DNA from: Streptomyces atroolivaceus
Lineage (GTDB): Bacteria > Actinomycetota > Actinomycetes > Streptomycetales > Streptomycetaceae
Direction: 5' to 3'
Assembly (NCBI RefSeq): GCF_000717025.1
Contig: NZ_JNXG01000008.1
Location: 124,001 to 188,000, forward strand
DNA: 64,000 nucleotides
Shown piece by piece: positions 1-64,000 of this stretch. Each line of letters starts with the position of its first letter. The stretch's first letter is position 1. Under the pieces are notes generated by a model. It saw only the letters and a list, made by a program, of their open reading frames with translations, was not told where the DNA came from and did no database searches. The position numbers were made by a program, and so were the translations under genes.

Positions 1-84
1 CCGGGCCGTGCGAGCCGGAGCCGGCAGGGCCGCCGACCGAAATCCGGTGGGCCCGCACCCCTCGCTGCGGCAGGATCCGTGCCC

Positions 85-834
85 ATGGCCCTCGTACTCC
101 CGCCCCGTCTCACCGCTTCCGCCCGGACCCTCCGCGACACCGCCCGGCAGCGGGGGATGCGGACCGTCCAGCTGCCGGACCATGAGGTTCCGGCGGGGCT
201 GCGCGGCGGGGGCGCGTATCTGCACGCCGGCCCTTCCTTCGCCGATGCGGTCGCCCCGGCGCTGGGCGTCGCACCCCTCGAAGCTCCCGCCGACTGGCTG
301 GCCCGGCTGCCCGACGCGTTCGTCCGGCGCGAGATCCGCGCCGTGCCCATCGGTGAGGCCTACGGGCTGCGCCGCCCGGCCTTCGTCAAATCACCCAACG
401 ACAAGAGCATTCCGGCTCTGATCTACGCCGACGGGTCCCGGCTGCCGGGGCCGGACGCGGTCGATCCGAGGACGACGGTGCTGGTGAGCGACGTCCTGGT
501 CCTCGAGGCGGAGTACCGGCTCTACCTGCTCGACGGGCAGGTCCGCACCGGCAGCCGGTACGCGACGCGTGGACGGCTGCACCTGGCTCCGCTGTCCGGC
601 GCGGCGCGCGCGTTCGGCGCCGAGCTGCTCGCCGCCTGCGGGCACACGCTGCCGTCCGCGATCGTCGTCGACGTCGGAGTCACCGATGCGGGGCAGTGGG
701 TGGTCGTCGAAGCCAACGCCGCCTGGGCCAGCGGCTGTTACGCCTCCGACCCGGACCGGGCACTGGATGTGGTGCTGAGGGCCGCCGGTCCTGCCGCCCA
801 CCTGGCGGAACGGGACAGCCCGTTCGTCCGGTGA
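85..834 (+). CDS. ATP-grasp domain-containing protein
   Basis: A 249-residue protein resembling the small ATP-grasp proteins of actinomycetes, which ligate a carboxylate to an amine using ATP; the substrates are unknown. The region around residues 95-150 has the ATP-grasp look (a conserved Lys in FVKSPNDKS, then a Glu-rich strand LVLEAEYRLY), and the C-terminal VVEANAAWASG supplies the Glu/Asn pair typical of the Mg-ATP site. I prefer the ATG at 85 to the GTG at 79 because AGGA lies about 10 bases upstream of it. The frame stays open to the left window edge, so a longer N-terminus cannot be excluded. It is convergent with the next gene. The family call is moderately firm. Confidence 0.75.
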   Translation: MALVLPPRLTASARTLRDTARQRGMRTVQLPDHEVPAGLRGGGAYLHAGPSFADAVAPALGVAPLEAPADWLARLPDAFVRREIRAVPIGEAYGLRRPAFVKSPNDKSIPALIYADGSRLPGPDAVDPRTTVLVSDVLVLEAEYRLYLLDGQVRTGSRYATRGRLHLAPLSGAARAFGAELLAACGHTLPSAIVVDVGVTDAGQWVVVEANAAWASGCYASDPDRALDVVLRAAGPAAHLAERDSPFVR

Positions 835-886
835 CCCTTCACCGCCGGACGGCCCCGGCGCGAGGCGTGGAGCCGGCCCCGGCGGG

Positions 887-1771
887 TCAGCGGCAGGAGG
901 CCTTCAGCTGCGCCGCCGCGTGGTGCGCGCCCACCAGAGCCGCGTCGCCCCAGTCCCGGCCGCGGTCGAGCAGCTGCACGGCGAAGGTGTCCCCCTTGAC
1001 CGGGTAGGTCCGTACGTCCACGGCGGTGCCACGGTGCTCCGGCTGCCGCACGGTGAAACCCGTGTAGGCCGAGTCCGCGTCGTGCGGGTCGGAGAGGACC
1101 CGGTAGACGGACGGGTCACCGGCCACGTCCCTCGCGCGGACGCTGCTGGGCACGAACACCGTCAGTGCGCACTCGCGGAAGCCGTCCCCCAGGCGCCAGG
1201 ACCAGACGGCGCTGCTCCCCCGGTCCTGGCCCGGACTCCCCGACATCGGTACGGCGCTGAACCGGCCGTCGCACGAACTCCCCACGAAACCGCCCGACTC
1301 GACGGTGTACCAGCCCGCGTCGCCGTTCTCGAAGCGCCCGTTCTCCACATAGCCGCCCGTGGTGCAGCCGGGCCCGGCCCACGCCGTGAAGCGGTAGCGG
1401 CCCGCGTCGGCAGGCGGACCCGGCGGTCCGTCACCGGACGGCTCGGTGTCCTCGGATCCGATCCGGGTGGGGGCCCCGCCACCGATCGGTGCCGGTACGG
1501 CACCGGCCCGGCCCGCGGACTCCGGGCGCTCGCCGCCCGCCCCCGCGGCGAGCAGCGACACGGCGGTGGCCAGGCTGCCCGCGGCCACCACGACTCCCGC
1601 CGCCAGCAGGGCCTTCCGGCGCCGGGGCAGCGTGGAGACCCGGCCCGACAACGTCTCCCGGGCGATCCAGGAACCACTCCCACGGGGCGGGCGTTCGACG
1701 GAACCGCACCGGGGACAGACCATGCCCGGCAGCGGACCTGTGTGTTCGCCGCCGCAATGTTGGCACCTCAT
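887..1771 (-). CDS. Zinc-ribbon, single-span membrane protein of unknown function
   Basis: A 294-residue protein that I cannot assign. It starts with a four-cysteine zinc ribbon (CQHC at residues 3-6 and CPRC at 19-22), then a basic stretch (PRRRK), one membrane span at about residues 53-75 and a Gly/Pro-rich linker. The last ~170 residues should lie outside the cell and contain four Cys that could form disulfides. The start is supported by AAGGTG 7 bases upstream of the ATG. It is separated by 48 bases from the polytopic membrane protein upstream on the same strand and may be cotranscribed with it. The zinc ribbon would be cytoplasmic, so the protein could link a cytosolic partner to an extracellular domain; this is inference. 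Confidence 0.7.
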   Translation of the reverse strand: MRCQHCGGEHTGPLPGMVCPRCGSVERPPRGSGSWIARETLSGRVSTLPRRRKALLAAGVVVAAGSLATAVSLLAAGAGGERPESAGRAGAVPAPIGGGAPTRIGSEDTEPSGDGPPGPPADAGRYRFTAWAGPGCTTGGYVENGRFENGDAGWYTVESGGFVGSSCDGRFSAVPMSGSPGQDRGSSAVWSWRLGDGFRECALTVFVPSSVRARDVAGDPSVYRVLSDPHDADSAYTGFTVRQPEHRGTAVDVRTYPVKGDTFAVQLLDRGRDWGDAALVGAHHAAAQLKASCR

Positions 1772-1819
1772 GGCAGCACACCTTGCCAGTGCCGCCCGCC
1801 CGGTGGGAGAGTTCCCGCA

Positions 1820-3649
1820 CTATTGGCGCAGTTCCTCGGGACACGGCGTGCCGGGCTGCAGCTGGTAGGGCGCCGCCAGGCGGTAGACACCCGGGCGCGG
1901 GGCGAGGAGTTCGGTCCACTCGTCGCCGTCCCCGTCCTCCTCCACCTTGATCAGGCAGCCGTGGGCGTTGGTGAAGTCCTTCGGGGCGTTCCCGTCCTCC
2001 TCCGAGCGCTTCTTGGAGGCTTCCGTCTCCTGCGGCCGCTCCACGCTCCTGCCCTCGTCGTCCACGACGGCGAGCCACCGGGAGTACGGGATCCGGATCA
2101 GGACGCGGCCCGCCGTCCGCACGTGGATCGTCAGTTTGTCGTCGTCGGCCCGCTCCACCGTCGCGGGCGGGTCGGCGAGGGGCACCGGGTCCAGGACCCT
2201 GAACAGCTTCCAGTTGGCGTCGCTCCAGACCGGCTGCAGGTACGGCTGGCCCTTCGCGATCAGCGCGGCTTCCTGCTCCGCTCCGCTGCCGTCCAGCTTC
2301 CCGGCCGGCAGCACCACGTAGTGCACGGCCCAACGGTTCAGCCACTCGTGGTAGTTCACGGCGTCGAGGGTGTCGTCGTAGAAGAGGGGGTTGCGCTTCA
2401 TGTCGGCCTGCCGGTTCCAGCCGCGGGCCAGGTTGACGTACGAATCGAGCGCCGAGGCCTCCCGGTGGCTGCTGGCGGGCACCACCTCGACCCGGCCCCG
2501 CTCCGCCCCCACCTTCTGGAGCTGGTTGACCAGGGGAGCCAGTTCACGGGCCCACGAGGCGGTGGGGGCGGTGCGCACGATGTCGTCCACGCCCTTGAAG
2601 CCGATCCAGAAGTTCAGTCCTGCGAAGGCGACGACCAGGGCGTACCAGCGGCGGGTGCGCGGCGTCGTGTAGGGCAGTGCGGCCAGCAGCGCGACCCCGG
2701 CGAACAGCATCGCCATACGTGACACGTTCGACCCGATCTGCGAGTCGATGAAGTACGTGAGGAGCGTCCCCGCCCCGTACACGGCGGCGGCCGTGCGGAC
2801 GGTGTGCCAGTCCCGGGGCACGAGGAAGAACACCAGGACGGCGAAGACGAACGGCAGCGACAGGGTCCCCAACGACATCGGCTGCGTACCGGAGAAGGGG
2901 AACCACCACGAGGACAGGGCCACCACCACGACGGGCGGCAGGCCGATCGCGTACGCCCCGGGGCGCCGCTTGTTCAGGAACAGCGCCGCCGCGACGACGC
3001 CGAGGAAGAGACCGGCGACCGGGCTGCCCGCCGTTGCGAGCCCCGCCAGGGGAGCCGCGACCACCGCCTTCGCCCACCGCTTGCGACGCCAGCGGTGCGG
3101 CCAGCAGAACACGGCCGCCACGGCACCGACCGCGAACATCATGCCGAGCCCGAACGTCACCCGGCCGGAGAGCGCGTTGCACAGGTACGCGAAGACCCCG
3201 GCGAGCGCACACGCGAGGGGGTTACGGACGGCGGGCACCCGCACCAGGATCAGGGCGGTGAGCGCCGAGGACACCGTGCCGGCGATCATCATCGTCGTAC
3301 GGACACCGAGCACGGACATCAGGTAGGGCGAGACCACGCTGTACGAGACCGGGTGCATCCCGCCGTACCAGGAGAGGTTGTACGCGGTACCGGGGTGGCG
3401 GCCGACGAACTCGGCCCAGGCGTCCTGGGCGGCGATGTCGCCGCCGCTGTTGGCGAAGAAGAAGAACCAGAGCAGGTGCACGGCCGCGGCGACCGCTGTC
3501 GTCAGCAGGACCGGGTGGCGCCGGATCCGGCTCCGTATCGAGTCGTCGGCGCCGTCGCTGCCTCCGCCGGCCTGGGCCGGGATCCGGATGGAGAGGTTCT
3601 CGGTGGGCGGCGGGCCGGTCTCCGCCCTGGTCGGCTCAGCGGTGGTCAC
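1820..3649 (-). CDS. Polytopic membrane protein, possible GT-C-type glycosyltransferase
   Basis: A 609-residue integral membrane protein. About 40 cytoplasmic N-terminal residues are followed by many hydrophobic spans up to about residue 400 and then a soluble, presumably extracytoplasmic, domain of about 200 residues. Relatives are often labelled MFS transporter, but the layout fits GT-C glycosyltransferases better: the first span (HPVLLTTAVAAAVHLLWFFF) is followed at once by an acidic loop, GGDIAAQDAWAEF, where GT-C enzymes carry catalytic acids, and there is a soluble C-terminal domain. A polyprenyl-linked sugar donor would be expected. The start is a GTG with GGGGAGA 6 bases upstream. The carboxypeptidase gene upstream on the same strand has its own terminator, so this gene is probably transcribed separately. 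Confidence 0.75.
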   Translation of the reverse strand: MTTAEPTRAETGPPPTENLSIRIPAQAGGGSDGADDSIRSRIRRHPVLLTTAVAAAVHLLWFFFFANSGGDIAAQDAWAEFVGRHPGTAYNLSWYGGMHPVSYSVVSPYLMSVLGVRTTMMIAGTVSSALTALILVRVPAVRNPLACALAGVFAYLCNALSGRVTFGLGMMFAVGAVAAVFCWPHRWRRKRWAKAVVAAPLAGLATAGSPVAGLFLGVVAAALFLNKRRPGAYAIGLPPVVVVALSSWWFPFSGTQPMSLGTLSLPFVFAVLVFFLVPRDWHTVRTAAAVYGAGTLLTYFIDSQIGSNVSRMAMLFAGVALLAALPYTTPRTRRWYALVVAFAGLNFWIGFKGVDDIVRTAPTASWARELAPLVNQLQKVGAERGRVEVVPASSHREASALDSYVNLARGWNRQADMKRNPLFYDDTLDAVNYHEWLNRWAVHYVVLPAGKLDGSGAEQEAALIAKGQPYLQPVWSDANWKLFRVLDPVPLADPPATVERADDDKLTIHVRTAGRVLIRIPYSRWLAVVDDEGRSVERPQETEASKKRSEEDGNAPKDFTNAHGCLIKVEEDGDGDEWTELLAPRPGVYRLAAPYQLQPGTPCPEELRQ

Positions 3650-3801
3650 TGCGACTCTCCCCGTCCCTGCCCGGGCCTGCCGAACCGTCCATGTGCTGCA
3701 CGGGCCTCATCCGTACTCGGAGGGACGCGTACCGGCGCCCCCTCGTTGCCTTTCGGGACGCTAGCACGCGGCATTTTCCGCCCGCTGCCCCGTCACCGGA
3801 C

Positions 3802-3838
3802 GGCCCCCTGCCCGCGGCTGCGGAGCAGGGGGCCGTAC
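3802..3838 (-). terminator. Rho-independent-type hairpin after the D,D-carboxypeptidase gene
   Basis: A perfect 12-bp inverted repeat (ACGGCCCCCTGC and its complement, 3802-3813 and 3827-3838) with a 13-base loop begins just past the stop codon of the minus-strand carboxypeptidase gene. There is no long T tract, which is usual for Streptomyces terminators. Confidence 0.7.
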
Positions 3839-3846
3839 CGGGCCGG

Positions 3847-6474
3847 TCAGGTGATGCGGGTGAGCTTGTCGCCGAAGGACGGCTCGGCCAGTGCGGTGCC
3901 CAGCGTGACCGCGACCTCCACCTGGCTCGCGCCTTCTCCGACGGTCATCGTGCCGACCCTCGTGCCCGCCGCCGCCGCGTTCGGAATCGTCTTGCCGTCG
4001 TCGGTCAGTTCCAGCTTGACCGTGAGGCCCGGCCAGCCGACCGCCTTGACGTCCTCGGCCACGACCACGTCGGTCGTGCGGCCGAAGCCGTCGTCGACGA
4101 CGCCGACGACCTGTCCCTTCTTCACGACGGTCCGGCTCTCCAGGAGGTCCTGCGTGGCGGTCATCGCCTCCTTGCTCACCGCGTTGACCGTGTCGATGAT
4201 CGGCGGCTTGTGCTGCCCCAGGATCGCGCCGACGATGAGCTGGTCGGTGTCCCCGACCTTCTTGTGCGCCGCGAAGAGCAGGTTGCCTCCGGCCTTGGTG
4301 GTGGAGCCCGTCTTGATGCCGAGCGCGCCGTCGTACGGAACCAGGGTGTTGTAGTTCCGGTGGCTCTGCCCCGACGGGTCCGTCCAGGACGGCAGCTTGG
4401 TGATGTCCATCAGCGCCGGGATCTCGACCAGCTTCTCGCCCAGCTTCACCTGGTCCTCGGCGGAGCTCACCGTGGTCGCGTTCAGCCCGGACGGGTCGGT
4501 GTAGGTGGTGTTCTCCATGCCGAGTTCCTTGGCGGTGTCGTTCATCTTCTTGACGAACGCCTCCTCGGAACCGGCGTCCCAGCGGGCGAGCAGCCTGGCG
4601 ATGTTGTTCGCCGAAGGGACCATGATGGCCGCCAGGGCGTCCTGCTGCGTGATCGTCTCTCCGGCCTTGACCGTGTTGAGGGTCGACTCGCCCACCGAGT
4701 CGAGCTTGCCCTCCTCCTCGGCCTTGGCGTCGATCTTGACGGCCGGCCCGTCCTCGCCCCTCTTCAGCGGGTGGTCCTTGAGCACGACGTAGGCGGTCAT
4801 CGCCTTGGCCACGCTGCCGATCGGCACCGCCTTCTGTTCGCCGAACGAGTCGACCGTGCCGAGCCCCGTGGCCGCCATGAAGCCCTGGCCCTCGTCCGGC
4901 CAGGGCAGCGAGGGCTTGCTCCCCGCGAAGTCGTACGTCTGCTTCGCCGTCAGCTCGAGGACGGGTTCGGGAAGCGGGCGCACCGCCTGTGCGATCGCAA
5001 AGGCGACCAGGAGGAGGAGCACCAGCGGCGTCCAGATCTTGACCCGCCGGACCGCCGTGCGGACCGGGGTCTCCGGGGGCGGCGGGGTGTTCGTCAGCTC
5101 GGCCAGCAGGTCGAGCGGCGGCTTGGGCGGCATGGGCTGCTGCCTGGTCCGCTCGGCCTCGGTGAGCCCCGCCCCTGGGGCCCCGGGGGTGCCGGGCTTC
5201 GCCGCGACGTCCGGGGTGACCGTGGGACCGACCACGGCAGCGGGACGTACGTCGTCCGAGCGCAGCGGGACGAACTTGCTGGTCCGCTCGGCGGGCGTCT
5301 CGGGGGCCCCGGAGGCTTCCCCGGCAGCCCAGGAGGCGGGCTTCCGCGCGGCCTCCCGCTCCTTCGGCGGGATCTTCAGCGCGGTCGTCGGCTGGTCGAC
5401 CTGGCCGACGCGGGGCGCCTTGAAGACGGCCGTCGGGTGATCGATTCCCCGCCCGTCGCGTGCGGGCTCCGGCTCCTTGGCCGGGGCGGCCTCCTCGCGG
5501 GTCTTCGGAACGCGGGGAGCGCCGCCGGGGGCGCTGACGGCGGGTACGTCGTCGGTACCGGCGACCGTCTCGACCTCGCTGTCGGCGGCCTCATCGGCCT
5601 CGCTGCCGGCCGGCGCCTCGGCATCGCTGCCAGCGTCGGGATCGTCGCTGTCGGCCTCGGAGCCGTCGCTGTCGGCGACGGGATCGTCGCTGTCGCTGTC
5701 GTCGTTCGGAGGGTCGCTGTCGCCTGGCTTCCTGTCGGCAGCGGCTGCCGCCGCGTCGTCGGTGTCGCCGTCGGACACGTCGTCGCCATCGGACGGCCTG
5801 CCCACACCCTCGTCAGCGCCGCCCTGAACTGCGGCTTCCTCGTCGGTCGCCACCCACGCCGCTACGGCGGCACGCAGCCGGGTGTCGGCCGGCGTCGCTT
5901 CCGCGTTCGCCTCGGCATCGGCATCCGCGTCGGCATCCGCGTCGGCGTCGGAGCGGGATCCGGACACCTCCGGAGCGGCCTCGGCGTCCCCGGCACCGGC
6001 TTCGGGCTGCTCCCCGGCCTCGGGCCGGCCGGAATCCGCGTCAGCCGCAGCAGCGGACCCGGCCTCGGCCTCGGAGGCCGCATCCGCATCCGCATCCGTT
6101 TCCGTCTCCGTCTCCGTCGCGGCCGGGGCGGGCTCCTCCGCCCCCGAAGGCGCCTCAGACGCCCCTGTGGCCGTCCCGGCCGTCTCCTCCGCGTCACCGG
6201 CCCCCTCGGCGCCCCCGCGGGGCCCGGAGGTGCCTTCAGGGCCCTCCGGGGCCTCCGAGGACGCGGATCCGCCCGCCGGGGCGCCGGCCTTCCCGGAGTG
6301 CGGCAGGCGGAAGACCGCCGTCTCGCTGTCCGTCGCGGCGCCCGTCGTCCCGCCCGCCGTGTTCGCGCCCGGCGCAGCGCCCGGTTCCCGGAACACTGCG
6401 AGACGCGGATCGCGTCCCTCAGCCGTCCCCGACGACTTCCGCTGCTCCGACATGTCGGGGGACTCGCCCGCCAC
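3847..6474 (-). CDS. Membrane-anchored D-alanyl-D-alanine carboxypeptidase with a long disordered tail
   Basis: An 875-residue peptidase S11 (PBP5/DacA-like) protein that trims the terminal D-Ala from peptidoglycan stem peptides. All three penicillin-binding motifs are present: SVAK (Ser554, Lys557), SAN (Ser621) and KTG (Lys721). One membrane span (about 478-497) puts the catalytic domain outside. The first ~470 residues are cytoplasmic, low in complexity and rich in Asp, Glu, Ala and Ser, with runs of DADADA. They carry repeated short motifs such as LAVFREP (about residue 25), TAVFRLP (52), TAVFKAP (346) and TTALKIP (361). I chose the GTG at 6474 because AAGGAGG sits 5 bases upstream; an in-frame ATG at 6609 has no better support. 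Ordinary family members are about 400 residues. Confidence 0.9.
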   Translation of the reverse strand: MAGESPDMSEQRKSSGTAEGRDPRLAVFREPGAAPGANTAGGTTGAATDSETAVFRLPHSGKAGAPAGGSASSEAPEGPEGTSGPRGGAEGAGDAEETAGTATGASEAPSGAEEPAPAATETETETDADADAASEAEAGSAAAADADSGRPEAGEQPEAGAGDAEAAPEVSGSRSDADADADADADAEANAEATPADTRLRAAVAAWVATDEEAAVQGGADEGVGRPSDGDDVSDGDTDDAAAAAADRKPGDSDPPNDDSDSDDPVADSDGSEADSDDPDAGSDAEAPAGSEADEAADSEVETVAGTDDVPAVSAPGGAPRVPKTREEAAPAKEPEPARDGRGIDHPTAVFKAPRVGQVDQPTTALKIPPKEREAARKPASWAAGEASGAPETPAERTSKFVPLRSDDVRPAAVVGPTVTPDVAAKPGTPGAPGAGLTEAERTRQQPMPPKPPLDLLAELTNTPPPPETPVRTAVRRVKIWTPLVLLLLVAFAIAQAVRPLPEPVLELTAKQTYDFAGSKPSLPWPDEGQGFMAATGLGTVDSFGEQKAVPIGSVAKAMTAYVVLKDHPLKRGEDGPAVKIDAKAEEEGKLDSVGESTLNTVKAGETITQQDALAAIMVPSANNIARLLARWDAGSEEAFVKKMNDTAKELGMENTTYTDPSGLNATTVSSAEDQVKLGEKLVEIPALMDITKLPSWTDPSGQSHRNYNTLVPYDGALGIKTGSTTKAGGNLLFAAHKKVGDTDQLIVGAILGQHKPPIIDTVNAVSKEAMTATQDLLESRTVVKKGQVVGVVDDGFGRTTDVVVAEDVKAVGWPGLTVKLELTDDGKTIPNAAAAGTRVGTMTVGEGASQVEVAVTLGTALAEPSFGDKLTRIT

Positions 6475-6668
6475 CGATACCTCCTTGATGAGCCGCGGGG
6501 TCATGCCCGCACTGTCCGAACCATCTACCAGTGTCCTGTGTGAACCCTTGACCGAGCCGCTAGACGAGAACGACATACCTAACGGTTCCCTCACAAAGCA
6601 CCCAGGCACCCTCGACAGACCAATGTGAGAGGGGTCACCCTGTCACTCATCCACGCGGGGAGGCATGG

Positions 6669-7388
6669 ATGGGCAGGAGCCGCAGAACAATTCCGGAGGA
6701 GCTTCTGCTGCTCGCTCTGGACCCGACCACGGGTACCACAGCGCAGCCGCAGTCGCTCGACCTCGGCCTGGCCGGGGCACAGCTAGTAGAGCTGGCTCTG
6801 GCAGGACGGATAGCCCCTGACGGGGATCGTATCGCCGTGGTGATGCCACGGCCGACAGGAGATCCGACTCTGGACTCCGCACTGGAGCTGCTGCGCCGTC
6901 GTGGCAGCCCGGTTCGGGCGGTCCACTGGATCGGCGGGCCCCGGCTGGGACTTCGCCAGATCTATCTCGCTCATCTGGAGCGGTGCGGCATGGTTCATGC
7001 CGTGGCGGGCCAGATGTGCGGGGTGCTGCCGACGACTCGCTACCAGGCGACGGACACGGCAATCAGCCGGGACATCAGAGCCCGGCTGGACAGTGCGATC
7101 CGCACCGGCGTACCGCCGGACCCGCGGACCGCGGCGCTCGCCGCGCTGGCCCACGCGGTCGGACTCGGCAAGCACCTGTACCCCGGGAACGAGGGGCGCT
7201 CGTCGCGCTCCCGGCTCCGGGACCTGATCAGACACGACCCGATGGGCGGCCTCGTGGCGCATGCCGTGATGGACGTCCAGAACGGCGTGGCGGTCCAGCC
7301 ACGCCGTAATCAGCAGACGGCGGGCGTGCCGTTGCAGCCGCAAGCACAAGCGCGTCGCGGCAGCATGGCGCACACCTCCGTCCACTGA
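6669..7388 (+). CDS. GPP34-family phosphoprotein (GOLPH3-like)
   Basis: A 239-residue protein of the GPP34 family, whose eukaryotic members (Golgi phosphoprotein 3) bind phosphatidylinositol-4-phosphate. In streptomycetes the role of these proteins is not established. The N-terminal IPEELLLLALDPTTG and the LGLAGAQLVELALAGRI segment are the family signature, followed by a helical bundle to about residue 200 and a Gln-rich tail. The ATG at 6669 has GGGGAGG 5 bases upstream. It is divergent from the carboxypeptidase gene across 194 bases and is closed by a strong hairpin before the regulator downstream. Confidence 0.85.
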   Translation: MGRSRRTIPEELLLLALDPTTGTTAQPQSLDLGLAGAQLVELALAGRIAPDGDRIAVVMPRPTGDPTLDSALELLRRRGSPVRAVHWIGGPRLGLRQIYLAHLERCGMVHAVAGQMCGVLPTTRYQATDTAISRDIRARLDSAIRTGVPPDPRTAALAALAHAVGLGKHLYPGNEGRSSRSRLRDLIRHDPMGGLVAHAVMDVQNGVAVQPRRNQQTAGVPLQPQAQARRGSMAHTSVH

Positions 7389-7472
7389 CAGCACGACCGC
7401 GCGGACAGTTGCGCGGAGCACCGAATACCGCCGCACCGACGTCCCCATGACCCGGTTCGGGAGCCGCACCAG

Positions 7473-7507
7473 GCGCGGGGCAGCCGGATCCACCGGCTGC
7501 CCCGCGC
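7473..7507 (+). terminator. Strong hairpin after the GPP34 gene
   Basis: A perfect 15-bp stem (GCGCGGGGCAGCCGG, 7473-7487, pairing with 7493-7507) and a 5-base loop lie 85 bases past the GPP34 stop. It would separate this transcript from scr1. Confidence 0.75.
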
Positions 7508-7625
7508 TGTTGCGTGCGGTCATTGCGTGTCGCCATTTCCCAGCGCGCCCGGGGGCCCGGGTGGCAATCTGCTGAACAGCAGACACGCACAGCTACAAAG
7601 CTGCATAGCCGGAGGTGCCGTTTCC

Positions 7626-8483
7626 GTGCCGACCAACGTCAATCCCACCGTCAGGCGACGCCGGTTGGGCCAGGAATTGCGCCGCCTCCGTGAGATCAAG
7701 GGCATGACGGCCGAGGAGGTGGCCGAGCGGCTGCTGGTCTCGCAGTCGAAGATCAGCCGCCTGGAGAACGGCCGCCGCTCCATCAGCCAGCGCGACGTAC
7801 GCGATCTCTGCGGGGTGTACGAGGTCGAGGACCACCGCGTCGTGGACTCCCTGATGCAGATGGCGAAGGACTCCCGCCAGCAGGGCTGGTGGCACGCGTT
7901 CGGCGACATCCCGTACAGCGTGTACATCGGGCTGGAAACCGATGCCGAGTCCCTCCGGGTGTACGAGCCCCAGGTCGTCCCGGGGCTGCTGCAGACCCGG
8001 AGTTACGCGGAGGCCCTGATCAACGGCGCACTGCCCGAGGCGCCGCCGTCCGACATCGAGAAGCGGGTGAACGTCCGGGCCCGCCGCCAGGACCGCGTCA
8101 ACGCCCCGGAGCACCCCCTGCGCCTCTGGGCCGTCATCGACGAGTCCGCCCTGCGCCGGCTCGTCGGCGGCAAGCAGGTCATGCTCGAACAGCTGGAGCA
8201 CCTCGTCGAGCAGTCCCAGCTGCCCCATGTGACCGTGCAGGTACTGCCCTTCGACATGGGAGCGCACCCCGGCATCAACGGGCAGTACGCCATCCTGGAG
8301 TTCCCCGACGCCGCGGACTCCAGCGTCGTGTACATCGAAGGGGTCACCAGCGACCTGTACCTGGAGAAGGCGAACGACGTGCAGCGCTACAGCGTCATGT
8401 ACGAGCACCTGCGGGCGCAGGCGTTGAACGTGGACCAGACCCGCCAGTTCATCAGCGACATCGCCAAGAGCTACACACGCTGA
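7626..8483 (+). CDS. scr1: XRE-family regulator with DUF5753 domain (Scr1-like)
   Basis: A 285-residue DNA-binding regulator. An N-terminal XRE helix-turn-helix (about residues 12-66, with MTAEEVAERLLVSQSKISRLENG as the recognition region) is followed by a DUF5753 domain (about 95-275) that starts at VYEPQVVPGLLQT. In Streptomyces such proteins pair with small DUF397 proteins; the Scr1-Scr2 pair of S. coelicolor affects antibiotic production, and the gene order here (carboxypeptidase, GPP34, XRE, DUF397) appears to match. The GTG at 7626 is chosen because GGAGG sits 10 bases upstream and the HTH begins immediately after it; an in-frame ATG at 7527 would add 33 unconserved residues. A very strong hairpin follows the gene. 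Confidence 0.9.
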   Translation: MPTNVNPTVRRRRLGQELRRLREIKGMTAEEVAERLLVSQSKISRLENGRRSISQRDVRDLCGVYEVEDHRVVDSLMQMAKDSRQQGWWHAFGDIPYSVYIGLETDAESLRVYEPQVVPGLLQTRSYAEALINGALPEAPPSDIEKRVNVRARRQDRVNAPEHPLRLWAVIDESALRRLVGGKQVMLEQLEHLVEQSQLPHVTVQVLPFDMGAHPGINGQYAILEFPDAADSSVVYIEGVTSDLYLEKANDVQRYSVMYEHLRAQALNVDQTRQFISDIAKSYTR

Positions 8484-8489
8484 AAGCCT

Positions 8490-8536
8490 CCGCTTGCGGT
8501 GGGGGCGGGAAGATACACCGCCCCCACCGCAAGCGG
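8490..8536 (+). terminator. 19-bp perfect hairpin between scr1 and scr2
   Basis: CCGCTTGCGGTGGGGGCGG at 8490-8508 pairs perfectly with 8518-8536 around a 9-base A-rich loop, 7 bases after the scr1 stop. This is one of the strongest hairpins in the window and should end the scr1 transcript, leaving scr2 to its own promoter. Confidence 0.85.
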
Positions 8537-8669
8537 AAGACCCGCATGGAATATGCCATCCGGTCGAGTGAACGGCTGCACCACCAAGCGATGTTGGCGA
8601 GTAGCGTCGATCACGCCAACAGGAACGAAGTTGGTGCCACTCACATCAACTCTCTGAACCGGAGTGAAC

Positions 8670-8876
8670 ATGGCTATTCTTCAGGGTGCTACGGAAAACT
8701 GGACGAAGTCGTCGTACTCCGGCGGCAACGGGGCGTGCGTCGAAGTGAAGTCGCCCGTCACACAGGCCATCGCCGTGCGTGACTCGAAGGCCCCCGAAGG
8801 TCCCTCGCTCTCCTTCGTCCCCGGAGCGTGGAACACCTTCGTCCGCGACGTCGCGTCGGGTTCGATCAACGCCTGA
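8670..8876 (+). CDS. scr2: DUF397 small protein (Scr2-like)
   Basis: A 68-residue DUF397 protein with the family signature NWTKSSYSGGNGACVEVKS near the N-terminus and the AVRDSK strand in the middle. DUF397 proteins act with an adjacent XRE/DUF5753 regulator; the pair has been described as a toxin-antitoxin-like or positive regulatory pair. The ATG at 8670 has GGAG 5 bases upstream, while a GTG at 8664 overlaps that site and is unlikely. It lies 186 bases after scr1, beyond a terminator-like hairpin, so the two may be expressed separately. Confidence 0.9.
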   Translation: MAILQGATENWTKSSYSGGNGACVEVKSPVTQAIAVRDSKAPEGPSLSFVPGAWNTFVRDVASGSINA

Positions 8877-9440
8877 CCGACAGGCCGGTCCGCACCCGTC
8901 GTACCGAGTCCGGTCACGCGCGCACGAACACAGAAGAGCCCTCTCGACTGGTCCGCCGTCCTGGCCGAGGGGGCTCGGCCCGTCACCGGACTCCGCGCCG
9001 CCGGCCCACCTACCGCACCATCACGACCTCAGCGGTCGGCTCCGGCAGCGCGCCCGGCGCCGTGCGTAAGCCTCACGTCGTGCAGCTTTCCCCTTTCTCC
9101 GGCCGCACGGGACCCGCATCCCGTGCGGTCGTTCTGCGTTCTCGGGCGTTCTCGGGCGCTCTCACGCCCCTGCGTTACGCCGATCTCTGCACAGCCTGAC
9201 GAAGTGCTCGCTCATGGTGAGGCCGTGGTCACGTTCACGACAACGCCTGGCAAGGTCAAGAAACTGTAAAATCGTTCGCCTTGCTGATTCGCGTTCACAT
9301 CTCTGACCGAGAAATCCTTGACCGAGAACCCGAACAGGCGGTTCAATCCCTGAAGTCCCCGTTCCCGCACGGGGCCCCGCTGAACGGCCGTACTGACGAA
9401 GTGCGTTCCCGTTCACAAGGCGGACCCCTGGAGGGGGCAC
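8877..9440 (+). other. 564-bp intergenic region without a supported gene
   Basis: No reading frame here has a credible start, codon pattern or recognisable product. It holds a terminator-like hairpin (9103-9128), a short-period repeat of TTCTCGGGCG near 9138-9160, and two copies of TGACCGAGAA at 9304-9313 and 9319-9328, exactly 15 bp apart, upstream of the symporter gene. An AT-richer patch (9257-9300) is the most likely promoter area for the symporter. Confidence 0.5.
9103..9128 (+). terminator. Hairpin downstream of scr2
   Basis: CCGCACGGGA (9103-9112) pairs perfectly with 9119-9128 around a 6-base loop and is followed by a short T-containing stretch. It lies about 225 bases past the scr2 stop, so the assignment to scr2 is tentative. 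Confidence 0.5.
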
Positions 9441-11021
9441 ATGAACAGTCTCGACTGGGCCGTGCTCATCGGCTACTTCGGTGTGATGGTCGCGATCGGA
9501 CTCTGGTCGCACAAGCGCGTGGACAACGTCAGCGACTTCTTCACGGCCGGCGGCAAGATGCCGTGGTGGCTGTCGGGCATCTCGCACCACATGTCCGGTT
9601 ACAGCGCGGTGATGTTCACCGGCTACGCGGGCATCGCCTATCAGTACGGCGTCACGTCCTTCGTGACCTGGTCGCTGCCGATCGCGATCGGCATCGGCAT
9701 CGGCGCGAAGCTCTTCGCACCCCGGCTCAACCGGCTGCGCTCGCGGCTGCATGTCGCCTCGCCGCTGGAGTACCTGAAGAACCGCTACAACGTCCCGACC
9801 CAGCAGGCCCTCGCCTGGTCCGGACTGCTGCTGAAGATCGTCGACGTCGGTGCCAAGTGGGCCGCCATCGCCACTCTGCTCTCCGTCTTCACGGGGGCCA
9901 CCCTCACCCAGGGCATCTTCATCACCGGCATCGTCACGGCCGTGTACTGCACGGTCGGCGGACTGTGGGCCGACGCGCTCACGGAGCTGGGGCAGTTCAT
10001 CATCCAGCTCTTCGCCGGTGTGGCCATGCTCGTGATCGTCATGAGCAAGCTCGGCGGCTTCAGCTCACTGTGGACGGTCTGGGACAAGCTCCCCGAGGGC
10101 CACACGGAGCCGACGGCCGGCCCCTACACGGTGACCTTCCTGCTGGCATACCTCTTCATCAAGACCTTCGAGTACAACGGCGGCATGTGGAACCAGGCCC
10201 AGCGCTACATGGCCACGGACTCCGCACGTTCCGCGACCCGTTCGGCCTACCTGTCCGCCGTCCTGTGGCTGGTCTGGCCGGTCGTGCTCTTCTTCCCGAT
10301 GTGGGTGGCCCCGCTGCTCGTCGAGGCCCAGAAGCCCGACGCCTCGGACAGTTACGCCCTGATGACCGAGCAGCTGATGCCGCACGGTCTGCTGGGTCTG
10401 GTCGTCGTCGGGTTCTTCTCGCACACGATGGCCATGTGTTCCTCCGACGCCAACGCCATCGCGGCCGTCTTCACCCGGGACATCGCGCCGGTCTTCTCCA
10501 AGGCGGCCCGCACCTGGAGCAACCGCAGCGGACTCATGGCCGCGCGGCTGTCCACGCTCGCCTTCCTCGGCCTGTCCATGGCGCTGGCGACCCAGATCAA
10601 CTCGCCGACGTTCAAGGACATCATCTCGGTCGTCATCAAGTGGGTCGCAGGGCTGATGGGCCCGATCGCGATCCCGTTCATGCTGGGCCTGCTGCGCAGG
10701 TTCCGCCGCTCCGGTCCGACGGCGGCGCTCACCAGCTGGGCGGCGGGACTGCTCGCCTTCTTCTTCACCAACTACAACCTCGACGGCTCGGTGAAGACGG
10801 ACGTCGCGCTGCAGTACCAGGTGGCCCTGCCGCTGGCGATCTCCCTCGTGCTCTACATCGTCATCGGCTTCATCAAGCCCGAGGACACCCCGGAGCGCGA
10901 CGCCCTCATCGAGACGATCAACACGGACGACGGGGGCCCGGCCGGCGGAGCGGCGGCGGCCGTTCCCCTGCAGAAGCCCGGCCCGGAGAGCACGGGCGTC
11001 CCGGAGGGCGTGAAGGACTGA
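9441..11021 (+). CDS. Sodium:solute symporter (SSS family)
   Basis: A 526-residue polytopic membrane protein of the sodium:solute symporter family, which imports sugars, organic acids or similar solutes with Na+. About 13 hydrophobic spans start at LDWAVLIGYFGVMVAIGLW. The early DFFTAGGKMPWWLSGISHHMSGYSAVMFTGYAG segment and the later SHTMAMCSSDANAIAAVFTRDI match the sodium-site helices TM1 and TM8 of the family. The C-terminal ~50 residues are soluble and Pro/Gly-rich. The ATG has GGAGG 6 bases upstream. It is monocistronic and ends at a bidirectional hairpin. The substrate cannot be read from the sequence; the family includes solute carriers close to sugar transporters. Confidence 0.9.
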   Translation: MNSLDWAVLIGYFGVMVAIGLWSHKRVDNVSDFFTAGGKMPWWLSGISHHMSGYSAVMFTGYAGIAYQYGVTSFVTWSLPIAIGIGIGAKLFAPRLNRLRSRLHVASPLEYLKNRYNVPTQQALAWSGLLLKIVDVGAKWAAIATLLSVFTGATLTQGIFITGIVTAVYCTVGGLWADALTELGQFIIQLFAGVAMLVIVMSKLGGFSSLWTVWDKLPEGHTEPTAGPYTVTFLLAYLFIKTFEYNGGMWNQAQRYMATDSARSATRSAYLSAVLWLVWPVVLFFPMWVAPLLVEAQKPDASDSYALMTEQLMPHGLLGLVVVGFFSHTMAMCSSDANAIAAVFTRDIAPVFSKAARTWSNRSGLMAARLSTLAFLGLSMALATQINSPTFKDIISVVIKWVAGLMGPIAIPFMLGLLRRFRRSGPTAALTSWAAGLLAFFFTNYNLDGSVKTDVALQYQVALPLAISLVLYIVIGFIKPEDTPERDALIETINTDDGGPAGGAAAAVPLQKPGPESTGVPEGVKD

Positions 11022-11050
11022 CCGGCCCCGCACGCGGGGCACTCGGACGG

Positions 11051-11076
11051 TGGGCGGGCGCGGCGGCGCCCGCCCA
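11051..11076 (+). terminator. Bidirectional terminator between convergent genes
   Basis: TGGGCGGGCGC (11051-11061) pairs perfectly with 11066-11076 around a GGCG loop. It sits in the 80-base gap between the convergent symporter and ADP-ribosylglycohydrolase-like genes and could serve both. Confidence 0.75.
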
Positions 11077-11101
11077 TCCCTGTCCTCCCGGACGCTCCCG
11101 C

Positions 11102-12217
11102 TCAGTCCCTCGGGTAGCGGGCCAGCCAGCCCGGGGCCACCGCGGTCGGACTGTGCAGAGCGGGACCCTGGGTCATCTCCATCGCGAAGTCGTCGGAGAG
11201 TTCGAGGAGCGTCGAGCGCCCCTCCAGTTCCGCCAGCCAGGCCGGCGGCAGCGCCGTCTCGCCGTGCAGCGCCCCGAGAAGGGCCCCGCAGACGGCCCCT
11301 GTGGCCGCGGACGGCCCGGAGTGGTTCACGGCGAGCCGCAGCCCGTGACGTACGTCCTCGCCCACCAGCGCGCAGTAGAGCGCCACAGCGAGCACCTCCT
11401 CCGCGGAGTCGGTGTCACCGAGCGCCTCGATGAGGGCGGGCCCGGGGATCCCCTGCCGTACGGAGCCGAGGGCCTGCCGGAGCGCCTCGGTGACCTGCTC
11501 GTTGCCCGGACGCCCGGCGAGCAGGGCGAGCGCGTGCTGCACCGAACCGTCCAGGGTCTCCCCGCGGGCCAGTCCGTGCACCATGACGGCGAGGGCTCCG
11601 GCCGCGAGCTGGGCGGTGGCGTGGCCGTGGGTGTGGGCGGCGCACTCGACGGCCAGCTGGAGGACGAGCTGTGGCTCCCAGCCGACGAGCAGCCCGAAGG
11701 GCGTGGAGCGGGTGAGCGCGGCCGAGTCCCGCGCGGCGGGGTTCTTGGGCACGGCGAGCGTGCCCATCGTGGCGTCGCCGAAGCCGACGAGGCACTCCCG
11801 GGTGGGGGCGCGGCGGGTGTACAGCCACTCCTCCCTGGCCAGCCAGCCGTTGTCCTTGCGGCGTTCGTCGGGCCCCCAGGCGCTCTGGGTGGCCGCCCAG
11901 CGCAGATGGGCGCGGTGCACGTCCGTGGGCGGGTGCCAGGCGCCGGTGTCACGACGGACCTGGGCGCGGATCAGCCCGTCGACGGTGAAAAGGGTGAGCT
12001 GGGTGACGGCGGTGACGGCCCCCCGTCTTCCGTGCACGGGGACGAAGTCGGCCACCCCGTCCACGCCGTGGGCGGCGCGTATGGCCTCCAGGGTGAGCCC
12101 CGAGACACCCGCCCCGAGCGCGTCCCCGATGGCACCGCCGAGCAGGGCCCCGCGCACCCGGCCCCGGAAGTCCTGCTGCTGGACACGGCCCCAGACAGCT
12201 GTGGTCCCTGTGCTCAC
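11102..12217 (-). CDS. ADP-ribosylglycohydrolase-like protein lacking the metal-binding Asp residues
   Basis: A 371-residue all-helical protein of the ADP-ribosylglycohydrolase family, whose active members remove ADP-ribose from modified proteins or nucleic acids with two Mg ions. The fold markers are present: RGALLGGAIGDALGA near residue 20, the LTLFTVDGLIRA helix and NHSG...TGAVCGALLGALHG near the C-terminus. The usual TDDTQM metal site reads TAVTQL here, and the usual GDSDSTG site reads GPSAATG, so the acidic ligands are gone. The start is the GTG at 12217, preceded by GAAGGGG. This suggests a pseudo-enzyme or a binding role. It is monocistronic and convergent with the symporter gene. Confidence 0.88.
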   Translation of the reverse strand: MSTGTTAVWGRVQQQDFRGRVRGALLGGAIGDALGAGVSGLTLEAIRAAHGVDGVADFVPVHGRRGAVTAVTQLTLFTVDGLIRAQVRRDTGAWHPPTDVHRAHLRWAATQSAWGPDERRKDNGWLAREEWLYTRRAPTRECLVGFGDATMGTLAVPKNPAARDSAALTRSTPFGLLVGWEPQLVLQLAVECAAHTHGHATAQLAAGALAVMVHGLARGETLDGSVQHALALLAGRPGNEQVTEALRQALGSVRQGIPGPALIEALGDTDSAEEVLAVALYCALVGEDVRHGLRLAVNHSGPSAATGAVCGALLGALHGETALPPAWLAELEGRSTLLELSDDFAMEMTQGPALHSPTAVAPGWLARYPRD

Positions 12218-12402
12218 CGTGCCCCTTCCGCCCGACCCTCCGTGTGCGACTGCGCAAGCACTGTAATCGAACGGGAAGCAGCGGTTCAGGGACGGAACGG
12301 AATGTACGGAGTTTCGCCTCCTGGCACGTGACCGACCCATATCCGGTGAACTGCCTGCCGCGCGAGGAGCCGGGGCTGACCCCCCGGCGGCAGGCAGCAG
12401 GG

Positions 12403-12440
12403 GCCGCTGCCGAGGCCGTCGCCCCTGGCCCGGCAGCGGC
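12403..12440 (-). terminator. Hairpin after the AhpD-like gene
   Basis: GCCGCTGCCG (12403-12412) pairs with CGGCAGCGGC (12431-12440) across an 18-base loop, immediately past the stop of the minus-strand carboxymuconolactone decarboxylase-like gene. The long loop makes this weaker than most others in the window. Confidence 0.5.
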
Positions 12441-12448
12441 AGCCCCGT

Positions 12449-12922
12449 TCAGCCGAACATGCCCGGCTGGTAGTCACCGGCAGGCTGCTGGACCATGACG
12501 TTCATCCGGTTGTAGGCGTTGATCACGGCGATCAGACCCACCAGGGCGGCGAGCTGGTCCTCGTCGTAGTGCTTCGCAGCGTTCGCCCACGCCTCGTCCG
12601 AGACGCCCCCGGCGGCGTCCGCGATGCGCGTTCCCTGCTCCGCCAGCTCCAGTGCGGCGCGCTCGGCGTCGGTGAAGACGGTGGCCTCCCGCCAGGCCGC
12701 GATCAGGTTCAGCCGGAGCCCCGTCTCACCGGCCGCAGCGGCCTCCTTGGTGTGCATGTCGAGGCAGAATCCGCAGCCGTTGATCTGGCTGGCCCGGATC
12801 TTCACCAGTTCCTGGGTCGTGGCCGGCAGTCCCGAGTCCGTGACCACCTTGCCCGCCGAGTTGATGTGCTTCAGGAACTTGGCCGCGAAGGGGCTGGCGA
12901 ACATGTTCAGACGAGCATCCAT
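12449..12922 (-). CDS. Carboxymuconolactone decarboxylase/AhpD-family peroxidase-like protein
   Basis: A 157-residue AhpD-like protein. The CGFCLDMH motif (CxxC plus a nearby His, about residues 51-58) is the redox centre of alkylhydroperoxidase AhpD, so a peroxide-reducing or thiol-exchange role is likely rather than decarboxylation. The ATG at 12922 has GGGAG 6 bases upstream, and residues upstream of it look like non-coding sequence. A second helical half (residues 90-145, LAALVGLIAVINAYNRMNV) completes the domain. It lies just downstream of the Old Yellow Enzyme gene on the same strand, with about 170 bases between, so coregulation is possible but not shown. Confidence 0.88.
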   Translation of the reverse strand: MDARLNMFASPFAAKFLKHINSAGKVVTDSGLPATTQELVKIRASQINGCGFCLDMHTKEAAAAGETGLRLNLIAAWREATVFTDAERAALELAEQGTRIADAAGGVSDEAWANAAKHYDEDQLAALVGLIAVINAYNRMNVMVQQPAGDYQPGMFG

Positions 12923-13090
12923 CGTGTACTCCCATGCCGTTGCTGTTGTGCGGTTACACCCCTTCGACGGAACGGGCGGGACGGGATGTGACACGGGCGG
13001 GTGTGATCCACGTCTCGTGGACTCCGCCGCCGGTGCCGGCCTCACCCCGCCCTCCGCGCTTCCGCGGGCAGGACGGGCCCGCCCCGGTTC

Positions 13091-14197
13091 TCACGCGCCG
13101 GGCGGCAGGGCCGGGTAGTCCGTGTAGCCCGCCTCCCCGCCGACGTACATCAGGTACGCGTCCCGGACCTGGTTCACGGGAGTGCCCGTGCGCATGCGGC
13201 GGATCAGGTCGGGGTTGGCCAGGAAGGGGCGGCCGAGCGCGATCACGTCGGCTCCGGCGGTCAGCAGCCGCTCGGCGTGGGCGAGGCCGCCGTCGTCCGG
13301 GATGCGGTCCTTGGGCAGCACCGGGTTGGCGATCAGGGTTCCGGGCCAGTCCTTCCGGATGCGCTGGAAGACGGGGTCCTCCGGGTCGGCGTACCCCACG
13401 TGCAGATAGGCCAGACCACTTTCCGCCAGGGCCCCGAGGAGCGCCGGATAGATCTCCTCGGTGTCGCCCTCCTCGACGCCGTTGACCGTGCTCCACGGCG
13501 AGACGCGCAGGCCGACCCGCTCGGGGCCGATCGCCGCCGCCACGGCCTCGGTCACCTCGACGACGAAGCGGATGCGGTGGTCCACGGGACCGCCGTAGGC
13601 GTCGGTCCGCCGGTTCGTCCCCTGGGCCAGGAACTGGTGGAGCAGATGGCCGTTCGCGCTGTGCACCTCGACCCCCTCGAAGCCCGCCTCGATCGCGTTG
13701 CGGGCGGCGGAGGCGAAGTCCGCGACGGTGGACGCGATGTCCTCCGTGGTCATCTCACGGGGGACGACCGAGGGCACCCGCCCGGCCGGGGTGTGGATCG
13801 TCTCGGGCAGCGCGACAGGCGAAGGGGCGACGGGTGTCAGCCCGCTGGTGTCGGGGTGCCCGGCGCGCCCGCCGTGCTGGATCTGGAGGAACATCCGCCC
13901 GCCCTCCGCGCGGACCGCGTCGGTGACCCGGCGCCATCCGGCGACGTGGGCCGGGCTGTGGATGGCCGTGATGTTCGGGTACGTCTGCCCCACGGCGTTC
14001 GGCGTGGACGCCTCGGCGATGATCAGCCCGGCCGAGGCGCGCTGGGCGTAGTAGGTGGCCATGAGCGGGGTGGGTACGCCCTCGGGCGTGGCCCGGTTCC
14101 GGGTCAGCGGTGCCATCACGAGGCGGTGGGGAAGGGTGAGGGGGCCGAGTGCGACGGTCTCGAAGAGCTTCGGGGAGGAAGAGGCTGCGTTCGTCAT
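13091..14197 (-). CDS. Alkene reductase (Old Yellow Enzyme family, FMN-dependent)
   Basis: A 368-residue FMN/NAD(P)H enzyme that reduces activated C=C bonds, for example in enones or N-ethylmaleimide. It opens with LFETVALGPLTLPHRLVMAPLTRNRA, has the substrate-binding HSAN motif (His-x-x-Asn) followed by the typical HLLHQFLAQGTNRRTDAYGG, and ends with ALGRPFLANPDLIRRM, the phosphate-binding part of the TIM barrel. The ATG at 14197 has no Shine-Dalgarno site; the promoter predicted just upstream would start the transcript at or very near the ATG, so it is probably leaderless. It is divergent from a MerR gene that should control it. Confidence 0.92.
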   Translation of the reverse strand: MTNAASSSPKLFETVALGPLTLPHRLVMAPLTRNRATPEGVPTPLMATYYAQRASAGLIIAEASTPNAVGQTYPNITAIHSPAHVAGWRRVTDAVRAEGGRMFLQIQHGGRAGHPDTSGLTPVAPSPVALPETIHTPAGRVPSVVPREMTTEDIASTVADFASAARNAIEAGFEGVEVHSANGHLLHQFLAQGTNRRTDAYGGPVDHRIRFVVEVTEAVAAAIGPERVGLRVSPWSTVNGVEEGDTEEIYPALLGALAESGLAYLHVGYADPEDPVFQRIRKDWPGTLIANPVLPKDRIPDDGGLAHAERLLTAGADVIALGRPFLANPDLIRRMRTGTPVNQVRDAYLMYVGGEAGYTDYPALPPGA

Positions 14198-14203
14198 GCC
14201 TGC

Positions 14204-14235
14204 AAGGTAAGAATTGACACCGGTGTCAGGTTCAA
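14204..14235 (-). promoter_or_regulatory. MerR-type promoter with palindromic operator in an over-long spacer
   Basis: On the minus strand a -35-like TTGAAC and a -10-like TACCTT (or TTACCT) are separated by 19-20 bases instead of 17. The spacer holds the perfect 14-bp palindrome TGACACCGGTGTCA (14215-14228). A long spacer with a dyad inside it is the hallmark of MerR-activated promoters. The -10 element ends about 6 bases before the alkene reductase ATG. The divergent MerR gene starts 27 bases beyond the palindrome. Confidence 0.75.
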
Positions 14236-14254
14236 GTCCAGGAGGCGGAATCTC

Positions 14255-14629
14255 ATGCGGATCGGCGAGCTGGCCCGGCGTACGGGCGTGAGCGAGCGCT
14301 CCCTGCGCTACTACGAGACCCAGGGACTGCTGACAGCCGACCGTACCCCCGGCGGCCACCGCGACTACGCCGAGGGCGCGGTCGACCGCGTGATCCGCAT
14401 CCAGGAGTTCTACGCGGCCGGGCTGTGCAGCGCGAAGATCGCCGAGCTGCTTCCCTGCGTGCGGGACGCGGACGGCGGCCCCTCCGCGATCGCCACCCCG
14501 CGCCTGGTCGGCGACCTGTCCGTGGAGCGCGACCGCATCGACCGGAAGATCGACGAGTTGCGCCGCTCCAGGGAGGTACTGGACGACGTGATCGCCACGG
14601 CTGCGGGAGAGACCGCGAGCGGGGACTGA
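14255..14629 (+). CDS. MerR-family transcriptional regulator
   Basis: A 124-residue regulator that begins directly with the MerR winged-helix signature MRIGELARRTGVSERSLRYYE, continues with the wing YAEGAVDRVIRIQEFYAAG and ends in a coiled-coil dimerisation helix (about residues 88-115, SVERDRIDRKIDELRRSREVLDD). There is no large effector domain; two Cys (in GLCSAKIAELLPCV) could sense a metal, oxidant or electrophile. GGAGG lies 9 bases before the ATG. Its divergence from the alkene reductase and the MerR-type operator between them make it the likely activator of that gene. Confidence 0.92.
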   Translation: MRIGELARRTGVSERSLRYYETQGLLTADRTPGGHRDYAEGAVDRVIRIQEFYAAGLCSAKIAELLPCVRDADGGPSAIATPRLVGDLSVERDRIDRKIDELRRSREVLDDVIATAAGETASGD

Positions 14630-14662
14630 GCCCGGCCCCGGCTGGGGCCGGACGCCGTCCGG

Positions 14663-15217
14663 TCAGGAGCGCCCGCCGAACTGCCAGTTGTGCACCTCGA
14701 TGCCGGCGTACCGGTCCGGTGTCAGCACGGCGCGTGCCGTGGCCGCGTCCGGCGCCCGGACCAGCGCCGCCGTTCCCAGCCAGGTGGCGCCGTCGTCGGA
14801 CAGCAGCGGCCCGTAGGCGATCAGCTCGTCCCGGGCCGGCGGCAGGGTGAGGTCGGCGGCATGCCCGGCGCCGAGGCCGAGCACCAGGTACCGGCTGCCC
14901 TCGACCGGCCCGCCGGGGAAGTCCCACATGGTGCGTCCCAGCAGGTTGCGCCACCGGCGCAGCAGCACGTCCCGGTACACACCGGCCTGGTAGTTCGGCT
15001 CGTCGAAGGCGAACGCCCGGGCCGCGGCGGGATCGGGCAGGCCGAGGATGTGCACACTGCCGGTGGGGGTCTCACCGTCGTCGGCCATGGTCGGGCCCCG
15101 GGCGATCATCTCCTTCCCGTACCGGTCCATGTAGGACCAGTGGTCTTCGATCAGCTCGTCGCGCAGAGCCAGGGAGCCGGGCCGGTCACGGTGGAAGCAG
15201 AGGAACTCCATGCCCAC
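14663..15217 (-). CDS. Tandem YCII-domain protein
   Basis: A 184-residue protein made of two YciI-like ferredoxin-fold halves (residues 1-95 and 96-184), each built around the pattern of an N-terminal strand, a D/E-H-x-x-Y helix region and a final aromatic strand. YciI proteins are small and poorly characterised, with a conserved His-Asp pair; the first half has EDHWSYMDRYG. Which reaction it catalyses, if any, is unknown. The GTG at 15217 has GGAGG 6 bases upstream, better than the ATG two codons later. It is convergent with the MerR gene, 33 bases away. Confidence 0.8.
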   Translation of the reverse strand: MGMEFLCFHRDRPGSLALRDELIEDHWSYMDRYGKEMIARGPTMADDGETPTGSVHILGLPDPAAARAFAFDEPNYQAGVYRDVLLRRWRNLLGRTMWDFPGGPVEGSRYLVLGLGAGHAADLTLPPARDELIAYGPLLSDDGATWLGTAALVRAPDAATARAVLTPDRYAGIEVHNWQFGGRS

Positions 15218-15319
15218 AGGATCCCTCCACCGGGCCGCCCGGGTCGAGCGGATTCCGCTCGGCCGACGTCGTACCGTCCCCGGGATCCGCCGGCCGCCCG
15301 GGCCGCTCGCCCTGCCCCC

Positions 15320-17896
15320 TCAGCCCTCCAGCACCGGCAGCAGCTCCGGCAGGTGACCGTCCGACGCCGCCGCGGACGTGACGCGCTCCTCGGGCACCTC
15401 GCCGTACAGCGTCGTGCGCGGCTTCGCCGGCCGGCCCGCGAGGTCGGCGATGGCGACGAGGTCCTGGATCGAGCGGTACGAACCGTAACTGGAGCCCGCC
15501 ATACGGGAGATGGTCTCCTCCATCAGGGTCCCGCCGAGGTCGTTGGCGCCCGAGCGGAGCATCTCGGCCGCACCTTCCGCGCCGAGCTTCACCCAGCTGG
15601 TCTGGATGTTGGTGATGTGCGGGTGGAGCAGGAGGCGGGCCATCGCGGTGACGGCACGGTTGTCGCGGTCCGTGGGGCCGGGGCGCGCGATGCCCGCCAG
15701 GTAGACCGGGGCGTTGGTGTGGATGAAGGGCAGGGTGACGAACTCCGTGAAGCCGCCGGTCTCCTGCTGGAGCCGGGCCAGCGTCCTGAAGTGGCCGAGC
15801 CAGTGGCGGGGCTGGTCGACATGGCCGTACATCATCGTGGACGAGGAGCGCAGCCCCGTCTCGTGCGCCGTCCTGACGACCTCCAGCCAGGTGGCGGTCG
15901 GCAGCTTCCCCTTGGTGAGGATCCAGCGCACCTCGTCGTCGAGGATCTCCGCCGCGGTGCCGGGGATCGAGTCGAGCCCCGCGTCCTTGGCCGCGGTCAG
16001 CCAGTCCCGGATGGACATGCCTGTCCGGGTGGCCCCGTTGACGACCTCCATGGGCGAGAAGGCGTGGACGTGCATGCCGGGGACGCGTTCCTTCACCGCA
16101 CGGGCGATGTCGAAGTACGCGGTTCCGGGCAGGTCCGGGTGGATGCCGCCCTGCATGCAGACCTCGACGGCGCCGACGTCCCAGGCCTGTGCCGCGCGGT
16201 CGGCGACCTGGTCCAGGGAGAGGGTGTAGGCGTCCGCGTCCGTACGACGCTGGGCGAAGGCGCAGAAACGGCAGCCTGTGTAGCAGACGTTGGTGAAGTT
16301 GATGTTCCTGGTGACGATGTAGGTGACGTCGTCACCGACCACGTCGCGACGCAGGGTGTCCGCGATCCGGCACAGCTCGTCCAGGGCCGGTCCGTCCGCG
16401 TGGAGCAGGGCGAGGGCCTGGTCGTCGGTGAGTTTCGTGGGGTCGTCGGCGGCCTGGCTCAGCGCCTGGCGCACGTCGGCGTCGATCCGGGAGGGGACCA
16501 TCCCGGGTGCGGCTGCCTCGCGCAGGGCCTCCCAGTCGCCGTACACCTCGTCGAAGTCGTCGCGCCGGTCACCGGTGCGGCCCTCGGTGTCGATGGTCCG
16601 GTGCAGGTCGGTGCGGCCGGTGGCGTCGAAGCCCGCGTCGGGTTCCTGCCAGGGCAGTCCGGCCGGGATCGCCCCCTCCTTCGCGAGGCCCGTCTCCGGG
16701 TCCGCCAGCGCCCGCACGTGCGGCAGCAGCCGGGGGTCGAGCCACGGCTCGCCGCGCTGGATGAACTCCGGGTAGATGGTGAGGCGTTCGCGCAGCTGGA
16801 AGCCCGACTCCGCCGTACGGGCGGCCAGTTCGTCGATGTGCGGCCAAGGGCGCTCGGGGTTCACATGGTCCGGGGTGAGGGGCGAGACACCGCCCCAGTC
16901 GTCGATGCCCGCACCGATCAGCAGGGCGTACTCGGCGTCGACGAGATTCGGCGGGGCCTGGATGCGGGCCGAGGGGCCGAGGATGTGGCGGGCCACGGCG
17001 ATCGCGGCGGCCAGCTCCTCCAGTTCCGCGTCCGGCATCCCGCGCATCGCGGTGTCCGGCTTGGCGCGGAAGTTCTGGACGATGACCTCCTGGATGCCGT
17101 GGTAGGCGCGGGCCGTCCTGCGCAGCTCGAAGAGGGAGTCGGCCCGCTCCTCGTAGGACTCGCCGATCCCGATCAGGATGCCGGTGGTGAACGGCACGTT
17201 GGACCGGCCCGCGTCCTCCAGCACCCGCAGCCGGACGGCCGGCTCCTTGTCCGGGGACCCGTGGTGCGGGCCGCCCTTCTCGGACCACAGCCGGGTCGCC
17301 GTCGTCTCCAGCATCATGCCCATGGACGGGGCGACGGGCTTCAGCCTCTGCAGGTCCGTCCACGTCATCACCCCGGGGTTCAGGTGCGGCAGCAGCCCCG
17401 TCTCCTCCAGCACCCTGATCGCCATGGCCCGCACATAGGCCAGGGTGTCGTCGTAGCCCTCCGCCTCCAGCCACTCCCGGGCCTCGGGCCAGCGGTCCTC
17501 GGGCCGGTCGCCCAGCGTGAACAGGGCCTCCTTGCAGCCCATTTCGGCACCCTTGCGGGCGATGTCGAGGACCTCGTCCGGCGACAGGAACATCCCGTGC
17601 CCCGCCTTGCGAAGCTTGCCGGGCACGGTGACGAAGGTGCAGTAGTGGCAGGTGTCGCGGCAGAGCCGGGTCAGCGGGATGAAGACCTTGCGGGAGTACG
17701 TGATCACTCCCGGCCGACCGGCGGCATCGAGTCCGGCGTCCCTGACCCGGGCGGCGGAGGCGGTGAGATCGGTCAGGTCGTCCCCCCGCGCCTGGAGCAG
17801 GACGGCGGCCTCGGCCACGTCGAGGGCGACGCCGTCGCGGGCCCGCCGGAGGGCGCGCCGCATGGCGTTGGTCGTGGGGCGCTGAGGATCGGTCAT
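15320..17896 (-). CDS. fbiC: FO synthase, bifunctional CofG-CofH radical SAM enzyme (FbiC)
   Basis: An 858-residue fusion of two radical-SAM enzymes that together make the deazaflavin FO, precursor of coenzyme F420, from tyrosine and the flavin precursor 5-amino-6-ribitylaminouracil. The CofG half holds its 4Fe-4S cluster motif at Cys79, Cys83 and Cys86 (CRDTCHYC), and the CofH half holds one at Cys538, Cys542 and Cys545 (CYTGCRFC). The length matches actinobacterial FbiC. The ATG at 17896 precedes the conserved start [16 protein letters not shown]. It is divergent from a HAD hydrolase gene. The window also contains a luciferase-like oxidoreductase (near 28 kb) that could use the product. Confidence 0.97.
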
Positions 17897-18016
17897 GGTC
17901 CGAGCATACGAGCGCCCCACCCGGGCCGGACCAGGGACTCTGTCCGGCGTAACCAGCCCTCCACCACTGGCGCCTTGGCCGTTATGTCCCGCTTGCCCCA
18001 TAGGCTCGGACGGGTG

Positions 18017-18883
18017 ATGGAAACGATCGTCTTCGACATCGGAGAAACCCTCGTCCGCGACGACCGCCACTGGGCCTCGTGGGCCGACTGGCTCGGAGTC
18101 CCGCCGCACACCGTCAGCGCGCTGGTCGGCGCCGCCGTCACGCAGGGCCGCGACTGCGCCGACGCCCTGCGCATCCTGCGGCCCGGCATGGACCCCGGCG
18201 AGGCGTACCACGCCCGTGCGGCGGCCGGACGGGGCGAGCACCTGGACGAGACCGACCTCTACCCCGACGTCCGCCCCGCCCTGGCCGGACTGCGCTCGCT
18301 CGGCTTTCGGGTCGTCGTCGCGGGCGACCGGACGGCACGGGCCGGAGAGCTGCTGCGGGCCATGGACCTGCCGGCCGACCTGGTCGTCACCTCGGAGGAG
18401 TGGGGCGTCACCAAACCGGACCGGGATTTCTTCACCCGCGTACTGGAGGTGTCGGGCGCCTCACCGGAGGCCACCCTGTACGTGGGCGACCACCCCGCCG
18501 ACGACCTCTTCCCGGCGAAGTCCTCCGGACTCCGGGCGGCCCACATCCGCCGCGGCCCGTACGGGCATTGGTGGGCGGACCACCCGGACGTCATCGAGAC
18601 GGCGGACTGGCGCGTCAGCACCCTGACCGAACTTCCGGCGCTGCTCGGCGGAGCCGGGCGGGGGAAGACGCCCGCGGCCCCACGCGAGCAGCATGCCTCT
18701 CGCGAGCAGCACTCCCCACGCGAACAGTCCACCCTCCCCGCGCAGTCCACCCTCCCCGCGCAGTCCACCCTGCCCGAGCGGCCCACCCTGCCCGAGGGGT
18801 CCGAGCGGTCCGAGCGGCCCACCCTGCCCGAGCGGTCCGAGGGGTCCGAGCGGTCCGCCCCTTCCGATCGGTCGCGGGCCTGA
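18017..18883 (+). CDS. HAD-superfamily hydrolase with a repetitive C-terminal tail
   Basis: A 288-residue protein. The first ~215 residues form a HAD-IA hydrolase, probably a phosphatase of unknown substrate: motif I is VFDIGETL (nucleophile Asp, with the usual second Asp replaced by Gly, as in some family members), the lysine motif is TKPDRDFF and the acidic motif is GDHPADDLF. From about residue 220 the sequence turns into hexapeptide repeats ([24 protein letters not shown]) encoded by an 18-bp tandem DNA repeat. The ATG at 18017 directly follows an in-frame GTG; neither has a strong ribosome site. It is divergent from fbiC and convergent with the FadR-type regulator, 4 bases away. Confidence 0.88.
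18681..18850 (+). repeat. 18-bp tandem repeat (minisatellite) in the HAD gene 3' end
   Basis: From 18681 to 18850 the DNA runs with an 18-bp period. Units at 18725-18742 and 18743-18760 are identical, and those at 18779-18796 and 18815-18832 are identical. The others differ by a few bases. The period keeps the reading frame, giving six-residue repeats. Copy number could vary between strains. Confidence 0.9.
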
Positions 18884-18887
18884 GCCG

Positions 18888-19628
18888 CTACTCGTCGTCC
18901 CCTCGCAGCGAGAGACGCAGCCGGTCGCTCGCCAGCCGCATGTGCTCGGCCATCGCCGCGTCGGCCCCCTCCGGGTCCCCCGCCCGGATCGCGTCGAGCA
19001 CGGCCCCGTGCTCGTGCAGCGTCCCGCTGACGGTGCCCTCGATGTCTCCCGCCCGCTCCATCCACACCTGGAGCAGCGCCCTGATGGAGTGCAGGATGTC
19101 GCTGAGCACCGTGTTGCGGGCGATGTTCGCGGTCTCCAGATGGAAGGCGATATCGGCGTCGATGAACGCCTTGACGTCCGTCCCCGCCTCCCGCATCCGC
19201 TCCAGGTGCTTCTCCAGCCGCTCGACGTCCGCCTCCGACGCCCGGTCCGCGGCCAGCCGCGCCGACATGCCCTCCATGAAGGTGCGCACCTCCACCAGGT
19301 CCTGGGTGCGGCGCTGACCGAGCATCAGGCCCCAGTTGATGGCACGCGGCAGGAACTCCGAGGTCCCCTCCCGGACGTACGAGCCCGAGCCCGGCCTGAT
19401 CTCGATGATGCCCAGGACGTCCAGTGCGGAGAGCGCCCCGCGCACGCTGGAGCGCGCGACACCGAGGGCGTCGGCGAGCTGGCGCTCGGCGGGCAGGCGC
19501 GTGCCCGGCTTCAGGTTTCCCTCGGACAGATGATCAAGGAGCCGCTTGGCCACCTCACTGACCGAGGACTCCCGTACGACGGGGCGCAGAAGTGACGTGA
19601 AATCGGGCGCTTCGGGCTGCGTGGACAC
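18888..19628 (-). CDS. FadR-type GntR transcriptional regulator
   Basis: A 246-residue regulator with an N-terminal GntR winged helix (about residues 22-90; LPAERQLADALGVARSSVRGAL and the wing IRPGSGSYV) and a C-terminal all-helical FCD domain that usually binds an organic acid or sugar derivative through a metal site. It is divergent from the sugar operon. The 243-base gap holds a perfect 9+1+9 palindrome with TTGGT/ACCAA half-sites, the kind FadR-like GntR proteins bind. It is therefore the likely repressor of the operon and perhaps of itself. Translation starts at a GTG. Confidence 0.93.
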   Translation of the reverse strand: MSTQPEAPDFTSLLRPVVRESSVSEVAKRLLDHLSEGNLKPGTRLPAERQLADALGVARSSVRGALSALDVLGIIEIRPGSGSYVREGTSEFLPRAINWGLMLGQRRTQDLVEVRTFMEGMSARLAADRASEADVERLEKHLERMREAGTDVKAFIDADIAFHLETANIARNTVLSDILHSIRALLQVWMERAGDIEGTVSGTLHEHGAVLDAIRAGDPEGADAAMAEHMRLASDRLRLSLRGDDE

Positions 19629-19734
19629 GCTGACCAGTACATCAGACGAGGGTGCGGAACCCCGGAGCGGGCGGACGATAACGCGCTCATCGGTCCAGGA
19701 GAAGAGCTCAGGGGAGCGACCTACGTCACTTTGG

Positions 19735-19753
19735 TAAATTGGTGACCAATTTA
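19735..19753. promoter_or_regulatory. Palindromic operator for the divergent FadR-type regulator
   Basis: TAAATTGGTGACCAATTTA is a perfect inverted repeat with 9-bp arms and one central base. It is strikingly AT-rich for this genome and sits midway between the regulator (start 19628) and the MFS gene (start 19872). Confidence 0.8.
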
Positions 19754-19871
19754 GGATCCGAAGCTAGCTTGGAGTTGTTCACCGGCCGGAAACACAACCT
19801 TCCACGGTTCGCCTTCGCCTGCCGGAGTAGACACAGAACCGGACAAAGCGGTCCGCAAGCGAGGAGTCTCC

Positions 19872-21233
19872 ATGGGCGCCACTGCGCATTCAGCGATCGA
19901 GAGATCAGCGATCAAGAAGGTCTCGGTCCGGCTCGTCCCCTTCGTGGCCCTGATGTTCTTCGTGAACTACCTGGACCGGACGGCCGTCTCCTTCGCGGAG
20001 CCCAACGGCATGGGGCAGGACCTCGCGCTCACCGCGGCGCAGTTCGGCTTCGCCTCCGGCGTCTTCTTCATCGGCTACATCATTCTCGAAGTGCCCAGCA
20101 ACATGGCACTGCACAAGTTCGGCGCCCGGCGCTGGCTGGCCAGGATCATGGTGACCTGGGGCGTCGTCGCCCTCCTCTTCACCTGGGTGCAGAACAGCGA
20201 GCAGCTCTACACGCTCCGCTTCCTGCTCGGGGTCGCCGAGGCCGGCTTCTTCCCCGGAGCCATCCTCTTCCTCAGCCAGTGGGTGCCCTCCCGGCACCGT
20301 ACGAAGGTCCTCGGCCTCTTCTACCTGGCTCAGCCGCTGACCACCGTCATAGGCGCCCCGCTGGCCGGCTGGTTCATCAACCAGCACGGGCTCTTCGGCC
20401 TCGAGGGCTGGCGCGTGATGTTCCTCGGTGTGGCCGTCCCGGCGATCCTGCTGGGTGTCGTCGCCTGGTTCTACCTGATCGACAAGCCGGCCGACGCGAA
20501 GTGGCTGACCCCCGAGGAACGGGACTGGCTGACCAGGGAGCTCGCCGCCGAGAACACCGGCAAGACCGGTGCGGACGAGAAGACCGGCCACGGCAAGGAG
20601 GCCCTGAAGGCCGCCTTCACCAACAGCCGTGTCTGGACGCTCGCCCTCATCTACTTCGGCTTTATCTACGGCCTGTACGCCCTCGCCTTCTTCCTGCCGA
20701 CGATCATCAACGGCTTCCAGGAACAGTTCGGCACGACGTTCAGCGTGATGGACAAGGCCCTCATCACGGCCATCCCGTATCTCCCGGCCGCGATCGTCCT
20801 CTACTTCTGGTCGCGCCACGCCACCCGGCACGGCGTCCGCACCTGGCACATCGCCGGCCCGGCCGTCGTCGGAGGGATCTCCATCCCCGTCGCCCTCTAC
20901 ATGGGCTCGCCGGCCGCCACGGTCGCCGTCATCACCATCACCGCCTGTGCGATCTTCGCCGCGCTGCCGGTCTTCTGGTCCATCCCCTCGCAGTTCCTGA
21001 CCGGCGCGGCAGCCGCGGCCGGTATCGCCCTGATCAACACCGCGGGCAACGTGGCCGGCTTCGCCGCGGGCTACGTGACCGGCTGGCTGAAGGACTTCAG
21101 CGGTGCCTACTACCTGCCGCTGTTTCTCGTCGGGGCCTTCATGCTCATGTCCGCCGCGCTGATGCTGTGGCTCGCCAACCGGTCCAGGGGCCGGGACGCG
21201 CACCACGGCCGGCCTCTCGCAGAGGTTCGCTGA
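19872..21233 (+). CDS. MFS transporter, anion:cation symporter-like
   Basis: A 453-residue, 12-span major facilitator of the ACS (glucarate/phthalate/allantoate-like) type. The first span ends in NYLDRTAVSFAEP, a signature of that subfamily. The central cytoplasmic loop (about residues 200-240) is long and charged, and the second half starts at VWTLALIYFGFIYGLYAL. It probably imports a hydroxylated acid or polyol-derived substrate for the operon. GAGGAG lies 5 bases upstream of the ATG. It is the first gene of the operon and overlaps the kinase gene by one base (TGATG). Confidence 0.9.
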   Translation: MGATAHSAIERSAIKKVSVRLVPFVALMFFVNYLDRTAVSFAEPNGMGQDLALTAAQFGFASGVFFIGYIILEVPSNMALHKFGARRWLARIMVTWGVVALLFTWVQNSEQLYTLRFLLGVAEAGFFPGAILFLSQWVPSRHRTKVLGLFYLAQPLTTVIGAPLAGWFINQHGLFGLEGWRVMFLGVAVPAILLGVVAWFYLIDKPADAKWLTPEERDWLTRELAAENTGKTGADEKTGHGKEALKAAFTNSRVWTLALIYFGFIYGLYALAFFLPTIINGFQEQFGTTFSVMDKALITAIPYLPAAIVLYFWSRHATRHGVRTWHIAGPAVVGGISIPVALYMGSPAATVAVITITACAIFAALPVFWSIPSQFLTGAAAAAGIALINTAGNVAGFAAGYVTGWLKDFSGAYYLPLFLVGAFMLMSAALMLWLANRSRGRDAHHGRPLAEVR

Positions 21234-22969
21234 TGACCCGCCTGTCCAACGACCCCGCCGCCTTCGCCGACGAGGCGCTCGAAGGCTTCGCCGCCGCCCA
21301 CCCCCGCAGGGTCCGCCAGGTACCCGGCGGAGTGGTCCGGGCCACCCGTACCGCCCCCGGCCAGGTCGCCGTGGTGGTCGGCGGCGGCTCCGGCCACTAC
21401 CCGGCCTTCTCCGGGCTGGTCGGCCAGGGCCTTGCCCACGGCGCGGCGGTCGGCAACGTCTTCGCCTCCCCCTCCGCCCACCAGGTGCGCCAGGTCGCGC
21501 GGGCCGCCGAGACCGGCGGCGGTGTCCTCCTCGCCTACGGCAACTACGCGGGCGACGTCCTGCACTTCGGCCAGGCGGCCGAACGGCTGACCGCCGAGGG
21601 CATCCCCGCCCGCACGCTCGGCGTCACGGACGACATGTCCAGCGCCTCGCCCGACGAGGCCCACAAGCGCCGCGGGGTGGCCGGGGACCTGGTCGTCTTC
21701 AAGACGGCAGCGGCGGCGGCCGAGGCCGGGCAGCCGCTGGACGAGGTGACCAGGATCGCCGAGCTGGCGAACGCCCGTACCCGCTCCTTCGGTGTCGCGT
21801 TCTCCGGCTGCACGCTGCCGGGCGCCGACCACCCGCTCTTCACCGTCCCCGAGGGCCGCATGGCCGTGGGCCTCGGGATCCACGGCGAGCCCGGTATGGG
21901 CGAGCGGCCCGTGCCGACCGCCGACGAGGCGGCCGAGCTCCTGGTCTCCACGGTCCTCGGCGAGCTGCCCGAAGGGGTGGACTCGCCGCGCGGGCAGCGG
22001 GCCGCGGTCATCCTCAACGGCCTCGGCTCGGTGAAGTACGAGGAGTTGTTCGTCGTCTACCGCCGCGTCGCCCAGCTCCTCGCCGAAGCCGGCGTCGAAG
22101 CCGTGGACCCCGAGGTCGGCGAACTCGTCACCAGCTTCGACATGGCCGGCGTCTCGCTCACCCTGTGCTGGCTCACCGACGAGCTGGAGCCGCTGTGGAC
22201 GGCCCCGGCGGACGCACCCGCCTACCGCAAGGGCACCGTCGAGGCCGCGGACCTGTTCGTCCCGGACCCGTCGGCGGAGGCGGCCGAGGACACCGTCCCG
22301 CCCGCCACCGACGTCTCCCGCGAGGCCGCCCGCACGGTCCTCGCCGCGCTGCGCGTCCTCAAGGACACCGTCGACGTCCACGCCGGGGAGCTCGGCCGGA
22401 TCGACGCGGTCGCCGGTGACGGCGACCACGGCATCGGCATGCAGCGCGGCTCCACCGGGGCGTACGAGGCGGCAGCCCGCGCCGAAGCGCTCGGCGCCGG
22501 TGCAGAAACGCTTCTGCACCGGGCCGCCGACGCCTGGGCGGACCGGGCCGGCGGCACCTCCGGTGCCCTGTGGGGCGTCATGCTCCGGGCCGTCGGCACC
22601 GCGCTCGGCGACACCGAGCGGCCCACGGCCCCCGTGGTCGCCACCGGAGTCGCCCGGGCCGCGGCGGGCGTGATGGAGCTGGGGAAGGCGGAGGTCGGCG
22701 ACAAGACCATGGTCGACGTCCTCGTCCCCTTCTCCTACGCGCTCACGGCCGCCACCGACGCGGGACAGCCCCTGGCCACCGCCTGGGACACGGCCGCGCA
22801 CTCCGCGTCCGCCGCAGCCGAGGCCACGGCGGACCTGCTGCCCCGGATGGGCCGCGCCCGCCCGCACGCCGAGAAGAGCCTCGGCACCCCGGACGCCGGA
22901 GCCCACTCGCTCGCCCTGATCGTCCGTGCCGTGCACGGAGTGTTCGTACCCACCCTGGAGAACCACTGA
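21233..22969 (+). CDS. Dihydroxyacetone/tetrulose kinase, DhaK-DhaL fusion
   Basis: A 578-residue ATP-dependent ketose kinase. The DhaK half (about 1-335) binds the ketose covalently through a histidine; His217 in GLGIHGEPG aligns with the known hemiaminal His. The DhaL half (about 360-578) carries the ADP/Mg motif AGDGDHG and a second conserved stretch GGTSGALWG. Relatives phosphorylate dihydroxyacetone or four-carbon ketoses such as erythrulose. The neighbouring RpiB-like and TPI-like genes favour a tetrulose, as in the described erythrulose-phosphate pathways of mycobacteria; that assignment is inference. It is translationally coupled on both sides by TGATG overlaps. Confidence 0.92.
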
Positions 22970-23460
22970 TGTCCGAGAAGCTCCGCATCGTCGTCGGCTC
23001 CGACGACGCCGGCCACACCTACAAGGAAGCCCTCAGGAAGGACCTGGAGGCCAGCGGCCTCGTCGCCACCGTCACCGACGTGGGGGTCGACGCGGACGGG
23101 CACACCGCCTACCCGAAGGTCGCCATCGCCGCCGCCGAGATGGTCGCCCGCGGCGAGGCCGACCGTGCCCTGCTGGTCTGCGGCACGGGTCTCGGGGTGG
23201 CGATCGCGGCCAACAAGGTCAAGGGGATCAGGGCCGTCACCGCCCACGACTCCTTCTCCGTGGAGCGCGCCGTCCTCTCCAACAACGCCCAGGTCCTCAC
23301 CTTCGGCCAGCGCGTCGTGGGCATCGAGCTGGCACGCCGGCTCGCCGCCGAGTGGCTGACGTACCGCTTCGACGAGGCGTCGGCGTCCGCCGCCAAGGTC
23401 GCGCTGATGGACGACTACGAGAACAAGGACGACGAGACCCAGCAGGAAGCCGCAGCCTGA
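22969..23460 (+). CDS. RpiB/LacAB-family sugar-phosphate isomerase
   Basis: A 163-residue aldose-ketose isomerase of the RpiB fold. It has the N-terminal VVGSDDAGH phosphate/proton-transfer motif, the catalytic Cys71 in [14 protein letters not shown], and VTAHD with a His. RpiB proper interconverts ribose-5- and ribulose-5-phosphate, but relatives in polyol operons (EryI type) convert erythrulose-4-phosphate to erythrose-4-phosphate. Clustering with a ketose kinase and a TPI-like enzyme supports the latter role; this is inference. The C-terminus ends in a Gln/Glu-rich tail. Start and stop overlap both neighbours by one base. Confidence 0.92.
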
Positions 23461-24263
23461 TGTCCGCGCAGAACCCCCGGGGGCCCCAGGTCACGATCGG
23501 GGTGAGCCTGAAGATGTACTTCGGCCACCACGAGACCCTCAACTGGGCCCGCAGCATCGCCTCCCTGGCAGCCCGGCACCCGGCCGTCACCGGCGGCACG
23601 GCCGAGCTGTTCGTGCTGCCCGCCTTCCCCGCGCTCGTCCCGGTCACCGGCATCCTCGCCGGTACGGAGGTGCGGACCGGCGCGCAGGACCTGGCGGCCG
23701 AGGACTCCGGTCCGTACACCGGCGAGGTCAGCGGCGCCCACCTGCACGAGATCGGCGCCCGCTACGCCGAGGTCGGCCACGCCGAGCGCCGCCGGCTCTT
23801 CGGCGAGGGCGACACGGTCGTCGCCGCCAAGACGGCCGCCGCCCTGCGCAACGGACTGACCCCGGTGCTCTGCGTCGGCGAGCTCGGCCAGGTGGCCCCC
23901 GCCGAGGCGGCCGCCCGCACGGTCGCCGAGGCGGAACGCGTCCTGGCCACGGCGGCCCATGAGGGCCCCCTCGGCCCGGTCGTCCTCGCGTACGAACCGC
24001 AGTGGGCCATCGGCGCCCCCCGGCCCGCCTCCCCGGAGCACATCCGTACGGTCTGCGAGGCCCTCACGGCCTGGCTCACCACGCAGCCGCCCCTGGCCGG
24101 CAGCCGCGTGATCTACGGCGGCAGCGCGGGCCCCGGGCTCCTGACCGAGCTGGGCACAGGCGTCGACGGACTGTTCCTCGGCCGCTTCGCCCACGACCCG
24201 GCAGCGGTGGAACGCATCCTCGACGAGACCCTGGAAGGAGCCCGACCGTGTCCTACGGCCTGA
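23460..24263 (+). CDS. Triose-phosphate-isomerase-like enzyme (EryH/LerI type)
   Basis: A 267-residue TIM-barrel isomerase related to triose-phosphate isomerase. The catalytic residues are kept: Lys18 in GVSLKMYF, His107 in GHAERR (GHSERR in glycolytic TPI) and Glu179 in AYEPQWAIG, plus the phosphate loop IYGGSAGPG. The changed SLKMY and GHAERR motifs and the operon context argue against the housekeeping TPI. Related enzymes in erythritol and L-threitol operons interconvert erythrulose-1-phosphate and erythrulose-4-phosphate. It follows the RpiB-like gene with a TGATG overlap and overlaps the next gene by 16 bases. Confidence 0.9.
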   Translation: MSAQNPRGPQVTIGVSLKMYFGHHETLNWARSIASLAARHPAVTGGTAELFVLPAFPALVPVTGILAGTEVRTGAQDLAAEDSGPYTGEVSGAHLHEIGARYAEVGHAERRRLFGEGDTVVAAKTAAALRNGLTPVLCVGELGQVAPAEAAARTVAEAERVLATAAHEGPLGPVVLAYEPQWAIGAPRPASPEHIRTVCEALTAWLTTQPPLAGSRVIYGGSAGPGLLTELGTGVDGLFLGRFAHDPAAVERILDETLEGARPCPTA

Positions 24264-25045
24264 GCACCTACGCCTTCTTCTGGCGCATCTCGGCCAGGGC
24301 CCCGCGCCCCCTCACCCTCGACGAGATGCTCGCCCACACCCGGGAGACGGGCGGCGACGTCTTCCAGATCTGCGACTACCCGCTGATCGAGACGTACGAC
24401 GACGGGCAGCTCGACGCCCTGCGCGCGACCGCGGCCGACCACGGCATCACGCTGGAGCTGGGCACCAGGGGCGTGGGGACGGAGCACCTCGCCACCTACC
24501 TCCGCATCGCACGGCGGCTGGGCGTCACCCTGGTCCGCTCGATGCTGAACACCGCCGGCCACCGGCCGGCCGTCGCGGAGGCCACCGCCCTCCTGCGCGA
24601 AACCGTCCCCGCATACGCGGCGGCAGGCGTCACGCTCGGTCTGGAGACCTACGAACAGGTCTCCACCGACGACCTGTTGTCCGTCGTACGCGGTGTGGAC
24701 AGCCCGCACCTCGGCGTCGTCCTCGACCCGGGCAACAGCGTCGCCCGGCTGGAGCGCCCGGCCGACGTCGTCGAGGCCACCGCCCCCTACGTGGTGAACA
24801 TCCACGTCAAGGACTTCTCGTTCTCCCGCCGTGACGGCTGGGTCGGCTTCACCTTCGCCGGCTGCCTTCTCGGCGAAGGCCTCCTCGACTACGACGACAT
24901 GATCCGCAAGGTCGGTCCCGACGAGCGTGGCATCAACCAGATCGTGGAGCACTGGCTCCCCTGGCAGGGCGATTTCGGGGAAACCGCCCGCCTGGAGGAC
25001 CAGTGGACCCGGCACAGCATCAACACCCTTCTGAGGAGCAAGTAA
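24248..25045 (+). CDS. Sugar-phosphate isomerase/epimerase-like TIM-barrel protein
   Basis: A 265-residue AP-endonuclease-2/xylose-isomerase-fold protein. Likely metal ligands are Glu in GLETYEQ, Asp in VLDPGNS, His in NIHVKDF and Glu in IVEHW, the pattern of metal-dependent epimerases and isomerases in this fold. Its exact substrate is unknown; in this operon it may epimerise or isomerise the imported sugar or sugar acid before or after phosphorylation. I chose the GTG at 24248 because GGAAGGAG is 7 bases upstream, although it lies inside the preceding gene by 16 bases. It is coupled to the next gene by a TAATG overlap. Confidence 0.88.
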   Translation: MSYGLSTYAFFWRISARAPRPLTLDEMLAHTRETGGDVFQICDYPLIETYDDGQLDALRATAADHGITLELGTRGVGTEHLATYLRIARRLGVTLVRSMLNTAGHRPAVAEATALLRETVPAYAAAGVTLGLETYEQVSTDDLLSVVRGVDSPHLGVVLDPGNSVARLERPADVVEATAPYVVNIHVKDFSFSRRDGWVGFTFAGCLLGEGLLDYDDMIRKVGPDERGINQIVEHWLPWQGDFGETARLEDQWTRHSINTLLRSK

Positions 25046-25902
25046 TGGCCACCGGATCCAAGACCGTCGCCGTCATCGGGGCAGCAGGCAAGATGGGTCG
25101 GCGCGTCTCCGACAACCTGGTCAAGAGCGACTTCCGGGTGCTCTTCAGCGAGGCGTCCCCCAAGGGACAGGAGCTGATCCGCGGCCTCGGCCGCGAGCTG
25201 ACCGAGTCCGCCGACGCCGCCGCCCGGGCCGACGTGGTCATCCTCGCCGTCCCCGACGTCGTCCTCGGCAAGGTCTCCGAGGAGCTGGTGCCGCTGATGA
25301 GGCCGGGCACCGTCGTCCTCACCCTCGACCCCGCCGCCGCCTACGCCGGCCTGCTCTTCTCCCGGGACGACATCCACTACACCTGCGCCCACCCCTGCCA
25401 CCCGTCCGTCTTCCTGGAGCGCACCACCAAGGAGGAGTGGCAGGACACCTTCGGCGGCATCGCCGCTCCGCAGGAGGTCGTCGCGGCGTACGAGGGCGGC
25501 GACGCCGCCAAGCAGGAGCTGGCCGAGTCGGTCATCCGCGTGATGTACGCGCCCGTGATCGACGTCCACTGGGTCACGGTCAAGCAGCTCGCGGTCCTGG
25601 AGCCGACCCTCGTCGAGACGATCGCCTGCATGGTGGGCGCCCTGCTGACCGAGGCCCTCCACGAGACCGTCCACACCGTGGGCGTCCCGGAGAAGGCGGC
25701 GCGCGCCATGCTGCTCGGCCACACGCAGGTCGCGCTGGCCAACACCCTCAAGGGCTCGAACCCGTTCTCCGACGCGTGCCTGATCGCGATGGACTACGGG
25801 CGCGAGTCGATCGTCCGCGACGACTGGAAGAACGTCTTCGAGGACGACGAGCTCGACAAGGTCATCACACGGATGCTCAAGATCAAGGAGATCAGGCGCT
25901 GA
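25045..25902 (+). CDS. NAD(P)-binding dehydrogenase with phosphogluconate-dehydrogenase-type C-terminal domain
   Basis: A 285-residue two-domain protein. It has an N-terminal Rossmann fold (VAVIGAAGKMGRRVSDNLVKS) and a C-terminal helical domain of the phosphogluconate dehydrogenase C-terminal type (PGDH_C), beginning about residue 115 after CAHPCHPSVFLE. The reaction is probably NAD(P)-dependent oxidation of a hydroxy-acid or polyol, possibly the entry step of this operon; the substrate is not known. GAGGAG lies upstream, and the ATG overlaps the previous stop. It is the last gene of the operon and is followed by a strong terminator. Confidence 0.88.
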   Translation: MATGSKTVAVIGAAGKMGRRVSDNLVKSDFRVLFSEASPKGQELIRGLGRELTESADAAARADVVILAVPDVVLGKVSEELVPLMRPGTVVLTLDPAAAYAGLLFSRDDIHYTCAHPCHPSVFLERTTKEEWQDTFGGIAAPQEVVAAYEGGDAAKQELAESVIRVMYAPVIDVHWVTVKQLAVLEPTLVETIACMVGALLTEALHETVHTVGVPEKAARAMLLGHTQVALANTLKGSNPFSDACLIAMDYGRESIVRDDWKNVFEDDELDKVITRMLKIKEIRR

Positions 25903-25948
25903 CCCGGTCCTGACCACCGGTACACCGCTCGGTACTCCCGCGAAACGG

Positions 25949-25981
25949 GCCGGGCCCTCCATCAGGGGTGGAGGGCCCGGC
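25949..25981 (+). terminator. Terminator of the sugar operon
   Basis: GCCGGGCCCTCCA (25949-25961) pairs perfectly with 25969-25981 around a 7-base loop and is followed by CTCTTCG, 46 bases after the last operon stop. Confidence 0.85.
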
Positions 25982-26077
25982 TCTTCGCGTGACCGCCCGC
26001 GCGGTCAGCGCTCCCGCCGGCCACGACGACCGGCGGACCACCGGCCACCGCGCCGGAACACCCCACCGCCGTACGAC

Positions 26078-26115
26078 GTGAACGCCCGCCCGGCGGTCGC
26101 CGGGCGGGCGTTCAC
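26078..26115 (-). terminator. Terminator of the penicillin-binding protein gene
   Basis: A perfect 17-bp stem (GTGAACGCCCGCCCGGC at 26078-26094 with 26099-26115) closed by a GGTC tetraloop starts 20 bases past the minus-strand stop. Together with the hairpin at 25949 it separates two convergent units. Confidence 0.85.
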
Positions 26116-26135
26116 GGAAGACGGAAGAGGGAGGT

Positions 26136-27620
26136 CTACTTCCCCAGCGCCGCCTTCATCACACTGCGGGCGATCGGGGCGCCCAGGCGGCCACCCGAGA
26201 TGTCGGAGCGGGAGATGTCCATCGCCGTCGGGTCGATGAAGACCGCCACCGCGACCGCACGGCCGTCGGGGTTCTTGCCGTACGAGACGAACCAGCCGTA
26301 CGGCACCTCCTTGCTGACGTCGTCACCCCGCTGTGCCGTACCCGTCTTGCCGCCCACGGTCACCCCGTCGATCAGGGCGCGCTGGGCGCTGCCCTCCTTG
26401 GCGGTGAACTCCATCATCTCCTGGACCTTCTTCGCCGTCTCCTCGGAGACCGCCTCGCTCTTCACCTGCGGGCTGTTCTCCTCCAGGACGGACAGATCCG
26501 GCCCCAGCAGCTTCTCGACGATGTACGGCTGCATCACCTTGCCGTTGTTGGCGAGGGCCGCCGTCACCATGGCCATCTGCATCGGGGTGCTCGTGAGGCT
26601 GCCCTGGCCCATGCCGGTGAGGGCGGTGCCCGGCTTGTCGAGCTCCGAGGGGTAGAGGCTCTTCGTGGCGAGCATGTCGCCGAACTCCTCTGAGTAGACG
26701 TCCTTGTTGAAGCCGAACTTCTCGGCCGTCTCGCGCATCCCCTCCTCGCCCACCTTGAGGGCGGCGTCCAGGAAGACGTTGTTGCAGGAGTACTGCATGG
26801 CCGTCTTCATCGACGCCTTGTTGCACGTCGCGTCGCCGGCCTCACTGCTGATCTTGCTCGACGACAGGGGCAGCGGATACGGCGACACGGCGTCGGTCGG
26901 GGCGTTGACGTCCGTGACGACGCCGTGCTCCAGGGCTGCGGCGGCCGTCAGGATCTTGAAGGTGGAGCCGGGCGGGAAGGTCTCGCGCAGCGGACGGTTG
27001 GCGAGCGGCTTGCCCTTGTCGTCGACCAGCGCCTGGAACTTGTCGCCCTCCTTGAAGGAGTTGCCGGCGAAGACCGAGGGGTCGTACGAGGGCGTCGAGA
27101 CCAGGGCGAGGACCTTGCCGGTGGCCGGGTCGAGTGCGACGACCGCACCCCGGGCGTCGAGGTCGGTCAGGCCCTTGTAGGCCGCTTCCTGGGCCTTGGG
27201 GTCGATGGTCGTGACCACGTCGCCGCCGCGCCGGGGCTCACCGGTGAGGATGTCCTTGGCGTGCCGGAAGGCGAACCGCTCGTCCTCGCCGCTGAGGATG
27301 GTGTCGTACGTGTTCTCCAGGAGGGACATGCCCTGCGCCTGGGAGGCGTAGCCGGTGACGGGGGCGTACATGGCGCCCTGCTTGAACGTGCGCTGGTACT
27401 TGAAGTCGGTCCCCTCGACCTCCTTCGACCCCGTGATCGCCTTGCCGCCCACGATGATGTCGCCACGCGGGGTCGCGAACTGGGTGATCTTCACCCGGCG
27501 GTTGTGCTCGTGGGTGGCGAGCTCCTGGCTCGTGGCGTACTGGAGCCAGTTGGCCCGTATCAGCAGGGCCAGCATCAGCAGCCCACAGAAGATCGCTATG
27601 TGCCGCAACGGCCTGTTCAT
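26136..27620 (-). CDS. Class B penicillin-binding protein (PbpA-like peptidoglycan transpeptidase)
   Basis: A 494-residue membrane-anchored D,D-transpeptidase that crosslinks peptidoglycan. It has an N-terminal span (IAIFCGLLMLALLIRANWLQY, about 8-28), a short dimerisation/PBP domain and a transpeptidase domain with all three motifs: STFK (Ser219, Lys222), SCN (Ser278) and KTG (Lys425). The length matches actinobacterial PbpA proteins. The ATG at 27620 has GGAG 4 bases upstream and is followed by the typical MNRPLRHI start. PbpA usually sits beside rodA and kinase genes in the division cluster, but here it stands alone, so this is one of the extra PbpA paralogues common in Streptomyces. Confidence 0.93.
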   Translation of the reverse strand: MNRPLRHIAIFCGLLMLALLIRANWLQYATSQELATHEHNRRVKITQFATPRGDIIVGGKAITGSKEVEGTDFKYQRTFKQGAMYAPVTGYASQAQGMSLLENTYDTILSGEDERFAFRHAKDILTGEPRRGGDVVTTIDPKAQEAAYKGLTDLDARGAVVALDPATGKVLALVSTPSYDPSVFAGNSFKEGDKFQALVDDKGKPLANRPLRETFPPGSTFKILTAAAALEHGVVTDVNAPTDAVSPYPLPLSSSKISSEAGDATCNKASMKTAMQYSCNNVFLDAALKVGEEGMRETAEKFGFNKDVYSEEFGDMLATKSLYPSELDKPGTALTGMGQGSLTSTPMQMAMVTAALANNGKVMQPYIVEKLLGPDLSVLEENSPQVKSEAVSEETAKKVQEMMEFTAKEGSAQRALIDGVTVGGKTGTAQRGDDVSKEVPYGWFVSYGKNPDGRAVAVAVFIDPTAMDISRSDISGGRLGAPIARSVMKAALGK

Positions 27621-27755
27621 CGTGCTCCTGCTCCCAGGCAGCCGGGCACACACGCACACGGGCCGCACCATCGATGTCCGGAGGTGATAGATGCGATTTT
27701 AGCGTTCATGGTTCCGCCGCCGGATCGCACCGGCGGATTCACGGCCACAGGCTTC

Positions 27756-28601
27756 TCACAGGTACGCCGCGTAGGCGTCCAGTGCGCGCAGCACCTCGGC
27801 CTCACCGGCCGGGGGCAGCTGCAGGACGACCTCGTCGACGCCGAGGTCCGCGTAGTGCGCCAGCTTTCCCGGAGAGGGCCGGACGGCGTAGGGGACCACC
27901 TGGAGCTGCTTCGGGTCGCGCCCCGCCTCCTCCCAGGCCGCCCGCAGCTTCGGCACGGACTCCGACAGGCCCCGACCGCCGATCGGCAGCCATCCGTCCG
28001 CGTCCCTGGCGATCTGCGCGAACAGCTTCGGTCCGGCCGCCCCGCCGATCAGGGTGCGCGGGCCGCTCACCGGACCACGCGCCTTCTGCACGGGCTTCGG
28101 ATAGGCATGGCTCGCCCGGACCGAGCCGAACTCTCCCTCGTACGACGTCGGTTCGTCCGCCCACAGGGCCCGCATCAGGGCCAGCCGGTCGCTTCCGAGC
28201 GCACGCCGGGTCGACCACTCCACCCCGTGGTCGGCGGCCTCCTCCACGTTCCAGCCGAAGCCGATGCCGAGCGTGAGGCGGCCGCCGGAGAGGTGGTCGA
28301 GCGTGGCGGCCTGCTTGGCCAGGTCGATGGGGTCGTGCTGGGCGATCAGCGTGATGCCGGTACCGAGGGACAGCCGCTCGGTGACGGCGGCGGCCTGCCC
28401 CAGGGCCACGAAGGGGTCGAGGGTGCGCCCGTACTCGGCCGGCAGCTCGCCGCCCGCCGGGTACGGCGTCTCCCGGCTCACCGGGATGTGGGTGTGCTCG
28501 GGCAGGTACAGCCCGGCGAACCCCCGCTGCTCCAGCTCGCGCGCGAGCCGGACAGGGGTGATCGTCCCGTCGGTGAGGAAGATCGTTGTGGCGATCCGCA
28601 T
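27756..28601 (-). CDS. LLM-class (luciferase-like) F420-dependent oxidoreductase
   Basis: A 281-residue TIM-barrel oxidoreductase of the luciferase-like monooxygenase class. It begins MRIATTIFLTDGTITPVRLARELEQRGFAGLYLPEH, has the LSLGTGITLIAQHDPIDLAKQAATLDHLSGGR core and the GFGWNVEEAADHG loop typical of putative F420-binding members. Its substrate is unknown. The ATG at 28601 has GGAGG 9 bases upstream. Its cofactor could be supplied by the pathway that begins with fbiC in this window. It is divergent from the siderophore-interacting protein gene. Confidence 0.9.
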   Translation of the reverse strand: MRIATTIFLTDGTITPVRLARELEQRGFAGLYLPEHTHIPVSRETPYPAGGELPAEYGRTLDPFVALGQAAAVTERLSLGTGITLIAQHDPIDLAKQAATLDHLSGGRLTLGIGFGWNVEEAADHGVEWSTRRALGSDRLALMRALWADEPTSYEGEFGSVRASHAYPKPVQKARGPVSGPRTLIGGAAGPKLFAQIARDADGWLPIGGRGLSESVPKLRAAWEEAGRDPKQLQVVPYAVRPSPGKLAHYADLGVDEVVLQLPPAGEAEVLRALDAYAAYL

Positions 28602-28731
28602 ACGAGGCACCTCCGTCGTCGTCCGTGACGGCTCCAAGGTATGCGGTGGAGTGCGCCGGGGGACCCACCGGGGCGGCGCCCGTCGTTCCGTCGCGGCGGC
28701 AACTCCCGCCTCGCCACCCCCGGAACGGGAA

Positions 28732-28749
28732 ACTTAGGCTAGCCTAAGT
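28732..28749. promoter_or_regulatory. Iron box (DmdR/IdeR-type operator)
   Basis: ACTTAGGCTAGCCTAAGT is a perfect 18-bp palindrome containing TTAGG...CCTAA, the half-sites of the DtxR-family iron repressors. It lies 32 bases upstream of the siderophore-interacting protein start, where it would block its promoter when iron is plentiful. Confidence 0.9.
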
Positions 28750-28781
28750 CACTTGTCGCCGGTCGTCGCGGGAGGGTTGTC

Positions 28782-29513
28782 ATGGGCCATGGCTGGGAGG
28801 GCGTCGTCCTCAAGCTCCTCCGTGGGCGGGACTTCACGTTCACCGTCACCGGAGCGGAACAGGTCACCGAGGACTTCCGGCGGGTGACGGTGACCGACGG
28901 CGGACTGCTCGCGGCGACGGGCGGCGCGCACCCGACCATGTGGGTCAGACTCTGGTTCGAGCGGGACGGCAAGCCGCACCAGCGCGGCTACACCCTCGTC
29001 GACCCCGACCCCGCCACCGGGACGTTCACCCTGGAATTCGCCCTCCACGACGGGACCGCGAGCGACTGGGCCCGTGCCGCGCGGCCCGGCGACACGATGG
29101 ACGCGACACTCCAGGGCACCCGTTTCACACTGCCTGATCCACGGCCGGAACGGCTCTTCCTGGTCGGGGACGCCGCGTCGCTCCCCGCCGTCAACTCGCT
29201 GCTGGACGCGCTACCCGGCACCCCCGCGACGATCTGGTGCGAGACCGTCCACGCCTCGGACGAGAAGCTGCCGTTCCGCCTGGACGCGGCCCACCACACC
29301 CTGCACACCGTCCCGCGCCGCGACGCGGGGGCGCACCTGGTCTCCGAGGTGAAGGCGGCCCTGCCCGGCCTGCTCGGCGACGACCCCTCGGACGCGTACG
29401 TGTGGATCGCCTGCGACACGGTGACGACCCGCGCCCTGGCCTCCTACGTCCGCAAGGAGCTGGCCGTCCCAAAGGACCGGGTCGAAGCGCTGGGTTACTG
29501 GCGCGCCGACTGA
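28782..29513 (+). CDS. Siderophore-interacting protein (ferric-siderophore reductase)
   Basis: A 243-residue flavin reductase of the SIP/ViuB family, which reduces ferric siderophores in the cytoplasm to release Fe(II). It has the FAD-binding motif RGYTLVD, the WVRLWFERDGKPHQ strand before it and an NAD(P)H-side domain starting at ERLFLVGDAASLPAVNSLL. The C-terminal VEALGYWRAD is typical of the family. The ATG has GGAGGG 5 bases upstream. A perfect iron box overlaps the probable promoter, so it should be expressed in iron limitation. No siderophore uptake genes lie next to it. Confidence 0.93.
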   Translation: MGHGWEGVVLKLLRGRDFTFTVTGAEQVTEDFRRVTVTDGGLLAATGGAHPTMWVRLWFERDGKPHQRGYTLVDPDPATGTFTLEFALHDGTASDWARAARPGDTMDATLQGTRFTLPDPRPERLFLVGDAASLPAVNSLLDALPGTPATIWCETVHASDEKLPFRLDAAHHTLHTVPRRDAGAHLVSEVKAALPGLLGDDPSDAYVWIACDTVTTRALASYVRKELAVPKDRVEALGYWRAD

Positions 29514-29520
29514 CCGTCAG

Positions 29521-29593
29521 CCGTCCGCCGCTCGGCCGTCCACCGCTCGGCCGTCCGCCCTCAGCCGTCCGCCGCTCAGTCGTCCGCCCTCAG
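29521..29593 (+). repeat. Five imperfect 14-15 bp tandem repeats
   Basis: Units close to CCGTCCGCCGCTCGG occur at 29521-29535, 29536-29550, 29551-29564, 29565-29579 and 29580-29593. The array fills the gap between two convergent genes and touches the stop of the permease gene. No hairpin terminator is visible here. Confidence 0.8.
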
Positions 29594-31158
29594 TCGTTCA
29601 CCACGAACGCCGGGGTCTCCTTCGTCAGCACCTCGCCCCGGAAGAACGCCGGGCTGCGGCGCCGCACGGTCTCCATCAGCACCACGCCGAGCAGCAGCAG
29701 CCCGACACCGATGACGAAGACGGAACCGACGCCGAGGACGGACGACCCGGAGCCGTACGCCGGGTCCCACATGTCGTACAGGGTCTTGCCGAAGACCGCC
29801 GTGAGCAGGATGCCGCCGACGACGGGGAACAGCCCCTTGAAGACGAGGTCGCGGGAGGACCGGGTGAGGTCGGCGCGGAAGTACCAGGCGCAGGCGAAGG
29901 CCGTCAGCGCGTAGTAGAAGCAGATCATCAGGCCGAGCGCGTAGATCGTGTCGACCAGGACGTGTTCGCTGACCAGGGTCATCACCGTGTAGAACACACC
30001 GGTCGCGACGCCCGCCACGACCGTGGCCCGCCCCGGGGTCCTGAAGCGCGGGTGGACCTTGGCGTAGGAGGCGGGAAGCGCCTCGTACGACGCCATCGCC
30101 AGGACCGTGCGCGCCACCGGGATGAAGGTGGTCTGCAGGCTCGCGGCGGCCGACGCCAGCACCGCCAGGAAGAGCAGGACACCGAGGCCGGGGCCCATGA
30201 CCGGGCCGGCCAGGGCGGCGAAGACGTTGTCCGAGGTGTCCGGGTTCGCGAGGCCGAGCCCCGAGGCGCCCGTACCGACGGCCATCTGGGCGGCGATGCC
30301 GGTGGCGAGGTAGGAGCCGACCAGGACGACCATCGCGATGAGGGCGGCGCGCCCGGGCGTCTTCGCGGCCCCGGTGGTCTCCTCGTTGGCTGTGAGACAG
30401 GTGTCCCAGCCCCAGAACATGAAGATCGAGAGGGAGAGCCCCGCCGTGAAGGCGGCGAAGGACTGGACGGCGAACGGGTTCAGCCAGGACCAGGAGAAGT
30501 CCGCCGAGGTCACGGCGAAGTCACCGCTGCCCGCCTTCCGCAGGGCCATCGCCACGAACAACGCGAGGACCACGAGCTGGAGGGCGACGAGGGTGTACTG
30601 GAGGCCTTTGGTGGCCGTCATCCCCCGGTAGCTGATCGCCGTCGCCACGGCGATCAGGAGGAGGCACGTGAGGATGTGGACCGGCTTGCTGTCGTCGAGG
30701 GCGGCGACCGATTCGCTGCCGGAGACCTCCCCGGCCAGCAGCCAGAAGTAGGAGGTGGCCACACCCGCCAGGTTCGACAGGACGATGATCGTGGCGATCA
30801 CGAGCCCCCAGCCGCACATCCACCCCAGGCGGGGCCCGAAGGCCTTGACCGTCCAGGTGAACGAGGTGCCGCAGTCCGGCACGGCCTTGTTGAGCTCCCG
30901 GTAGGCGAAGGCGACCAGCAGCATCGGCAGGAACCCGGCCAGGAACACTGCGGGCATCTGCACGCCGACCTCGCCGGCGGTGGAGCCGAGGGTGGAGGTC
31001 AGGCAGTACACCGGGGCGACGGTGGAGATGCCGAGGACGGCGCTTCCCGTCAGACCTACGGAGTTGCCGCCGAGACCCTTCTCGCGTACGCCACCGTCGG
31101 CCGGGGCGCTTCCCCGTACCGTGTCTCCGGCCTGGGGCCGCGCGTCCAGCTCAGTCAT
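29590..31158 (-). CDS. APC-family amino-acid/polyamine permease
   Basis: A 522-residue, 12-span permease of the amino acid-polyamine-organocation superfamily. The first span contains the conserved unwound GISTVAPVY region (substrate binding), followed by PMLLVAFAYRELNKAVPDCGTSFTW. The central FMFWGWDTCLTANEETTG loop is typical of the family. The substrate is unknown. The ATG at 31158 has no Shine-Dalgarno site, but TAGCGT (a -10-like element) ends 7 bases upstream, consistent with a leaderless transcript; an ATG at 31188 would add ten residues. It stands alone and is convergent with the siderophore-interacting protein gene. Confidence 0.9.
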   Translation of the reverse strand: MTELDARPQAGDTVRGSAPADGGVREKGLGGNSVGLTGSAVLGISTVAPVYCLTSTLGSTAGEVGVQMPAVFLAGFLPMLLVAFAYRELNKAVPDCGTSFTWTVKAFGPRLGWMCGWGLVIATIIVLSNLAGVATSYFWLLAGEVSGSESVAALDDSKPVHILTCLLLIAVATAISYRGMTATKGLQYTLVALQLVVLALFVAMALRKAGSGDFAVTSADFSWSWLNPFAVQSFAAFTAGLSLSIFMFWGWDTCLTANEETTGAAKTPGRAALIAMVVLVGSYLATGIAAQMAVGTGASGLGLANPDTSDNVFAALAGPVMGPGLGVLLFLAVLASAAASLQTTFIPVARTVLAMASYEALPASYAKVHPRFRTPGRATVVAGVATGVFYTVMTLVSEHVLVDTIYALGLMICFYYALTAFACAWYFRADLTRSSRDLVFKGLFPVVGGILLTAVFGKTLYDMWDPAYGSGSSVLGVGSVFVIGVGLLLLGVVLMETVRRRSPAFFRGEVLTKETPAFVVND

Positions 31159-31493
31159 GGAGAGGACGCTATGCGCTGCGATTTCCATATCCGGAGAGCG
31201 AGACTCCGATGTCTCACCCTTGACTCATCGCACCCGAACGGCACTTGAAGCAACGTATCCAAGGCTTCGTGCGAGCGTGTCCTTTCATTCAATGCCCTGG
31301 ACGAGGACACACTCTCGTGCGGGAATCGCACCCCTGTCCGTTTTGGTCTGATTCAAAATTTGTCCGTCGCGCGCCTGCCGGACATCCGCCGGAGGACTCC
31401 GCCGTGGGCACGGCTGTCCTGCCCGGGCCGTACGGGCAGGACGGCCCCACCCGCCGGCGGGAGCCGCAACCCCGTCCGCGAAGCGGCCCTCGG
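31159..31493 (-). other. 335-bp intergenic region upstream of the permease
   Basis: No gene is supported here. The region is AT-richer than its surroundings at 31250-31375 and holds the permease promoter area, the terminator of the acyl-CoA ligase gene (31412-31446) and a loose inverted repeat (GTGTCCT near 31278 and AGGACAC near 31305). Confidence 0.45.
31412..31446 (-). terminator. Terminator of the acyl-CoA ligase gene
   Basis: A 14-bp stem with one G-T pair (31412-31425 with 31433-31446; core GTCCTGCCCG) and a 7-base loop lies 47 bases past the minus-strand stop. Confidence 0.75.
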
Positions 31494-33404
31494 CTACTGC
31501 TTGCGGTACAGCTCCTCGATCTCCGCGTCGAAGTCCCGCAGGATCGCGTCCCGCTTCAGCTTCAGCGACGGGGTGAGGTGGCCGTTCTCCTCGGTGAAGT
31601 CCGTCGGGAGCACCGTGAACTTGCGGATGGACTCGGCGCGCGACACGAGCCGGTTGGCCTCGTCGACCGCACGCTGCAGCGCGCTGAGCAGTTCCTCGTC
31701 CTTGACGAGCTCGCGCAGGGGGACGCCTTCCTTCTTCCGCATCCGGCGCCAGTGGGCGAGACCGTCCGCCTCCAGGGTGATCAGGGCGCTGATGAACGAC
31801 CGGTTGTCCCCCACCACCATGCACTGGCTGACCAGCGGATGGGCGCGCAGCCAGTCCTCCAGCGGAGCCGGGGTGACGTTCTTGCCGCCGGACGTGATGA
31901 TGATGTCCTTCTTGCGTCCGGTGATCGTGAGGTAGCCGTCCTCGTCCAGAGCCCCGAGGTCACCCGTGGGGAACCAGTCGTCCTCCGTGTACGGCGTCGC
32001 CCCGCCGCGCTCGGCGTCCCAGTAGCCCCGGAAGACCTGGCCACCGCTGAGCAGGACCTCTCCGTCGTCCGCGATCCGCACGGCCGTGCCCGGCATGGGC
32101 CAGCCGACCGTGCCCAGGCGGGGCTTGAGGGGTGGGGTGACCGTGGCGGCGGCGGTGGTCTCGGTCAGGCCGTAGCCCTCGAATATCTGCATGCCCGCCC
32201 CCGCGTAGAAAGAGGCGAGCCTGCGCCCCAGGGGCGAGCCGCCGCAGATCGCGTACCGGACGTGGCCGCCCAGCGCGGCTCGGATGCGCCGGTAGACCAG
32301 CGGGTCGTAGAGGGCACGCGCGGCGCGGAGCCCGAGGCCGGGGCCGGGACCCGTGCCGTGTTCCGCCGCCTCGACCGCCTCGCCGTAACGCCGCGCGATT
32401 CGGGCCGCACGGTCGAAGGAGGAGGCGCGGCCCATCTTCTCGGCGGTGGCCCGGCCGGTGTTGTAGACCTTCTCCAGGACGTAGGGGATGGCCAGGAGGA
32501 ACGACGGCTTGAAGCCGGCCAGGTCCGCGAGCAGGTCGTCGGTCTGGATGGACGGCGCGTGCCCGAGCCGGACCCGGGCGCGCAGGCAGCCGATCGCCAC
32601 CATCCGGCCGAAGACATGGGAGAGGGGCAGGAACAGCAGGGTGGAGGCGGGGTACTTGGAAACCGACTTGAAGACCGGGTGGAGCAGTTCGATGGCGTTG
32701 TCCACCTCGGCGAAGAAGTTGCCGTGGGTCAGGACGCAGCCCTTGGGGCGGCCCGTGGTGCCCGAGGTGTAGATGAGCGTGGCGGGGCTGTCCGGTTCCA
32801 GAGCGGCGCGACGTGCGGCGACGGCCGCGTCGGGCACGTCCTTGCCGAGCGTCTTCAGCCGGTCTGTCGCACCCGTGTCGAACTGCCAGAGATGGGTGAG
32901 GTCCCCGAGCTGCTGCCGCTCCTGGCTGATCAGCCGGCCCTGCTCCGTCGTCTCCACCGCACAGGCGACGGCTCCGGAGTCCTGGAGGATCCAGCGCGTC
33001 TGGAAGGCGGACGAGGTGGGGTAGACGGGCACGGTGACCAGACCGGCGGCCCAGGACGCGAAGTCGAGCAGCGTCCACTCGTAGGTCGTACGGGCCATGA
33101 TCGCGACCCGGTCACCGCTCTGGAGTCCCTCCGCGATCAGGCCCTTGGCGACGGCCAGGACCTCCGCGGCGAACTCCGCCGCGGTCACGTCCTGCCAGCT
33201 GCCGTCGGCCTGCTTGCGGCTGAGGACCGCTTCGGACGGGGCCTCCCGCGCGTTGTCGAAGGGGATGTCGGCGAGTGAGCCGCTTCGCACGGTCGGCGCG
33301 AGCGGTGGCACGGAGACTTCCCGTACGGTGCCGTCGGCCGCCCTGACCACGGTCGGTTCGACCAGGACGGGGACGGTGGGCGTGGCGGTGGCGGGCGTGG
33401 ACAC
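31494..33404 (-). CDS. Long-chain fatty-acid-CoA ligase (FadD/FadD15-like)
   Basis: A 636-residue ATP-dependent acyl-CoA synthetase that activates long-chain fatty acids via an acyl-AMP. The motifs are LIYTSGTTGRPKGCV (ATP/AMP loop), FEGYGLTETTA, the hinge TGDLGALDEDGYLTITGRKKDII and the C-terminal catalytic Lys region NGHLTPSLKLKR. The long hydrophobic N-terminal half and total length match FadD15-type enzymes. The GTG at 33404 has GAGGAG 6 bases upstream; upstream codons look non-coding. It is followed downstream by a terminator and preceded by the thiolase gene on the same strand, 258 bases away. Confidence 0.93.
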   Translation of the reverse strand: MSTPATATPTVPVLVEPTVVRAADGTVREVSVPPLAPTVRSGSLADIPFDNAREAPSEAVLSRKQADGSWQDVTAAEFAAEVLAVAKGLIAEGLQSGDRVAIMARTTYEWTLLDFASWAAGLVTVPVYPTSSAFQTRWILQDSGAVACAVETTEQGRLISQERQQLGDLTHLWQFDTGATDRLKTLGKDVPDAAVAARRAALEPDSPATLIYTSGTTGRPKGCVLTHGNFFAEVDNAIELLHPVFKSVSKYPASTLLFLPLSHVFGRMVAIGCLRARVRLGHAPSIQTDDLLADLAGFKPSFLLAIPYVLEKVYNTGRATAEKMGRASSFDRAARIARRYGEAVEAAEHGTGPGPGLGLRAARALYDPLVYRRIRAALGGHVRYAICGGSPLGRRLASFYAGAGMQIFEGYGLTETTAAATVTPPLKPRLGTVGWPMPGTAVRIADDGEVLLSGGQVFRGYWDAERGGATPYTEDDWFPTGDLGALDEDGYLTITGRKKDIIITSGGKNVTPAPLEDWLRAHPLVSQCMVVGDNRSFISALITLEADGLAHWRRMRKKEGVPLRELVKDEELLSALQRAVDEANRLVSRAESIRKFTVLPTDFTEENGHLTPSLKLKRDAILRDFDAEIEELYRKQ

Positions 33405-33662
33405 GGGCGGCTCCTCGACTCGGGGGCCCGGCGCCGGGCCCGTCCGGGGGCGTGGCGCCGTGGCGGCTGCTGGGTGCGCGGGGTCGTTCACGTGCAGGTG
33501 GCGGCGGTGCGGCTCAGGGCGGTTTCCGGTGCGGGCCGGGGACGTTCCAGGATGCAGGGGACCTGTGGAGGCCGGGGCGCTCCGGCATGCACATCCTGTG
33601 AGGGTCGGGGATCCCGGTCGCCGGCCCGGTGTGTGGGGCCCGCTCCAGGTCACCGGCCCGGC

Positions 33663-34940
33663 TCAGGGGCGTTCCAGGATCGCGGTCACCCCCTGCCCGC
33701 CCGCGGCGCAGACCGAGATCAGGCCCCGGCCGGGCCCGCCCCGCTCCGCGAGGAGCTCGGCGAGGGTCGCCACGATCCGGGCGCCCGTCGCGGCGAAGGG
33801 GTGACCGGTGGCGAGGGACGATCCGGCCACGTTCAGCTTGTCCCTGTCGACGGGGGCGAGCCCCTGCTTCTCCCAGGACGCCAGGGTGGCGAGCACCTGG
33901 GAGGCGAAGGCCTCGTGGATCTCGAAGAGGTCGAAGTCCCCGACGGTGAGCCCCGCACGTTCCAGCAGGCGCGGAACGGCGTAGGCGGGCGCCATCAGCA
34001 GCCCGTCCTCCCCGTTCACGTAGTCCACGGCGGCCGTCTCGTACAGCGACAGGTACGCCAGCGGTTCCAGGCCGTGCGCCTCGGCCCACTCCTCGCTCGC
34101 CAGCAGTACGGTGGCCGCACCGTCGGTGAGCGGGGTCGAGTTGCCCGCGGTCATCGTCGCGTCGGGGTGGTCCGCGCCGAACACCGGCTTGAGCGTGGCG
34201 AGTTTCTCCACCGTGGATCCGGGGCGCAGGTTCTGGTCGCGGTCCAGTCCGAGGTACGGGACGACGAGGTCGTCCAGCAGGCCGCGTTCGTACGCCGCGG
34301 CGAGCCGCTGGTGGCTGGTGGCCGCCAGCAGGTCCTGGTCCTCGCGGGTCACCCCCCACTTCCGGGCGGTGACCGCCGCGTGCTCGCCCATCGAGAGGCC
34401 GGTGCGGGGCTCGGCGTTGCGCGGGATGTCCGGGACGAGATGGCCGGGACGGACGGCGGCCAGCGCCTTGATCCGGGCCCCCGCCGACCTGGCGCGGCGC
34501 GCCTCCAGCAGGATTCTGCGCAACCGGTCGTTGACCCCGAGGGGCGCGTCGCTCGTGGTGTCCGCCCCGCCCGCGATCGCCGAGTCGACCGCACCGAGCG
34601 CGATCTTGTTGGCAGCTGCGATCACGGCCTGCAGACCGGTGCCGCAGGCCTGCTGGATGTCGTACGCGGGAGTGCGCGGGTCCAGGGCCGAGCCCAGGAC
34701 GGTCTCGCGGGCCAGGTTGAAGTCCCGGCTGTGCTTGAGGACCGCGCCGGCGACGAACTCGCCGACCTGCCGGCCTCGCAGGCCGAATCGCTCGACGAGC
34801 CCGTCCAGCGCGGCGGTCAGCATGTCCTGGTTCGACGCCCGTGCGTACGGGCCGTCGGAGCGGGCGAAGGGAATACGACTGCCACCGATGACCGCGACCC
34901 GGCGCGGCTGCGGAAGTGCGAGGGGAATCAACTCGACCAA
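33663..34940 (-). CDS. Acetyl-CoA C-acyltransferase (thiolase, FadA2-like)
   Basis: A 425-residue thiolase that cleaves or forms 3-oxoacyl-CoA. The acyl-accepting Cys99 is in QQACGTG, the His is in EIHEAF and the second Cys in SVCAAGGQG. The gene faces a FabG4-like reductase and an HtdX-like dehydratase, reproducing the mycobacterial fadA2-fabG4-htdX arrangement. The start is uncertain: a TTG at 34940 has AGGAG about 13 bases upstream and no ATG or GTG fits better. The shared 74-base promoter gap contains a palindrome. It may serve beta-oxidation or the reverse direction for chain elongation. Confidence 0.9.
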   Translation of the reverse strand: MVELIPLALPQPRRVAVIGGSRIPFARSDGPYARASNQDMLTAALDGLVERFGLRGRQVGEFVAGAVLKHSRDFNLARETVLGSALDPRTPAYDIQQACGTGLQAVIAAANKIALGAVDSAIAGGADTTSDAPLGVNDRLRRILLEARRARSAGARIKALAAVRPGHLVPDIPRNAEPRTGLSMGEHAAVTARKWGVTREDQDLLAATSHQRLAAAYERGLLDDLVVPYLGLDRDQNLRPGSTVEKLATLKPVFGADHPDATMTAGNSTPLTDGAATVLLASEEWAEAHGLEPLAYLSLYETAAVDYVNGEDGLLMAPAYAVPRLLERAGLTVGDFDLFEIHEAFASQVLATLASWEKQGLAPVDRDKLNVAGSSLATGHPFAATGARIVATLAELLAERGGPGRGLISVCAAGGQGVTAILERP

Positions 34941-34973
34941 CTCATCTCGACAACTCCTGACCCTTGAGTAACC

Positions 34974-34987
34974 TTACTCCGGAGTAA
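34974..34987. promoter_or_regulatory. Palindromic operator between thiolase and FabG4-like genes
   Basis: TTACTCCGGAGTAA is a perfect 14-bp palindrome in an AT-rich patch, with a second overlapping dyad (AGTAA/TTACT) at 34967-34978. The TetR gene at the end of the facing operon is the natural candidate to bind it. Confidence 0.65.
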
Positions 34988-35014
34988 ATCTACGACCGAG
35001 CAGGAGTCCAGACA

Positions 35015-36337
35015 ATGGCCGACCGCTATCTGCACTTCACCGGCACCGCCCCCGGCCGATTCCTGACCCGCGGACTCGGCCTGCCGCAGCCCGCCCCCCT
35101 GCGCCGCTGGACGCTGGAAACCCCCTCCCTCGACGGGCCGTTGCTCCACCTCACCGCAGGCAGCTCCGCACACTCCGGCACGCTCGGCCCGGTACTCGCC
35201 ACATCCGGCCTGAAGGTCACCGACAGCGCCGAACGCCCGGCCGCCGTCGTCCTGGACGCCACCGGAGTCACCACGGCCGCCGGACTCGCCGGCGTACACG
35301 CCGCTCTCCACCCCGTCGTACGGTCCCTGGCCGGCGGCGGCCGCGTCGTCGTCCTCGGCACCACGCCGTCCCCCGACGACCATCACCAGGCGGCTGCCCA
35401 GCAGGCACTCGAAGGGTTCGTACGCTCACTCGGCAAGGAGATCGGCCGGGGCACCACCGCGCAGTTGCTGCGGCTCGCCCCCGGGGCGACCGCGGCCTCC
35501 GCCGAGTCCACGCTCCGCTTCCTGCTCTCCCCCCGCTCCGCGTACGTCAGCGGCCAGGTCGTCGAACTCACCGCCGACGCACCCGGCGAGGTGGCCGACT
35601 GGGCGGCGCCGCTGTACGGGCGCACCGCTGTGGTCACCGGCGCCGCACGCGGCATCGGCGCCTCCGTCGCCTCGGTGCTCGCCAGGGACGGCGCCCGGGT
35701 GATCTGCCTGGACGTGCCACAGGCCCGGGAGGAGCTCGTCCGTACCGCCGACCGCCTCGGCGCGGAGGCCCTGCCGCTGGACATCACCGCGCCCGACGCC
35801 GCCGACCTGATCGCCGCGGCCGTCCCCGACGGCCTGGACGTCCTCGTCCACAACGCGGGCATCACCCGGGACCGCCGGCTCGCCAACATGCCGGCCGACC
35901 GCTGGGCCTCGGTCATCGACGTCAACCTCGACAGCGTCCTGCGCACCACGGACGCCCTCATCGAGTCGGGCACCGTGCGCCGTGGCGGCCGGATCGTGGC
36001 CACCGCCTCCATCGCCGGCATCGCGGGCAACAACGGCCAGACCAACTACGCGGCCAGCAAGGCGGGCATCATCGGCCTGGTCCGCTCCCTGGCCCCGCGG
36101 GCGGCCGCCGAGCACGGCATCACGGTCAACGCCGTCGCGCCCGGTTTCATCGAGACGAGGATGACGGCCGCGGTGCCCCTCCTCATCCGTGAGGCCGGGC
36201 GGCGGATGAACTCCCTGTCCCAGGGCGGCCTCCCCGTCGACGTCGCCGAGACGACCGCCTGGTTCGCCCAGCCCGCCTCCGGCGCGGTCAACGGCCAGGT
36301 CGTGCGGGTCTGCGGCCAGAGCCTGCTGGGAGCGTGA
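35015..36337 (+). CDS. 3-oxoacyl-ACP/CoA reductase, high-molecular-weight FabG (FabG4-like)
   Basis: A 440-residue short-chain dehydrogenase. An N-terminal degenerate Rossmann domain (about 1-195) is fused to an active SDR domain: the cofactor motif is TGAARGIGA, followed by LVHNAG, Ser in ATASIAG and the YAASK catalytic pair. This two-domain form is typical of FabG4 (HMwFabG) of mycobacteria, which reduces 3-oxoacyl-CoA with NADH. It is the first gene of a two-gene unit with the dehydratase (3-base gap), divergent from the thiolase. Together they would carry out the thiolase, reductase and dehydratase steps of a fatty-acyl-CoA cycle. Confidence 0.93.
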   Translation: MADRYLHFTGTAPGRFLTRGLGLPQPAPLRRWTLETPSLDGPLLHLTAGSSAHSGTLGPVLATSGLKVTDSAERPAAVVLDATGVTTAAGLAGVHAALHPVVRSLAGGGRVVVLGTTPSPDDHHQAAAQQALEGFVRSLGKEIGRGTTAQLLRLAPGATAASAESTLRFLLSPRSAYVSGQVVELTADAPGEVADWAAPLYGRTAVVTGAARGIGASVASVLARDGARVICLDVPQAREELVRTADRLGAEALPLDITAPDAADLIAAAVPDGLDVLVHNAGITRDRRLANMPADRWASVIDVNLDSVLRTTDALIESGTVRRGGRIVATASIAGIAGNNGQTNYAASKAGIIGLVRSLAPRAAAEHGITVNAVAPGFIETRMTAAVPLLIREAGRRMNSLSQGGLPVDVAETTAWFAQPASGAVNGQVVRVCGQSLLGA

Positions 36338-36340
36338 TCC

Positions 36341-37180
36341 ATGACCGCCCTGAGCCTCTCCCTCGTCCGCGGAGCCGTCACCTCACCGTTCAAGCGCGCC
36401 GGACGCCCCGGCGCCACGCTGCCCGCCCGCCGCGCGGTGGTCCCGCCCGGCCGCATCCCTCCCGGCCCCCTCGCCGCCTACAGCAGGATCTGCGGCTTCG
36501 CCGAATCGGGCCCGGTGCCGCTCACCTACCCGCATGTGCTGGGCTTCCCGCCGGCCATGCGGCTGATGACGGGCCGCGACTTCCCGCTGCCGGTACTCGG
36601 ACTGGTCCACACCTGGATCGAGATCACCGGGCACCGGGCGCTGCACCCGACCGACGAGCTCGAACTCACTGTGTACGCACACTCGCTGACGCCTCACCGG
36701 CGAGGCACCGAGGTCACGATGGTCACCGAGGCGCGGCTCGGGGGCGAACTCGTCTGGGAGTCACGCAGCGGTTACCTGTCACGGCACGCGACCGGGGCGG
36801 CGGCGCCGTCCGACCCGTCCCCCGAGGCACCCCCGGAGCTGCCCGCCGTGGCGGAGTGGCGGTTGCCCGCCGGCCTGGGACGGCGGTACGGAGCCGCTTC
36901 GGGCGACCGGAATCCCATCCACCTCCACCCCGTGACGGCACGCCTCTTCGGCTTCCCCCGGCCCATCGCGCACGGCATGTGGACCGTCGCCCGCTGCCTG
37001 GCGGAGGCCGGGACCGGGAGCGGAGTGGGCGAACCGGGCCGGATCCGGACCGTCCGTGCGGACTTCAGGGCGCCGGTCCTGCTTCCCTCCACCGTCACGT
37101 ACGCCGCCGCCGGCGCCGCCTTCCAGGTGCGCGGCGGCGGCCGGGTCCACCTCACCGGCAGCGTGTCCCGGGAAGGCTGA
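36341..37180 (+). CDS. MaoC-like double-hotdog dehydratase (HtdX-like)
   Basis: A 279-residue 3-hydroxyacyl-thioester dehydratase with two hotdog halves. The second half keeps the hydratase-2 motif YGAASGDRNPIHLHPVTARLFGF with the catalytic Asp and His, followed by IAHGMW. The first half is degenerate, as in other double-hotdog dehydratases, and forms the acyl pocket. It starts 3 bases after the FabG4-like gene, so the two are cotranscribed; mycobacterial htdX is also next to fabG4. It is convergent with the TetR gene, 5 bases away. Confidence 0.9.
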   Translation: MTALSLSLVRGAVTSPFKRAGRPGATLPARRAVVPPGRIPPGPLAAYSRICGFAESGPVPLTYPHVLGFPPAMRLMTGRDFPLPVLGLVHTWIEITGHRALHPTDELELTVYAHSLTPHRRGTEVTMVTEARLGGELVWESRSGYLSRHATGAAAPSDPSPEAPPELPAVAEWRLPAGLGRRYGAASGDRNPIHLHPVTARLFGFPRPIAHGMWTVARCLAEAGTGSGVGEPGRIRTVRADFRAPVLLPSTVTYAAAGAAFQVRGGGRVHLTGSVSREG

Positions 37181-37185
37181 GCCGC

Positions 37186-37830
37186 TCAGTCCCCCCGGGA
37201 CTGCCAGCCGCGCCCGTGCATGAGGTTCTCCAGGCCCGCCCACGAGAAGTTCATCAGGGTGGTGGCGGCCTCCTTGGCCGAGACGCCGGGAGTGACGTTC
37301 GCCCACCCGGCGAGCGCCTCCGCCGCCCCCACCAGCGCCTGCGCGAGCCCCGCCACATCCCGGTCGGGCAGCGCGGGATCACTGTGCGCCTCACGCGCCG
37401 CCGCGCCGATCAGACCGGTCACGAACGCAACGATCTCCTTGCGCAGCGCCCCCACCTCGCTGACGAACGGCTCCCCGTGCGAGCTCGCCTGCTGGTGCAG
37501 CACCGCCCAGCCGTCCGGGTTGTCCGCGGTGTGCGTGAAGAACGCCCGCAGCCCCGACCACAGTTGCCCGTCGGCCGGAATCCCTGGCTCCACCCCTGCC
37601 TGCACGGCCTCCACCAGCGCTTTCGCCTCACGGCGGATGCACGCGGTGAAGAGCTCCTCCTTGGAGTTCAGGTACAGGTAGACCAGGGGCTTGGACACAC
37701 CGGCCAGTTCCGCGATCTCGTCCATCGAGGCGGCCCGGTAACCCCGCTGAGCGAACGTCCGCACGGCCGCGTCCATCATCTGCTGCTCACGCACCGCGCG
37801 CGGCATCCGTTTGCTCTTCACTGCACTCAC
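37186..37830 (-). CDS. TetR/AcrR-family transcriptional regulator
   Basis: A 214-residue repressor with an N-terminal TetR helix-turn-helix (about residues 15-60, FAQRGYRAASMDEIAELAGVSKPLVYLYLNSKEEL) and a helical ligand-binding domain with a Trp-rich end. Acyl-CoA-type ligands are plausible from the neighbourhood. The GTG at 37830 is preferred because GGGAGGG lies 9 bases upstream; the ATG at 37839 would be only one base from that site. It is convergent with the dehydratase gene and probably controls the lipid genes through the palindrome at 34974. Confidence 0.9.
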   Translation of the reverse strand: MSAVKSKRMPRAVREQQMMDAAVRTFAQRGYRAASMDEIAELAGVSKPLVYLYLNSKEELFTACIRREAKALVEAVQAGVEPGIPADGQLWSGLRAFFTHTADNPDGWAVLHQQASSHGEPFVSEVGALRKEIVAFVTGLIGAAAREAHSDPALPDRDVAGLAQALVGAAEALAGWANVTPGVSAKEAATTLMNFSWAGLENLMHGRGWQSRGD

Positions 37831-38005
37831 GTCAGACATCCCTCCCGCCCCCGCTGCGCTACTCCCCGGTAAGAGTACGGCGCGGCCCTGTCAGCCGTCG
37901 TACGGAAGGGAGGCTGCCCGGCCACGATGGCCGGTAGTCACCCACCAGCCCCTGGGTGGACCGCGTACAACCCAGGTCGCACACCGGATCACACCCTGGG
38001 GCCGA

Positions 38006-38041
38006 TTCGTTCACCCCGGGCCGCCGCCTAGTGTCCCTGAC
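38006..38041 (+). promoter_or_regulatory. Candidate leaderless promoter for the secreted hydrolase
   Basis: A -10-like TAGTGT (38029-38034) lies 7 bases before the ATG, with a weak TTCGTT -35-like element 17 bases further up. There is no Shine-Dalgarno site, so transcription probably begins at the ATG. Confidence 0.5.
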
Positions 38042-39232
38042 ATGACGAACAGACTCCGCAGACGGACGGCAGTCGCCGCCCTCGCCGCCATGGCCCTGCT
38101 CGCCACGCCCGCCGTCACAGCCCAGGCCTTATCCGGCCCCGCGCCCGCCCCGGCCGCCGCCACCACGCTCGAACTGCCCCGTCCGACCGGCCCGTACGCC
38201 GTGGGCGTCGACGTCCTCCACCTCACCGACCACGACCGCACCGACCCCTGGGTCCCCGGATCCGGGGACCGCGAACTGATGGTGTCGGTCCACCACCCGG
38301 CCAGGGCCGACAGCGGGAGCCACACGCCGTACATGGGCATCGAGGAAGCCGAGGCCGTCCTTGCCGGCCGCGGACTGGGGGACGACGCCCCGGCCGCGCT
38401 CAGTTCCCTCGGTACCCATGCACGCACCGGTGCGGACACCGCCCGGGGCCGGTTCCCCCTGGTGCTGCTCTCCCCCGGCTTCGGTCACCCCCGGGCGTTC
38501 CTGACCTCCCTCGCGGAGGACCTGGCGAGCCGCGGCTACGTCGTGGCGAGCGTCGACCACGCCTACGAATCCCACGGGGCGGCCTTCCCCGGCGGGCAGG
38601 TTCTCCCCTGCGCGGCCTGTGACGCGGTCGACGCCGCGCCCGACGAGGCGGCCGAACGGAAAGTGCTGAACACCGTCTCCACCGGACGGGCCGCCGACCT
38701 CTCCTTCGTACTCGACCGGCTGACCGGCCCCCGGCCCTCCTGGGACGACGCCCGCATGATCGACCGCCGCCGGGTCGCCGCCGTCGGCCACTCCATCGGC
38801 GGCAGCGGCGCGGCCTCCGCGATGCTCGCCGATGCCCGCGTCGACGCCGGGGTGAACATGGACGGCACCTTCTTCGAGCAGATCCCCCGGTCCGGCCTGG
38901 ACGAGCGCCCCTTCATGATGCTGGGCACCACGTTCCACTCCCCAGGCGGCGAGGACGAATCCTGGGACCAGGGCTGGCAGCGGCTCGACGGCTGGAAGCG
39001 CTGGATCGGCGTCGAGGGCTCCGGCCACTCCAGCTTCACGGACGTGCCCGTCCTGGAGGACCGGATGGGAGTGACGCTGGACCCCACGGTCACGCTCACC
39101 ACCGACCGGCAGGTCACGATCACCCGCGACTACGTCGGCGCCTTCCTCGACCAGCACCTGCGCGGCCGGCACCAGCCCCTGCTGGACGGCCCCACACCGG
39201 GCAACCCCGAGGTCGTCTTCCAGCGGCCCTGA
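38042..39232 (+). CDS. Secreted alpha/beta hydrolase (PAF-acetylhydrolase/lipase-like)
   Basis: A 396-residue exported esterase. A signal peptide (about 1-30: basic MTNRLRRR, hydrophobic core, then an AQA-type cut site) is followed by an alpha/beta hydrolase domain. It has the oxyanion region VLLSPGFGHPR, nucleophile Ser251 in GHSIGG and a His in GSGHSSFTD near the C-terminus, as in platelet-activating-factor acetylhydrolase-type lipases and chlorophyllase-like esterases. Two nearby Cys (PCAAC) may form a disulfide. The natural substrate is unknown. It stands alone between a divergent TetR gene and a terminator. Confidence 0.9.
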   Translation: MTNRLRRRTAVAALAAMALLATPAVTAQALSGPAPAPAAATTLELPRPTGPYAVGVDVLHLTDHDRTDPWVPGSGDRELMVSVHHPARADSGSHTPYMGIEEAEAVLAGRGLGDDAPAALSSLGTHARTGADTARGRFPLVLLSPGFGHPRAFLTSLAEDLASRGYVVASVDHAYESHGAAFPGGQVLPCAACDAVDAAPDEAAERKVLNTVSTGRAADLSFVLDRLTGPRPSWDDARMIDRRRVAAVGHSIGGSGAASAMLADARVDAGVNMDGTFFEQIPRSGLDERPFMMLGTTFHSPGGEDESWDQGWQRLDGWKRWIGVEGSGHSSFTDVPVLEDRMGVTLDPTVTLTTDRQVTITRDYVGAFLDQHLRGRHQPLLDGPTPGNPEVVFQRP

Positions 39233-39249
39233 CACCCCGGACACACGGC

Positions 39250-39280
39250 GGCGCCCCCGGACACGGAGTCCGGGGGCGCC
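39250..39280. terminator. Bidirectional terminator
   Basis: GGCGCCCCCGGAC (39250-39262) pairs perfectly with 39268-39280 around a 5-base loop, between the convergent hydrolase and symporter genes, 15-18 bases from each stop. Confidence 0.85.
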
Positions 39281-39294
39281 TGTGCACAGCAGGG

Positions 39295-40662
39295 TCACGC
39301 CGAGACGGGAACGCCCTTCGTCTCCACGTCACGCGCCTCGGTCCCGGCCTCGCGCTCCTCGACCGGGGAGGCCGACGCCGAGTTGTAGGCGTCGTGGTCG
39401 AGGATCTTCTCGCGCGCGGAGACGATCACGGGCACCAGGGCCTGGCCCGCCACGTTCGTGGCGGTGCGCATCATGTCCAGGATCGGGTCGATGGCCAGCA
39501 GCAGGCCCACGCCCTCCAGCGGGAGACCCAGGGTCGACAGGGTGAGGGTCAGCATGACCGTGGCGCCGGTGAGGCCGGCGGTGGCCGCCGAGCCGATCAC
39601 CGAGACGAACGCGATCAGGATGTAGTCACCGATGCCCAGCTGCACGTCGAAGATCTGCGCGATGAAGATCGCCGCCAGCGCCGGGTAGATCGCGGCGCAG
39701 CCGTCCATCTTCGTCGTGGCGCCGAACGGCACGGCGAAGCTCGCGTAGTTCTTCGGGACGCCGAGGCGCTCGGTGACCTGCTGGGTGACCGGCATCGTGC
39801 CGACCGAGGAGCGGGAGACGAAGGCCAGCTGGATCGCGGGCCAGGCGCCCTTGAAGAACTGCAGCGGGCTGACCTTGGCGACCGTGGCGAGCAGCAGCGG
39901 GTAGACGCCGAACATCACGATGGCGCAGCCGATGTAGACGTCGGCGGTGAACGTGGCGTACTTGCCGATCAGGTCCCAGCCGTACGTCGCGATCGCGTAG
40001 CCGATGAGGCCGACGGTGCCGATGGGGGCGAGGCGGATGACCCACCACAGGGCCTTCTGGAGGAGTTCCAGGATCGACTCGCTGAGGGCGAGGATCGGCT
40101 TGGCCCTCTCGCCGAGCTTGAGCGCGGCGATGCCGGCGACGGCCGCCATGAAGACGATCTGCAGGACGTTCAGCTCGGTGAACGGCGTGATGACGTCGGT
40201 GGGGACGATGCCGGTGAGGAAGTCGATCCACGAGCCGGAGTTCTCGGGCTTGGCGCCGTCCTTCGGCGTGAGACCGGTGCCCGCACCAGGGTTGGTGAGG
40301 AGGCCGATCGCGAGGCCGATGGCGACGGCGATCAGCGAGGTGATCATGAACCAGAGCAGCGTGCGGGTGGCCAGCCTGGCGGCGTTGTTGACCTTGCGCA
40401 GGTTGGTGATCGACACCAGGATCGCGAAGAAGACGAGCGGCGCGACGGCCAGCTTCAGCAGCTGGACGAAGATGCCGCCGACCTTGTCGAGGGTGGTGAC
40501 GAGCCAGCTGACGTCCTGGCTGCGGGCGAGCCAGCCGAGCAGGACGCCGAGGACGAGACCGGCGACTATCTGCATCCAGAACGGGATGCTGGGCAGGCGG
40601 AAGCCGGAACCGGACGGCTTACCGGCTTCGGTCTCGGCGGTGGGCGCGGTATTCGCGGACAC
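39295..40662 (-). CDS. Dicarboxylate/amino-acid:cation symporter (DAACS), possible cystine importer
   Basis: A 455-residue secondary transporter of the DAACS/GltP family, with eight spans and two re-entrant hairpins. The hairpin signatures are FVSRSSVGTMPVTQQV (HP1) and VIGSAATAGLTGATVMLTLTLSTLGLP (HP2), with the Na+/substrate helix FGATTKMDGCAA between. Family substrates are glutamate, aspartate, C4-dicarboxylates and, in TcyP, cystine. A cysteine-rich leader peptide and hairpin lie just upstream, which points to cystine (inference). I prefer the GTG at 40662 because GGAG lies 7 bases upstream; GTG at 40668 and ATG at 40686 are alternatives. Confidence 0.9.
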   Translation of the reverse strand: MSANTAPTAETEAGKPSGSGFRLPSIPFWMQIVAGLVLGVLLGWLARSQDVSWLVTTLDKVGGIFVQLLKLAVAPLVFFAILVSITNLRKVNNAARLATRTLLWFMITSLIAVAIGLAIGLLTNPGAGTGLTPKDGAKPENSGSWIDFLTGIVPTDVITPFTELNVLQIVFMAAVAGIAALKLGERAKPILALSESILELLQKALWWVIRLAPIGTVGLIGYAIATYGWDLIGKYATFTADVYIGCAIVMFGVYPLLLATVAKVSPLQFFKGAWPAIQLAFVSRSSVGTMPVTQQVTERLGVPKNYASFAVPFGATTKMDGCAAIYPALAAIFIAQIFDVQLGIGDYILIAFVSVIGSAATAGLTGATVMLTLTLSTLGLPLEGVGLLLAIDPILDMMRTATNVAGQALVPVIVSAREKILDHDAYNSASASPVEEREAGTEARDVETKGVPVSA

Positions 40663-40740
40663 GGACACACTCCAGATGGGACGCATCGGGACGTACGAGG
40701 ACAGACGTACGGTCGTGCGGTCGAACAGGGGGACGGGGGT

Positions 40741-40768
40741 GCGGCGCCCGCGTCAGGGGCGGCGCCGC
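40741..40768 (-). promoter_or_regulatory. Candidate attenuator hairpin after the cysteine leader peptide
   Basis: On the minus strand GCGGCGCC and GGCGCCGC (40761-40768 and 40741-40748) form a perfect 8-bp stem with a 12-base loop, beginning 14 bases after the leader peptide stop and about 80 bases before the symporter start. Ribosome position on the leader could decide whether it forms. Confidence 0.5.
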
Positions 40769-40782
40769 TGCATGATGCCGGT

Positions 40783-40890
40783 TCAGACGTTGCGGCAACA
40801 GACCGCGGACATACAGCGGCAGAGATCGACGTGCAGGCGCACCACGAGCGGGACGCCCAAGGCGTGGCGGGTACGCGCTGCTGTCATCAT
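40783..40890 (-). CDS. Cysteine-rich leader peptide
   Basis: A 35-codon reading frame (ATG 40890, or ATG 40887) ending in TGA. It contains HVDLCRC in the middle and a C-terminal CC pair, giving four Cys in its last 12 residues. HVDLCR-containing leader peptides are known in actinobacteria upstream of sulfur-assimilation and cysteine genes, where ribosome stalling at Cys codons senses cysteine supply. Here it sits 120 bases upstream of the DAACS symporter on the same strand. A TTGAGG/TAACGT promoter with an 18-bp spacer ends 7 bases before the ATG, so the transcript is probably leaderless and begins with this peptide. Confidence 0.85.
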   Translation of the reverse strand: MMTAARTRHALGVPLVVRLHVDLCRCMSAVCCRNV

Positions 40891-40897
40891 GTCGAAT

Positions 40898-40929
40898 ACG
40901 TTAACACTGCAACTTTGAGAACCTCAAAG
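40898..40929 (-). promoter_or_regulatory. Promoter with overlapping palindrome upstream of the leader peptide
   Basis: On the minus strand, -35 TTGAGG (40922-40927) and -10 TAACGT (40898-40903) are spaced by 18 bases. The perfect inverted repeat CTTTGAG-AAC-CTCAAAG (40913-40929) overlaps the -35 element and may be an operator. Confidence 0.65.
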
Positions 40930-41055
40930 GTCTACTTCTTGATCATTTTTGTCGGCGCCGTGCCGGACACGCCGAAACCCCGGCACGGGAGCGGTTGCTC
41001 CGGTACCGGGGTTGCGTCAGTCGGGGGTGCGGGTGTGAGGAACCTTACGCGGCAC
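40930..41055. other. Rest of the gap between symporter leader and DUF4229 gene
   Basis: The 393-base gap between the symporter and DUF4229 genes is explained from 40663 to 40929 by the leader peptide, hairpin and promoter. In this remaining part I see only an imperfect hairpin around 40971-41010 (CCCCGGCAC... ...GTACCGGGG), a possible terminator of the DUF4229 gene. Confidence 0.4.
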
Positions 41056-41352
41056 CTACCGGGCGGCACTGTCCTCGCGGGTGCGGTTCGCCTCGAGCCT
41101 GGCCTTGGTCCGGTCGACCGACGAGATGATCTGCTCGGACATCTCGTCGCGCTGCTTGCGCAGCAGGATGAAGCTGAGGGGCGCGGAGAGCAGCAGGCCG
41201 AGGAGGATGACCCAGACGACGTTGGAGCCGCCGACGCCTGCGGGGAGCACGCCGAAGTGGACCGCCACACCGGCGACGAAGAAGCAGCCGACGAAGATCA
41301 GCAGGCGCATGGCGGTGTACCGGATCGTTGCGCTCGTCCTGGCAGCGGACAC
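41056..41352 (-). CDS. Small DUF4229 membrane protein
   Basis: A 98-residue protein with two membrane spans (about residues 14-33 and 43-62; RLLIFVGCFFVAGVAVHFGV and NVVWVILLGLLLSAPLSFILL) and a charged cytoplasmic C-terminus (RKQRDEMSEQIISSVDRTKARLEANRTRED). This matches the actinobacterial DUF4229 family, of unknown function. The GTG at 41352 has GAAGG 6 bases upstream. It follows the GNAT gene on the same strand with a 113-base gap, near the menaquinone genes, a position I recall as conserved in streptomycetes. Confidence 0.8.
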   Translation of the reverse strand: MSAARTSATIRYTAMRLLIFVGCFFVAGVAVHFGVLPAGVGGSNVVWVILLGLLLSAPLSFILLRKQRDEMSEQIISSVDRTKARLEANRTREDSAAR

Positions 41353-41465
41353 GGCTGGCCTTCTCTCTACGTCCGACGTTCCTGCGGTCGTGCAGTGTGG
41401 AATCCTGCCCGCCCAGTGAAGCATGCCCCGAATTCGATCAGTTCGCAGGGTTGCCCATGGCGCTC

Positions 41466-41993
41466 CTACCGGAAGAGCGGGAGCAGCATGATGATGTCGT
41501 CGCGGTAGTCGTCCTCGGCGACCCGGATGGCGTTCGGGATCCGGCCCACCTCCTTGTACCCGCAGGAGGCGTAGAAGCGGTCGGCCCCGGTGCCCCCGCG
41601 GCAGGTGAGCCTGATGGCGTCGATGCCCTCGATCTCCTGGGCGGCGTCGGCCGTGGCCATCATGAGCGCGCGCCCGAAGCCCTTGCCCTGGTGGCGCGGG
41701 TGCACCATCACCGTGTAGGCGCCGATCCAGTGCCGCATGAGCCGGTGGGTGTTGTGGGTGAGGAAGGCGGTGGCGGCCACCGTGCCGTCCTCGTCCCGCC
41801 CGACGACCAGGTGGGTGCGGCCCTCGGCCATGCCGGCGAGGTGCTTGACCAGCTCCGGCCGGACCTCCTCGTCGGTGACGGGCGGCACGAAGCCGACGGC
41901 TCCGCCGGCGTTGCTGACGTCGACCCAGAGCGCGGTGATGCCGTCCCGCAGAGCTCGGTCGAACGCGGGATCCACTTCAAATGTAAGCGCCAT
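41466..41993 (-). CDS. GNAT-family N-acetyltransferase
   Basis: A 175-residue acetyltransferase with the acetyl-CoA pyrophosphate loop RHQGKGFGRAL (motif A) after the strand YTVMVHP, and the later FYASCGYKEVGRIPNAIRV (motif B). The acceptor substrate cannot be read from the sequence. It starts at an ATG at 41993 and lies downstream of mqnE on the same strand, past a strong terminator, so it is probably a separate unit with the DUF4229 gene. Confidence 0.9.
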   Translation of the reverse strand: MALTFEVDPAFDRALRDGITALWVDVSNAGGAVGFVPPVTDEEVRPELVKHLAGMAEGRTHLVVGRDEDGTVAATAFLTHNTHRLMRHWIGAYTVMVHPRHQGKGFGRALMMATADAAQEIEGIDAIRLTCRGGTGADRFYASCGYKEVGRIPNAIRVAEDDYRDDIIMLLPLFR

Positions 41994-42048
41994 AAGAGCA
42001 GGTTAACCATTACGAGCGAGACCCTTCAACCTGGTCCACCACGCGAGA

Positions 42049-42074
42049 AAGCCCCGGCGGGCGGGCCGGGGCTT
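42049..42074 (-). terminator. Terminator of mqnE
   Basis: AAGCCCCGGC (42049-42058) pairs perfectly with 42065-42074 around a 6-base loop, about 60 bases past the mqnE stop on the minus strand. Confidence 0.75.
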
Positions 42075-42135
42075 CCGTAGGGCGGGACGCCCGGGGCCCG
42101 CGCAGGGAGCGGGTCGCCGGGGCGTGCGTACGGCC

Positions 42136-43299
42136 TCAGACGCGCATCGGCTGCGGCGACTCACGCCGGTCCGCGTCCGGGCCCGGGTACTCGCGGAGGA
42201 TCTCGTACCGGGTGTTGCGCTCCACGGGCCGGAAGCCCGCGTCGCGGATGAGGTCCAGCAAGTCCTCACGGCCGAGCTTGTTCGGGGTGCCGTAGTCGTC
42301 GGCGTCGTGCGTGATCTTGTACTCGACGACCGAGCCGTCCATGTCGTCCGCACCGTGCTGGAGGGCGAGCTGGGCGGTCTGCACGCCGTGCATCACCCAG
42401 AACACCTTGACGTGCGGGACGTTGTCGAAGAGCAGCCGCGAGACCGCGAAGGTCTTGAGCGCCTCCGCGCCCGTCGCCATCGACGTCCGGGCCTGGAGGG
42501 TGTTGCGGACCTTGCCGTCCTTCATGTCCACGAAGTCGTGCTGGTAACGCAGCGGGATGAAGACCTGGAAGCCGCCGGTCTCGTCCTGCATCTCCCGCAG
42601 CCGCAGCACGTGGTCGACGCGGTGACGGGGCTCCTCGATGTGCCCGTACAGCATCGTCGCGGGGGTCTTGAGACCCTTCTCGTGCGCGAGACGGTGGATG
42701 CGCGACCAGTCCTCCCAGTGGGTGTTGTGGTCGACGATGTGCTGGCGGACCTCCCAGTCGAAGATCTCCGCACCGCCGCCGGTCAGCGACTCCAGACCGG
42801 CCTCGATCAGCTCGTCGAGGATCTCGGAGGCCGAGAGGCCGGAGATCGTCTCGAAGTGGTGGATCTCCGTCGCCGTGAACGCCTTGAGCGCCACCTCCGG
42901 CAGCGCTTCCTTGAGCGCGCTGAGCGAGCGCGGGTAGTAGCGCCACGGCAGGGTCGGGTGCAGCCCGTTGACGATGTGCAGCTCGGTGAGGTTCTCGCCC
43001 TGCATCGCCTTCGCGAGGCGGACGGCCTCCTCGATGCGCATCGTGTACGCGTCCTTCTCGCCCGGCTTGCGCTGGAACGAGCAGTACGCGCAGGACGCGG
43101 TGCACACGTTCGTCATGTTGAGGTGACGGTTGACGTTGAAGTGGACGACGTCGCCGTTCTTCCTCGTACGCACCTCGTGGGCCAGTCCGCCGAGCCAGGC
43201 GAGGTCGTCGGACTCGTAGAGCGCGATCCCGTCCTCGCGGGTCAGCCGCTCGCCGGCCCGGACCTTCTCCTCCAGCTCGCGCTTGAGTCCCGCGTCCAC
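42136..43299 (-). CDS. mqnE: Aminofutalosine synthase MqnE (radical SAM)
   Basis: A 387-residue radical-SAM enzyme of the futalosine menaquinone pathway. It joins 3-[(1-carboxyvinyl)oxy]benzoate to a SAM-derived adenosyl radical to give aminofutalosine. The 4Fe-4S cysteines are Cys66, Cys70 and Cys73 in CTASCAYC, and the N-terminal DDLAWLGGLAHEVRTRKNGD is typical of MqnE. The GTG at 43299 has GGAGG 7 bases upstream. UbiX-like, UbiD-like and MqnP genes lie within 5 kb, but the genes for the earliest steps (mqnA, mqnC) are not in the window. Confidence 0.96.
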   Translation of the reverse strand: MDAGLKRELEEKVRAGERLTREDGIALYESDDLAWLGGLAHEVRTRKNGDVVHFNVNRHLNMTNVCTASCAYCSFQRKPGEKDAYTMRIEEAVRLAKAMQGENLTELHIVNGLHPTLPWRYYPRSLSALKEALPEVALKAFTATEIHHFETISGLSASEILDELIEAGLESLTGGGAEIFDWEVRQHIVDHNTHWEDWSRIHRLAHEKGLKTPATMLYGHIEEPRHRVDHVLRLREMQDETGGFQVFIPLRYQHDFVDMKDGKVRNTLQARTSMATGAEALKTFAVSRLLFDNVPHVKVFWVMHGVQTAQLALQHGADDMDGSVVEYKITHDADDYGTPNKLGREDLLDLIRDAGFRPVERNTRYEILREYPGPDADRRESPQPMRV

Positions 43300-43390
43300 C
43301 AGGGCGCCTCCATATCTCCATGTGACAGATCCGGCAGCCCACGGTACTCCCCCGCCTGCCGGGCGGGGGGACCCCCGTCACCGCTCCGCG

Positions 43391-43846
43391 TCACTCCTCC
43401 TCGGGGAGCTCCCCCACCCGGTTCTCCCACTTGGTGGAGAGCACGACCGTCGTACGCGTCCGGGAGACGCCCTTCGTGCCGCTGAGCCTGCGGATCGTCT
43501 TCTCCAGGCCGTCCACGTCGCCCACCCGCACCTTGAGCATGAACGAGTCGTCACCCGCGATGAACCAGCAGTCCTCGATCTCGGCGAGATCCTTCAGCCG
43601 GTGCGCGACGTCCTCGTGGTCGGCCGCGTCGGAGAGGGAGATGCCGATCAGCGCGGTGACCCCGAGCCCCAGCGAGGCGGCGTCGACGGTCGCACGGTAG
43701 CCGGTGATGACCCCGGCGGTTTCCAGCCGGTTGATGCGGTCGGTGACGCTGGGCCCGGAGAGCCCGACGAGCCGTCCTAGCTCGGCGTACGAGGCCCTGC
43801 CGTTCTCTCTGAGGGCCTGGATGAGCTGTCTGTCCACCGCGTCCAT
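43391..43846 (-). CDS. Lrp/AsnC-family transcriptional regulator
   Basis: A 151-residue feast/famine regulator with an N-terminal winged helix (MDAVDRQLIQALRENGRASYAELGRLVGLSGPSVTDRINRLE) and a C-terminal RAM/AsnC ligand-binding domain (about 65-145) with the DCWFIAGDDSFMLKVRVGD strand pair. It probably senses an amino acid. The ATG at 43846 has GGAAGG 10 bases upstream; an upstream ATG at 43864 has none. It is 91 bases upstream of mqnE on the same strand and divergent from a 45-codon gene, so it may control either. Confidence 0.92.
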   Translation of the reverse strand: MDAVDRQLIQALRENGRASYAELGRLVGLSGPSVTDRINRLETAGVITGYRATVDAASLGLGVTALIGISLSDAADHEDVAHRLKDLAEIEDCWFIAGDDSFMLKVRVGDVDGLEKTIRRLSGTKGVSRTRTTVVLSTKWENRVGELPEEE

Positions 43847-43979
43847 ATGACTGAAACCTTCCATTGTTCAGCAGTACCGCGAGTTTACGTGTAGAATCCA
43901 AGGCACAACAGGGTCAAGCCCTGTAAATCTTCCTCATCGTCCAAGAAAAGCTTTCGAATCTTCAGGAGTGACTTTCACC

Positions 43980-44117
43980 GTGTACTCGATCGAGATGGCC
44001 TACGCCCGGATGCGCGAGCTGCAGGACCTGGCCAACCGCTCGCGTGCCCACCAGCCCGCCGCCGCCCACCGGGTCGACCGCACGCGCACCCCGCGCGTGA
44101 ACAGGAAGAAGCGCTGA
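43980..44117 (+). CDS. Small basic protein of 45 residues, unknown function
   Basis: A 45-codon frame starting at GTG 43980 with AGGAG about 11 bases upstream. The product begins with an amphipathic helix (YSIEMAYARMRELQDLANRS) and ends in a very basic tail (RVNRKKR), with many Arg and Lys and no Cys. Codon choice is typical of genes here (G or C at nearly every third position). It is divergent from the Lrp gene and convergent with the UbiX-like gene, 10 bases away. A nucleic-acid- or membrane-binding role could be imagined but is not shown. Confidence 0.7.
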   Translation: MYSIEMAYARMRELQDLANRSRAHQPAAAHRVDRTRTPRVNRKKR

Positions 44118-44127
44118 CCCCACCGGT

Positions 44128-44793
44128 TCAGCCCCGGGAGGCGCCACCGAGCTCCCCCTCCCACCGGCGGTACAGCTGGTGCGGCACTCCCGCCGCGTCC
44201 AGCACCCGCCCGGCGACGAAGTCCACGAGGTCCTGGATGTGCGTCGCCCCCGCATAGAACGCCGGAGAGGCGGGCAGCACCACGGCGCCCGCCTCGTCGA
44301 GCGCGACCATCTGCTTCAGCGTCTGGCCGCTCAGCGGCGTCTCCCGCACGGCCACGACCAGCTTCCGCCGCTCCTTGAGCGTCACACTCGCGGCCCGCTG
44401 CAGCAGGTCCTTCGAGAGTCCGAGCGCCACTCCGGCCACGCACGCCGTCGACGCCGGGACGATCAGCATCCCCTTCGCCGGGTACGACCCCGAGGACGGC
44501 CCGGCCGCCAGATCGCCGGCCGCCCAGTGGCGTACGCCCTCGATGTCCGGCCGGAAGGTGTCCGGCCTGCCGTCCGCGCCCCGCGCCAGCCAGCCGCGCA
44601 GGTCCTCCTGCCAGTGGGCGTCGCGGAAGGCGATCCCCGTCTCGTCGAGGAGCGTCAGCCGCGAGGCGCGGCTGACCACCAGGTCGACGCTCTCCCCCGC
44701 GGCCAGCAGCCCGCGCAGCACCGAGGCCGCGAAGGGTGTGCCCGATGCGCCCGACACCCCGACAATCCAAGGCCTGCGCTGCTTCTGACTCAT
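44128..44793 (-). CDS. UbiX-family flavin prenyltransferase
   Basis: A 221-residue enzyme of the UbiX/Pad1 family, which attaches a dimethylallyl group to FMN to make the prenylated FMN cofactor of UbiD decarboxylases. It begins with the flavin loop GVSGASGTPFAASVL and has the VVSRAS strand, MLIVPASTACVAGVALGLSKDLLQRAASVTLKERRKLVVAVRETPL and a GAVVLPASPAFY end, all family hallmarks. Its partner would be the UbiD-like decarboxylase gene 1.6 kb away. The ATG at 44793 has only a weak GGGAC site. It is divergent from the rhomboid gene. Confidence 0.93.
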   Translation of the reverse strand: MSQKQRRPWIVGVSGASGTPFAASVLRGLLAAGESVDLVVSRASRLTLLDETGIAFRDAHWQEDLRGWLARGADGRPDTFRPDIEGVRHWAAGDLAAGPSSGSYPAKGMLIVPASTACVAGVALGLSKDLLQRAASVTLKERRKLVVAVRETPLSGQTLKQMVALDEAGAVVLPASPAFYAGATHIQDLVDFVAGRVLDAAGVPHQLYRRWEGELGGASRG

Positions 44794-44906
44794 CGAAGTC
44801 CCGGCTCTCACACCGCCGAGCCTATCCGGCACCCTCCCCCAGGAACTGAGCCAGGGGCTCCGGACGTTGCAACGGATGAGGCAACAGCCATGGACAGGGG
44901 GTGACC

Positions 44907-45509
44907 ATGACCGGCACACGCATGAGTGTCACCGCACGGGCCGTCACGGCCGGGGCGGTCATGCTCGCCTGGACAGCGCTGCTCTGGCTGCTGGAGGGCA
45001 TCGACGTGGCGACGGGCCACGCCCTCGACACCTACGGCGTCAGCCCGCGCGAGCCCGCCGAGCTGGCCGACGTCGTACCGTCCGCGTTCCTGCACAGCGG
45101 CTGGGAGCACGTGGCGTCCAACACCGTCCCGCTGCTCGTCCTCGGCTTCATCGCCGCGCTCGGCGGGATACGCAGGTTCGCCGCGGTGGTCCTCGTGGTG
45201 ATCGTGACCGCCGGCCTCGGCGTCTGGCTCACGGCGCCGCCCGACACGGTGACGCTCGGCGCGTCCGGTGTGGTCTTCGGCCTCTTCGGCTACCTGCTGG
45301 TGCGCGGGTTCGTGGACCGGCGCCCGCTGGACATCGTCGTCGGCGTGATCATCGCCGCGGTCTACGGCTCCCTGCTCTGGGGTGTGCTGCCCACCGACTC
45401 CGGGATCAGCTGGCAGGGCCACCTCTTCGGCCTCATAGGCGGGGTGGCGGCGGCGTTCGCCTTCCGCCGCCCGCGCCGCCCGCGAGGACCGGACTACGTC
45501 ACGGTGTGA
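44907..45509 (+). CDS. Rhomboid-family intramembrane serine protease
   Basis: A 200-residue polytopic membrane protein with the rhomboid catalytic pair: Ser120 in LGASGVVFG and His172 in WQGHLFG. The conserved HSGWEHVASN loop between the first spans is also present. It would cleave transmembrane substrates inside the membrane; the substrates are unknown. I prefer the ATG at 44907, preceded by AGGGGGT, over the GTG at 44901. It is inserted among the menaquinone genes, divergent from the UbiX-like gene, and its 3' end overlaps the convergent mqnP gene by 11 bases. Confidence 0.92.
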   Translation: MTGTRMSVTARAVTAGAVMLAWTALLWLLEGIDVATGHALDTYGVSPREPAELADVVPSAFLHSGWEHVASNTVPLLVLGFIAALGGIRRFAAVVLVVIVTAGLGVWLTAPPDTVTLGASGVVFGLFGYLLVRGFVDRRPLDIVVGVIIAAVYGSLLWGVLPTDSGISWQGHLFGLIGGVAAAFAFRRPRRPRGPDYVTV

Positions 45510-46404
45510 GGCCCCGCACCAGCAGGTCGAGCAGCGCACAGGCGAAGAGCGCTATGCCGATGAAGCCGTTGACCGAGAAGAAGGCCCGGTTCAGCCGGGA
45601 CAGGTCGTGCGGGCGCACGACCCGGTGCTCGTACACGAAGGCCACGGCGACGATCACCATGCCGATCCAGTAGAAGATCTCCGCGTCCGTCGCCACTCCG
45701 AACCACACCAGCAGCCCGGTCGTCACGACGTGACAGACCCGCGCGCCCCACAGCGCGGCGGGGATCCCGAAGCGCGCGGGGAAGGAGAGCACTCCGTGGG
45801 CCCGGTCGGCCTGGACGTCCTGGCAGGCGAAGATCAGGTCGAAGCCGCCGATCCAGATGCCGACGGCCAGTCCCAGGATCACCGCGTCCCACGACCAGCT
45901 CCCGGTCACCGCCAGCCAGGCGCCGATCGGCCCGATGGCCTGGGCGAGGCCCAGGATCGCGTGCGGGAAGTTCGTGAACCGCTTGCCGTACGGATAGACG
46001 ACCATCGGCACGACGGCGACCGGTGCCAGCGCCAGGCAGAGGGGGTTCAGCAGGGCCGCGGCGCCCAGGAAGACGACGAGGGCCACGATCGCGCCGGTCC
46101 ACGCGGACTTCACCGTGACCGCGCCCGTCACGAGTTCACGGCCCTCCGTGCGCGGATTACGGGCGTCGATCTCCCGGTCGATGATCCGGTTGGCGGCCAT
46201 CGCGAAGGTCCGCAGTCCGACCATCGCGACGGTCACGAGCAGCAGCGTGCCCCAGTGGAACGTTCCGTCCAGCTGGAACATCGCGGTCAGCGAGGCGATG
46301 TACGCGAAGGGCAGGGCGAAGACCGAGTGCTCGATCATCACCAGCCTCAGGAACGCGCGGGGCTTGCTGCGGGGCTGCGGCACCGCAGCGGCGGAGGCGC
46401 TCAC
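45499..46404 (-). CDS. mqnP: UbiA-family prenyltransferase of menaquinone synthesis (MqnP)
   Basis: A 301-residue membrane prenyltransferase with about eight spans. The two Asp-rich motifs that bind Mg-diphosphate are NRIIDREIDARN and CQDVQADRAHG. In the futalosine pathway MqnP prenylates 1,4-dihydroxy-6-naphthoate. The GTG at 46404 overlaps the stop of the UbiD-like gene by four bases (GTGA), so the two are translationally coupled and act in consecutive or closely linked steps. Its 3' end overlaps the rhomboid gene on the other strand. Confidence 0.93.
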   Translation of the reverse strand: MSASAAAVPQPRSKPRAFLRLVMIEHSVFALPFAYIASLTAMFQLDGTFHWGTLLLVTVAMVGLRTFAMAANRIIDREIDARNPRTEGRELVTGAVTVKSAWTGAIVALVVFLGAAALLNPLCLALAPVAVVPMVVYPYGKRFTNFPHAILGLAQAIGPIGAWLAVTGSWSWDAVILGLAVGIWIGGFDLIFACQDVQADRAHGVLSFPARFGIPAALWGARVCHVVTTGLLVWFGVATDAEIFYWIGMVIVAVAFVYEHRVVRPHDLSRLNRAFFSVNGFIGIALFACALLDLLVRGLTP

Positions 46405-47858
46405 AGGCCGTACTCCTTCCACCGGCGGTCGACCTTCGCCGCCGTCTCCGGGTCGGACTCGACCATCTCCGGCCAGCCGCCGTCCCGGGTGTACCCCTCC
46501 TCGGGCAGCTTGCGCGTCGCGTCGATCCCGGCCTTGCCGCCCCAGAACTGCTGGTAGGAGGCGTGGTCGAGATGGTCGACCGGGCCCTCGGTGAGCAGCA
46601 GGTCACGGGCGTAGTCGGTGTTGCCCAGCGCCCGCCAGGCCACCTCGTGCAGGTCGTGGACGTCGCAGTCGGCGTCCACGACGACGATCAGCTTGGTCAG
46701 CGACATCATGTGCGCCCCCCAGATGGCACTCATCACCTTCTGGGCGTGCTTGGGGTACTTCTTGTCGATCGACACGATCGCACAGTTGTGGAAACCGCCC
46801 GCCTCCGGCAGGTGGTAGTCCACGATGTCAGGGATGATGATCTTGAGCAGGGGCAGGAAGAACCGTTCGGTGGCGCGCCCCAGCGGGCCGTCCTCGGTGG
46901 GCGGCCGGCCCACGACGATCGACTGCAGCAGCGGACGCTTCCGCATCGTCACACAGTCGATCGTCAGAGCGGGGAACGGTTCCTGCGGGGTGTAGAAGCC
47001 GGTGTGGTCGCCGAACGGCCCCTCGGGCAGCATCTCGCCCGGCTCCAGCCACCCCTCGATGACGACTTCCGCCTGCGCCGGGACCTGGAGCGGGACGGTC
47101 TTGCAGTCGACCATCTCGATCCGCTTGCCCTGGACGAAGCCGGCGAAGAGGTACTCGTCGATGTCCCCCGGCAGCGGTGCCGTGGAGGCGTACGTGACCG
47201 CGGGCGGCGCCCCGAAGGCGATGGCCACGGGCAGCTTCTCCCCGCGCCTGGCCGCGACCTGGTAGTGGTTACGGCTGTCCTTGTGGATCTGCCAGTGCAT
47301 CCCGATGGTGCGCTTGTCGTGGCGCTGGAGCCGGTAGAGCCCGAGGTTGCGGATCCCGGTCTCCGGGTCCTTGGTGTGGGTGAGGCCCAGGTTGAAGAAG
47401 GAGCCGCCGTCCTCGGGCCAGGTGAAGAGCGCGGGCAGCTGGTCGAGGTCCACGTCGTCGCCGGTCAGGACGACTTCCTGGACCGGGGCGCTGTCGGACT
47501 TCACCTTCTTCGGCGGCAGATGGGTCACCGCGCCGAGCTTCCCGAACGCCTCACGGATCCCGACGAAGCCCTGCGGCAGCTCCGGTTTGAGGAGGCCGCC
47601 GATCTTGTCGCTGATCTCGGCGTAGGACTTCAGCCCGAGCGCCTTGAGCAGCCGCCGGTCCGTCCCGAAGACGTTCATGGCCAGGGGCATGGACGCCCCC
47701 TTGACGTTCTCGAAGAGCAGCGCGGGGCCGCCCGCCTTGTTCACCCGGTCGACGATCTCGCCGACCTCCAGATACGGGTCGACCTCGGCCTTGATGCGCT
47801 TGAGATCGCCCTCGCGCTCCAGAGCCCGGAGCAGGGAGCGAAGATCGTCGTAAGCCAT
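46401..47858 (-). CDS. UbiD-family decarboxylase of the futalosine menaquinone pathway
   Basis: A 485-residue prenyl-FMN-dependent decarboxylase of the UbiD family, expected to remove the carboxyl group of the (prenylated) dihydroxynaphthoate in late menaquinone synthesis. It begins MAYDDLRSLLRALEREGDLKRI and contains the family's NLGLYRLQRHDKRTIGMHWQIHKDSRNHY region and the Glu-rich PAQAEVVIEG...GPFGDHTGFYTP core with its catalytic Glu. The prenyl-FMN would come from the UbiX-like protein encoded nearby. It is coupled to mqnP by a 4-base overlap and divergent from the small membrane protein gene. Confidence 0.94.
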   Translation of the reverse strand: MAYDDLRSLLRALEREGDLKRIKAEVDPYLEVGEIVDRVNKAGGPALLFENVKGASMPLAMNVFGTDRRLLKALGLKSYAEISDKIGGLLKPELPQGFVGIREAFGKLGAVTHLPPKKVKSDSAPVQEVVLTGDDVDLDQLPALFTWPEDGGSFFNLGLTHTKDPETGIRNLGLYRLQRHDKRTIGMHWQIHKDSRNHYQVAARRGEKLPVAIAFGAPPAVTYASTAPLPGDIDEYLFAGFVQGKRIEMVDCKTVPLQVPAQAEVVIEGWLEPGEMLPEGPFGDHTGFYTPQEPFPALTIDCVTMRKRPLLQSIVVGRPPTEDGPLGRATERFFLPLLKIIIPDIVDYHLPEAGGFHNCAIVSIDKKYPKHAQKVMSAIWGAHMMSLTKLIVVVDADCDVHDLHEVAWRALGNTDYARDLLLTEGPVDHLDHASYQQFWGGKAGIDATRKLPEEGYTRDGGWPEMVESDPETAAKVDRRWKEYGL

Positions 47859-47947
47859 AAGGTCCAGTATCGGACACCCGATACCCTGGGCCCGTCACCG
47901 GGGGCGGTCCGTGCGCCTCCTCACCTCACCTCGGGGGATCTTGCACG

Positions 47948-48355
47948 ATGCTCAGGGCCCTGATCATTCTTCTGCCGCTGGCACTGACGATCTACGCGTT
48001 CATCGACTGCCTGAACACACCGGAGGACGAGGTAAAGCACCTGCCGAAGGTGGCCTGGGTCTTCATCATCCTGCTGTTCTGGGTCGTCGGGCCGGTCGTC
48101 TGGATCGCCGCGGGCAAGGCCCGCCGCGCGCCCGCCGGGGGCCGTACGCCCTCGGAGTGGCCCCGCCGGAACCGCACGACGTGGGTGGCGCCCGACGACA
48201 ACCCGGACTTCCTGAAGTCGCTGAAGGCGGAGAACGCGAAGGACGAGTCGCTCCCCGACGACCGGGAGGCGGACCTGCGCCGCCGCGAGGAGGAGGCCGA
48301 ACGCCGCGAAGGCGGTGCCGGACCCGACGACTCGGCTCCGCCGACCGCCTCATGA
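47948..48355 (+). CDS. Small membrane protein with PLD-nuclease N-terminal domain
   Basis: A 135-residue protein with two N-terminal membrane spans (about 2-20 and 36-58, LPKVAWVFIILLFWVVGPVVWIAAG), the PLDc_N domain found at the start of cardiolipin synthases, but no phosphodiesterase HKD domain follows. The C-terminal half is charged and probably disordered (EEEAERREGG). The role is unknown; free-standing PLDc_N proteins are common in actinomycetes. It is divergent from the UbiD-like gene and followed closely by the convergent MarR gene. Confidence 0.85.
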   Translation: MLRALIILLPLALTIYAFIDCLNTPEDEVKHLPKVAWVFIILLFWVVGPVVWIAAGKARRAPAGGRTPSEWPRRNRTTWVAPDDNPDFLKSLKAENAKDESLPDDREADLRRREEEAERREGGAGPDDSAPPTAS

Positions 48356-48405
48356 AGGCCTGACGCACACAGCCGGCGGTTCACGCGGTTCACGCGGCCG
48401 GCGGT

Positions 48406-48846
48406 TCATGAGGACAGCAGGCGCCCCAGCCGGTCGAGCAGGGGCAGCAGGGCCGTGCGCTCCTCGGGGGTGAGGGCCTCCAGGGCGCCGTGCACCACGC
48501 GCATCTCGGCACGGATCCGGTGCGCCAGCTCGGTGCCTTCCGCGGTGCGGGAGGCCACCTTGGAGCGGCGGTCGCCGGGCGCCGGGGTGCGCGTCACCAG
48601 TCCGCGGGCCTCCATGCGGCCGATGAGGCCGGTGGCGTTGGACGCGTCGCACACCAGATGACTGGCCAGCGCGCTCATGGGCATGGGCTCGTTGAGGGCG
48701 ATCAGCGCCCTGGCCTGCGAGGTGCTGAGGCCGTGGCGGCCGGCGACGGCGGTGAGGTCGTCGTGGTGGCCACGGACGACCACTGCGAGGGGTTCCAGCA
48801 GTTCGTCCGGCGTAGGGACGGCGCGGGGTGCCGGTTCCGTCGTCAT
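48406..48846 (-). CDS. MarR-family transcriptional regulator
   Basis: A 146-residue winged-helix regulator. The DNA-binding part spans about residues 45-105 (LSTSQARALIALNEPMPMSALASHLVCDASNATGLIGRMEARGLV and the wing APGDRRSKVASRT), flanked by the helices of the dimer interface. MarR proteins often sense oxidants, aldehydes or phenolics; a Cys in the recognition helix region (LVCDASN) could be a sensor. It is divergent from the PfpI/aldehyde dehydrogenase operon, and the gap contains two near-identical dyads, so it probably represses both. Confidence 0.92.
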   Translation of the reverse strand: MTTEPAPRAVPTPDELLEPLAVVVRGHHDDLTAVAGRHGLSTSQARALIALNEPMPMSALASHLVCDASNATGLIGRMEARGLVTRTPAPGDRRSKVASRTAEGTELAHRIRAEMRVVHGALEALTPEERTALLPLLDRLGRLLSS

Positions 48847-48917
48847 GGTCGGTCATCCTTCGATCGGTACGCGCGGTCCGGAGGCCCGGACTCTGTCCGC
48901 CACGCACCCGCATTCAT

Positions 48918-48971
48918 TTGACATGCTCAACTTTGACCCGTTACATGAAGGGTATTGCTTGAGCATATCAA
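48918..48971. promoter_or_regulatory. Pair of MarR-type operator dyads
   Basis: TTGACATGCTCAA (48918-48930) and TTGAGCATATCAA (48959-48971) are inverted copies of each other with one mismatch, and each has TTGA/TCAA arms of its own. They lie in the AT-rich promoter gap between the MarR gene and the divergent operon, 41 bp centre to centre (about four helical turns). Confidence 0.75.
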
Positions 48972-49022
48972 GCTTCACCTCTCAGGCGTCCCACGTCCCG
49001 CGTCTCGTAGGGAGCATCCCCC

Positions 49023-49718
49023 ATGCCCTCCGTACTCTTCGTCCTCACCGGTGCCGACCACTGGACCCTCAACGACGGCACCACCCACCCCACCGGCTTC
49101 TGGGCCGAGGAACTCGCCGCCCCCCACCGCGTCTTCACCCAGGCCGGCTTCGACATCACCATCGCCACGCCGGGCGGTGTCGCCCCCACCGTGGACACCG
49201 CCAGTCTCGCCGCCGAAGCCAACGGGGGCCAGGAACAGGCCGACGCCGTCGCCTCGTACCTCGCCGCGATCGACGAGACGCTCCGCATCCCCTCCCGGCT
49301 CGAGGACGTCGTGCCCACGTCGTACGACGTCGTCTTCTACCCCGGCGGCCACGGCCCCATGGAGGACCTCGCCGTCAACGAGGTGTCGGGCCGGCTGCTC
49401 ACCTCGGCCCTGGACTCCGGCACGCACGTCGCCGTGCTCTGCCACGCGCCCGCGGCCCTGCTGCCCGCCCGCCGCGAGGACGGCAGCTGGCCGTTCGCCG
49501 GTTACCGCATGACCGGCTTCAGCAACGCCGAGGAGACCCAGGCCGGCCTCGCGGCGAAGGCACCGTGGCTGCTGGAGAACCGCCTCGTGGAACTCGGCGC
49601 CGACTACGCCGCCGCCGAGCCGTGGGCGGTGCACACCGTGCACGACCGCAACCTGCACACCGGCCAGAACCCGGCCTCCTCCGAACAGCTGGCCCGCGAG
49701 ATCGTGGCGGCCCTGTGA
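49023..49718 (+). CDS. DJ-1/PfpI-family protein (Hsp31-like glyoxalase III/chaperone type)
   Basis: A 231-residue class-I amidotransferase-fold protein. The nucleophile elbow is LCHAPAAL, with Cys at about residue 141. The preceding YPGGHGPMEDL and the N-terminal GFWAEELAAPHRVF (conserved Glu) fit the Hsp31-like subgroup, which detoxifies methylglyoxal or acts as a chaperone. The next gene, an aldehyde dehydrogenase, overlaps it by four bases, so the pair may form an aldehyde-detoxification unit under the divergent MarR. The substrate is inferred. Confidence 0.9.
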   Translation: MPSVLFVLTGADHWTLNDGTTHPTGFWAEELAAPHRVFTQAGFDITIATPGGVAPTVDTASLAAEANGGQEQADAVASYLAAIDETLRIPSRLEDVVPTSYDVVFYPGGHGPMEDLAVNEVSGRLLTSALDSGTHVAVLCHAPAALLPARREDGSWPFAGYRMTGFSNAEETQAGLAAKAPWLLENRLVELGADYAAAEPWAVHTVHDRNLHTGQNPASSEQLAREIVAAL

Positions 49719-51040
49719 GCCCCGCCGAGACCGTGCGGGAGACCCCGGCCGGCACCGTCGCCCGGCTCCGCGCCACCTTCCGCACCGGCCGCACCAAGGA
49801 CCTCGCCTGGCGCACCACCCAGCTGACGCGGCTGCGCGCCCTGCTCACCGAGCGGGGCGACGAACTGGCCGAGGCGCTCCGCGCCGACCTCGGCAAGAGC
49901 CGCAAGGAGGCCTACCGGACCGAGATCGACTTCACGGTCCGCGAGATCGACCACACCCTGGAACGGCTGGAGGCGTGGCTGGAGCCCGAGCCGGCCCCCG
50001 TACCGGCGGTCCTCGCGGGGGCCACCGCGCACACCGTGCAGGACCCGCTCGGGGTCGTCCTCGTCATCGCTCCGTGGAACTACCCGGTGCAGCTGCTGCT
50101 CGCCCCCGTCGTGGGCGCGCTGGCCGCGGGCAACGCGGTCGTCGCCAAGCCCAGCGAACTGGCGCCCGCGACCTCCGCCGCCGTGGCCCGGCTGTTGCCC
50201 GAGTACCTGGACACGGACGCCGTCGCCGTGGTGGAGGGCGCGGTCCCGGAGACCACCGCCCTGCTCGCCGAGCGCTTCGACCACGTCTTCTACACCGGCA
50301 ACGGCACGGTCGGCCGGATCGTGATGGCCGCCGCGGCGAAGCACCTCACGCCGGTGACACTCGAGCTGGGCGGCAAGTCGCCGGCGTTCGTGGACCGCGA
50401 CACGGACCTGAAGACCGTGGCCGCCCGGCTGGCCTCGGGCAAGTTCCTCAACGCCGGCCAGACGTGCGTCGCCCCCGACTACGTCCTGACCGACCCGGAG
50501 ACCGCCCCGGCCCTGGCGGACGCCCTCGCGGCGGCGGTCGAGGAACTGTTCGGGCAGGACGCGTCCGCCAGCCCCGAGTACGGCAGGATCGTGAACGAGC
50601 GCCACTTCGACCGGCTGGTGGCCCTCCTGGACTCCGGCCGTACGGTGACGGGCGGCGCCCACGACCGGGACGAGAAGTACATCGCTCCGACCGTACTGGC
50701 CGATGTCGCCCCGGACTCCCCCGTGATGCGGGAGGAGATCTTCGGCCCGGTCCTGCCGATCCTCACCGTGGACGGACTCGACGAGGCGATCGGCTTCATC
50801 AACGACCGTGACAAGCCGCTGGCCCTGTACGCGTTCACCCAGGACCCCTCCGTACGGGAACGGCTGCTGTCCGAGACCTCGTCGGGCGGGGTGGGCATGG
50901 GACTGCCGCTCGCCCATCTGACCGTCTCGGACCTCCCGTTCGGAGGCGTCGGCGAGAGCGGCATGGGCAACTACCACGGCCGCTACTCCCTGGAGACGTT
51001 CAGCCACCGCAAGGCGGTGCTGGACACCCCGCTGGGCTGA
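49715..51040 (+). CDS. Aldehyde dehydrogenase family protein
   Basis: A 441-residue NAD(P)-dependent aldehyde dehydrogenase of the short class-3 type. The catalytic Cys251 is in GQTCVAPD, the general base Glu217 in LELGGKSP, and the NAD loop is TGNGTVGRIVM. APWNYPVQLLLAPVVGALAAGN is conserved in this group, which oxidises fatty or aromatic aldehydes. The GTG at 49715 overlaps the stop of the PfpI gene (GTGA), so translation is coupled. It ends at a strong bidirectional terminator. Confidence 0.94.
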   Translation: MSPAETVRETPAGTVARLRATFRTGRTKDLAWRTTQLTRLRALLTERGDELAEALRADLGKSRKEAYRTEIDFTVREIDHTLERLEAWLEPEPAPVPAVLAGATAHTVQDPLGVVLVIAPWNYPVQLLLAPVVGALAAGNAVVAKPSELAPATSAAVARLLPEYLDTDAVAVVEGAVPETTALLAERFDHVFYTGNGTVGRIVMAAAAKHLTPVTLELGGKSPAFVDRDTDLKTVAARLASGKFLNAGQTCVAPDYVLTDPETAPALADALAAAVEELFGQDASASPEYGRIVNERHFDRLVALLDSGRTVTGGAHDRDEKYIAPTVLADVAPDSPVMREEIFGPVLPILTVDGLDEAIGFINDRDKPLALYAFTQDPSVRERLLSETSSGGVGMGLPLAHLTVSDLPFGGVGESGMGNYHGRYSLETFSHRKAVLDTPLG

Positions 51041-51050
51041 GGCCCGCAGA

Positions 51051-51092
51051 CCGAGAGGGCGCGACCGCATCGAAGCGGTCGCGCCCTCTCGG
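51051..51092. terminator. 18-bp perfect bidirectional terminator
   Basis: CCGAGAGGGCGCGACCGC (51051-51068) pairs perfectly with 51075-51092 around ATCGAA. It lies between the convergent aldehyde dehydrogenase and ccsB genes, 10-12 bases from each stop. Confidence 0.9.
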
Positions 51093-51104
51093 CCGTTCCG
51101 GTCG

Positions 51105-52187
51105 TCAGACTCCGGCGTAGGAGTGCTTGCCGGTGACGAAGATGTTCACGCCGTAGTAGTTGAAGAGCCAGCAGCCGAAGGCGATCAGCGCCAGGTAGGC
51201 CGCCTTGCGCCCCTTCCAGCCGGCCGTCGCGCGGGCGTGCAGGTAGCAGGCGTACGCGACCCAGGTGATGAAGGACCAGACCTCCTTGGGGTCCCAGCCC
51301 CAGTACCGGCCCCACGCGTCGCCCGCCCAGATGGCGCCCGCGATGATCGTGAACGTCCACAGCGGGAAGACGGCGGCGTTGATGCGGTACGAAAAGGTGT
51401 CCAGGGTCTTCGCGGCGGGGAGCCGCTCCAGGACGGAGGTGGCGAACTTCCCGGGCGTGCCACCGTTGGCCAGCTTGCTCTCGTAGCTGTCGCGGAACAG
51501 GTAGAGCAGCGTGCCCACGGCACCCAGGTAGAAGACCGCGCCGCAGATGATGGCGGTGGAGACGTGGATCCAGAGCCAGTACGAGTGCAGCGCCGGCACC
51601 AGCTGGTCGCTGTCGGTGTAGAGCGTGGTGGTCGCGATGCCGAGGTCCAGCAGGACGGTGGTGACCAGCAGCAGACCGATCCAGCGGACGTTCTTCCGCA
51701 GGGCCAGCAGGGTCAGGTAGGCACCGACCGCCACGGTGGAGAAGGTGATCGAGAACTCGTACATGTTGCCCCAGGGGGCCCGCTGCACCGACAGGGCGCG
51801 CGCGACGACTCCGCCCGCCTGGACGGCGAAGGCGACCACGGTGAGGGAGATCGCGATGCGCCCCCACAGGTCGCCCTTGAAGGTGCCGCCCGCGGCTCCG
51901 GGGCCGTCCGGGACGTCCCTGGTCCCGGCGGCGGAACGGGTGACGACCTTGGGGCGCTCCAGCAGCGCGGTGCCGCCACCCTGCGCGACCTGCGCCTTCC
52001 CCGCGGAACCGCCGGTGGCCGAGTCCTCCTTCAGCGCGGCGGCCGTGCGGCCGACCTTGCTGCGGCTGCCGAACACCCACTCCGCGATGTGCGCGAAGAA
52101 GGCCAGGGTGTAGACGGCCATCGAGGAGTAGATCAGCGTGTTGCTGATGTTCGCCAGATTCTCGTTGGTTGCGGCGGCGAGATTCAC
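51105..52187 (-). CDS. ccsB: Cytochrome c maturation protein CcsB (ResC/CcsA type)
   Basis: A 360-residue membrane protein of system II cytochrome c maturation that, with ResB, carries haem to the outer face and attaches it to apocytochrome c. It has about eight spans and the haem-binding Trp-rich motif WGRYWGWDPKEVWSFITWVAY. Conserved His residues in outer loops serve as haem ligands. The first ~110 residues include an unusually long cytoplasmic Ala/Gly-rich linker. Its ATG overlaps the resB stop by four bases. It is the last gene of the tlpA-ccdA-resB-ccsB operon. Confidence 0.95.
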   Translation of the reverse strand: MNLAAATNENLANISNTLIYSSMAVYTLAFFAHIAEWVFGSRSKVGRTAAALKEDSATGGSAGKAQVAQGGGTALLERPKVVTRSAAGTRDVPDGPGAAGGTFKGDLWGRIAISLTVVAFAVQAGGVVARALSVQRAPWGNMYEFSITFSTVAVGAYLTLLALRKNVRWIGLLLVTTVLLDLGIATTTLYTDSDQLVPALHSYWLWIHVSTAIICGAVFYLGAVGTLLYLFRDSYESKLANGGTPGKFATSVLERLPAAKTLDTFSYRINAAVFPLWTFTIIAGAIWAGDAWGRYWGWDPKEVWSFITWVAYACYLHARATAGWKGRKAAYLALIAFGCWLFNYYGVNIFVTGKHSYAGV

Positions 52188-53911
52188 TTCTCAGCCCCTT
52201 CGGCAGATTCTTCGGCAGGTTGTCCGGGCTCGGTCTCGGGCGCGGGGTCGGGATCGGGGTCGGGATCGGGGTCGGGTGCGGTCGGCGCCACGGTGTGGAG
52301 CGCGGCCGCGAGGTCGCCCAGCTCCTCGGGGAGCTTCGCGGACTCGCTGCGGCCCAGGCCCGCCATCTCGACGACGGTGACGCCGTCCGTTCCGCGGACG
52401 GCCCGCACCCACACCCGGCGGCGCTGGATGAAGAGCGAGCCGGCGAGACCGGCGATGGCGGCGATGGCGCCGGTGAGCGCCCAGCCGCTGGCGGGCTGGC
52501 GCGAGATCTGGAAACTGGCCCATTCCTCGACGCTCTCGAAGGTGATCGAGCCGGCGCCATCGGGGAGCTTCATGGTCTCGCCGGGACGCAGCCGCTTCTT
52601 GAGCTGGTCCCCGTTGCTGTCCTTGAATTCCTTCATCTTGGACGTGTCGAGCTGATAGACGTTCTGCGGCAGTCCGGAGTCGACGCCGAGGCTGCCGTGG
52701 TAGCCGTTGAGCGCGAGGACCGGATAGTCGAGGCCGGGGTACTGCGAGAACATCGTCCCCTGGCCGTCACCGGCGAACGTCGGGACGAAGAAGGCCTGGA
52801 AGCCCAGCTGGCTCTTCTTGCCGTTCCTGTCCTTGTAGCCGTCCATCACCTTGATCGCACCGGTCGAGGTGACGTTGTTGTCGATGGGCAGCAGGGGCAC
52901 GGCGGTCCTGTAGACCTCCTTGCCCCTGCCGTCCTTGACCGAGACGACCGGCGCGTAGCCGTGCGCGTTGAGGTAGACCTTCGTACCGTCGACGTCGAGC
53001 GGCTTGTTGACCTCGATGACCTTCTTCTTCGTCTCCCCGTCCGCGCCCTCGGAGTACGTCACCCTGGCCTCGTAGGTCCGGGGCGTACCGCGCTGGGGGC
53101 CGCCGCGCTCGTACGTGCCGACGAAGTCCTGCAGGTCGAAGCTGAAGGGGGCGAGGTCGTCGTTGTCGAAGAGCGAGCCGGACTTGAAGTCGTCGTACTG
53201 GGTGATCGTGTTCGCGAACCCGTCGCCCTCGACGACGAGTTTGCCGCCCTCGGACTTGAAGAGCTGTCCACCGGCGAACGCGACCAGCATGACGATCAGC
53301 GCGATGTGGAACAGCAGGTTCCCGGTCTCGCGCAGATAGCCCTTCTCGGCGGACACGGCGTCGCCCACCGTGTGCGAGCGGAAACGCCGCCTGCGCAGGA
53401 TGCCGAGGGCGGCCTCGCGGACCTGGTCGGGTCCGGCGTCCGTGCGCCAGGTGGTGTACGCGGGCAGCCGGGTCAGCTTCTTCGGGGCGCCGGGCGGGCG
53501 GCCGCGCAACTGGCCGACGAACTGGCCGGTGCGCGGGACGATGCAGCCGATCAGCGAGATGAACAGCAGGATGTAGATCGCGGAGAACCACACCGAGCTG
53601 TAGACGTCGAAGAACTGCAGCTTCTCGTAGATCGGGGTGACGGTGGTGTGCGTCTCCTTGAAGGTCTGCACCTTCAGTTCGTCCACGCTGTTCTGCGGGA
53701 TCAGCGATCCCGGGATGGCGCCCAGCGACAGCAGGAAGAGCAGGATCAGCGCGACCCGCATGGAGGTGAGCTGCCGCCAGAACCAGCGGGCCCATCCGAT
53801 GACGCCCATCGCGGGCACGGACGTGGCGGACTCCTCGCGCGGGGCGGTGGAGAGCTGCTCCCCCGCCCGGCCGAGGTCGCGCTCGTCCGTGGTGTTCGTG
53901 TTGCTCATCAA
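52184..53911 (-). CDS. resB: Cytochrome c maturation protein ResB
   Basis: A 575-residue ResB/Ccs1 protein, partner of CcsB in haem delivery for c-type cytochromes. It has three N-terminal spans (first at about 47-68, STPALILLFLLSLGAIPGSLIPQ-like), a large extracytoplasmic domain (about 225-450) and a final span before a Pro/Asp-rich cytoplasmic tail with DPDPDPD repeats. The family motif FxxSxxWFxxxyxLLFxSLigCixPR is recognisable in FFDVYSSVWFSAIYILLF. It overlaps ccsB by four bases and follows ccdA with a 3-base gap. Confidence 0.94.
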   Translation of the reverse strand: MMSNTNTTDERDLGRAGEQLSTAPREESATSVPAMGVIGWARWFWRQLTSMRVALILLFLLSLGAIPGSLIPQNSVDELKVQTFKETHTTVTPIYEKLQFFDVYSSVWFSAIYILLFISLIGCIVPRTGQFVGQLRGRPPGAPKKLTRLPAYTTWRTDAGPDQVREAALGILRRRRFRSHTVGDAVSAEKGYLRETGNLLFHIALIVMLVAFAGGQLFKSEGGKLVVEGDGFANTITQYDDFKSGSLFDNDDLAPFSFDLQDFVGTYERGGPQRGTPRTYEARVTYSEGADGETKKKVIEVNKPLDVDGTKVYLNAHGYAPVVSVKDGRGKEVYRTAVPLLPIDNNVTSTGAIKVMDGYKDRNGKKSQLGFQAFFVPTFAGDGQGTMFSQYPGLDYPVLALNGYHGSLGVDSGLPQNVYQLDTSKMKEFKDSNGDQLKKRLRPGETMKLPDGAGSITFESVEEWASFQISRQPASGWALTGAIAAIAGLAGSLFIQRRRVWVRAVRGTDGVTVVEMAGLGRSESAKLPEELGDLAAALHTVAPTAPDPDPDPDPDPAPETEPGQPAEESAEGAEK

Positions 53912-53914
53912 AAC

Positions 53915-54688
53915 TCAGATCCCCACAGTGAAGCCGTTGGACCAGACCTGCATCTCCTGGATGAGCACGTCCCAGGCGCCCGTCAGCAGGAGAATTCCGG
54001 TCACGATCATCATGCCGCCGCCGATCCGCATGACCCACGCGTAGTGCCGCTTGACCCAGCCGAACGCGCCGAGTGCCCTACGGAAGGCGATCGCCGCCAG
54101 GACGAAGGGGACACCGAGCCCGAGACAGTACGCCACGGACAGGACCGCCCCTCGGCCGGCCGTCGCCTGGTCGAACGCGAGCGCGTTGACGGAGGCGAGC
54201 GTCGGGCCGAGGCACGGGGTCCAGCCGATCCCGAAGAGTGCGCCGAGCAGCGGTGCGCCGGCCAGCCCGGTCACCGGTCGCTTGTGGATGCGGAATTCGC
54301 GCTGCGTCATCCAGGGCATGAGGCCCATGAAGAAGATCCCCATGAGGATCATCAGTACGCCGAGGACCCTGGAGAGCGTCCCGCTGTACTCCTGGAGCGT
54401 CTGGCCGAAGTAGCCGAAGAGCGCGCCCCCGGACACGAAGACGACGGTGAAGCCGAGGACGAAGAGGGAGGCCCCCGCGACGGTCCTGCCCCGCCGCCGC
54501 TCGGCGAGGTCGGCGCCGCTCACCCCGGTGACGTAGCTGAGGTAACCGGGCACCAGCGGCAGGACGCACGGCGAGAAGAAGGAGACGAGCCCTCCGAGCA
54601 GGGCGATCGGCAGGGCCACTATGAGGGCCCCGCTGAGGACCGTCTCGTTTCCGCCGGTGACCGCGGCCAGTCCGAGCACCGGAGTCAC
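53915..54688 (-). CDS. ccdA: Thiol:disulfide transporter CcdA
   Basis: A 257-residue, six-span membrane protein that passes reducing equivalents from cytoplasmic thioredoxin to extracytoplasmic thiol-disulfide proteins, keeping apocytochrome c cysteines reduced. The two redox Cys are in FSPCVLPLVPG (first span) and WTPCLGPT (fourth span). The start is the GTG at 54688, which overlaps the stop of the upstream thioredoxin-like gene by four bases; an open frame further upstream is only a shadow of that gene. It is a core member of the cytochrome c maturation operon. Confidence 0.95.
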   Translation of the reverse strand: MTPVLGLAAVTGGNETVLSGALIVALPIALLGGLVSFFSPCVLPLVPGYLSYVTGVSGADLAERRRGRTVAGASLFVLGFTVVFVSGGALFGYFGQTLQEYSGTLSRVLGVLMILMGIFFMGLMPWMTQREFRIHKRPVTGLAGAPLLGALFGIGWTPCLGPTLASVNALAFDQATAGRGAVLSVAYCLGLGVPFVLAAIAFRRALGAFGWVKRHYAWVMRIGGGMMIVTGILLLTGAWDVLIQEMQVWSNGFTVGI

Positions 54689-55287
54689 TTCTCCGCGATC
54701 AGCGGGTCGATCATCTTCCGCAGCTTCTCCGCGTCGAGGGCGGCGAGCGTGCGGGCGGCGAGCTTCCCGTCCCGGTCGACGACCACGGTCGACGGGATGG
54801 CCTGGGGGTTCAGCGTGCCCTTGGGGAAGCGCAGGAGCAGCTTCCCGGTCGGGTCGTAGATGCTCGGGTAGGTGACCCCGAAGTCCTGCTCGAAGTTGAC
54901 GGCGTTCGTCCTCTGGGGGTCCCGGGTGTTGATGCCCACGAACTGGACGCCCTGGGCCGCGGTCTCCTCCGACACCTTCTGGAAGTGCTTGGCCTCGGCG
55001 CGGCAGGGGCCGCACCACGATCCCCAGAAGTTCAGGACGACGACCTTGCCCTTGTAGTCGGTGACGTCGAGCGCCTCGCCGTTCAGTGTCGCGCCGTCGA
55101 GCTTCGGCGCGTCCGTGCGGTCGCCCTTGGCCACGGTGGAGATGCCACCGCTGCCGGTGACGAAGTTCGTGTTGCCGCCGCCGCCGGCCTTGGTGCCGCC
55201 ACTGCATGCGGACAGGACCAGGACACCGGCCACGACTGTGGCGGCGAGCAGGGTGGAGCGGCGTCGGGGTGCGCGGCCAGAGCTCAT
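54685..55287 (-). CDS. Thioredoxin-like lipoprotein (TlpA/ResA-type)
   Basis: A 200-residue exported lipoprotein. A short signal peptide ends in the lipobox LSAC with Cys28, followed by a Gly-rich linker and a thioredoxin fold with the active site WCGPC (Cys92, Cys95) in LNFWGSWCGPC. The insertion after the active site and the IPSTVVVDRDGKL end are typical of the TlpA/ResA family, which reduces the haem-binding cysteines of apocytochrome c using electrons from CcdA. It is the first gene of the operon and is coupled to ccdA by a 4-base overlap. The ATG is at 55287. Confidence 0.94.
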   Translation of the reverse strand: MSSGRAPRRRSTLLAATVVAGVLVLSACSGGTKAGGGGNTNFVTGSGGISTVAKGDRTDAPKLDGATLNGEALDVTDYKGKVVVLNFWGSWCGPCRAEAKHFQKVSEETAAQGVQFVGINTRDPQRTNAVNFEQDFGVTYPSIYDPTGKLLLRFPKGTLNPQAIPSTVVVDRDGKLAARTLAALDAEKLRKMIDPLIAEK

Positions 55288-55354
55288 GTGAAAAGTTTCG
55301 CATGGCAGTTCCAGGGATCTTGGGCACCCCCCTGGGTGCCCGTAAAGCCCCTTG

Positions 55355-56611
55355 TCAGGCCTGTTTAAAGAAGGTGTTCCAGCCGCCGTCGGGAGACTGT
55401 CCCACCTGGAGCGTACGAAGCTTCGCGAGCACCGCGGGGTCCTGTACGTCGAGCCAGTCGACGAACTGCCGGAATGAGACGAGGCGCACATCCGGTTTGC
55501 CCGCGATGTGTTTGAGCGCGTCCTCCACGGCGTCCATGTAGATGCCGCCGTTCCACTCCTCGAAATGGTTGCCGATGTAGAAGGGCGCGCGATTCGTCTC
55601 GTAGGCGCGGTCGAATCCCGCGACATACGCCTCGGTGGCCTGGGTGCGCCATCCCGGATAGCGCGAGGGCATGCCCTTGGTCGAATTCTTCGACTGGTTG
55701 GCGAGGATGTTGTAGTCCATGGAGAGGACTTCGAAGGTGTGGCCGGGGAACGGGATGCCCTGCAGCGGGAGGTCCCATAGCCCCTGACGCTTCTCGGGCC
55801 ACATCTGTGTGCCACCGGGTGAGCTCGCGTCGTAACGCCATCCGAGCTGCTTCGCGGTGGGGAGGAGGTTCTCCTGGCCGAGCAGACAAGGGGTGCGCCC
55901 TCCGGCGAGTTCCTTCCGGTAGTCGAACGGCAGGGGGTCGAGATCCGTCCAGCCGGTGTTCGTCCGCCATTCGGTGACGAAGGAGACCGCCTGGTCGATC
56001 TCGCTCCGCCATTGCGCGGGCGACCAGTTGCCGACCGAGCCCGGGCCCCCGCAGAAATGGCCGTTGAAATGGGTCCCGATCTCGTGCCCGTCGAGCCAGG
56101 CCTGGCGGACGTACTTCAGGGTCTGCTTGACGTGGTCATCGGTGAGATAGCCGATGTCGGAGGCGCCCCTGGGGTTGTTGGGCGGGCGGTAGAGGGACTT
56201 CTTCGACTCGGGCAGCACATAGAGGCCGGAGAGGAAGAAGGTCATCGCCGCGCCGTGCTGCCCGGCGAGTTCGAGGAAACGCGGGAAGAGCCCGTTACCG
56301 ACCTCGCCCGCCCCGTCCCAGGAAAAGATCACGAACTGCGGAGGCTTCTGGCCGGGCTCGAGCGGAACGGGAGCGGCGGGCTGATTCGGCTGCTTTCCGG
56401 TGTCCGCCGTCGAACCGTCACCGATCAGCCTGACCTGTTTCCCGGGATGACCTCCGCCATTCCCGTGCGTCCCTTTGCCGCCGTGGGGTCCCTCTTCCGG
56501 TTCCGGCCCACCACCGCCCGAAGAGCCGAGGGAGCCGCAGCCGGTCATCGACAGTGCGGCTGCGGCTCCGATTCCCGCCCCGAGCAGGCCCCTTCGGTTG
56601 ATTTCACGCAT
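55355..56611 (-). CDS. Polysaccharide-deacetylase-like Tat lipoprotein
   Basis: A 418-residue exported protein. The N-terminus MREINRRGLLGAG carries a twin-arginine signal and ends in a lipobox with Cys25 (SMTGC), followed by a Gly/Pro/His-rich linker to about residue 90. The remainder resembles the NodB/CE4 polysaccharide deacetylase fold: FSWDG stands where TFDDG is usual, and THFNGH supplies the HxxxH metal ligands. The catalytic-base Asp of motif 1 is therefore Trp here. The metal site (one Asp, two His) looks intact. Its substrate, if any, would be a cell-wall or surface glycan. Confidence 0.85.
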   Translation of the reverse strand: MREINRRGLLGAGIGAAAALSMTGCGSLGSSGGGGPEPEEGPHGGKGTHGNGGGHPGKQVRLIGDGSTADTGKQPNQPAAPVPLEPGQKPPQFVIFSWDGAGEVGNGLFPRFLELAGQHGAAMTFFLSGLYVLPESKKSLYRPPNNPRGASDIGYLTDDHVKQTLKYVRQAWLDGHEIGTHFNGHFCGGPGSVGNWSPAQWRSEIDQAVSFVTEWRTNTGWTDLDPLPFDYRKELAGGRTPCLLGQENLLPTAKQLGWRYDASSPGGTQMWPEKRQGLWDLPLQGIPFPGHTFEVLSMDYNILANQSKNSTKGMPSRYPGWRTQATEAYVAGFDRAYETNRAPFYIGNHFEEWNGGIYMDAVEDALKHIAGKPDVRLVSFRQFVDWLDVQDPAVLAKLRTLQVGQSPDGGWNTFFKQA

Positions 56612-56781
56612 GGCGTCCCCATCTACGGTCGTATTACCTCAAGCCCATACAAACTGGCGATGGCTTAGATGAGGAAAACAACACGAGGGTTCCGCCGATA
56701 ATCACAAAAGTTGTGGCGTGCGGAGACCCTTGCAGGTGCCGCACATGACACACGGACCCGCGGGCGCCCGGAGCGCGGCGG

Positions 56782-57471
56782 CTACGCGCCGAACGCCTTG
56801 GACTTCCCCTTGACCGGCTTCGCCCCCGCGAGCAGATGAGGCGGCACCAGGTCCCGGGCGGGCTCGGTGTACCCGACGGACACGATCTTGTCGCCCTGGT
56901 ACGTGAAACTCGTCAGCGAGGCCAGGGTGCACTGCCGCTTGCGGGGGTCGTGCCACAGCCTGCGCCGCTCCACGAAGCTCCTCACGATCCAGATCGGCAG
57001 CTGGTGGCTGACACAGACCGCCTCGTGCCCGCGCGCGGCGTCACGCGCCGCGTCCAGGGCACCCATCATCCGCACGACCTGTTCGATGTACGGCTCGCCC
57101 CAGGACGGCTTGAAGGGGTTGGTGAGGTGCTTCCAGTTCTCGGGCCTGCGCAGCGCGCCGTCGCCGACCCCGAAGGTCTTGCCCTCGAAGACGTTGCCGG
57201 CCTCGATCAGGCGCCCGTCGGTGGCCAGGTCCGCACCGTGCGACGCGGCGATCGGGGCGGCCGTCTCCTGGGCGCGCTCCAGCGGGGAGGCCACGACGTA
57301 CGTGATGTCGCGCTTCTCCAGGTGCTCGGCGACCCGGTCCGCCATCTGCCTGCCGAGCTCGGACAGGCTGTAGCCGGCGCGGCGCCCGTAGAGCACTCCG
57401 TCCGGGTTGTGCACCTCACCGTGGCGCATCAGGTGGACGACGGTGATGTCCTTCTCCGTGTACTCGCTCAT
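56782..57471 (-). CDS. Histidine phosphatase family protein (phosphoglycerate mutase-like)
   Basis: A 229-residue member of the histidine phosphatase superfamily. It has the catalytic LMRHGE motif (Arg16, His17), then [11 protein letters not shown] with the second Arg, the acid in GRLIEAGN and the second His in CVSHQLPI. Such proteins act on small phosphoesters; this one could be a mutase-like phosphatase, but no substrate can be assigned. It overlaps hemL by four bases and is probably cotranscribed with it, so a link with tetrapyrrole synthesis or metabolite repair is possible. Confidence 0.92.
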
Positions 57472-58775
57472 GACGTGGCCTCCGACGCGGCGCGGGCGGC
57501 TGCGGGAAGCGCCGCGGCGATCCGCTCCAGAGCCCGCGCGTCATGGGCGGTGGAGACGAACCAGGACTCGAACGCGGACGGCGGCAGGTACACACCCTGC
57601 TCCAGCATCGAGTGGAAGAAGGCGGTGAAACGGAAGGCCTCCTGCTTCTTCGCGTCCTCGTAGTTCCGGACGGGCTCCTCGGTGAAGAAGACGGAGAACA
57701 TGTTGCTCGCCGCCGAGACCGTGTGCGCGACCCCCGCCTTGGCGAACGCCTCGCCGACCAGGGAGCGCAGCTCCGCGGAGACCGCGTCGACCTTGGCGTA
57801 CGCCGCGTCGTCGAGCAGCCGCAGCTGGGCGAGGCCGGCCGCGGTGGCGACGGGGTTCCCGGAGAGGGTGCCCGCCTGGTACACGGGGCCGGCGGGGGCG
57901 AGGTGGGCCATCACGTCGGCACGGCCGCCGAAGGCGGCGGCCGGGAAGCCCCCGCCCATGACCTTGCCGAAGGTCATCAGGTCGGGCCGCACCCCGTCGA
58001 TGCCGTACCAGCCGGCCTTCGACGTACGGAATCCGGTCATCACCTCGTCGGAGATGTACAGCGCGCCCTCGGCCGCGCAGATCTCCTTCAGCCCGGCGTT
58101 GAAACCGTCCTGCGGCGGCACGACGCCCATGTTGCCCGGCGACGCCTCCGTGATCACACAGGCGATCTCACCCGGCTGCGCGGCGAACGCGGCGCGCACG
58201 GCCTCCAGGTCGTTGTACGGCAGCACGATCGTGTCGCCCGCCTGGGCGCCGGTCACACCGGGCGTGTCGGGCAGGCCGAAGGTGGCGACACCGGAGCCGG
58301 CCGCGGCCAGCAGCGCGTCGACGTGCCCGTGGTAGCACCCGGCGAACTTCACGACCTTGGCGCGGCCGGTGAATCCACGGGCGAGCCGGATCGCGGACAT
58401 GGTCGCCTCGGTGCCGGACGACACCAGCCGCACCTGCTCCACGGGCTCGATCCGGGCCACGATCTCCTCGGCCAGCGCGACCTCGCCCTCACCGGGCGTG
58501 CCGAACGAGGTACCCCGGGCAACGGCATCCTGGACGGCCGCGACGACCTCGGGGTGCGCGTGGCCGAGGATCATCGGCCCCCACGAACACACGAGGTCGA
58601 CGTACTCACGGCCGTCGGCGTCGGTGAGGTACGGACCCGTACCGGACACCATGAACCTGGGCGTACCGCCCACGGCCCGGAAGGCACGCACGGGAGAGTT
58701 CACGCCGCCGGGCGTCACGAGGGACGCGCGGTCGAAAAGCGTCTGCGAAACTGGGGCTTCGTATGAATACGCCAC
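57468..58775 (-). CDS. hemL: Glutamate-1-semialdehyde 2,1-aminomutase HemL
   Basis: A 435-residue PLP enzyme that converts glutamate-1-semialdehyde to 5-aminolevulinate, the first committed tetrapyrrole precursor. The PLP lysine is Lys271 in [18 protein letters not shown]. The N-terminal [19 protein letters not shown] and [19 protein letters not shown] are HemL hallmarks. The GTG at 58775 has AGGA 5 bases upstream; a longer frame from 58919 would add 48 unconserved residues. A 19-bp piece of its fifth to twelfth codons is repeated in the upstream region. It is coupled to the phosphatase gene by overlap. Confidence 0.96.
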
Positions 58776-58896
58776 TTTGGTCCTGATCTGCGATTCGGGG
58801 TTCGGGGGGCCTGGCCGGAATTCCCGGCCGCCGGTGAGCAGGGAGCGCGCTCTCCCCGTATGAGGCTCGTACAACGAAAGGGCGTCAGTCTCCTCG

Positions 58897-58915
58897 CGTC
58901 TGCGAAACTGGGGCG
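58897..58915 (-). repeat. Second copy of a 19-bp direct repeat shared with the hemL coding start
   Basis: GCCCCAGTTTCGCAGACGC (minus strand) occurs at 58897-58915, upstream of hemL, and again at 58739-58757 inside the first hemL codons. The two copies are in different reading frames, so the repeat is a DNA-level feature. Confidence 0.9.
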
Positions 58916-59067
58916 TCATAGGGAAAGCTCACACATGCCATGGTGTCAGAGGCGTCGACGGTCTTGCGGACAGGTGTTTCACCGCACGCCCGTGGGGGAG
59001 GTCACTGACGATGATCGGGTTGCGCGGCGGGGCTGTGTCTCCTAAGAAGTAGTCGGGTGGATGAGAT

Positions 59068-59664
59068 ATGCATCGCGGTGGCGGAGTGGGCGAAGGGACC
59101 GACGACCTGGGGCCCGAGCCTGCCCGGCGAGGGCGGCACCGGCGCAGGGCCGAGCGCGAGGCCGAGCGCGCACGGGACGCCCAGGCGGGCGGCGTCGACG
59201 GTTCGGGGAGCAGGAGCAGTGGACGGGTGGGGGTGACCTACAAGTACTTCGGTGCCCCCGACGGGGCCACCGCCGCACGTGTGCCGATTTCGATGCGCCC
59301 CGAAGAGCTGGGGGGCGACGAACTGGGCATGGGCGGCATGTTCAGCAAGATCAAGCCCGAGACGGTGGCGGCCATGGTCCTCACCGGCATACAGGGCATA
59401 CCCCTGAACAAGGTCCCCCCGCTGGAGCTGGTCGTGCTCCATCCCGACTACGCGGTGGTCAAGCTGCCGATGACCGTGGTCGACCCCCTGCGGGACGTCG
59501 GTGAGGAATCGGTCGGCGCGGCGGCCTTCATCTGGTCCACGGTCCCGGACCGCGGCGGCCCGCGCGACGCGTTCAACGTCTACCAGCTGCTCCACGAGTG
59601 GCAGGACTTCTCGCACCGGCTGCACGACGCGGGACACCAGGCGTACTGCCTGGTGTGGCCCTGA
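59068..59664 (+). CDS. Conserved protein of unknown function
   Basis: A 198-residue protein that I cannot assign to a family. Residues 1-53 are Arg/Gly/Glu-rich and look disordered. From VTYKYFGAPDGATAARVPISMRPEELGGDELGM onward the sequence looks like a compact, well-conserved domain with a hydrophobic core and a C-terminal His/Trp-rich end (LLHEWQDFSHRLHDAGHQAYCLVWP). The true start may be the ATG at 59068 or GTG at 59227 or 59233, where AGGAG precedes; I give the longer form. No signal peptide or membrane span is visible. It precedes the STAS/kinase genes on the same strand with a 105-base gap. Confidence 0.65.
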   Translation: MHRGGGVGEGTDDLGPEPARRGRHRRRAEREAERARDAQAGGVDGSGSRSSGRVGVTYKYFGAPDGATAARVPISMRPEELGGDELGMGGMFSKIKPETVAAMVLTGIQGIPLNKVPPLELVVLHPDYAVVKLPMTVVDPLRDVGEESVGAAAFIWSTVPDRGGPRDAFNVYQLLHEWQDFSHRLHDAGHQAYCLVWP

Positions 59665-59769
59665 CGCGGCAGCGGACGGTCCGGCGAGGGGCGCCCCGTA
59701 CGCGGCACCGACGAGGGGTGACCGGGTGCGGGCTCCACGCCTCGCCCCCGGTGTAGGAACATGTGACGC

Positions 59770-60123
59770 ATGGCGGCAGATGAACTGCGTGTGGCCGTGG
59801 AGGCCACCGACGACGGTGTGGTGCTGATCCGTGTCCGGGGAAGCCTGGACGGGTGGTCGGGTCCTTCCGGACTGGTCGAGGCGCTGGAGGCGGCCGCCGA
59901 CGGCGGCGGGCGGCTGACCGTGGCGGACCTGTCCCGGCTGGAGTTCGCCGACTCGACAGGGCTGCACGTCCTGCTGGACGCCCAGCACCGCCATGCCGCG
60001 GCCGGGGTGCGGCTGGTGCTGGCCGGACCGCTGGGCACGGAAGTCCGCCGGCTCTTCGAGGTCTCCGGCACGCTGGGCGCCTTCACGTTCGCCGACACGG
60101 TGGACGCGGCACTGACATGCTGA
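59770..60123 (+). CDS. STAS-domain anti-anti-sigma-factor-like protein
   Basis: A 117-residue STAS protein of the SpoIIAA/RsbV type. In the partner-switching scheme it binds an anti-sigma kinase when unphosphorylated and is released when the kinase phosphorylates a Ser. The phosphoacceptor motif is EFADSTGL, with Ser at about residue 62. A GHKL kinase gene follows 79 bases downstream, which suggests a direct partnership. The nearby SpoIIE-like phosphatase could remove the phosphate. Confidence 0.9.
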   Translation: MAADELRVAVEATDDGVVLIRVRGSLDGWSGPSGLVEALEAAADGGGRLTVADLSRLEFADSTGLHVLLDAQHRHAAAGVRLVLAGPLGTEVRRLFEVSGTLGAFTFADTVDAALTC

Positions 60124-60202
60124 CCGGCCGCGGGCCACGCCGTCCCCCGCCGGCCTCCGGCAGGAAGTGTGACGTGGGCCCGTCCGGGCAGGCGCAGGAA
60201 GT

Positions 60203-60688
60203 ATGAACGGGGATCGAGAAGTGTCGCGGGGCGGCAGGACCACGGCAGAGGGGCCGGAGAATGCCGTCGGCCCGCCTGCTCCGGAGGAGTCGGCGGGCGG
60301 GGGCCGCATGCCCTCCGTGCCGCCCAACGCGGCCGCCGCTCGTGACGTCGTCACCCGGCTCCTGGAGTCGCGGTTCTGCGGACTGGGCGGGGAGGTCCCG
60401 GCCGACGTCGTGGTGGCCGACGCCCTCCTGGTGACCTCGGAGCTGGTGACCAACGCCTTCAGGCACGGCGGCGGGCTCACCGGGTTCTCCGCCGAGATCA
60501 CCGACGAGGGGCTCCTCCTCACCGTCGCCGACGCCAGTACGCGGGCGCCGGTCACCGCGGAACGCGATCCGGCCGCCGCCCCCGTCGGTGGCTACGGCTG
60601 GCTCCTGGTGCGCCGCCTGACCAAGCGGGTCTCCGTCACGGACCTCCCCGGCGGCAAGCACATCGTCGCGCTGGTCGCCCTCGTCTGA
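60203..60688 (+). CDS. ATP-binding anti-sigma-factor-type serine kinase (RsbW/GHKL-like)
   Basis: A 161-residue HATPase domain protein. It has the N box ELVTNAFRHGGG and the G box VGGYGWLLVRRL, and is short as in the RsbW/SpoIIAB-type kinases of actinomycetes. It would bind a sigma factor or phosphorylate STAS partners; no sigma factor gene lies beside it. Residues 1-40 are a disordered, Gly/Glu-rich extension. The start may be the ATG at 60203 or the GTG at 60221 (GGGGA 7 bases upstream). Confidence 0.88.
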   Translation: MNGDREVSRGGRTTAEGPENAVGPPAPEESAGGGRMPSVPPNAAAARDVVTRLLESRFCGLGGEVPADVVVADALLVTSELVTNAFRHGGGLTGFSAEITDEGLLLTVADASTRAPVTAERDPAAAPVGGYGWLLVRRLTKRVSVTDLPGGKHIVALVALV

Positions 60689-60800
60689 GTGACAGGCCGC
60701 GCCGGCCGTCTTCGCGGCGGCGACGTGCCACGGGAGGGTGCCGCACGCCGGAGCCGGGCGTCCGCACGGCGGGGGCCGGAGAGTTGGCATAATTTCCCGC

Positions 60801-61193
60801 ATGGTCCGCGAGCCCCTCGAGAACTCCGCCCCGGCCCGCTTGCCCGTGGTGGCGGCCGAAGGCGAGATCAACGGTCACTGGGTCGTCCGGGCCCGGGGCG
60901 ATCTCGACTCCGACACCATCGATCCGCTCTTCCTCGCCCTGTGGCAGGCCGTGGCCGGGTACGAGGTCGTCGTACTGGACGCGTCCGGGATCACCTTCGC
61001 GGACTCGTCGTTCCTCAGTCTCCTCATCGAGGTGCACCAGCGGACGGAGCTGCGCATCGCCGCGCCGGGCACGGCCCTGACGCGGCTCCTGCGCGTCGCG
61101 GGTGTCGACCGGGTGCTCCGGAGCTATCCGACGCTCGACGCGGCCCTCGGCGCGCCGCCGGCCGCTCCCTGGCCACCGGGCGGCGACGGCTGA
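60801..61193 (+). CDS. STAS-domain protein
   Basis: A 130-residue STAS protein with the acceptor motif TFADSSFLSLL (two adjacent Ser) after the strand VVVLDASG. It lies 112 bases downstream of the kinase gene. The ATG at 60801 has no ribosome site but a CATAAT element 7 bases upstream, so it may be made from a leaderless transcript of its own. It is convergent with another STAS gene, 12 bases away. A long N-terminal extension (from 60738) is possible but looks unconserved. Confidence 0.88.
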   Translation: MVREPLENSAPARLPVVAAEGEINGHWVVRARGDLDSDTIDPLFLALWQAVAGYEVVVLDASGITFADSSFLSLLIEVHQRTELRIAAPGTALTRLLRVAGVDRVLRSYPTLDAALGAPPAAPWPPGGDG

Positions 61194-61205
61194 CGCGACA
61201 GCGCG

Positions 61206-61628
61206 TCAGCCGGAGGGGGCGGGCGGCGGGGCCGCCCGGTAGCGGGCGTCGGCCGGTGGCGGGCCGTCCTCCGCCTGCTCGGCCTCCCGGCCGGCCTCGT
61301 CGAGGGCGAAGAGGTGCAGGGTCCCCGTGACGTCCAGGATCCTGCGGAGGAAGGGGGGCGGGTGCTCCAGGTGCAGCACCGCACCGCGGGACGCCGTGCC
61401 ACGGTGGATCAGCAGGAGGCTGGCGACCCCCATCGAGTCGCACAGCCGTAGCCCGGAGCAGTCCAGGAAGAGGTCGCGCACGGCGTGGTCGGCGGCGAGG
61501 CACGCCTGGGCCCGTTCCACGAACTGCTCGCTGGTGTCGTAGTCCAGGTCACCGGCGAGACGCAGCCGTACGGCACCCGGACCGGCCTCGACCGCCAGCG
61601 TGAGGGGCGGACACGGGTGTTCGGTCAT
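61206..61628 (-). CDS. STAS-domain protein linked to a B12-binding sensor
   Basis: A 140-residue STAS protein with acceptor motif LRLCDSMGVASLLL (Ser at about residue 67, replacing the more common ADSTGL context with CDSMGV). The C-terminal 25 residues are Pro/Ala-rich. It is translated last in a three-gene unit with a cobalamin-binding protein and a PP2C phosphatase, each overlapping the next by four bases (ATGA). The phosphatase is its probable regulator. Confidence 0.9.
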   Translation of the reverse strand: MTEHPCPPLTLAVEAGPGAVRLRLAGDLDYDTSEQFVERAQACLAADHAVRDLFLDCSGLRLCDSMGVASLLLIHRGTASRGAVLHLEHPPPFLRRILDVTGTLHLFALDEAGREAEQAEDGPPPADARYRAAPPPAPSG

Positions 61629-62719
61629 CCGAGTCTCCGGGGTCGGGGACCGGCGGTTGCCAGGAAGGCGTCCACGACGGTGTGTGCGCGGCCGAGCAGC
61701 CGGGTGGACCGGGGGAAGTCCTTGAGCTCCGTCCCCAGGACGTCGAGGACCGGTGTCAGGGACGCGGCCGGGACCCGGCGGGCCTCGAGAATGCCCGCCG
61801 TCCACTCCAGGAAGCCGGTGAAGAGTTCGTCGTCGTCCATGTAGAGGGCCACGCCCAGGTAGTCGACGATGTGGGCGATGTCCTGTGCCGTGTGCTCCCG
61901 TTGCTGCTCCGTGTAGGCCGCCGCCGCGGGGAAGCGGCTCTCGAGCTGTGCCAGCACCTCCCGCACCAGCTGCGTCCTGCTGCGGGCGACGAGCGTGTAC
62001 TCCTGGTCGCCCAGGTGCGGCAGATCGTCTATCTGCTGCCTGCCGGCGGCGGGAATCGGCACCGGGAGGCCGTCCGCGATGCGGCGCGCCGCGGAGCGCG
62101 CGTCGGGCTCCCAGGCGTCGGCACCCAGCCGGCGTGCGTGCCTGCCGTCGGACCCGAACGCCGCACCGCCGGCCAGTACGGGTACCCCCACCGCCTGGCA
62201 TGCGGTGATCGCCGCGTGAGCCGTGGGCAGCCGGGTGGGGATCGAGGAGGAGAGCGCGACCACGTCCGCACCGTGGTTGTGCAGGTGCCCGATGAGGTGC
62301 GGCGTGGGCACCTGTGCCCCGAGGAAGTCGACCTGCCATCCGCGCAGGGTGAGGACCTCGGCCAGCAGACGCGCAGGGAGCACGTGCCATTCCTGGTCCA
62401 CGCACGCCACGGTGACCCGGCCCCGCCACGGCTCGGTGCGTCCGGCGGGGTGGTGGGCCAGCGCGGCGATGACCCGCTCGGCGATGGCGCTCGCCGCGTG
62501 TTCCTGCGCCACGCTGAGGCGGTTGGCCGCCCATTCGGTGCCGACCCGTTCCTGCACGGGGGCGATGACGTCCAGCAGCGCGGTCTCCGCGTCGATTCCG
62601 TCGTCCAGCGCGGTGAAGACCACTTCGGCGGCCGCGTGTTCGTCCCGGTCGGTCACCGCGGCCCACAGCCGGTCCTGGAGGCCGCGCACCCGGGGCGCGG
62701 CAGGAGTGTGAGTGCTCAT
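61625..62719 (-). CDS. Cobalamin-binding sensor protein with CarH-like light-sensing motif
   Basis: A 364-residue protein. Residues about 15-95 form a helical bundle and about 100-220 a B12-binding Rossmann domain (VTVACVDQEWHVLPARLLAEVL, with Glu110 and His112 aligning to the ExH cobalt-ligand motif; the usual Gly is Pro). The bundle contains W-x9-E-H (Trp63, Glu73, His74), the arrangement that caps adenosylcobalamin in the photoreceptor CarH. The C-terminal ~130 residues are helical and resemble RsbR-type N-terminal bundles. There is no DNA-binding domain. It overlaps the phosphatase and STAS genes by ATGA. A light- or B12-sensing input to the phosphoswitch is inferred. Confidence 0.88.
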   Translation of the reverse strand: MSTHTPAAPRVRGLQDRLWAAVTDRDEHAAAEVVFTALDDGIDAETALLDVIAPVQERVGTEWAANRLSVAQEHAASAIAERVIAALAHHPAGRTEPWRGRVTVACVDQEWHVLPARLLAEVLTLRGWQVDFLGAQVPTPHLIGHLHNHGADVVALSSSIPTRLPTAHAAITACQAVGVPVLAGGAAFGSDGRHARRLGADAWEPDARSAARRIADGLPVPIPAAGRQQIDDLPHLGDQEYTLVARSRTQLVREVLAQLESRFPAAAAYTEQQREHTAQDIAHIVDYLGVALYMDDDELFTGFLEWTAGILEARRVPAASLTPVLDVLGTELKDFPRSTRLLGRAHTVVDAFLATAGPRPRRLG

Positions 62720-64000
62720 GCCGTGTACCTGCCCCGGGTGTGGCCGTCCACCGCGCTCAGATGCGTGGTCAGCGGGGCGGTGATCGCGACGAGGGCCATG
62801 TCGTCGTGCCGGCCGTCGTGCAGCCACTGGGACGCGAGCATCTGGACACGCTCGACCACGGCCGTGCCCGGCATGCCGGCGCACTCCCCGAGGGCCCGCA
62901 TCAGCCGCTCCTCACCGTACAGTTCGTCGCCGAGGGGCCCGCCGCGTGCCTCGGTGACGCCGTCGGTGTAGAGCAGGCACGTCTCGCCCGGACGGAGGTC
63001 GGTCTCCACGGTGCGGACCTCGATGTGGGGCAGCGCCCCGACCAGGGTCCCCCGGGTCTCGATCTCCTCGACACGGCCGTCGTTGCGGATCACCAGGGGG
63101 GCGGGGTGCCCCGCCGACGTGAGGCGCAGGCGCACCCGGTTCTCCTTGCGCCGGACCGAAGCGAGCACCAGGGTCGCGAAGCGGGTGTGGTGCGAGTTGA
63201 GGAGCGCCCCGTTGAGCAGCCGCAGCATCCGCTCGTGGTCGCCCGCCATCGGTGTCAGCGCCTGCAGCGTGTTGCGGATCTTTCCGGTGAGGACGGCTGC
63301 GTCCAGGCCCTTTCCGCACACGTCGCCGAGGACCGCCAGGGACGGGTCGTCAGGTGTGCTGCCGGGGTGTACGTCGTAGAAGTCGCCGCCCACCCGGTCC
63401 CGCGCCGCGGCGGGCTGATAGCCGCCGGCGAACTCCACCCCGTTCACCCGGTCCAGCCGGGGCGGCAGCAGGTCCCGCATCAGGGTGCGGGTTATGTCGC
63501 TCTGCTCCGCGTACAGCCGCGCCGCGGACAGGGCCGCACCGGCCCGTGCGGCGAACAGCCGGGCGAAGACCTCTTCGCTCTCGTTGAACTCGGTGGTCCC
63601 GGTGCTGCGCAGCAGGACCAGGACGCCGGCCGGGACCCCGTGGCCCGGCAGAGGGGTGACGGCGGCCGAGCCCACGGTGCCGGTGAATCCCTCGGGGATG
63701 AGCCAGTCGGGCAGTGCGGCGGGGTCGATCCACCGGGACGGGACGGGCGGGAAGCCCTGCAGCGCCTCGCTCAGGCCGGGGACCTGGACGGGGTCCGCCG
63801 TCACCGTCCCGCGGACCGCCGCCCCGCCTCCGACCGCGTACGCCATGGGGAGCTGCCGGCCCGCCGCGGGCATGATGACGACGGCGGCCTCGGCGAGGTG
63901 CTGGGAGGCGAGCTGGGCGGTGACCTGCATGCAGCGATCGGTGTTCAGCGACGCCAGCAGTACGTTCGACGCCTCGGCCAGGAAGGCGGTTCGCTCCCGT
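62716..64000 (-). CDS. PP2C-type (SpoIIE/RsbU-like) serine phosphatase with GAF-like domain, 5' end outside the window
   Basis: At least 428 residues; the frame stays open to the right edge, and its N-terminus is missing. The visible N-terminal part (RTAFLAEASNVLLASLNTDRCMQVTAQLASQ onward) looks like a GAF sensor domain, followed by a short helical linker (LYAEQSDITRTLMRDLLPPRL) and a PP2C domain with the metal Asp motifs VGGDFYDV, GDVCGKGLDAA and GRHDDMALV. It should dephosphorylate STAS partners. It is the first visible gene of the ATGA-coupled trio with the B12 protein and STAS protein. An ATG at 63930 lies inside the GAF domain and is not the start. Confidence 0.92.
   Translation of the reverse strand, partial: RERTAFLAEASNVLLASLNTDRCMQVTAQLASQHLAEAAVVIMPAAGRQLPMAYAVGGGAAVRGTVTADPVQVPGLSEALQGFPPVPSRWIDPAALPDWLIPEGFTGTVGSAAVTPLPGHGVPAGVLVLLRSTGTTEFNESEEVFARLFAARAGAALSAARLYAEQSDITRTLMRDLLPPRLDRVNGVEFAGGYQPAAARDRVGGDFYDVHPGSTPDDPSLAVLGDVCGKGLDAAVLTGKIRNTLQALTPMAGDHERMLRLLNGALLNSHHTRFATLVLASVRRKENRVRLRLTSAGHPAPLVIRNDGRVEEIETRGTLVGALPHIEVRTVETDLRPGETCLLYTDGVTEARGGPLGDELYGEERLMRALGECAGMPGTAVVERVQMLASQWLHDGRHDDMALVAITAPLTTHLSAVDGHTRGRYTA

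Follow-up and report, generated by a model that had tools for sequence, protein, structure and literature searches.

A photocobilin gene overlapping a SpoIIE phosphatase gene in Streptomyces atroolivaceus: a candidate light-gated partner switch that recurs among actinobacteria

The three-gene unit described here lies at the end of a 64,000-nucleotide stretch of the Streptomyces atroolivaceus genome, referred to below as the window. It encodes a stand-alone photocobilin that probably regulates the co-encoded partner-switching PAS-GAF-SpoIIE phosphatase in trans, under the control of light. Of 132 distinct photocobilin loci, 120 have a SpoIIE gene directly upstream, on the same strand and usually overlapping the photocobilin start; it is the scale of this pairing that is new, the photocobilin family and its predicted links to STAS, SpoIIE and PP2C proteins being already known. 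The family was described in 2024 by Zhang et al. (PMC10979010), who called the function of its stand-alone members less clear, and a class-wide pairing, by overlapping genes, with one orthologous SpoIIE phosphatase names their likely output. If this is true, light is added to the signals that PPM phosphatases read in soil actinobacteria, by way of a trans-acting two-chromophore receptor, and the unit would constitute a natural red/green-gated phosphatase.

The gene unit and its three proteins

The trio runs along the minus strand in the order PAS-GAF-SpoIIE phosphatase, B12-binding photocobilin and STAS protein, with two ATGA overlaps as joints. A first-pass annotation of this DNA had described the same three genes and the ATGA coupling on both sides of the sensor gene, and both junctions are seen in the sequence, but the phosphatase does not start within the window: its N-terminus extends to about 64398 in window numbering, judging from locus L007 (ORF 4716-6548). 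The features are as follows.

62716..64000, minus strand: PAS-GAF-SpoIIE (PPM/PP2C) serine phosphatase, an ORF open at its 5' end, stop codon at 62716-62718
62722..62763, minus strand: stretch encoding the conserved C-terminal tail of the phosphatase, HLSAVDGHTRGRYT, located by counting back from its stop codon
62716..62719, minus strand: ATGA in which the phosphatase stop overlaps the photocobilin start; the junction reads GGC-ATGA-GC
61625..62719, minus strand: photocobilin gene, 364 aa (ORF, Pfam, PDB matches, AF2)
61625..61628, minus strand: ATGA in which the photocobilin stop overlaps the STAS start; the junction reads CGG-ATGA-CC
61206..61628, minus strand: STAS protein of 140 aa with a single domain, of the anti-sigma antagonist type (Pfam STAS_2, E 9.9e-16)
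60798..61193, plus strand: convergent second STAS gene (Pfam)
60203..60688, plus strand: convergent HATPase_c_2 gene, an RsbW-type kinase candidate (Pfam)
59770..60123, plus strand: convergent STAS gene (Pfam), a neighbour of the trio in close relatives alone

The convergent STAS-HATPase-STAS set was ruled out as part of the unit because it is limited to close relatives. An AGG in the tail codons of the phosphatase probably doubles as part of the photocobilin gene's ribosome-binding site.

Judged by sequence and model, the middle protein is a photocobilin, composed of a four-helix bundle (residues about 9-88), a B12-binding Rossmann domain (about 100-216) and a C-terminal photoglobin, or bilin-binding globin domain (about 240-356). 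The same three parts make up SasPcob of Saccharothrix syringae (PDB 8J2W, 8J2X), which has been structurally solved and photocharacterised (PMC10979010). The homology covers residues 15-346 (phmmer against PDB, E 4e-78), Foldseek with the AF2 model (pLDDT 90.4, helices at 239-355) placed 8j2w top with a TM of 0.95 of the target, and the two proteins share 43% identity, the match taking in, up to residue 346, the photoglobin joined to the B12 module. The module itself has the W-x9-EH and E/DxH elements of photocobilins, with cap residues W63, E73 and H74, exactly those named in the first-pass annotation, and H112 of E110-W-H112 as axial histidine; cap and axial residues are identical in SasPcob. 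Conservation of the Trp, Glu and His among orthologues had been named beforehand as one of the tests that could overturn the reading, and it holds, since W63, E73, H74 and H112 are invariant in 80/80 loci, as is E110. No DNA-binding domain is assigned to the sensor, as had also been claimed, because Pfam yields solely B12-binding and B12-binding_2. The earlier label of a CarH-like B12 sensor was correct for the B12 module and its motif and overlooked the last third of the protein, the photoglobin. Here the bilin contacts Asp270 and Trp296 of SasPcob correspond to D280 and W306, the Asp having been placed by an offset of 5 to the published SasPcob numbering, and His137 corresponds to H141; D280 is kept in 79/80 loci and W306 in 79/80, with one gap. 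Since the sensor appears to be a photocobilin with a bilin-binding globin domain, red besides green light is its predicted input. Counting against a light-gated reading, the sensor has GxxW (G60-W63), EH and GxxxP (G134-P138) but QxxH in place of the GxxH of SasPcob and of the complete light signature (GxxW, EH, GxxH, GxxxP) published in PMC11796333. Across the 80 loci the residue at the Q109 position is Q in 24, G in 55 and R in 1.

The phosphatase matches Pfam SpoIIE (E 4.3e-42) and GAF, with PAS_8 below the cut-off, and the AF2 model of the orthologue from locus L008 contains, in order, a PAS-like domain, a helix, a GAF domain, a helical linker and the PPM domain. This is the make-up of RsbU-type enzymes, in which N-terminal sensory domains and a helical linker precede a PPM/SpoIIE catalytic domain, and the closest solved fold is the RsbU-RsbW part of Rv1364c. 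As it owns PAS-like and GAF domains, the phosphatase may respond to signals other than the sensor's. Its linker helix is the most conserved stretch of the protein, but was rejected as evidence of a specific docking site because an unrelated paralogue family shows a similar trend, its linker being somewhat better conserved than its catalytic domain in 3/3 orthologues. The STAS protein (Pfam STAS and STAS_2) has a D-S-x-G phosphosite at Ser65 and appears to carry the phosphorylatable serine that partner switching requires; in the downstream STAS proteins at other loci the Asp of this site is present in 65/65 and the Ser in 63/65.

Recurrence of the sensor–phosphatase pair

The 132 photocobilin loci are distinct ones, each with upstream sequence longer than 1.5 kb, one duplicate having been taken out. 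SpoIIE is directly upstream on the same strand in 79/79 testable loci of a tblastn set and in 42/54 of a class-wide sample, where every sensor scoring above 208 bits has this neighbour, and the two genes share an NTGA overlap in 73/79 and 33/42 pairs, respectively. Chance adjacency can be ruled out, the source genome having 39 SpoIIE domains in 8.2 Mb while 120/132 loci are paired. In the phylogenetic tree, SasPcob falls within a group whose 42 other members all sit in loci with the phosphatase. Because the pair recurs in so many actinobacteria, the phosphatase is the best candidate for what the sensor controls. The 12/132 loci without an upstream SpoIIE count against this link; fused output domains were sought in five ORFs of such relatives, and Pfam gave nothing beyond the two B12 domains.

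The neighbourhood search that had been proposed for the whole trio thus bears out the phosphatase pairing, while STAS is the downstream neighbour of the photocobilin in only 65/80 (tblastn set) and 22/54 (class-wide sample) loci, with an NTGA overlap in 50/65 and 13/22 of these. Under an adjacency rule, no STAS gene flanks the pair at 9/80 and 29/55 loci, and for this reason the STAS protein may not be the sole substrate of the phosphatase. HATPase_c_2 is seen in the convergent gene here and, at six other loci, in line 5' of the phosphatase-photocobilin pair: STAS, HATPase_c_2, SpoIIE and photocobilin follow one another on one strand at L138, L151, L161, L175 and L072, and HATPase, SpoIIE and photocobilin at L170.

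Chromophore supply and a sister clade

The source genome encodes one haem oxygenase and both adenosyltransferase families. Haem oxygenase (PF01126) occurs in 26/50 photocobilin genomes and 90/246 others (Fisher p 0.056), and with so weak an enrichment its co-occurrence was set aside as proof of bilin use; the remaining 24/50 sampled photocobilin genomes are without this classical source of biliverdin, which counts against the light-gated reading. D280 is nevertheless kept in 16/21 SpoIIE-linked sensors from genomes that lack haem oxygenase. In a sister clade of 11 members, Asp is present at position 280 in 0/11, the W, E, H and H of the B12 light motif in 10/11, and the phosphatase is retained in 8. 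It could be speculated, with some doubt, that SpoIIE-coupled photocobilins represent an extensive and ancient route from light to phosphatase in actinobacteria, divided into two colour classes, one using B12 plus bilin (green and red) and the sister class B12 only (green), having lost the bilin Asp while mostly keeping its own SpoIIE, some genomes carrying one of each. As part of the same tentative picture, the conserved disordered tail of the first-class phosphatases (HLSAVDGHT) would serve the STAS or sensor partner as a docking peptide.

A proposed pathway and its alternatives

In the dark, the sensor would hold adenosylcobalamin under the W63/E73/H74 cap, with H112 as lower ligand, would also bind biliverdin in the globin domain via D280 and W306, and would form a head-to-tail dimer, all as shown for SasPcob and expected here from conservation. 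Green light via B12, or red light via the bilin, would then break the Co-C bond and leave the sensor monomeric, light having been shown to monomerise SasPcob (PMC10979010). The altered sensor would change the phosphatase, whose sensory domains and helical linker are the probable site of action, by analogy with RsbT acting on RsbU and RsbQ on RsbP; the phosphatase, like others of its family, would dephosphorylate the co-encoded STAS protein at Ser65, and this in turn may bind an RsbW-type HATPase and so release a sigma factor or other target. Activation by light would be somewhat likelier than inhibition, because the cyclase activity of the photocobilin-diguanylate cyclase AbDPcob rises more than tenfold with light and holo SasPcob, supplied in trans to a cyclase, activates it in the light; SasPcob without biliverdin has the opposite effect on the same cyclase (PMC10979010). 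PMC12143880 describes in RsbU/RsbT and RsbP/RsbQ a comparable arrangement of PPM phosphatase, sensory domains with helical linker, partner in trans and STAS target, but RsbT and RsbQ are kinase-like or hydrolase-like, whereas the candidate partner here is a two-chromophore photoreceptor. The first-pass proposal, a partner switch gated by light or B12 rather than a direct repressor, fits these results, with the amendment that the sensor is also predicted to bind bilin.

It is rather unlikely that the sensor reads the supply or breakdown of adenosylcobalamin instead of light, the phosphatase answering B12 status or oxidative or light damage. The wider retention of the B12 site than of the bilin site, as seen in the sister clade, and the many photocobilin genomes that lack classical haem oxygenase would suit such a role, but the invariant W-x9-EH motif is the one that forms the cap over the adenosyl group in both SasPcob and CarH (PMC10979010), D280 and W306 would be needless in a pure sensor of B12 level, and SasPcob responds to light in vitro (PMC10979010). 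Improbable, too, is a stressosome-like arrangement in which the sensor targets the STAS protein or its kinase, with the phosphatase as an independent partner in the same unit. The coupling of sensor and STAS genes here and at many other loci speaks for it, as does RsbR, which likewise has a non-haem globin domain, one that is related to the photoglobins and has been used as their outgroup (PMC10151467); the phosphatase is, however, the steadier neighbour, and 7/7 Nocardia loci keep the sensor-phosphatase pair without STAS directly downstream. A direct transcriptional repressor of the CarH/LitR kind (Thermus CarH, PDB 5C8A-5C8F) has a four-helix bundle, Rossmann B12 fold and W...EH motif in common with the sensor, but can be dismissed with near certainty on domain content, since Pfam gives no N-terminal MerR-type DNA-binding domain and the AF2 model has the four-helix bundle at its start and the additional globin domain at its end.

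In the photocobilin literature searched, outside whose scope most subscription papers lay, a link to SpoIIE and STAS appears only in PMC10979010, as a network prediction connecting SasPcob with STAS, SpoIIE and PP2C proteins, and no experiment with a photocobilin acting on a phosphatase was found. The first-pass view that no characterised system has this make-up therefore stands for the trio as a whole, while its sensor type is characterised in SasPcob and the link is already in print. A more distant relative is AbDPcob (PDB 8J2Y), whose sensor domain shares the fold (Foldseek TM 0.90 of target) and works in trans too (PMC10979010), but which is fused to its own enzyme and has His where the bilin Asp would be; its clade has an adjacent SpoIIE in 0/5 loci with usable context, unlike the group to which the present sensor belongs.

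Sensor identity and gene layout

The middle protein of the trio is almost certainly a photocobilin. In a PDB sequence search it matched the Saccharothrix syringae photocobilin, SasPcob, over residues 15–346 (E 4e-78), followed by AbPcob, the sensor of a photocobilin-diguanylate cyclase (E 3e-38), and by CarH-type chains at E 1.5e-7 or weaker. The best solved matches of its AlphaFold2 model (51-row alignment, mean pLDDT 90.4) were 8j2w (TM 0.95) and 8j2x (TM 0.92, of target), at 43% identity, and AbPcob (8j2y) ranked next, ahead of B12 domains, CarH-type ones included, that aligned over about 210 columns. Pfam labels only two B12 domains and leaves about 150 C-terminal residues unlabelled, but the sequence match to SasPcob and the structural match of the model to 8j2w and 8j2x identify this last third as a photoglobin domain. 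The first-pass annotation had described a CarH-like B12 sensor; its B12 domains stand, and Trp63, Glu73 and His74 lie at the residues it gave, but the photoglobin domain was overlooked. The axial ligand position is His112. Among the matches listed, the best protein match was 99% identical, from Streptomyces atroolivaceus.

The window spans positions 124001–188000 of its contig in a genome of 8.2 Mb, and the trio is laid out as follows:

stop 62716–62718, start outside the window, minus strand: SpoIIE phosphatase (fetched stretch L007)
62722–62763, minus strand: phosphatase tail HLSAVDGHTxGRYTA, predicted to be disordered, conserved among orthologues
start 62719, stop 61625–61627, minus strand: B12-binding sensor, 364 aa (ORF)
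start 61628, to 61206, minus strand: STAS protein (ORF)

Coupling by ATGA at both junctions, as previously proposed, was confirmed in the sequence. Convergent with the trio are STAS, HATPase_c_2 and STAS genes (59770–61193, plus strand), found among close relatives only. A glutamate-1-semialdehyde aminotransferase-like gene, presumably hemL, lies nearby (57468–58919, minus strand); such an enzyme works near the start of the route to haem and B12.

The bilin contacts of SasPcob, Asp270, Trp296 and His137 (PMC10979010), correspond to D280, W306 and H141 of the sensor. Among the best 80 of 102 sensor relatives from a genome scan (56–90% identity), D280 was kept in 79, W306 in 79 (with one gap) and H141 in 77.

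Pairing with SpoIIE and partner-switch genes

Sensor homologues are numerous: of at least 7994 scored candidates, at least 1757 proteins reached E 1e-10 or better. The 80 loci come from Streptomyces, Actinacidiphila, Mycobacterium, Mycolicibacterium, Nocardia, Actinomadura, Actinoallomurus, Actinospica and Sphaerisporangium, and a SpoIIE gene was the immediate same-strand upstream neighbour of the sensor in all 79 whose upstream sequence exceeded 1.5 kb; the remaining locus, L074, meets a contig edge. Since this set was selected by closeness, a wider set of 296 genomes, sampled evenly across the class, was searched with SasPcob as query, giving matches at 59 places in 50 genomes, and 55 stretches were fetched, covering every place but the window's own. 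Here SpoIIE lay immediately upstream in 42 of 54 testable loci: 33/33 for sensors scoring above 208 bits against the photocobilin HMM, and 9/21 testable loci at or below that score. Overall, once the single locus common to both sets is removed, the count is 120 of 132. Phosphatase and sensor genes overlap by NTGA in 73 of 79 pairs in the 80-locus set and 33 of 42 in the class sample. It is very likely that sensor and phosphatase are functionally linked. At L132 and L133, a tandem pair of photocobilin genes lies between the phosphatase and STAS genes.

The STAS gene is less constant than SpoIIE, being directly downstream in 65/80 and 22/54 loci; in six of seven Nocardia loci it is instead upstream of the phosphatase, and by the adjacency rule it is on neither side in 9/80 and 29/55. 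The D-S phosphosite of the downstream STAS proteins in the 80 loci has Asp in 65/65 and Ser in 63/65, with one Thr and one Ala. An in-line RsbW-type HATPase gene precedes the phosphatase–sensor pair in six loci, of which L138, L161, L170 and L175 are from families other than the window's, and L151 and L072 are Streptomyces-type; five of the six also have STAS. We regard these whole STAS/HATPase/phosphatase/photocobilin sets as the strongest genomic indication of a partner-switch pathway.

Sensor classes and chromophore supply

A FastTree phylogeny of 61 sensors comprised the window's sensor, the class sample, eight chosen of the 80 loci, SasPcob and AbPcob; class-sample rows below 280 aa and the damaged-looking L159 and L173 were left out. 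With midpoint rooting, on which the grouping of sensor classes hinges, SasPcob fell in a group of 43, and the other 42 were all in loci with a phosphatase (two being second copies of tandem pairs). The bilin Asp was present in 41 of the 43, with Glu in L055 and Gly in L153. A sister clade of 11 (support 1.0) kept the W-E-H-H light motif in 10 and an adjacent SpoIIE in eight, and had Asp at 280 in none, an apparent loss read from an alignment in which the bilin region is about 40% identical to SasPcob. SpoIIE linkage and the B12 light motif without the bilin Asp were found at L160, L161, L162, L163, L164, L165, L170 and L175. Three genomes (G003, G249 and G290) carry one sensor from each SpoIIE-linked class. 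In the AbPcob clade (n = 7, support 0.98), SpoIIE was found in 0/5 loci with usable context. The SpoIIE-linked relative L159 has R, R, Y and R at positions W63, H112, D280 and W306; it may descend from a sensor that lost its chromophores, or the alignment may be at fault.

The window's genome has one haem oxygenase and both adenosyltransferase families. The haem oxygenase family (PF01126), the bilin source searched for, was found in 26 of 50 photocobilin genomes of the class sample, versus 90 of the 246 other genomes (p 0.056). For roughly half of the photocobilin genomes, including some with an intact bilin site, a supply of biliverdin is therefore unproven. Four sensors (L136, L139, L142 and L143) have an intact bilin site, yet their genomes (G258, G003, G290 and G049) are without PF01126; they group in the tree with the Mycobacterium locus L021.

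Proposed mechanism and the phosphatase tail

According to PMC10979010, photocobilins bind AdoCbl and biliverdin together, and the Co–C bond is broken by green light, or by red light via biliverdin, after which SasPcob becomes monomeric. They can also alter cyclase activity in trans: light activates the cyclase with holo protein, and the reverse holds with SasPcob lacking biliverdin (PMC10979010). RsbU, a PPM phosphatase, is activated by a partner protein that orders its helical linker (PMC12143880). In the trio, the photocobilin would be the partner protein of the PPM phosphatase, with light probably the physiological signal, and the STAS protein would be the phosphatase substrate, an assignment we favour somewhat less firmly.

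Network evidence in the same photocobilin study potentially connects SasPcob with STAS, SpoIIE and PP2C proteins (PMC10979010). With the family published and this link predicted, the trio's kind is known and predicted; experimental characterisation of such a trio was not found in the literature searched. The apparently new elements are how widely and how strictly sensor and phosphatase genes are paired, the complete partner-switch sets, the sister class lacking the bilin Asp, and the tail motif. None of these was found in that literature, which did not include Schneider 2022 or the PMC10979010 supplements.

The structure model of the phosphatase orthologue from L008 (mean pLDDT 85.3, pTM 0.56) runs from a PAS-like domain through a helix, GAF domain, helical linker (276–312) and PPM domain to a disordered tail (549–563); RsbU-type folds are the nearest matches to its catalytic domain. 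The tail motif is kept in most Streptomyces and Mycobacterium members and was found in 0/36 own-genome paralogues (identified by HMM in 38 fetched stretches); one of them, L199, has a similar stretch with VDGHT at its C-terminus. By a loose pattern, a STAS gene lies downstream at 72 of 73 loci with a tail-bearing phosphatase and at 15 of 48 with a tail-less one (121 loci, one duplicate included), a co-occurrence that shared ancestry could explain. The LSAVDGHT codons vary synonymously, but for the Arg preceding Tyr 40 of 43 use AGG; in our own reading this is consistent with a ribosome-binding site of the gene that follows.
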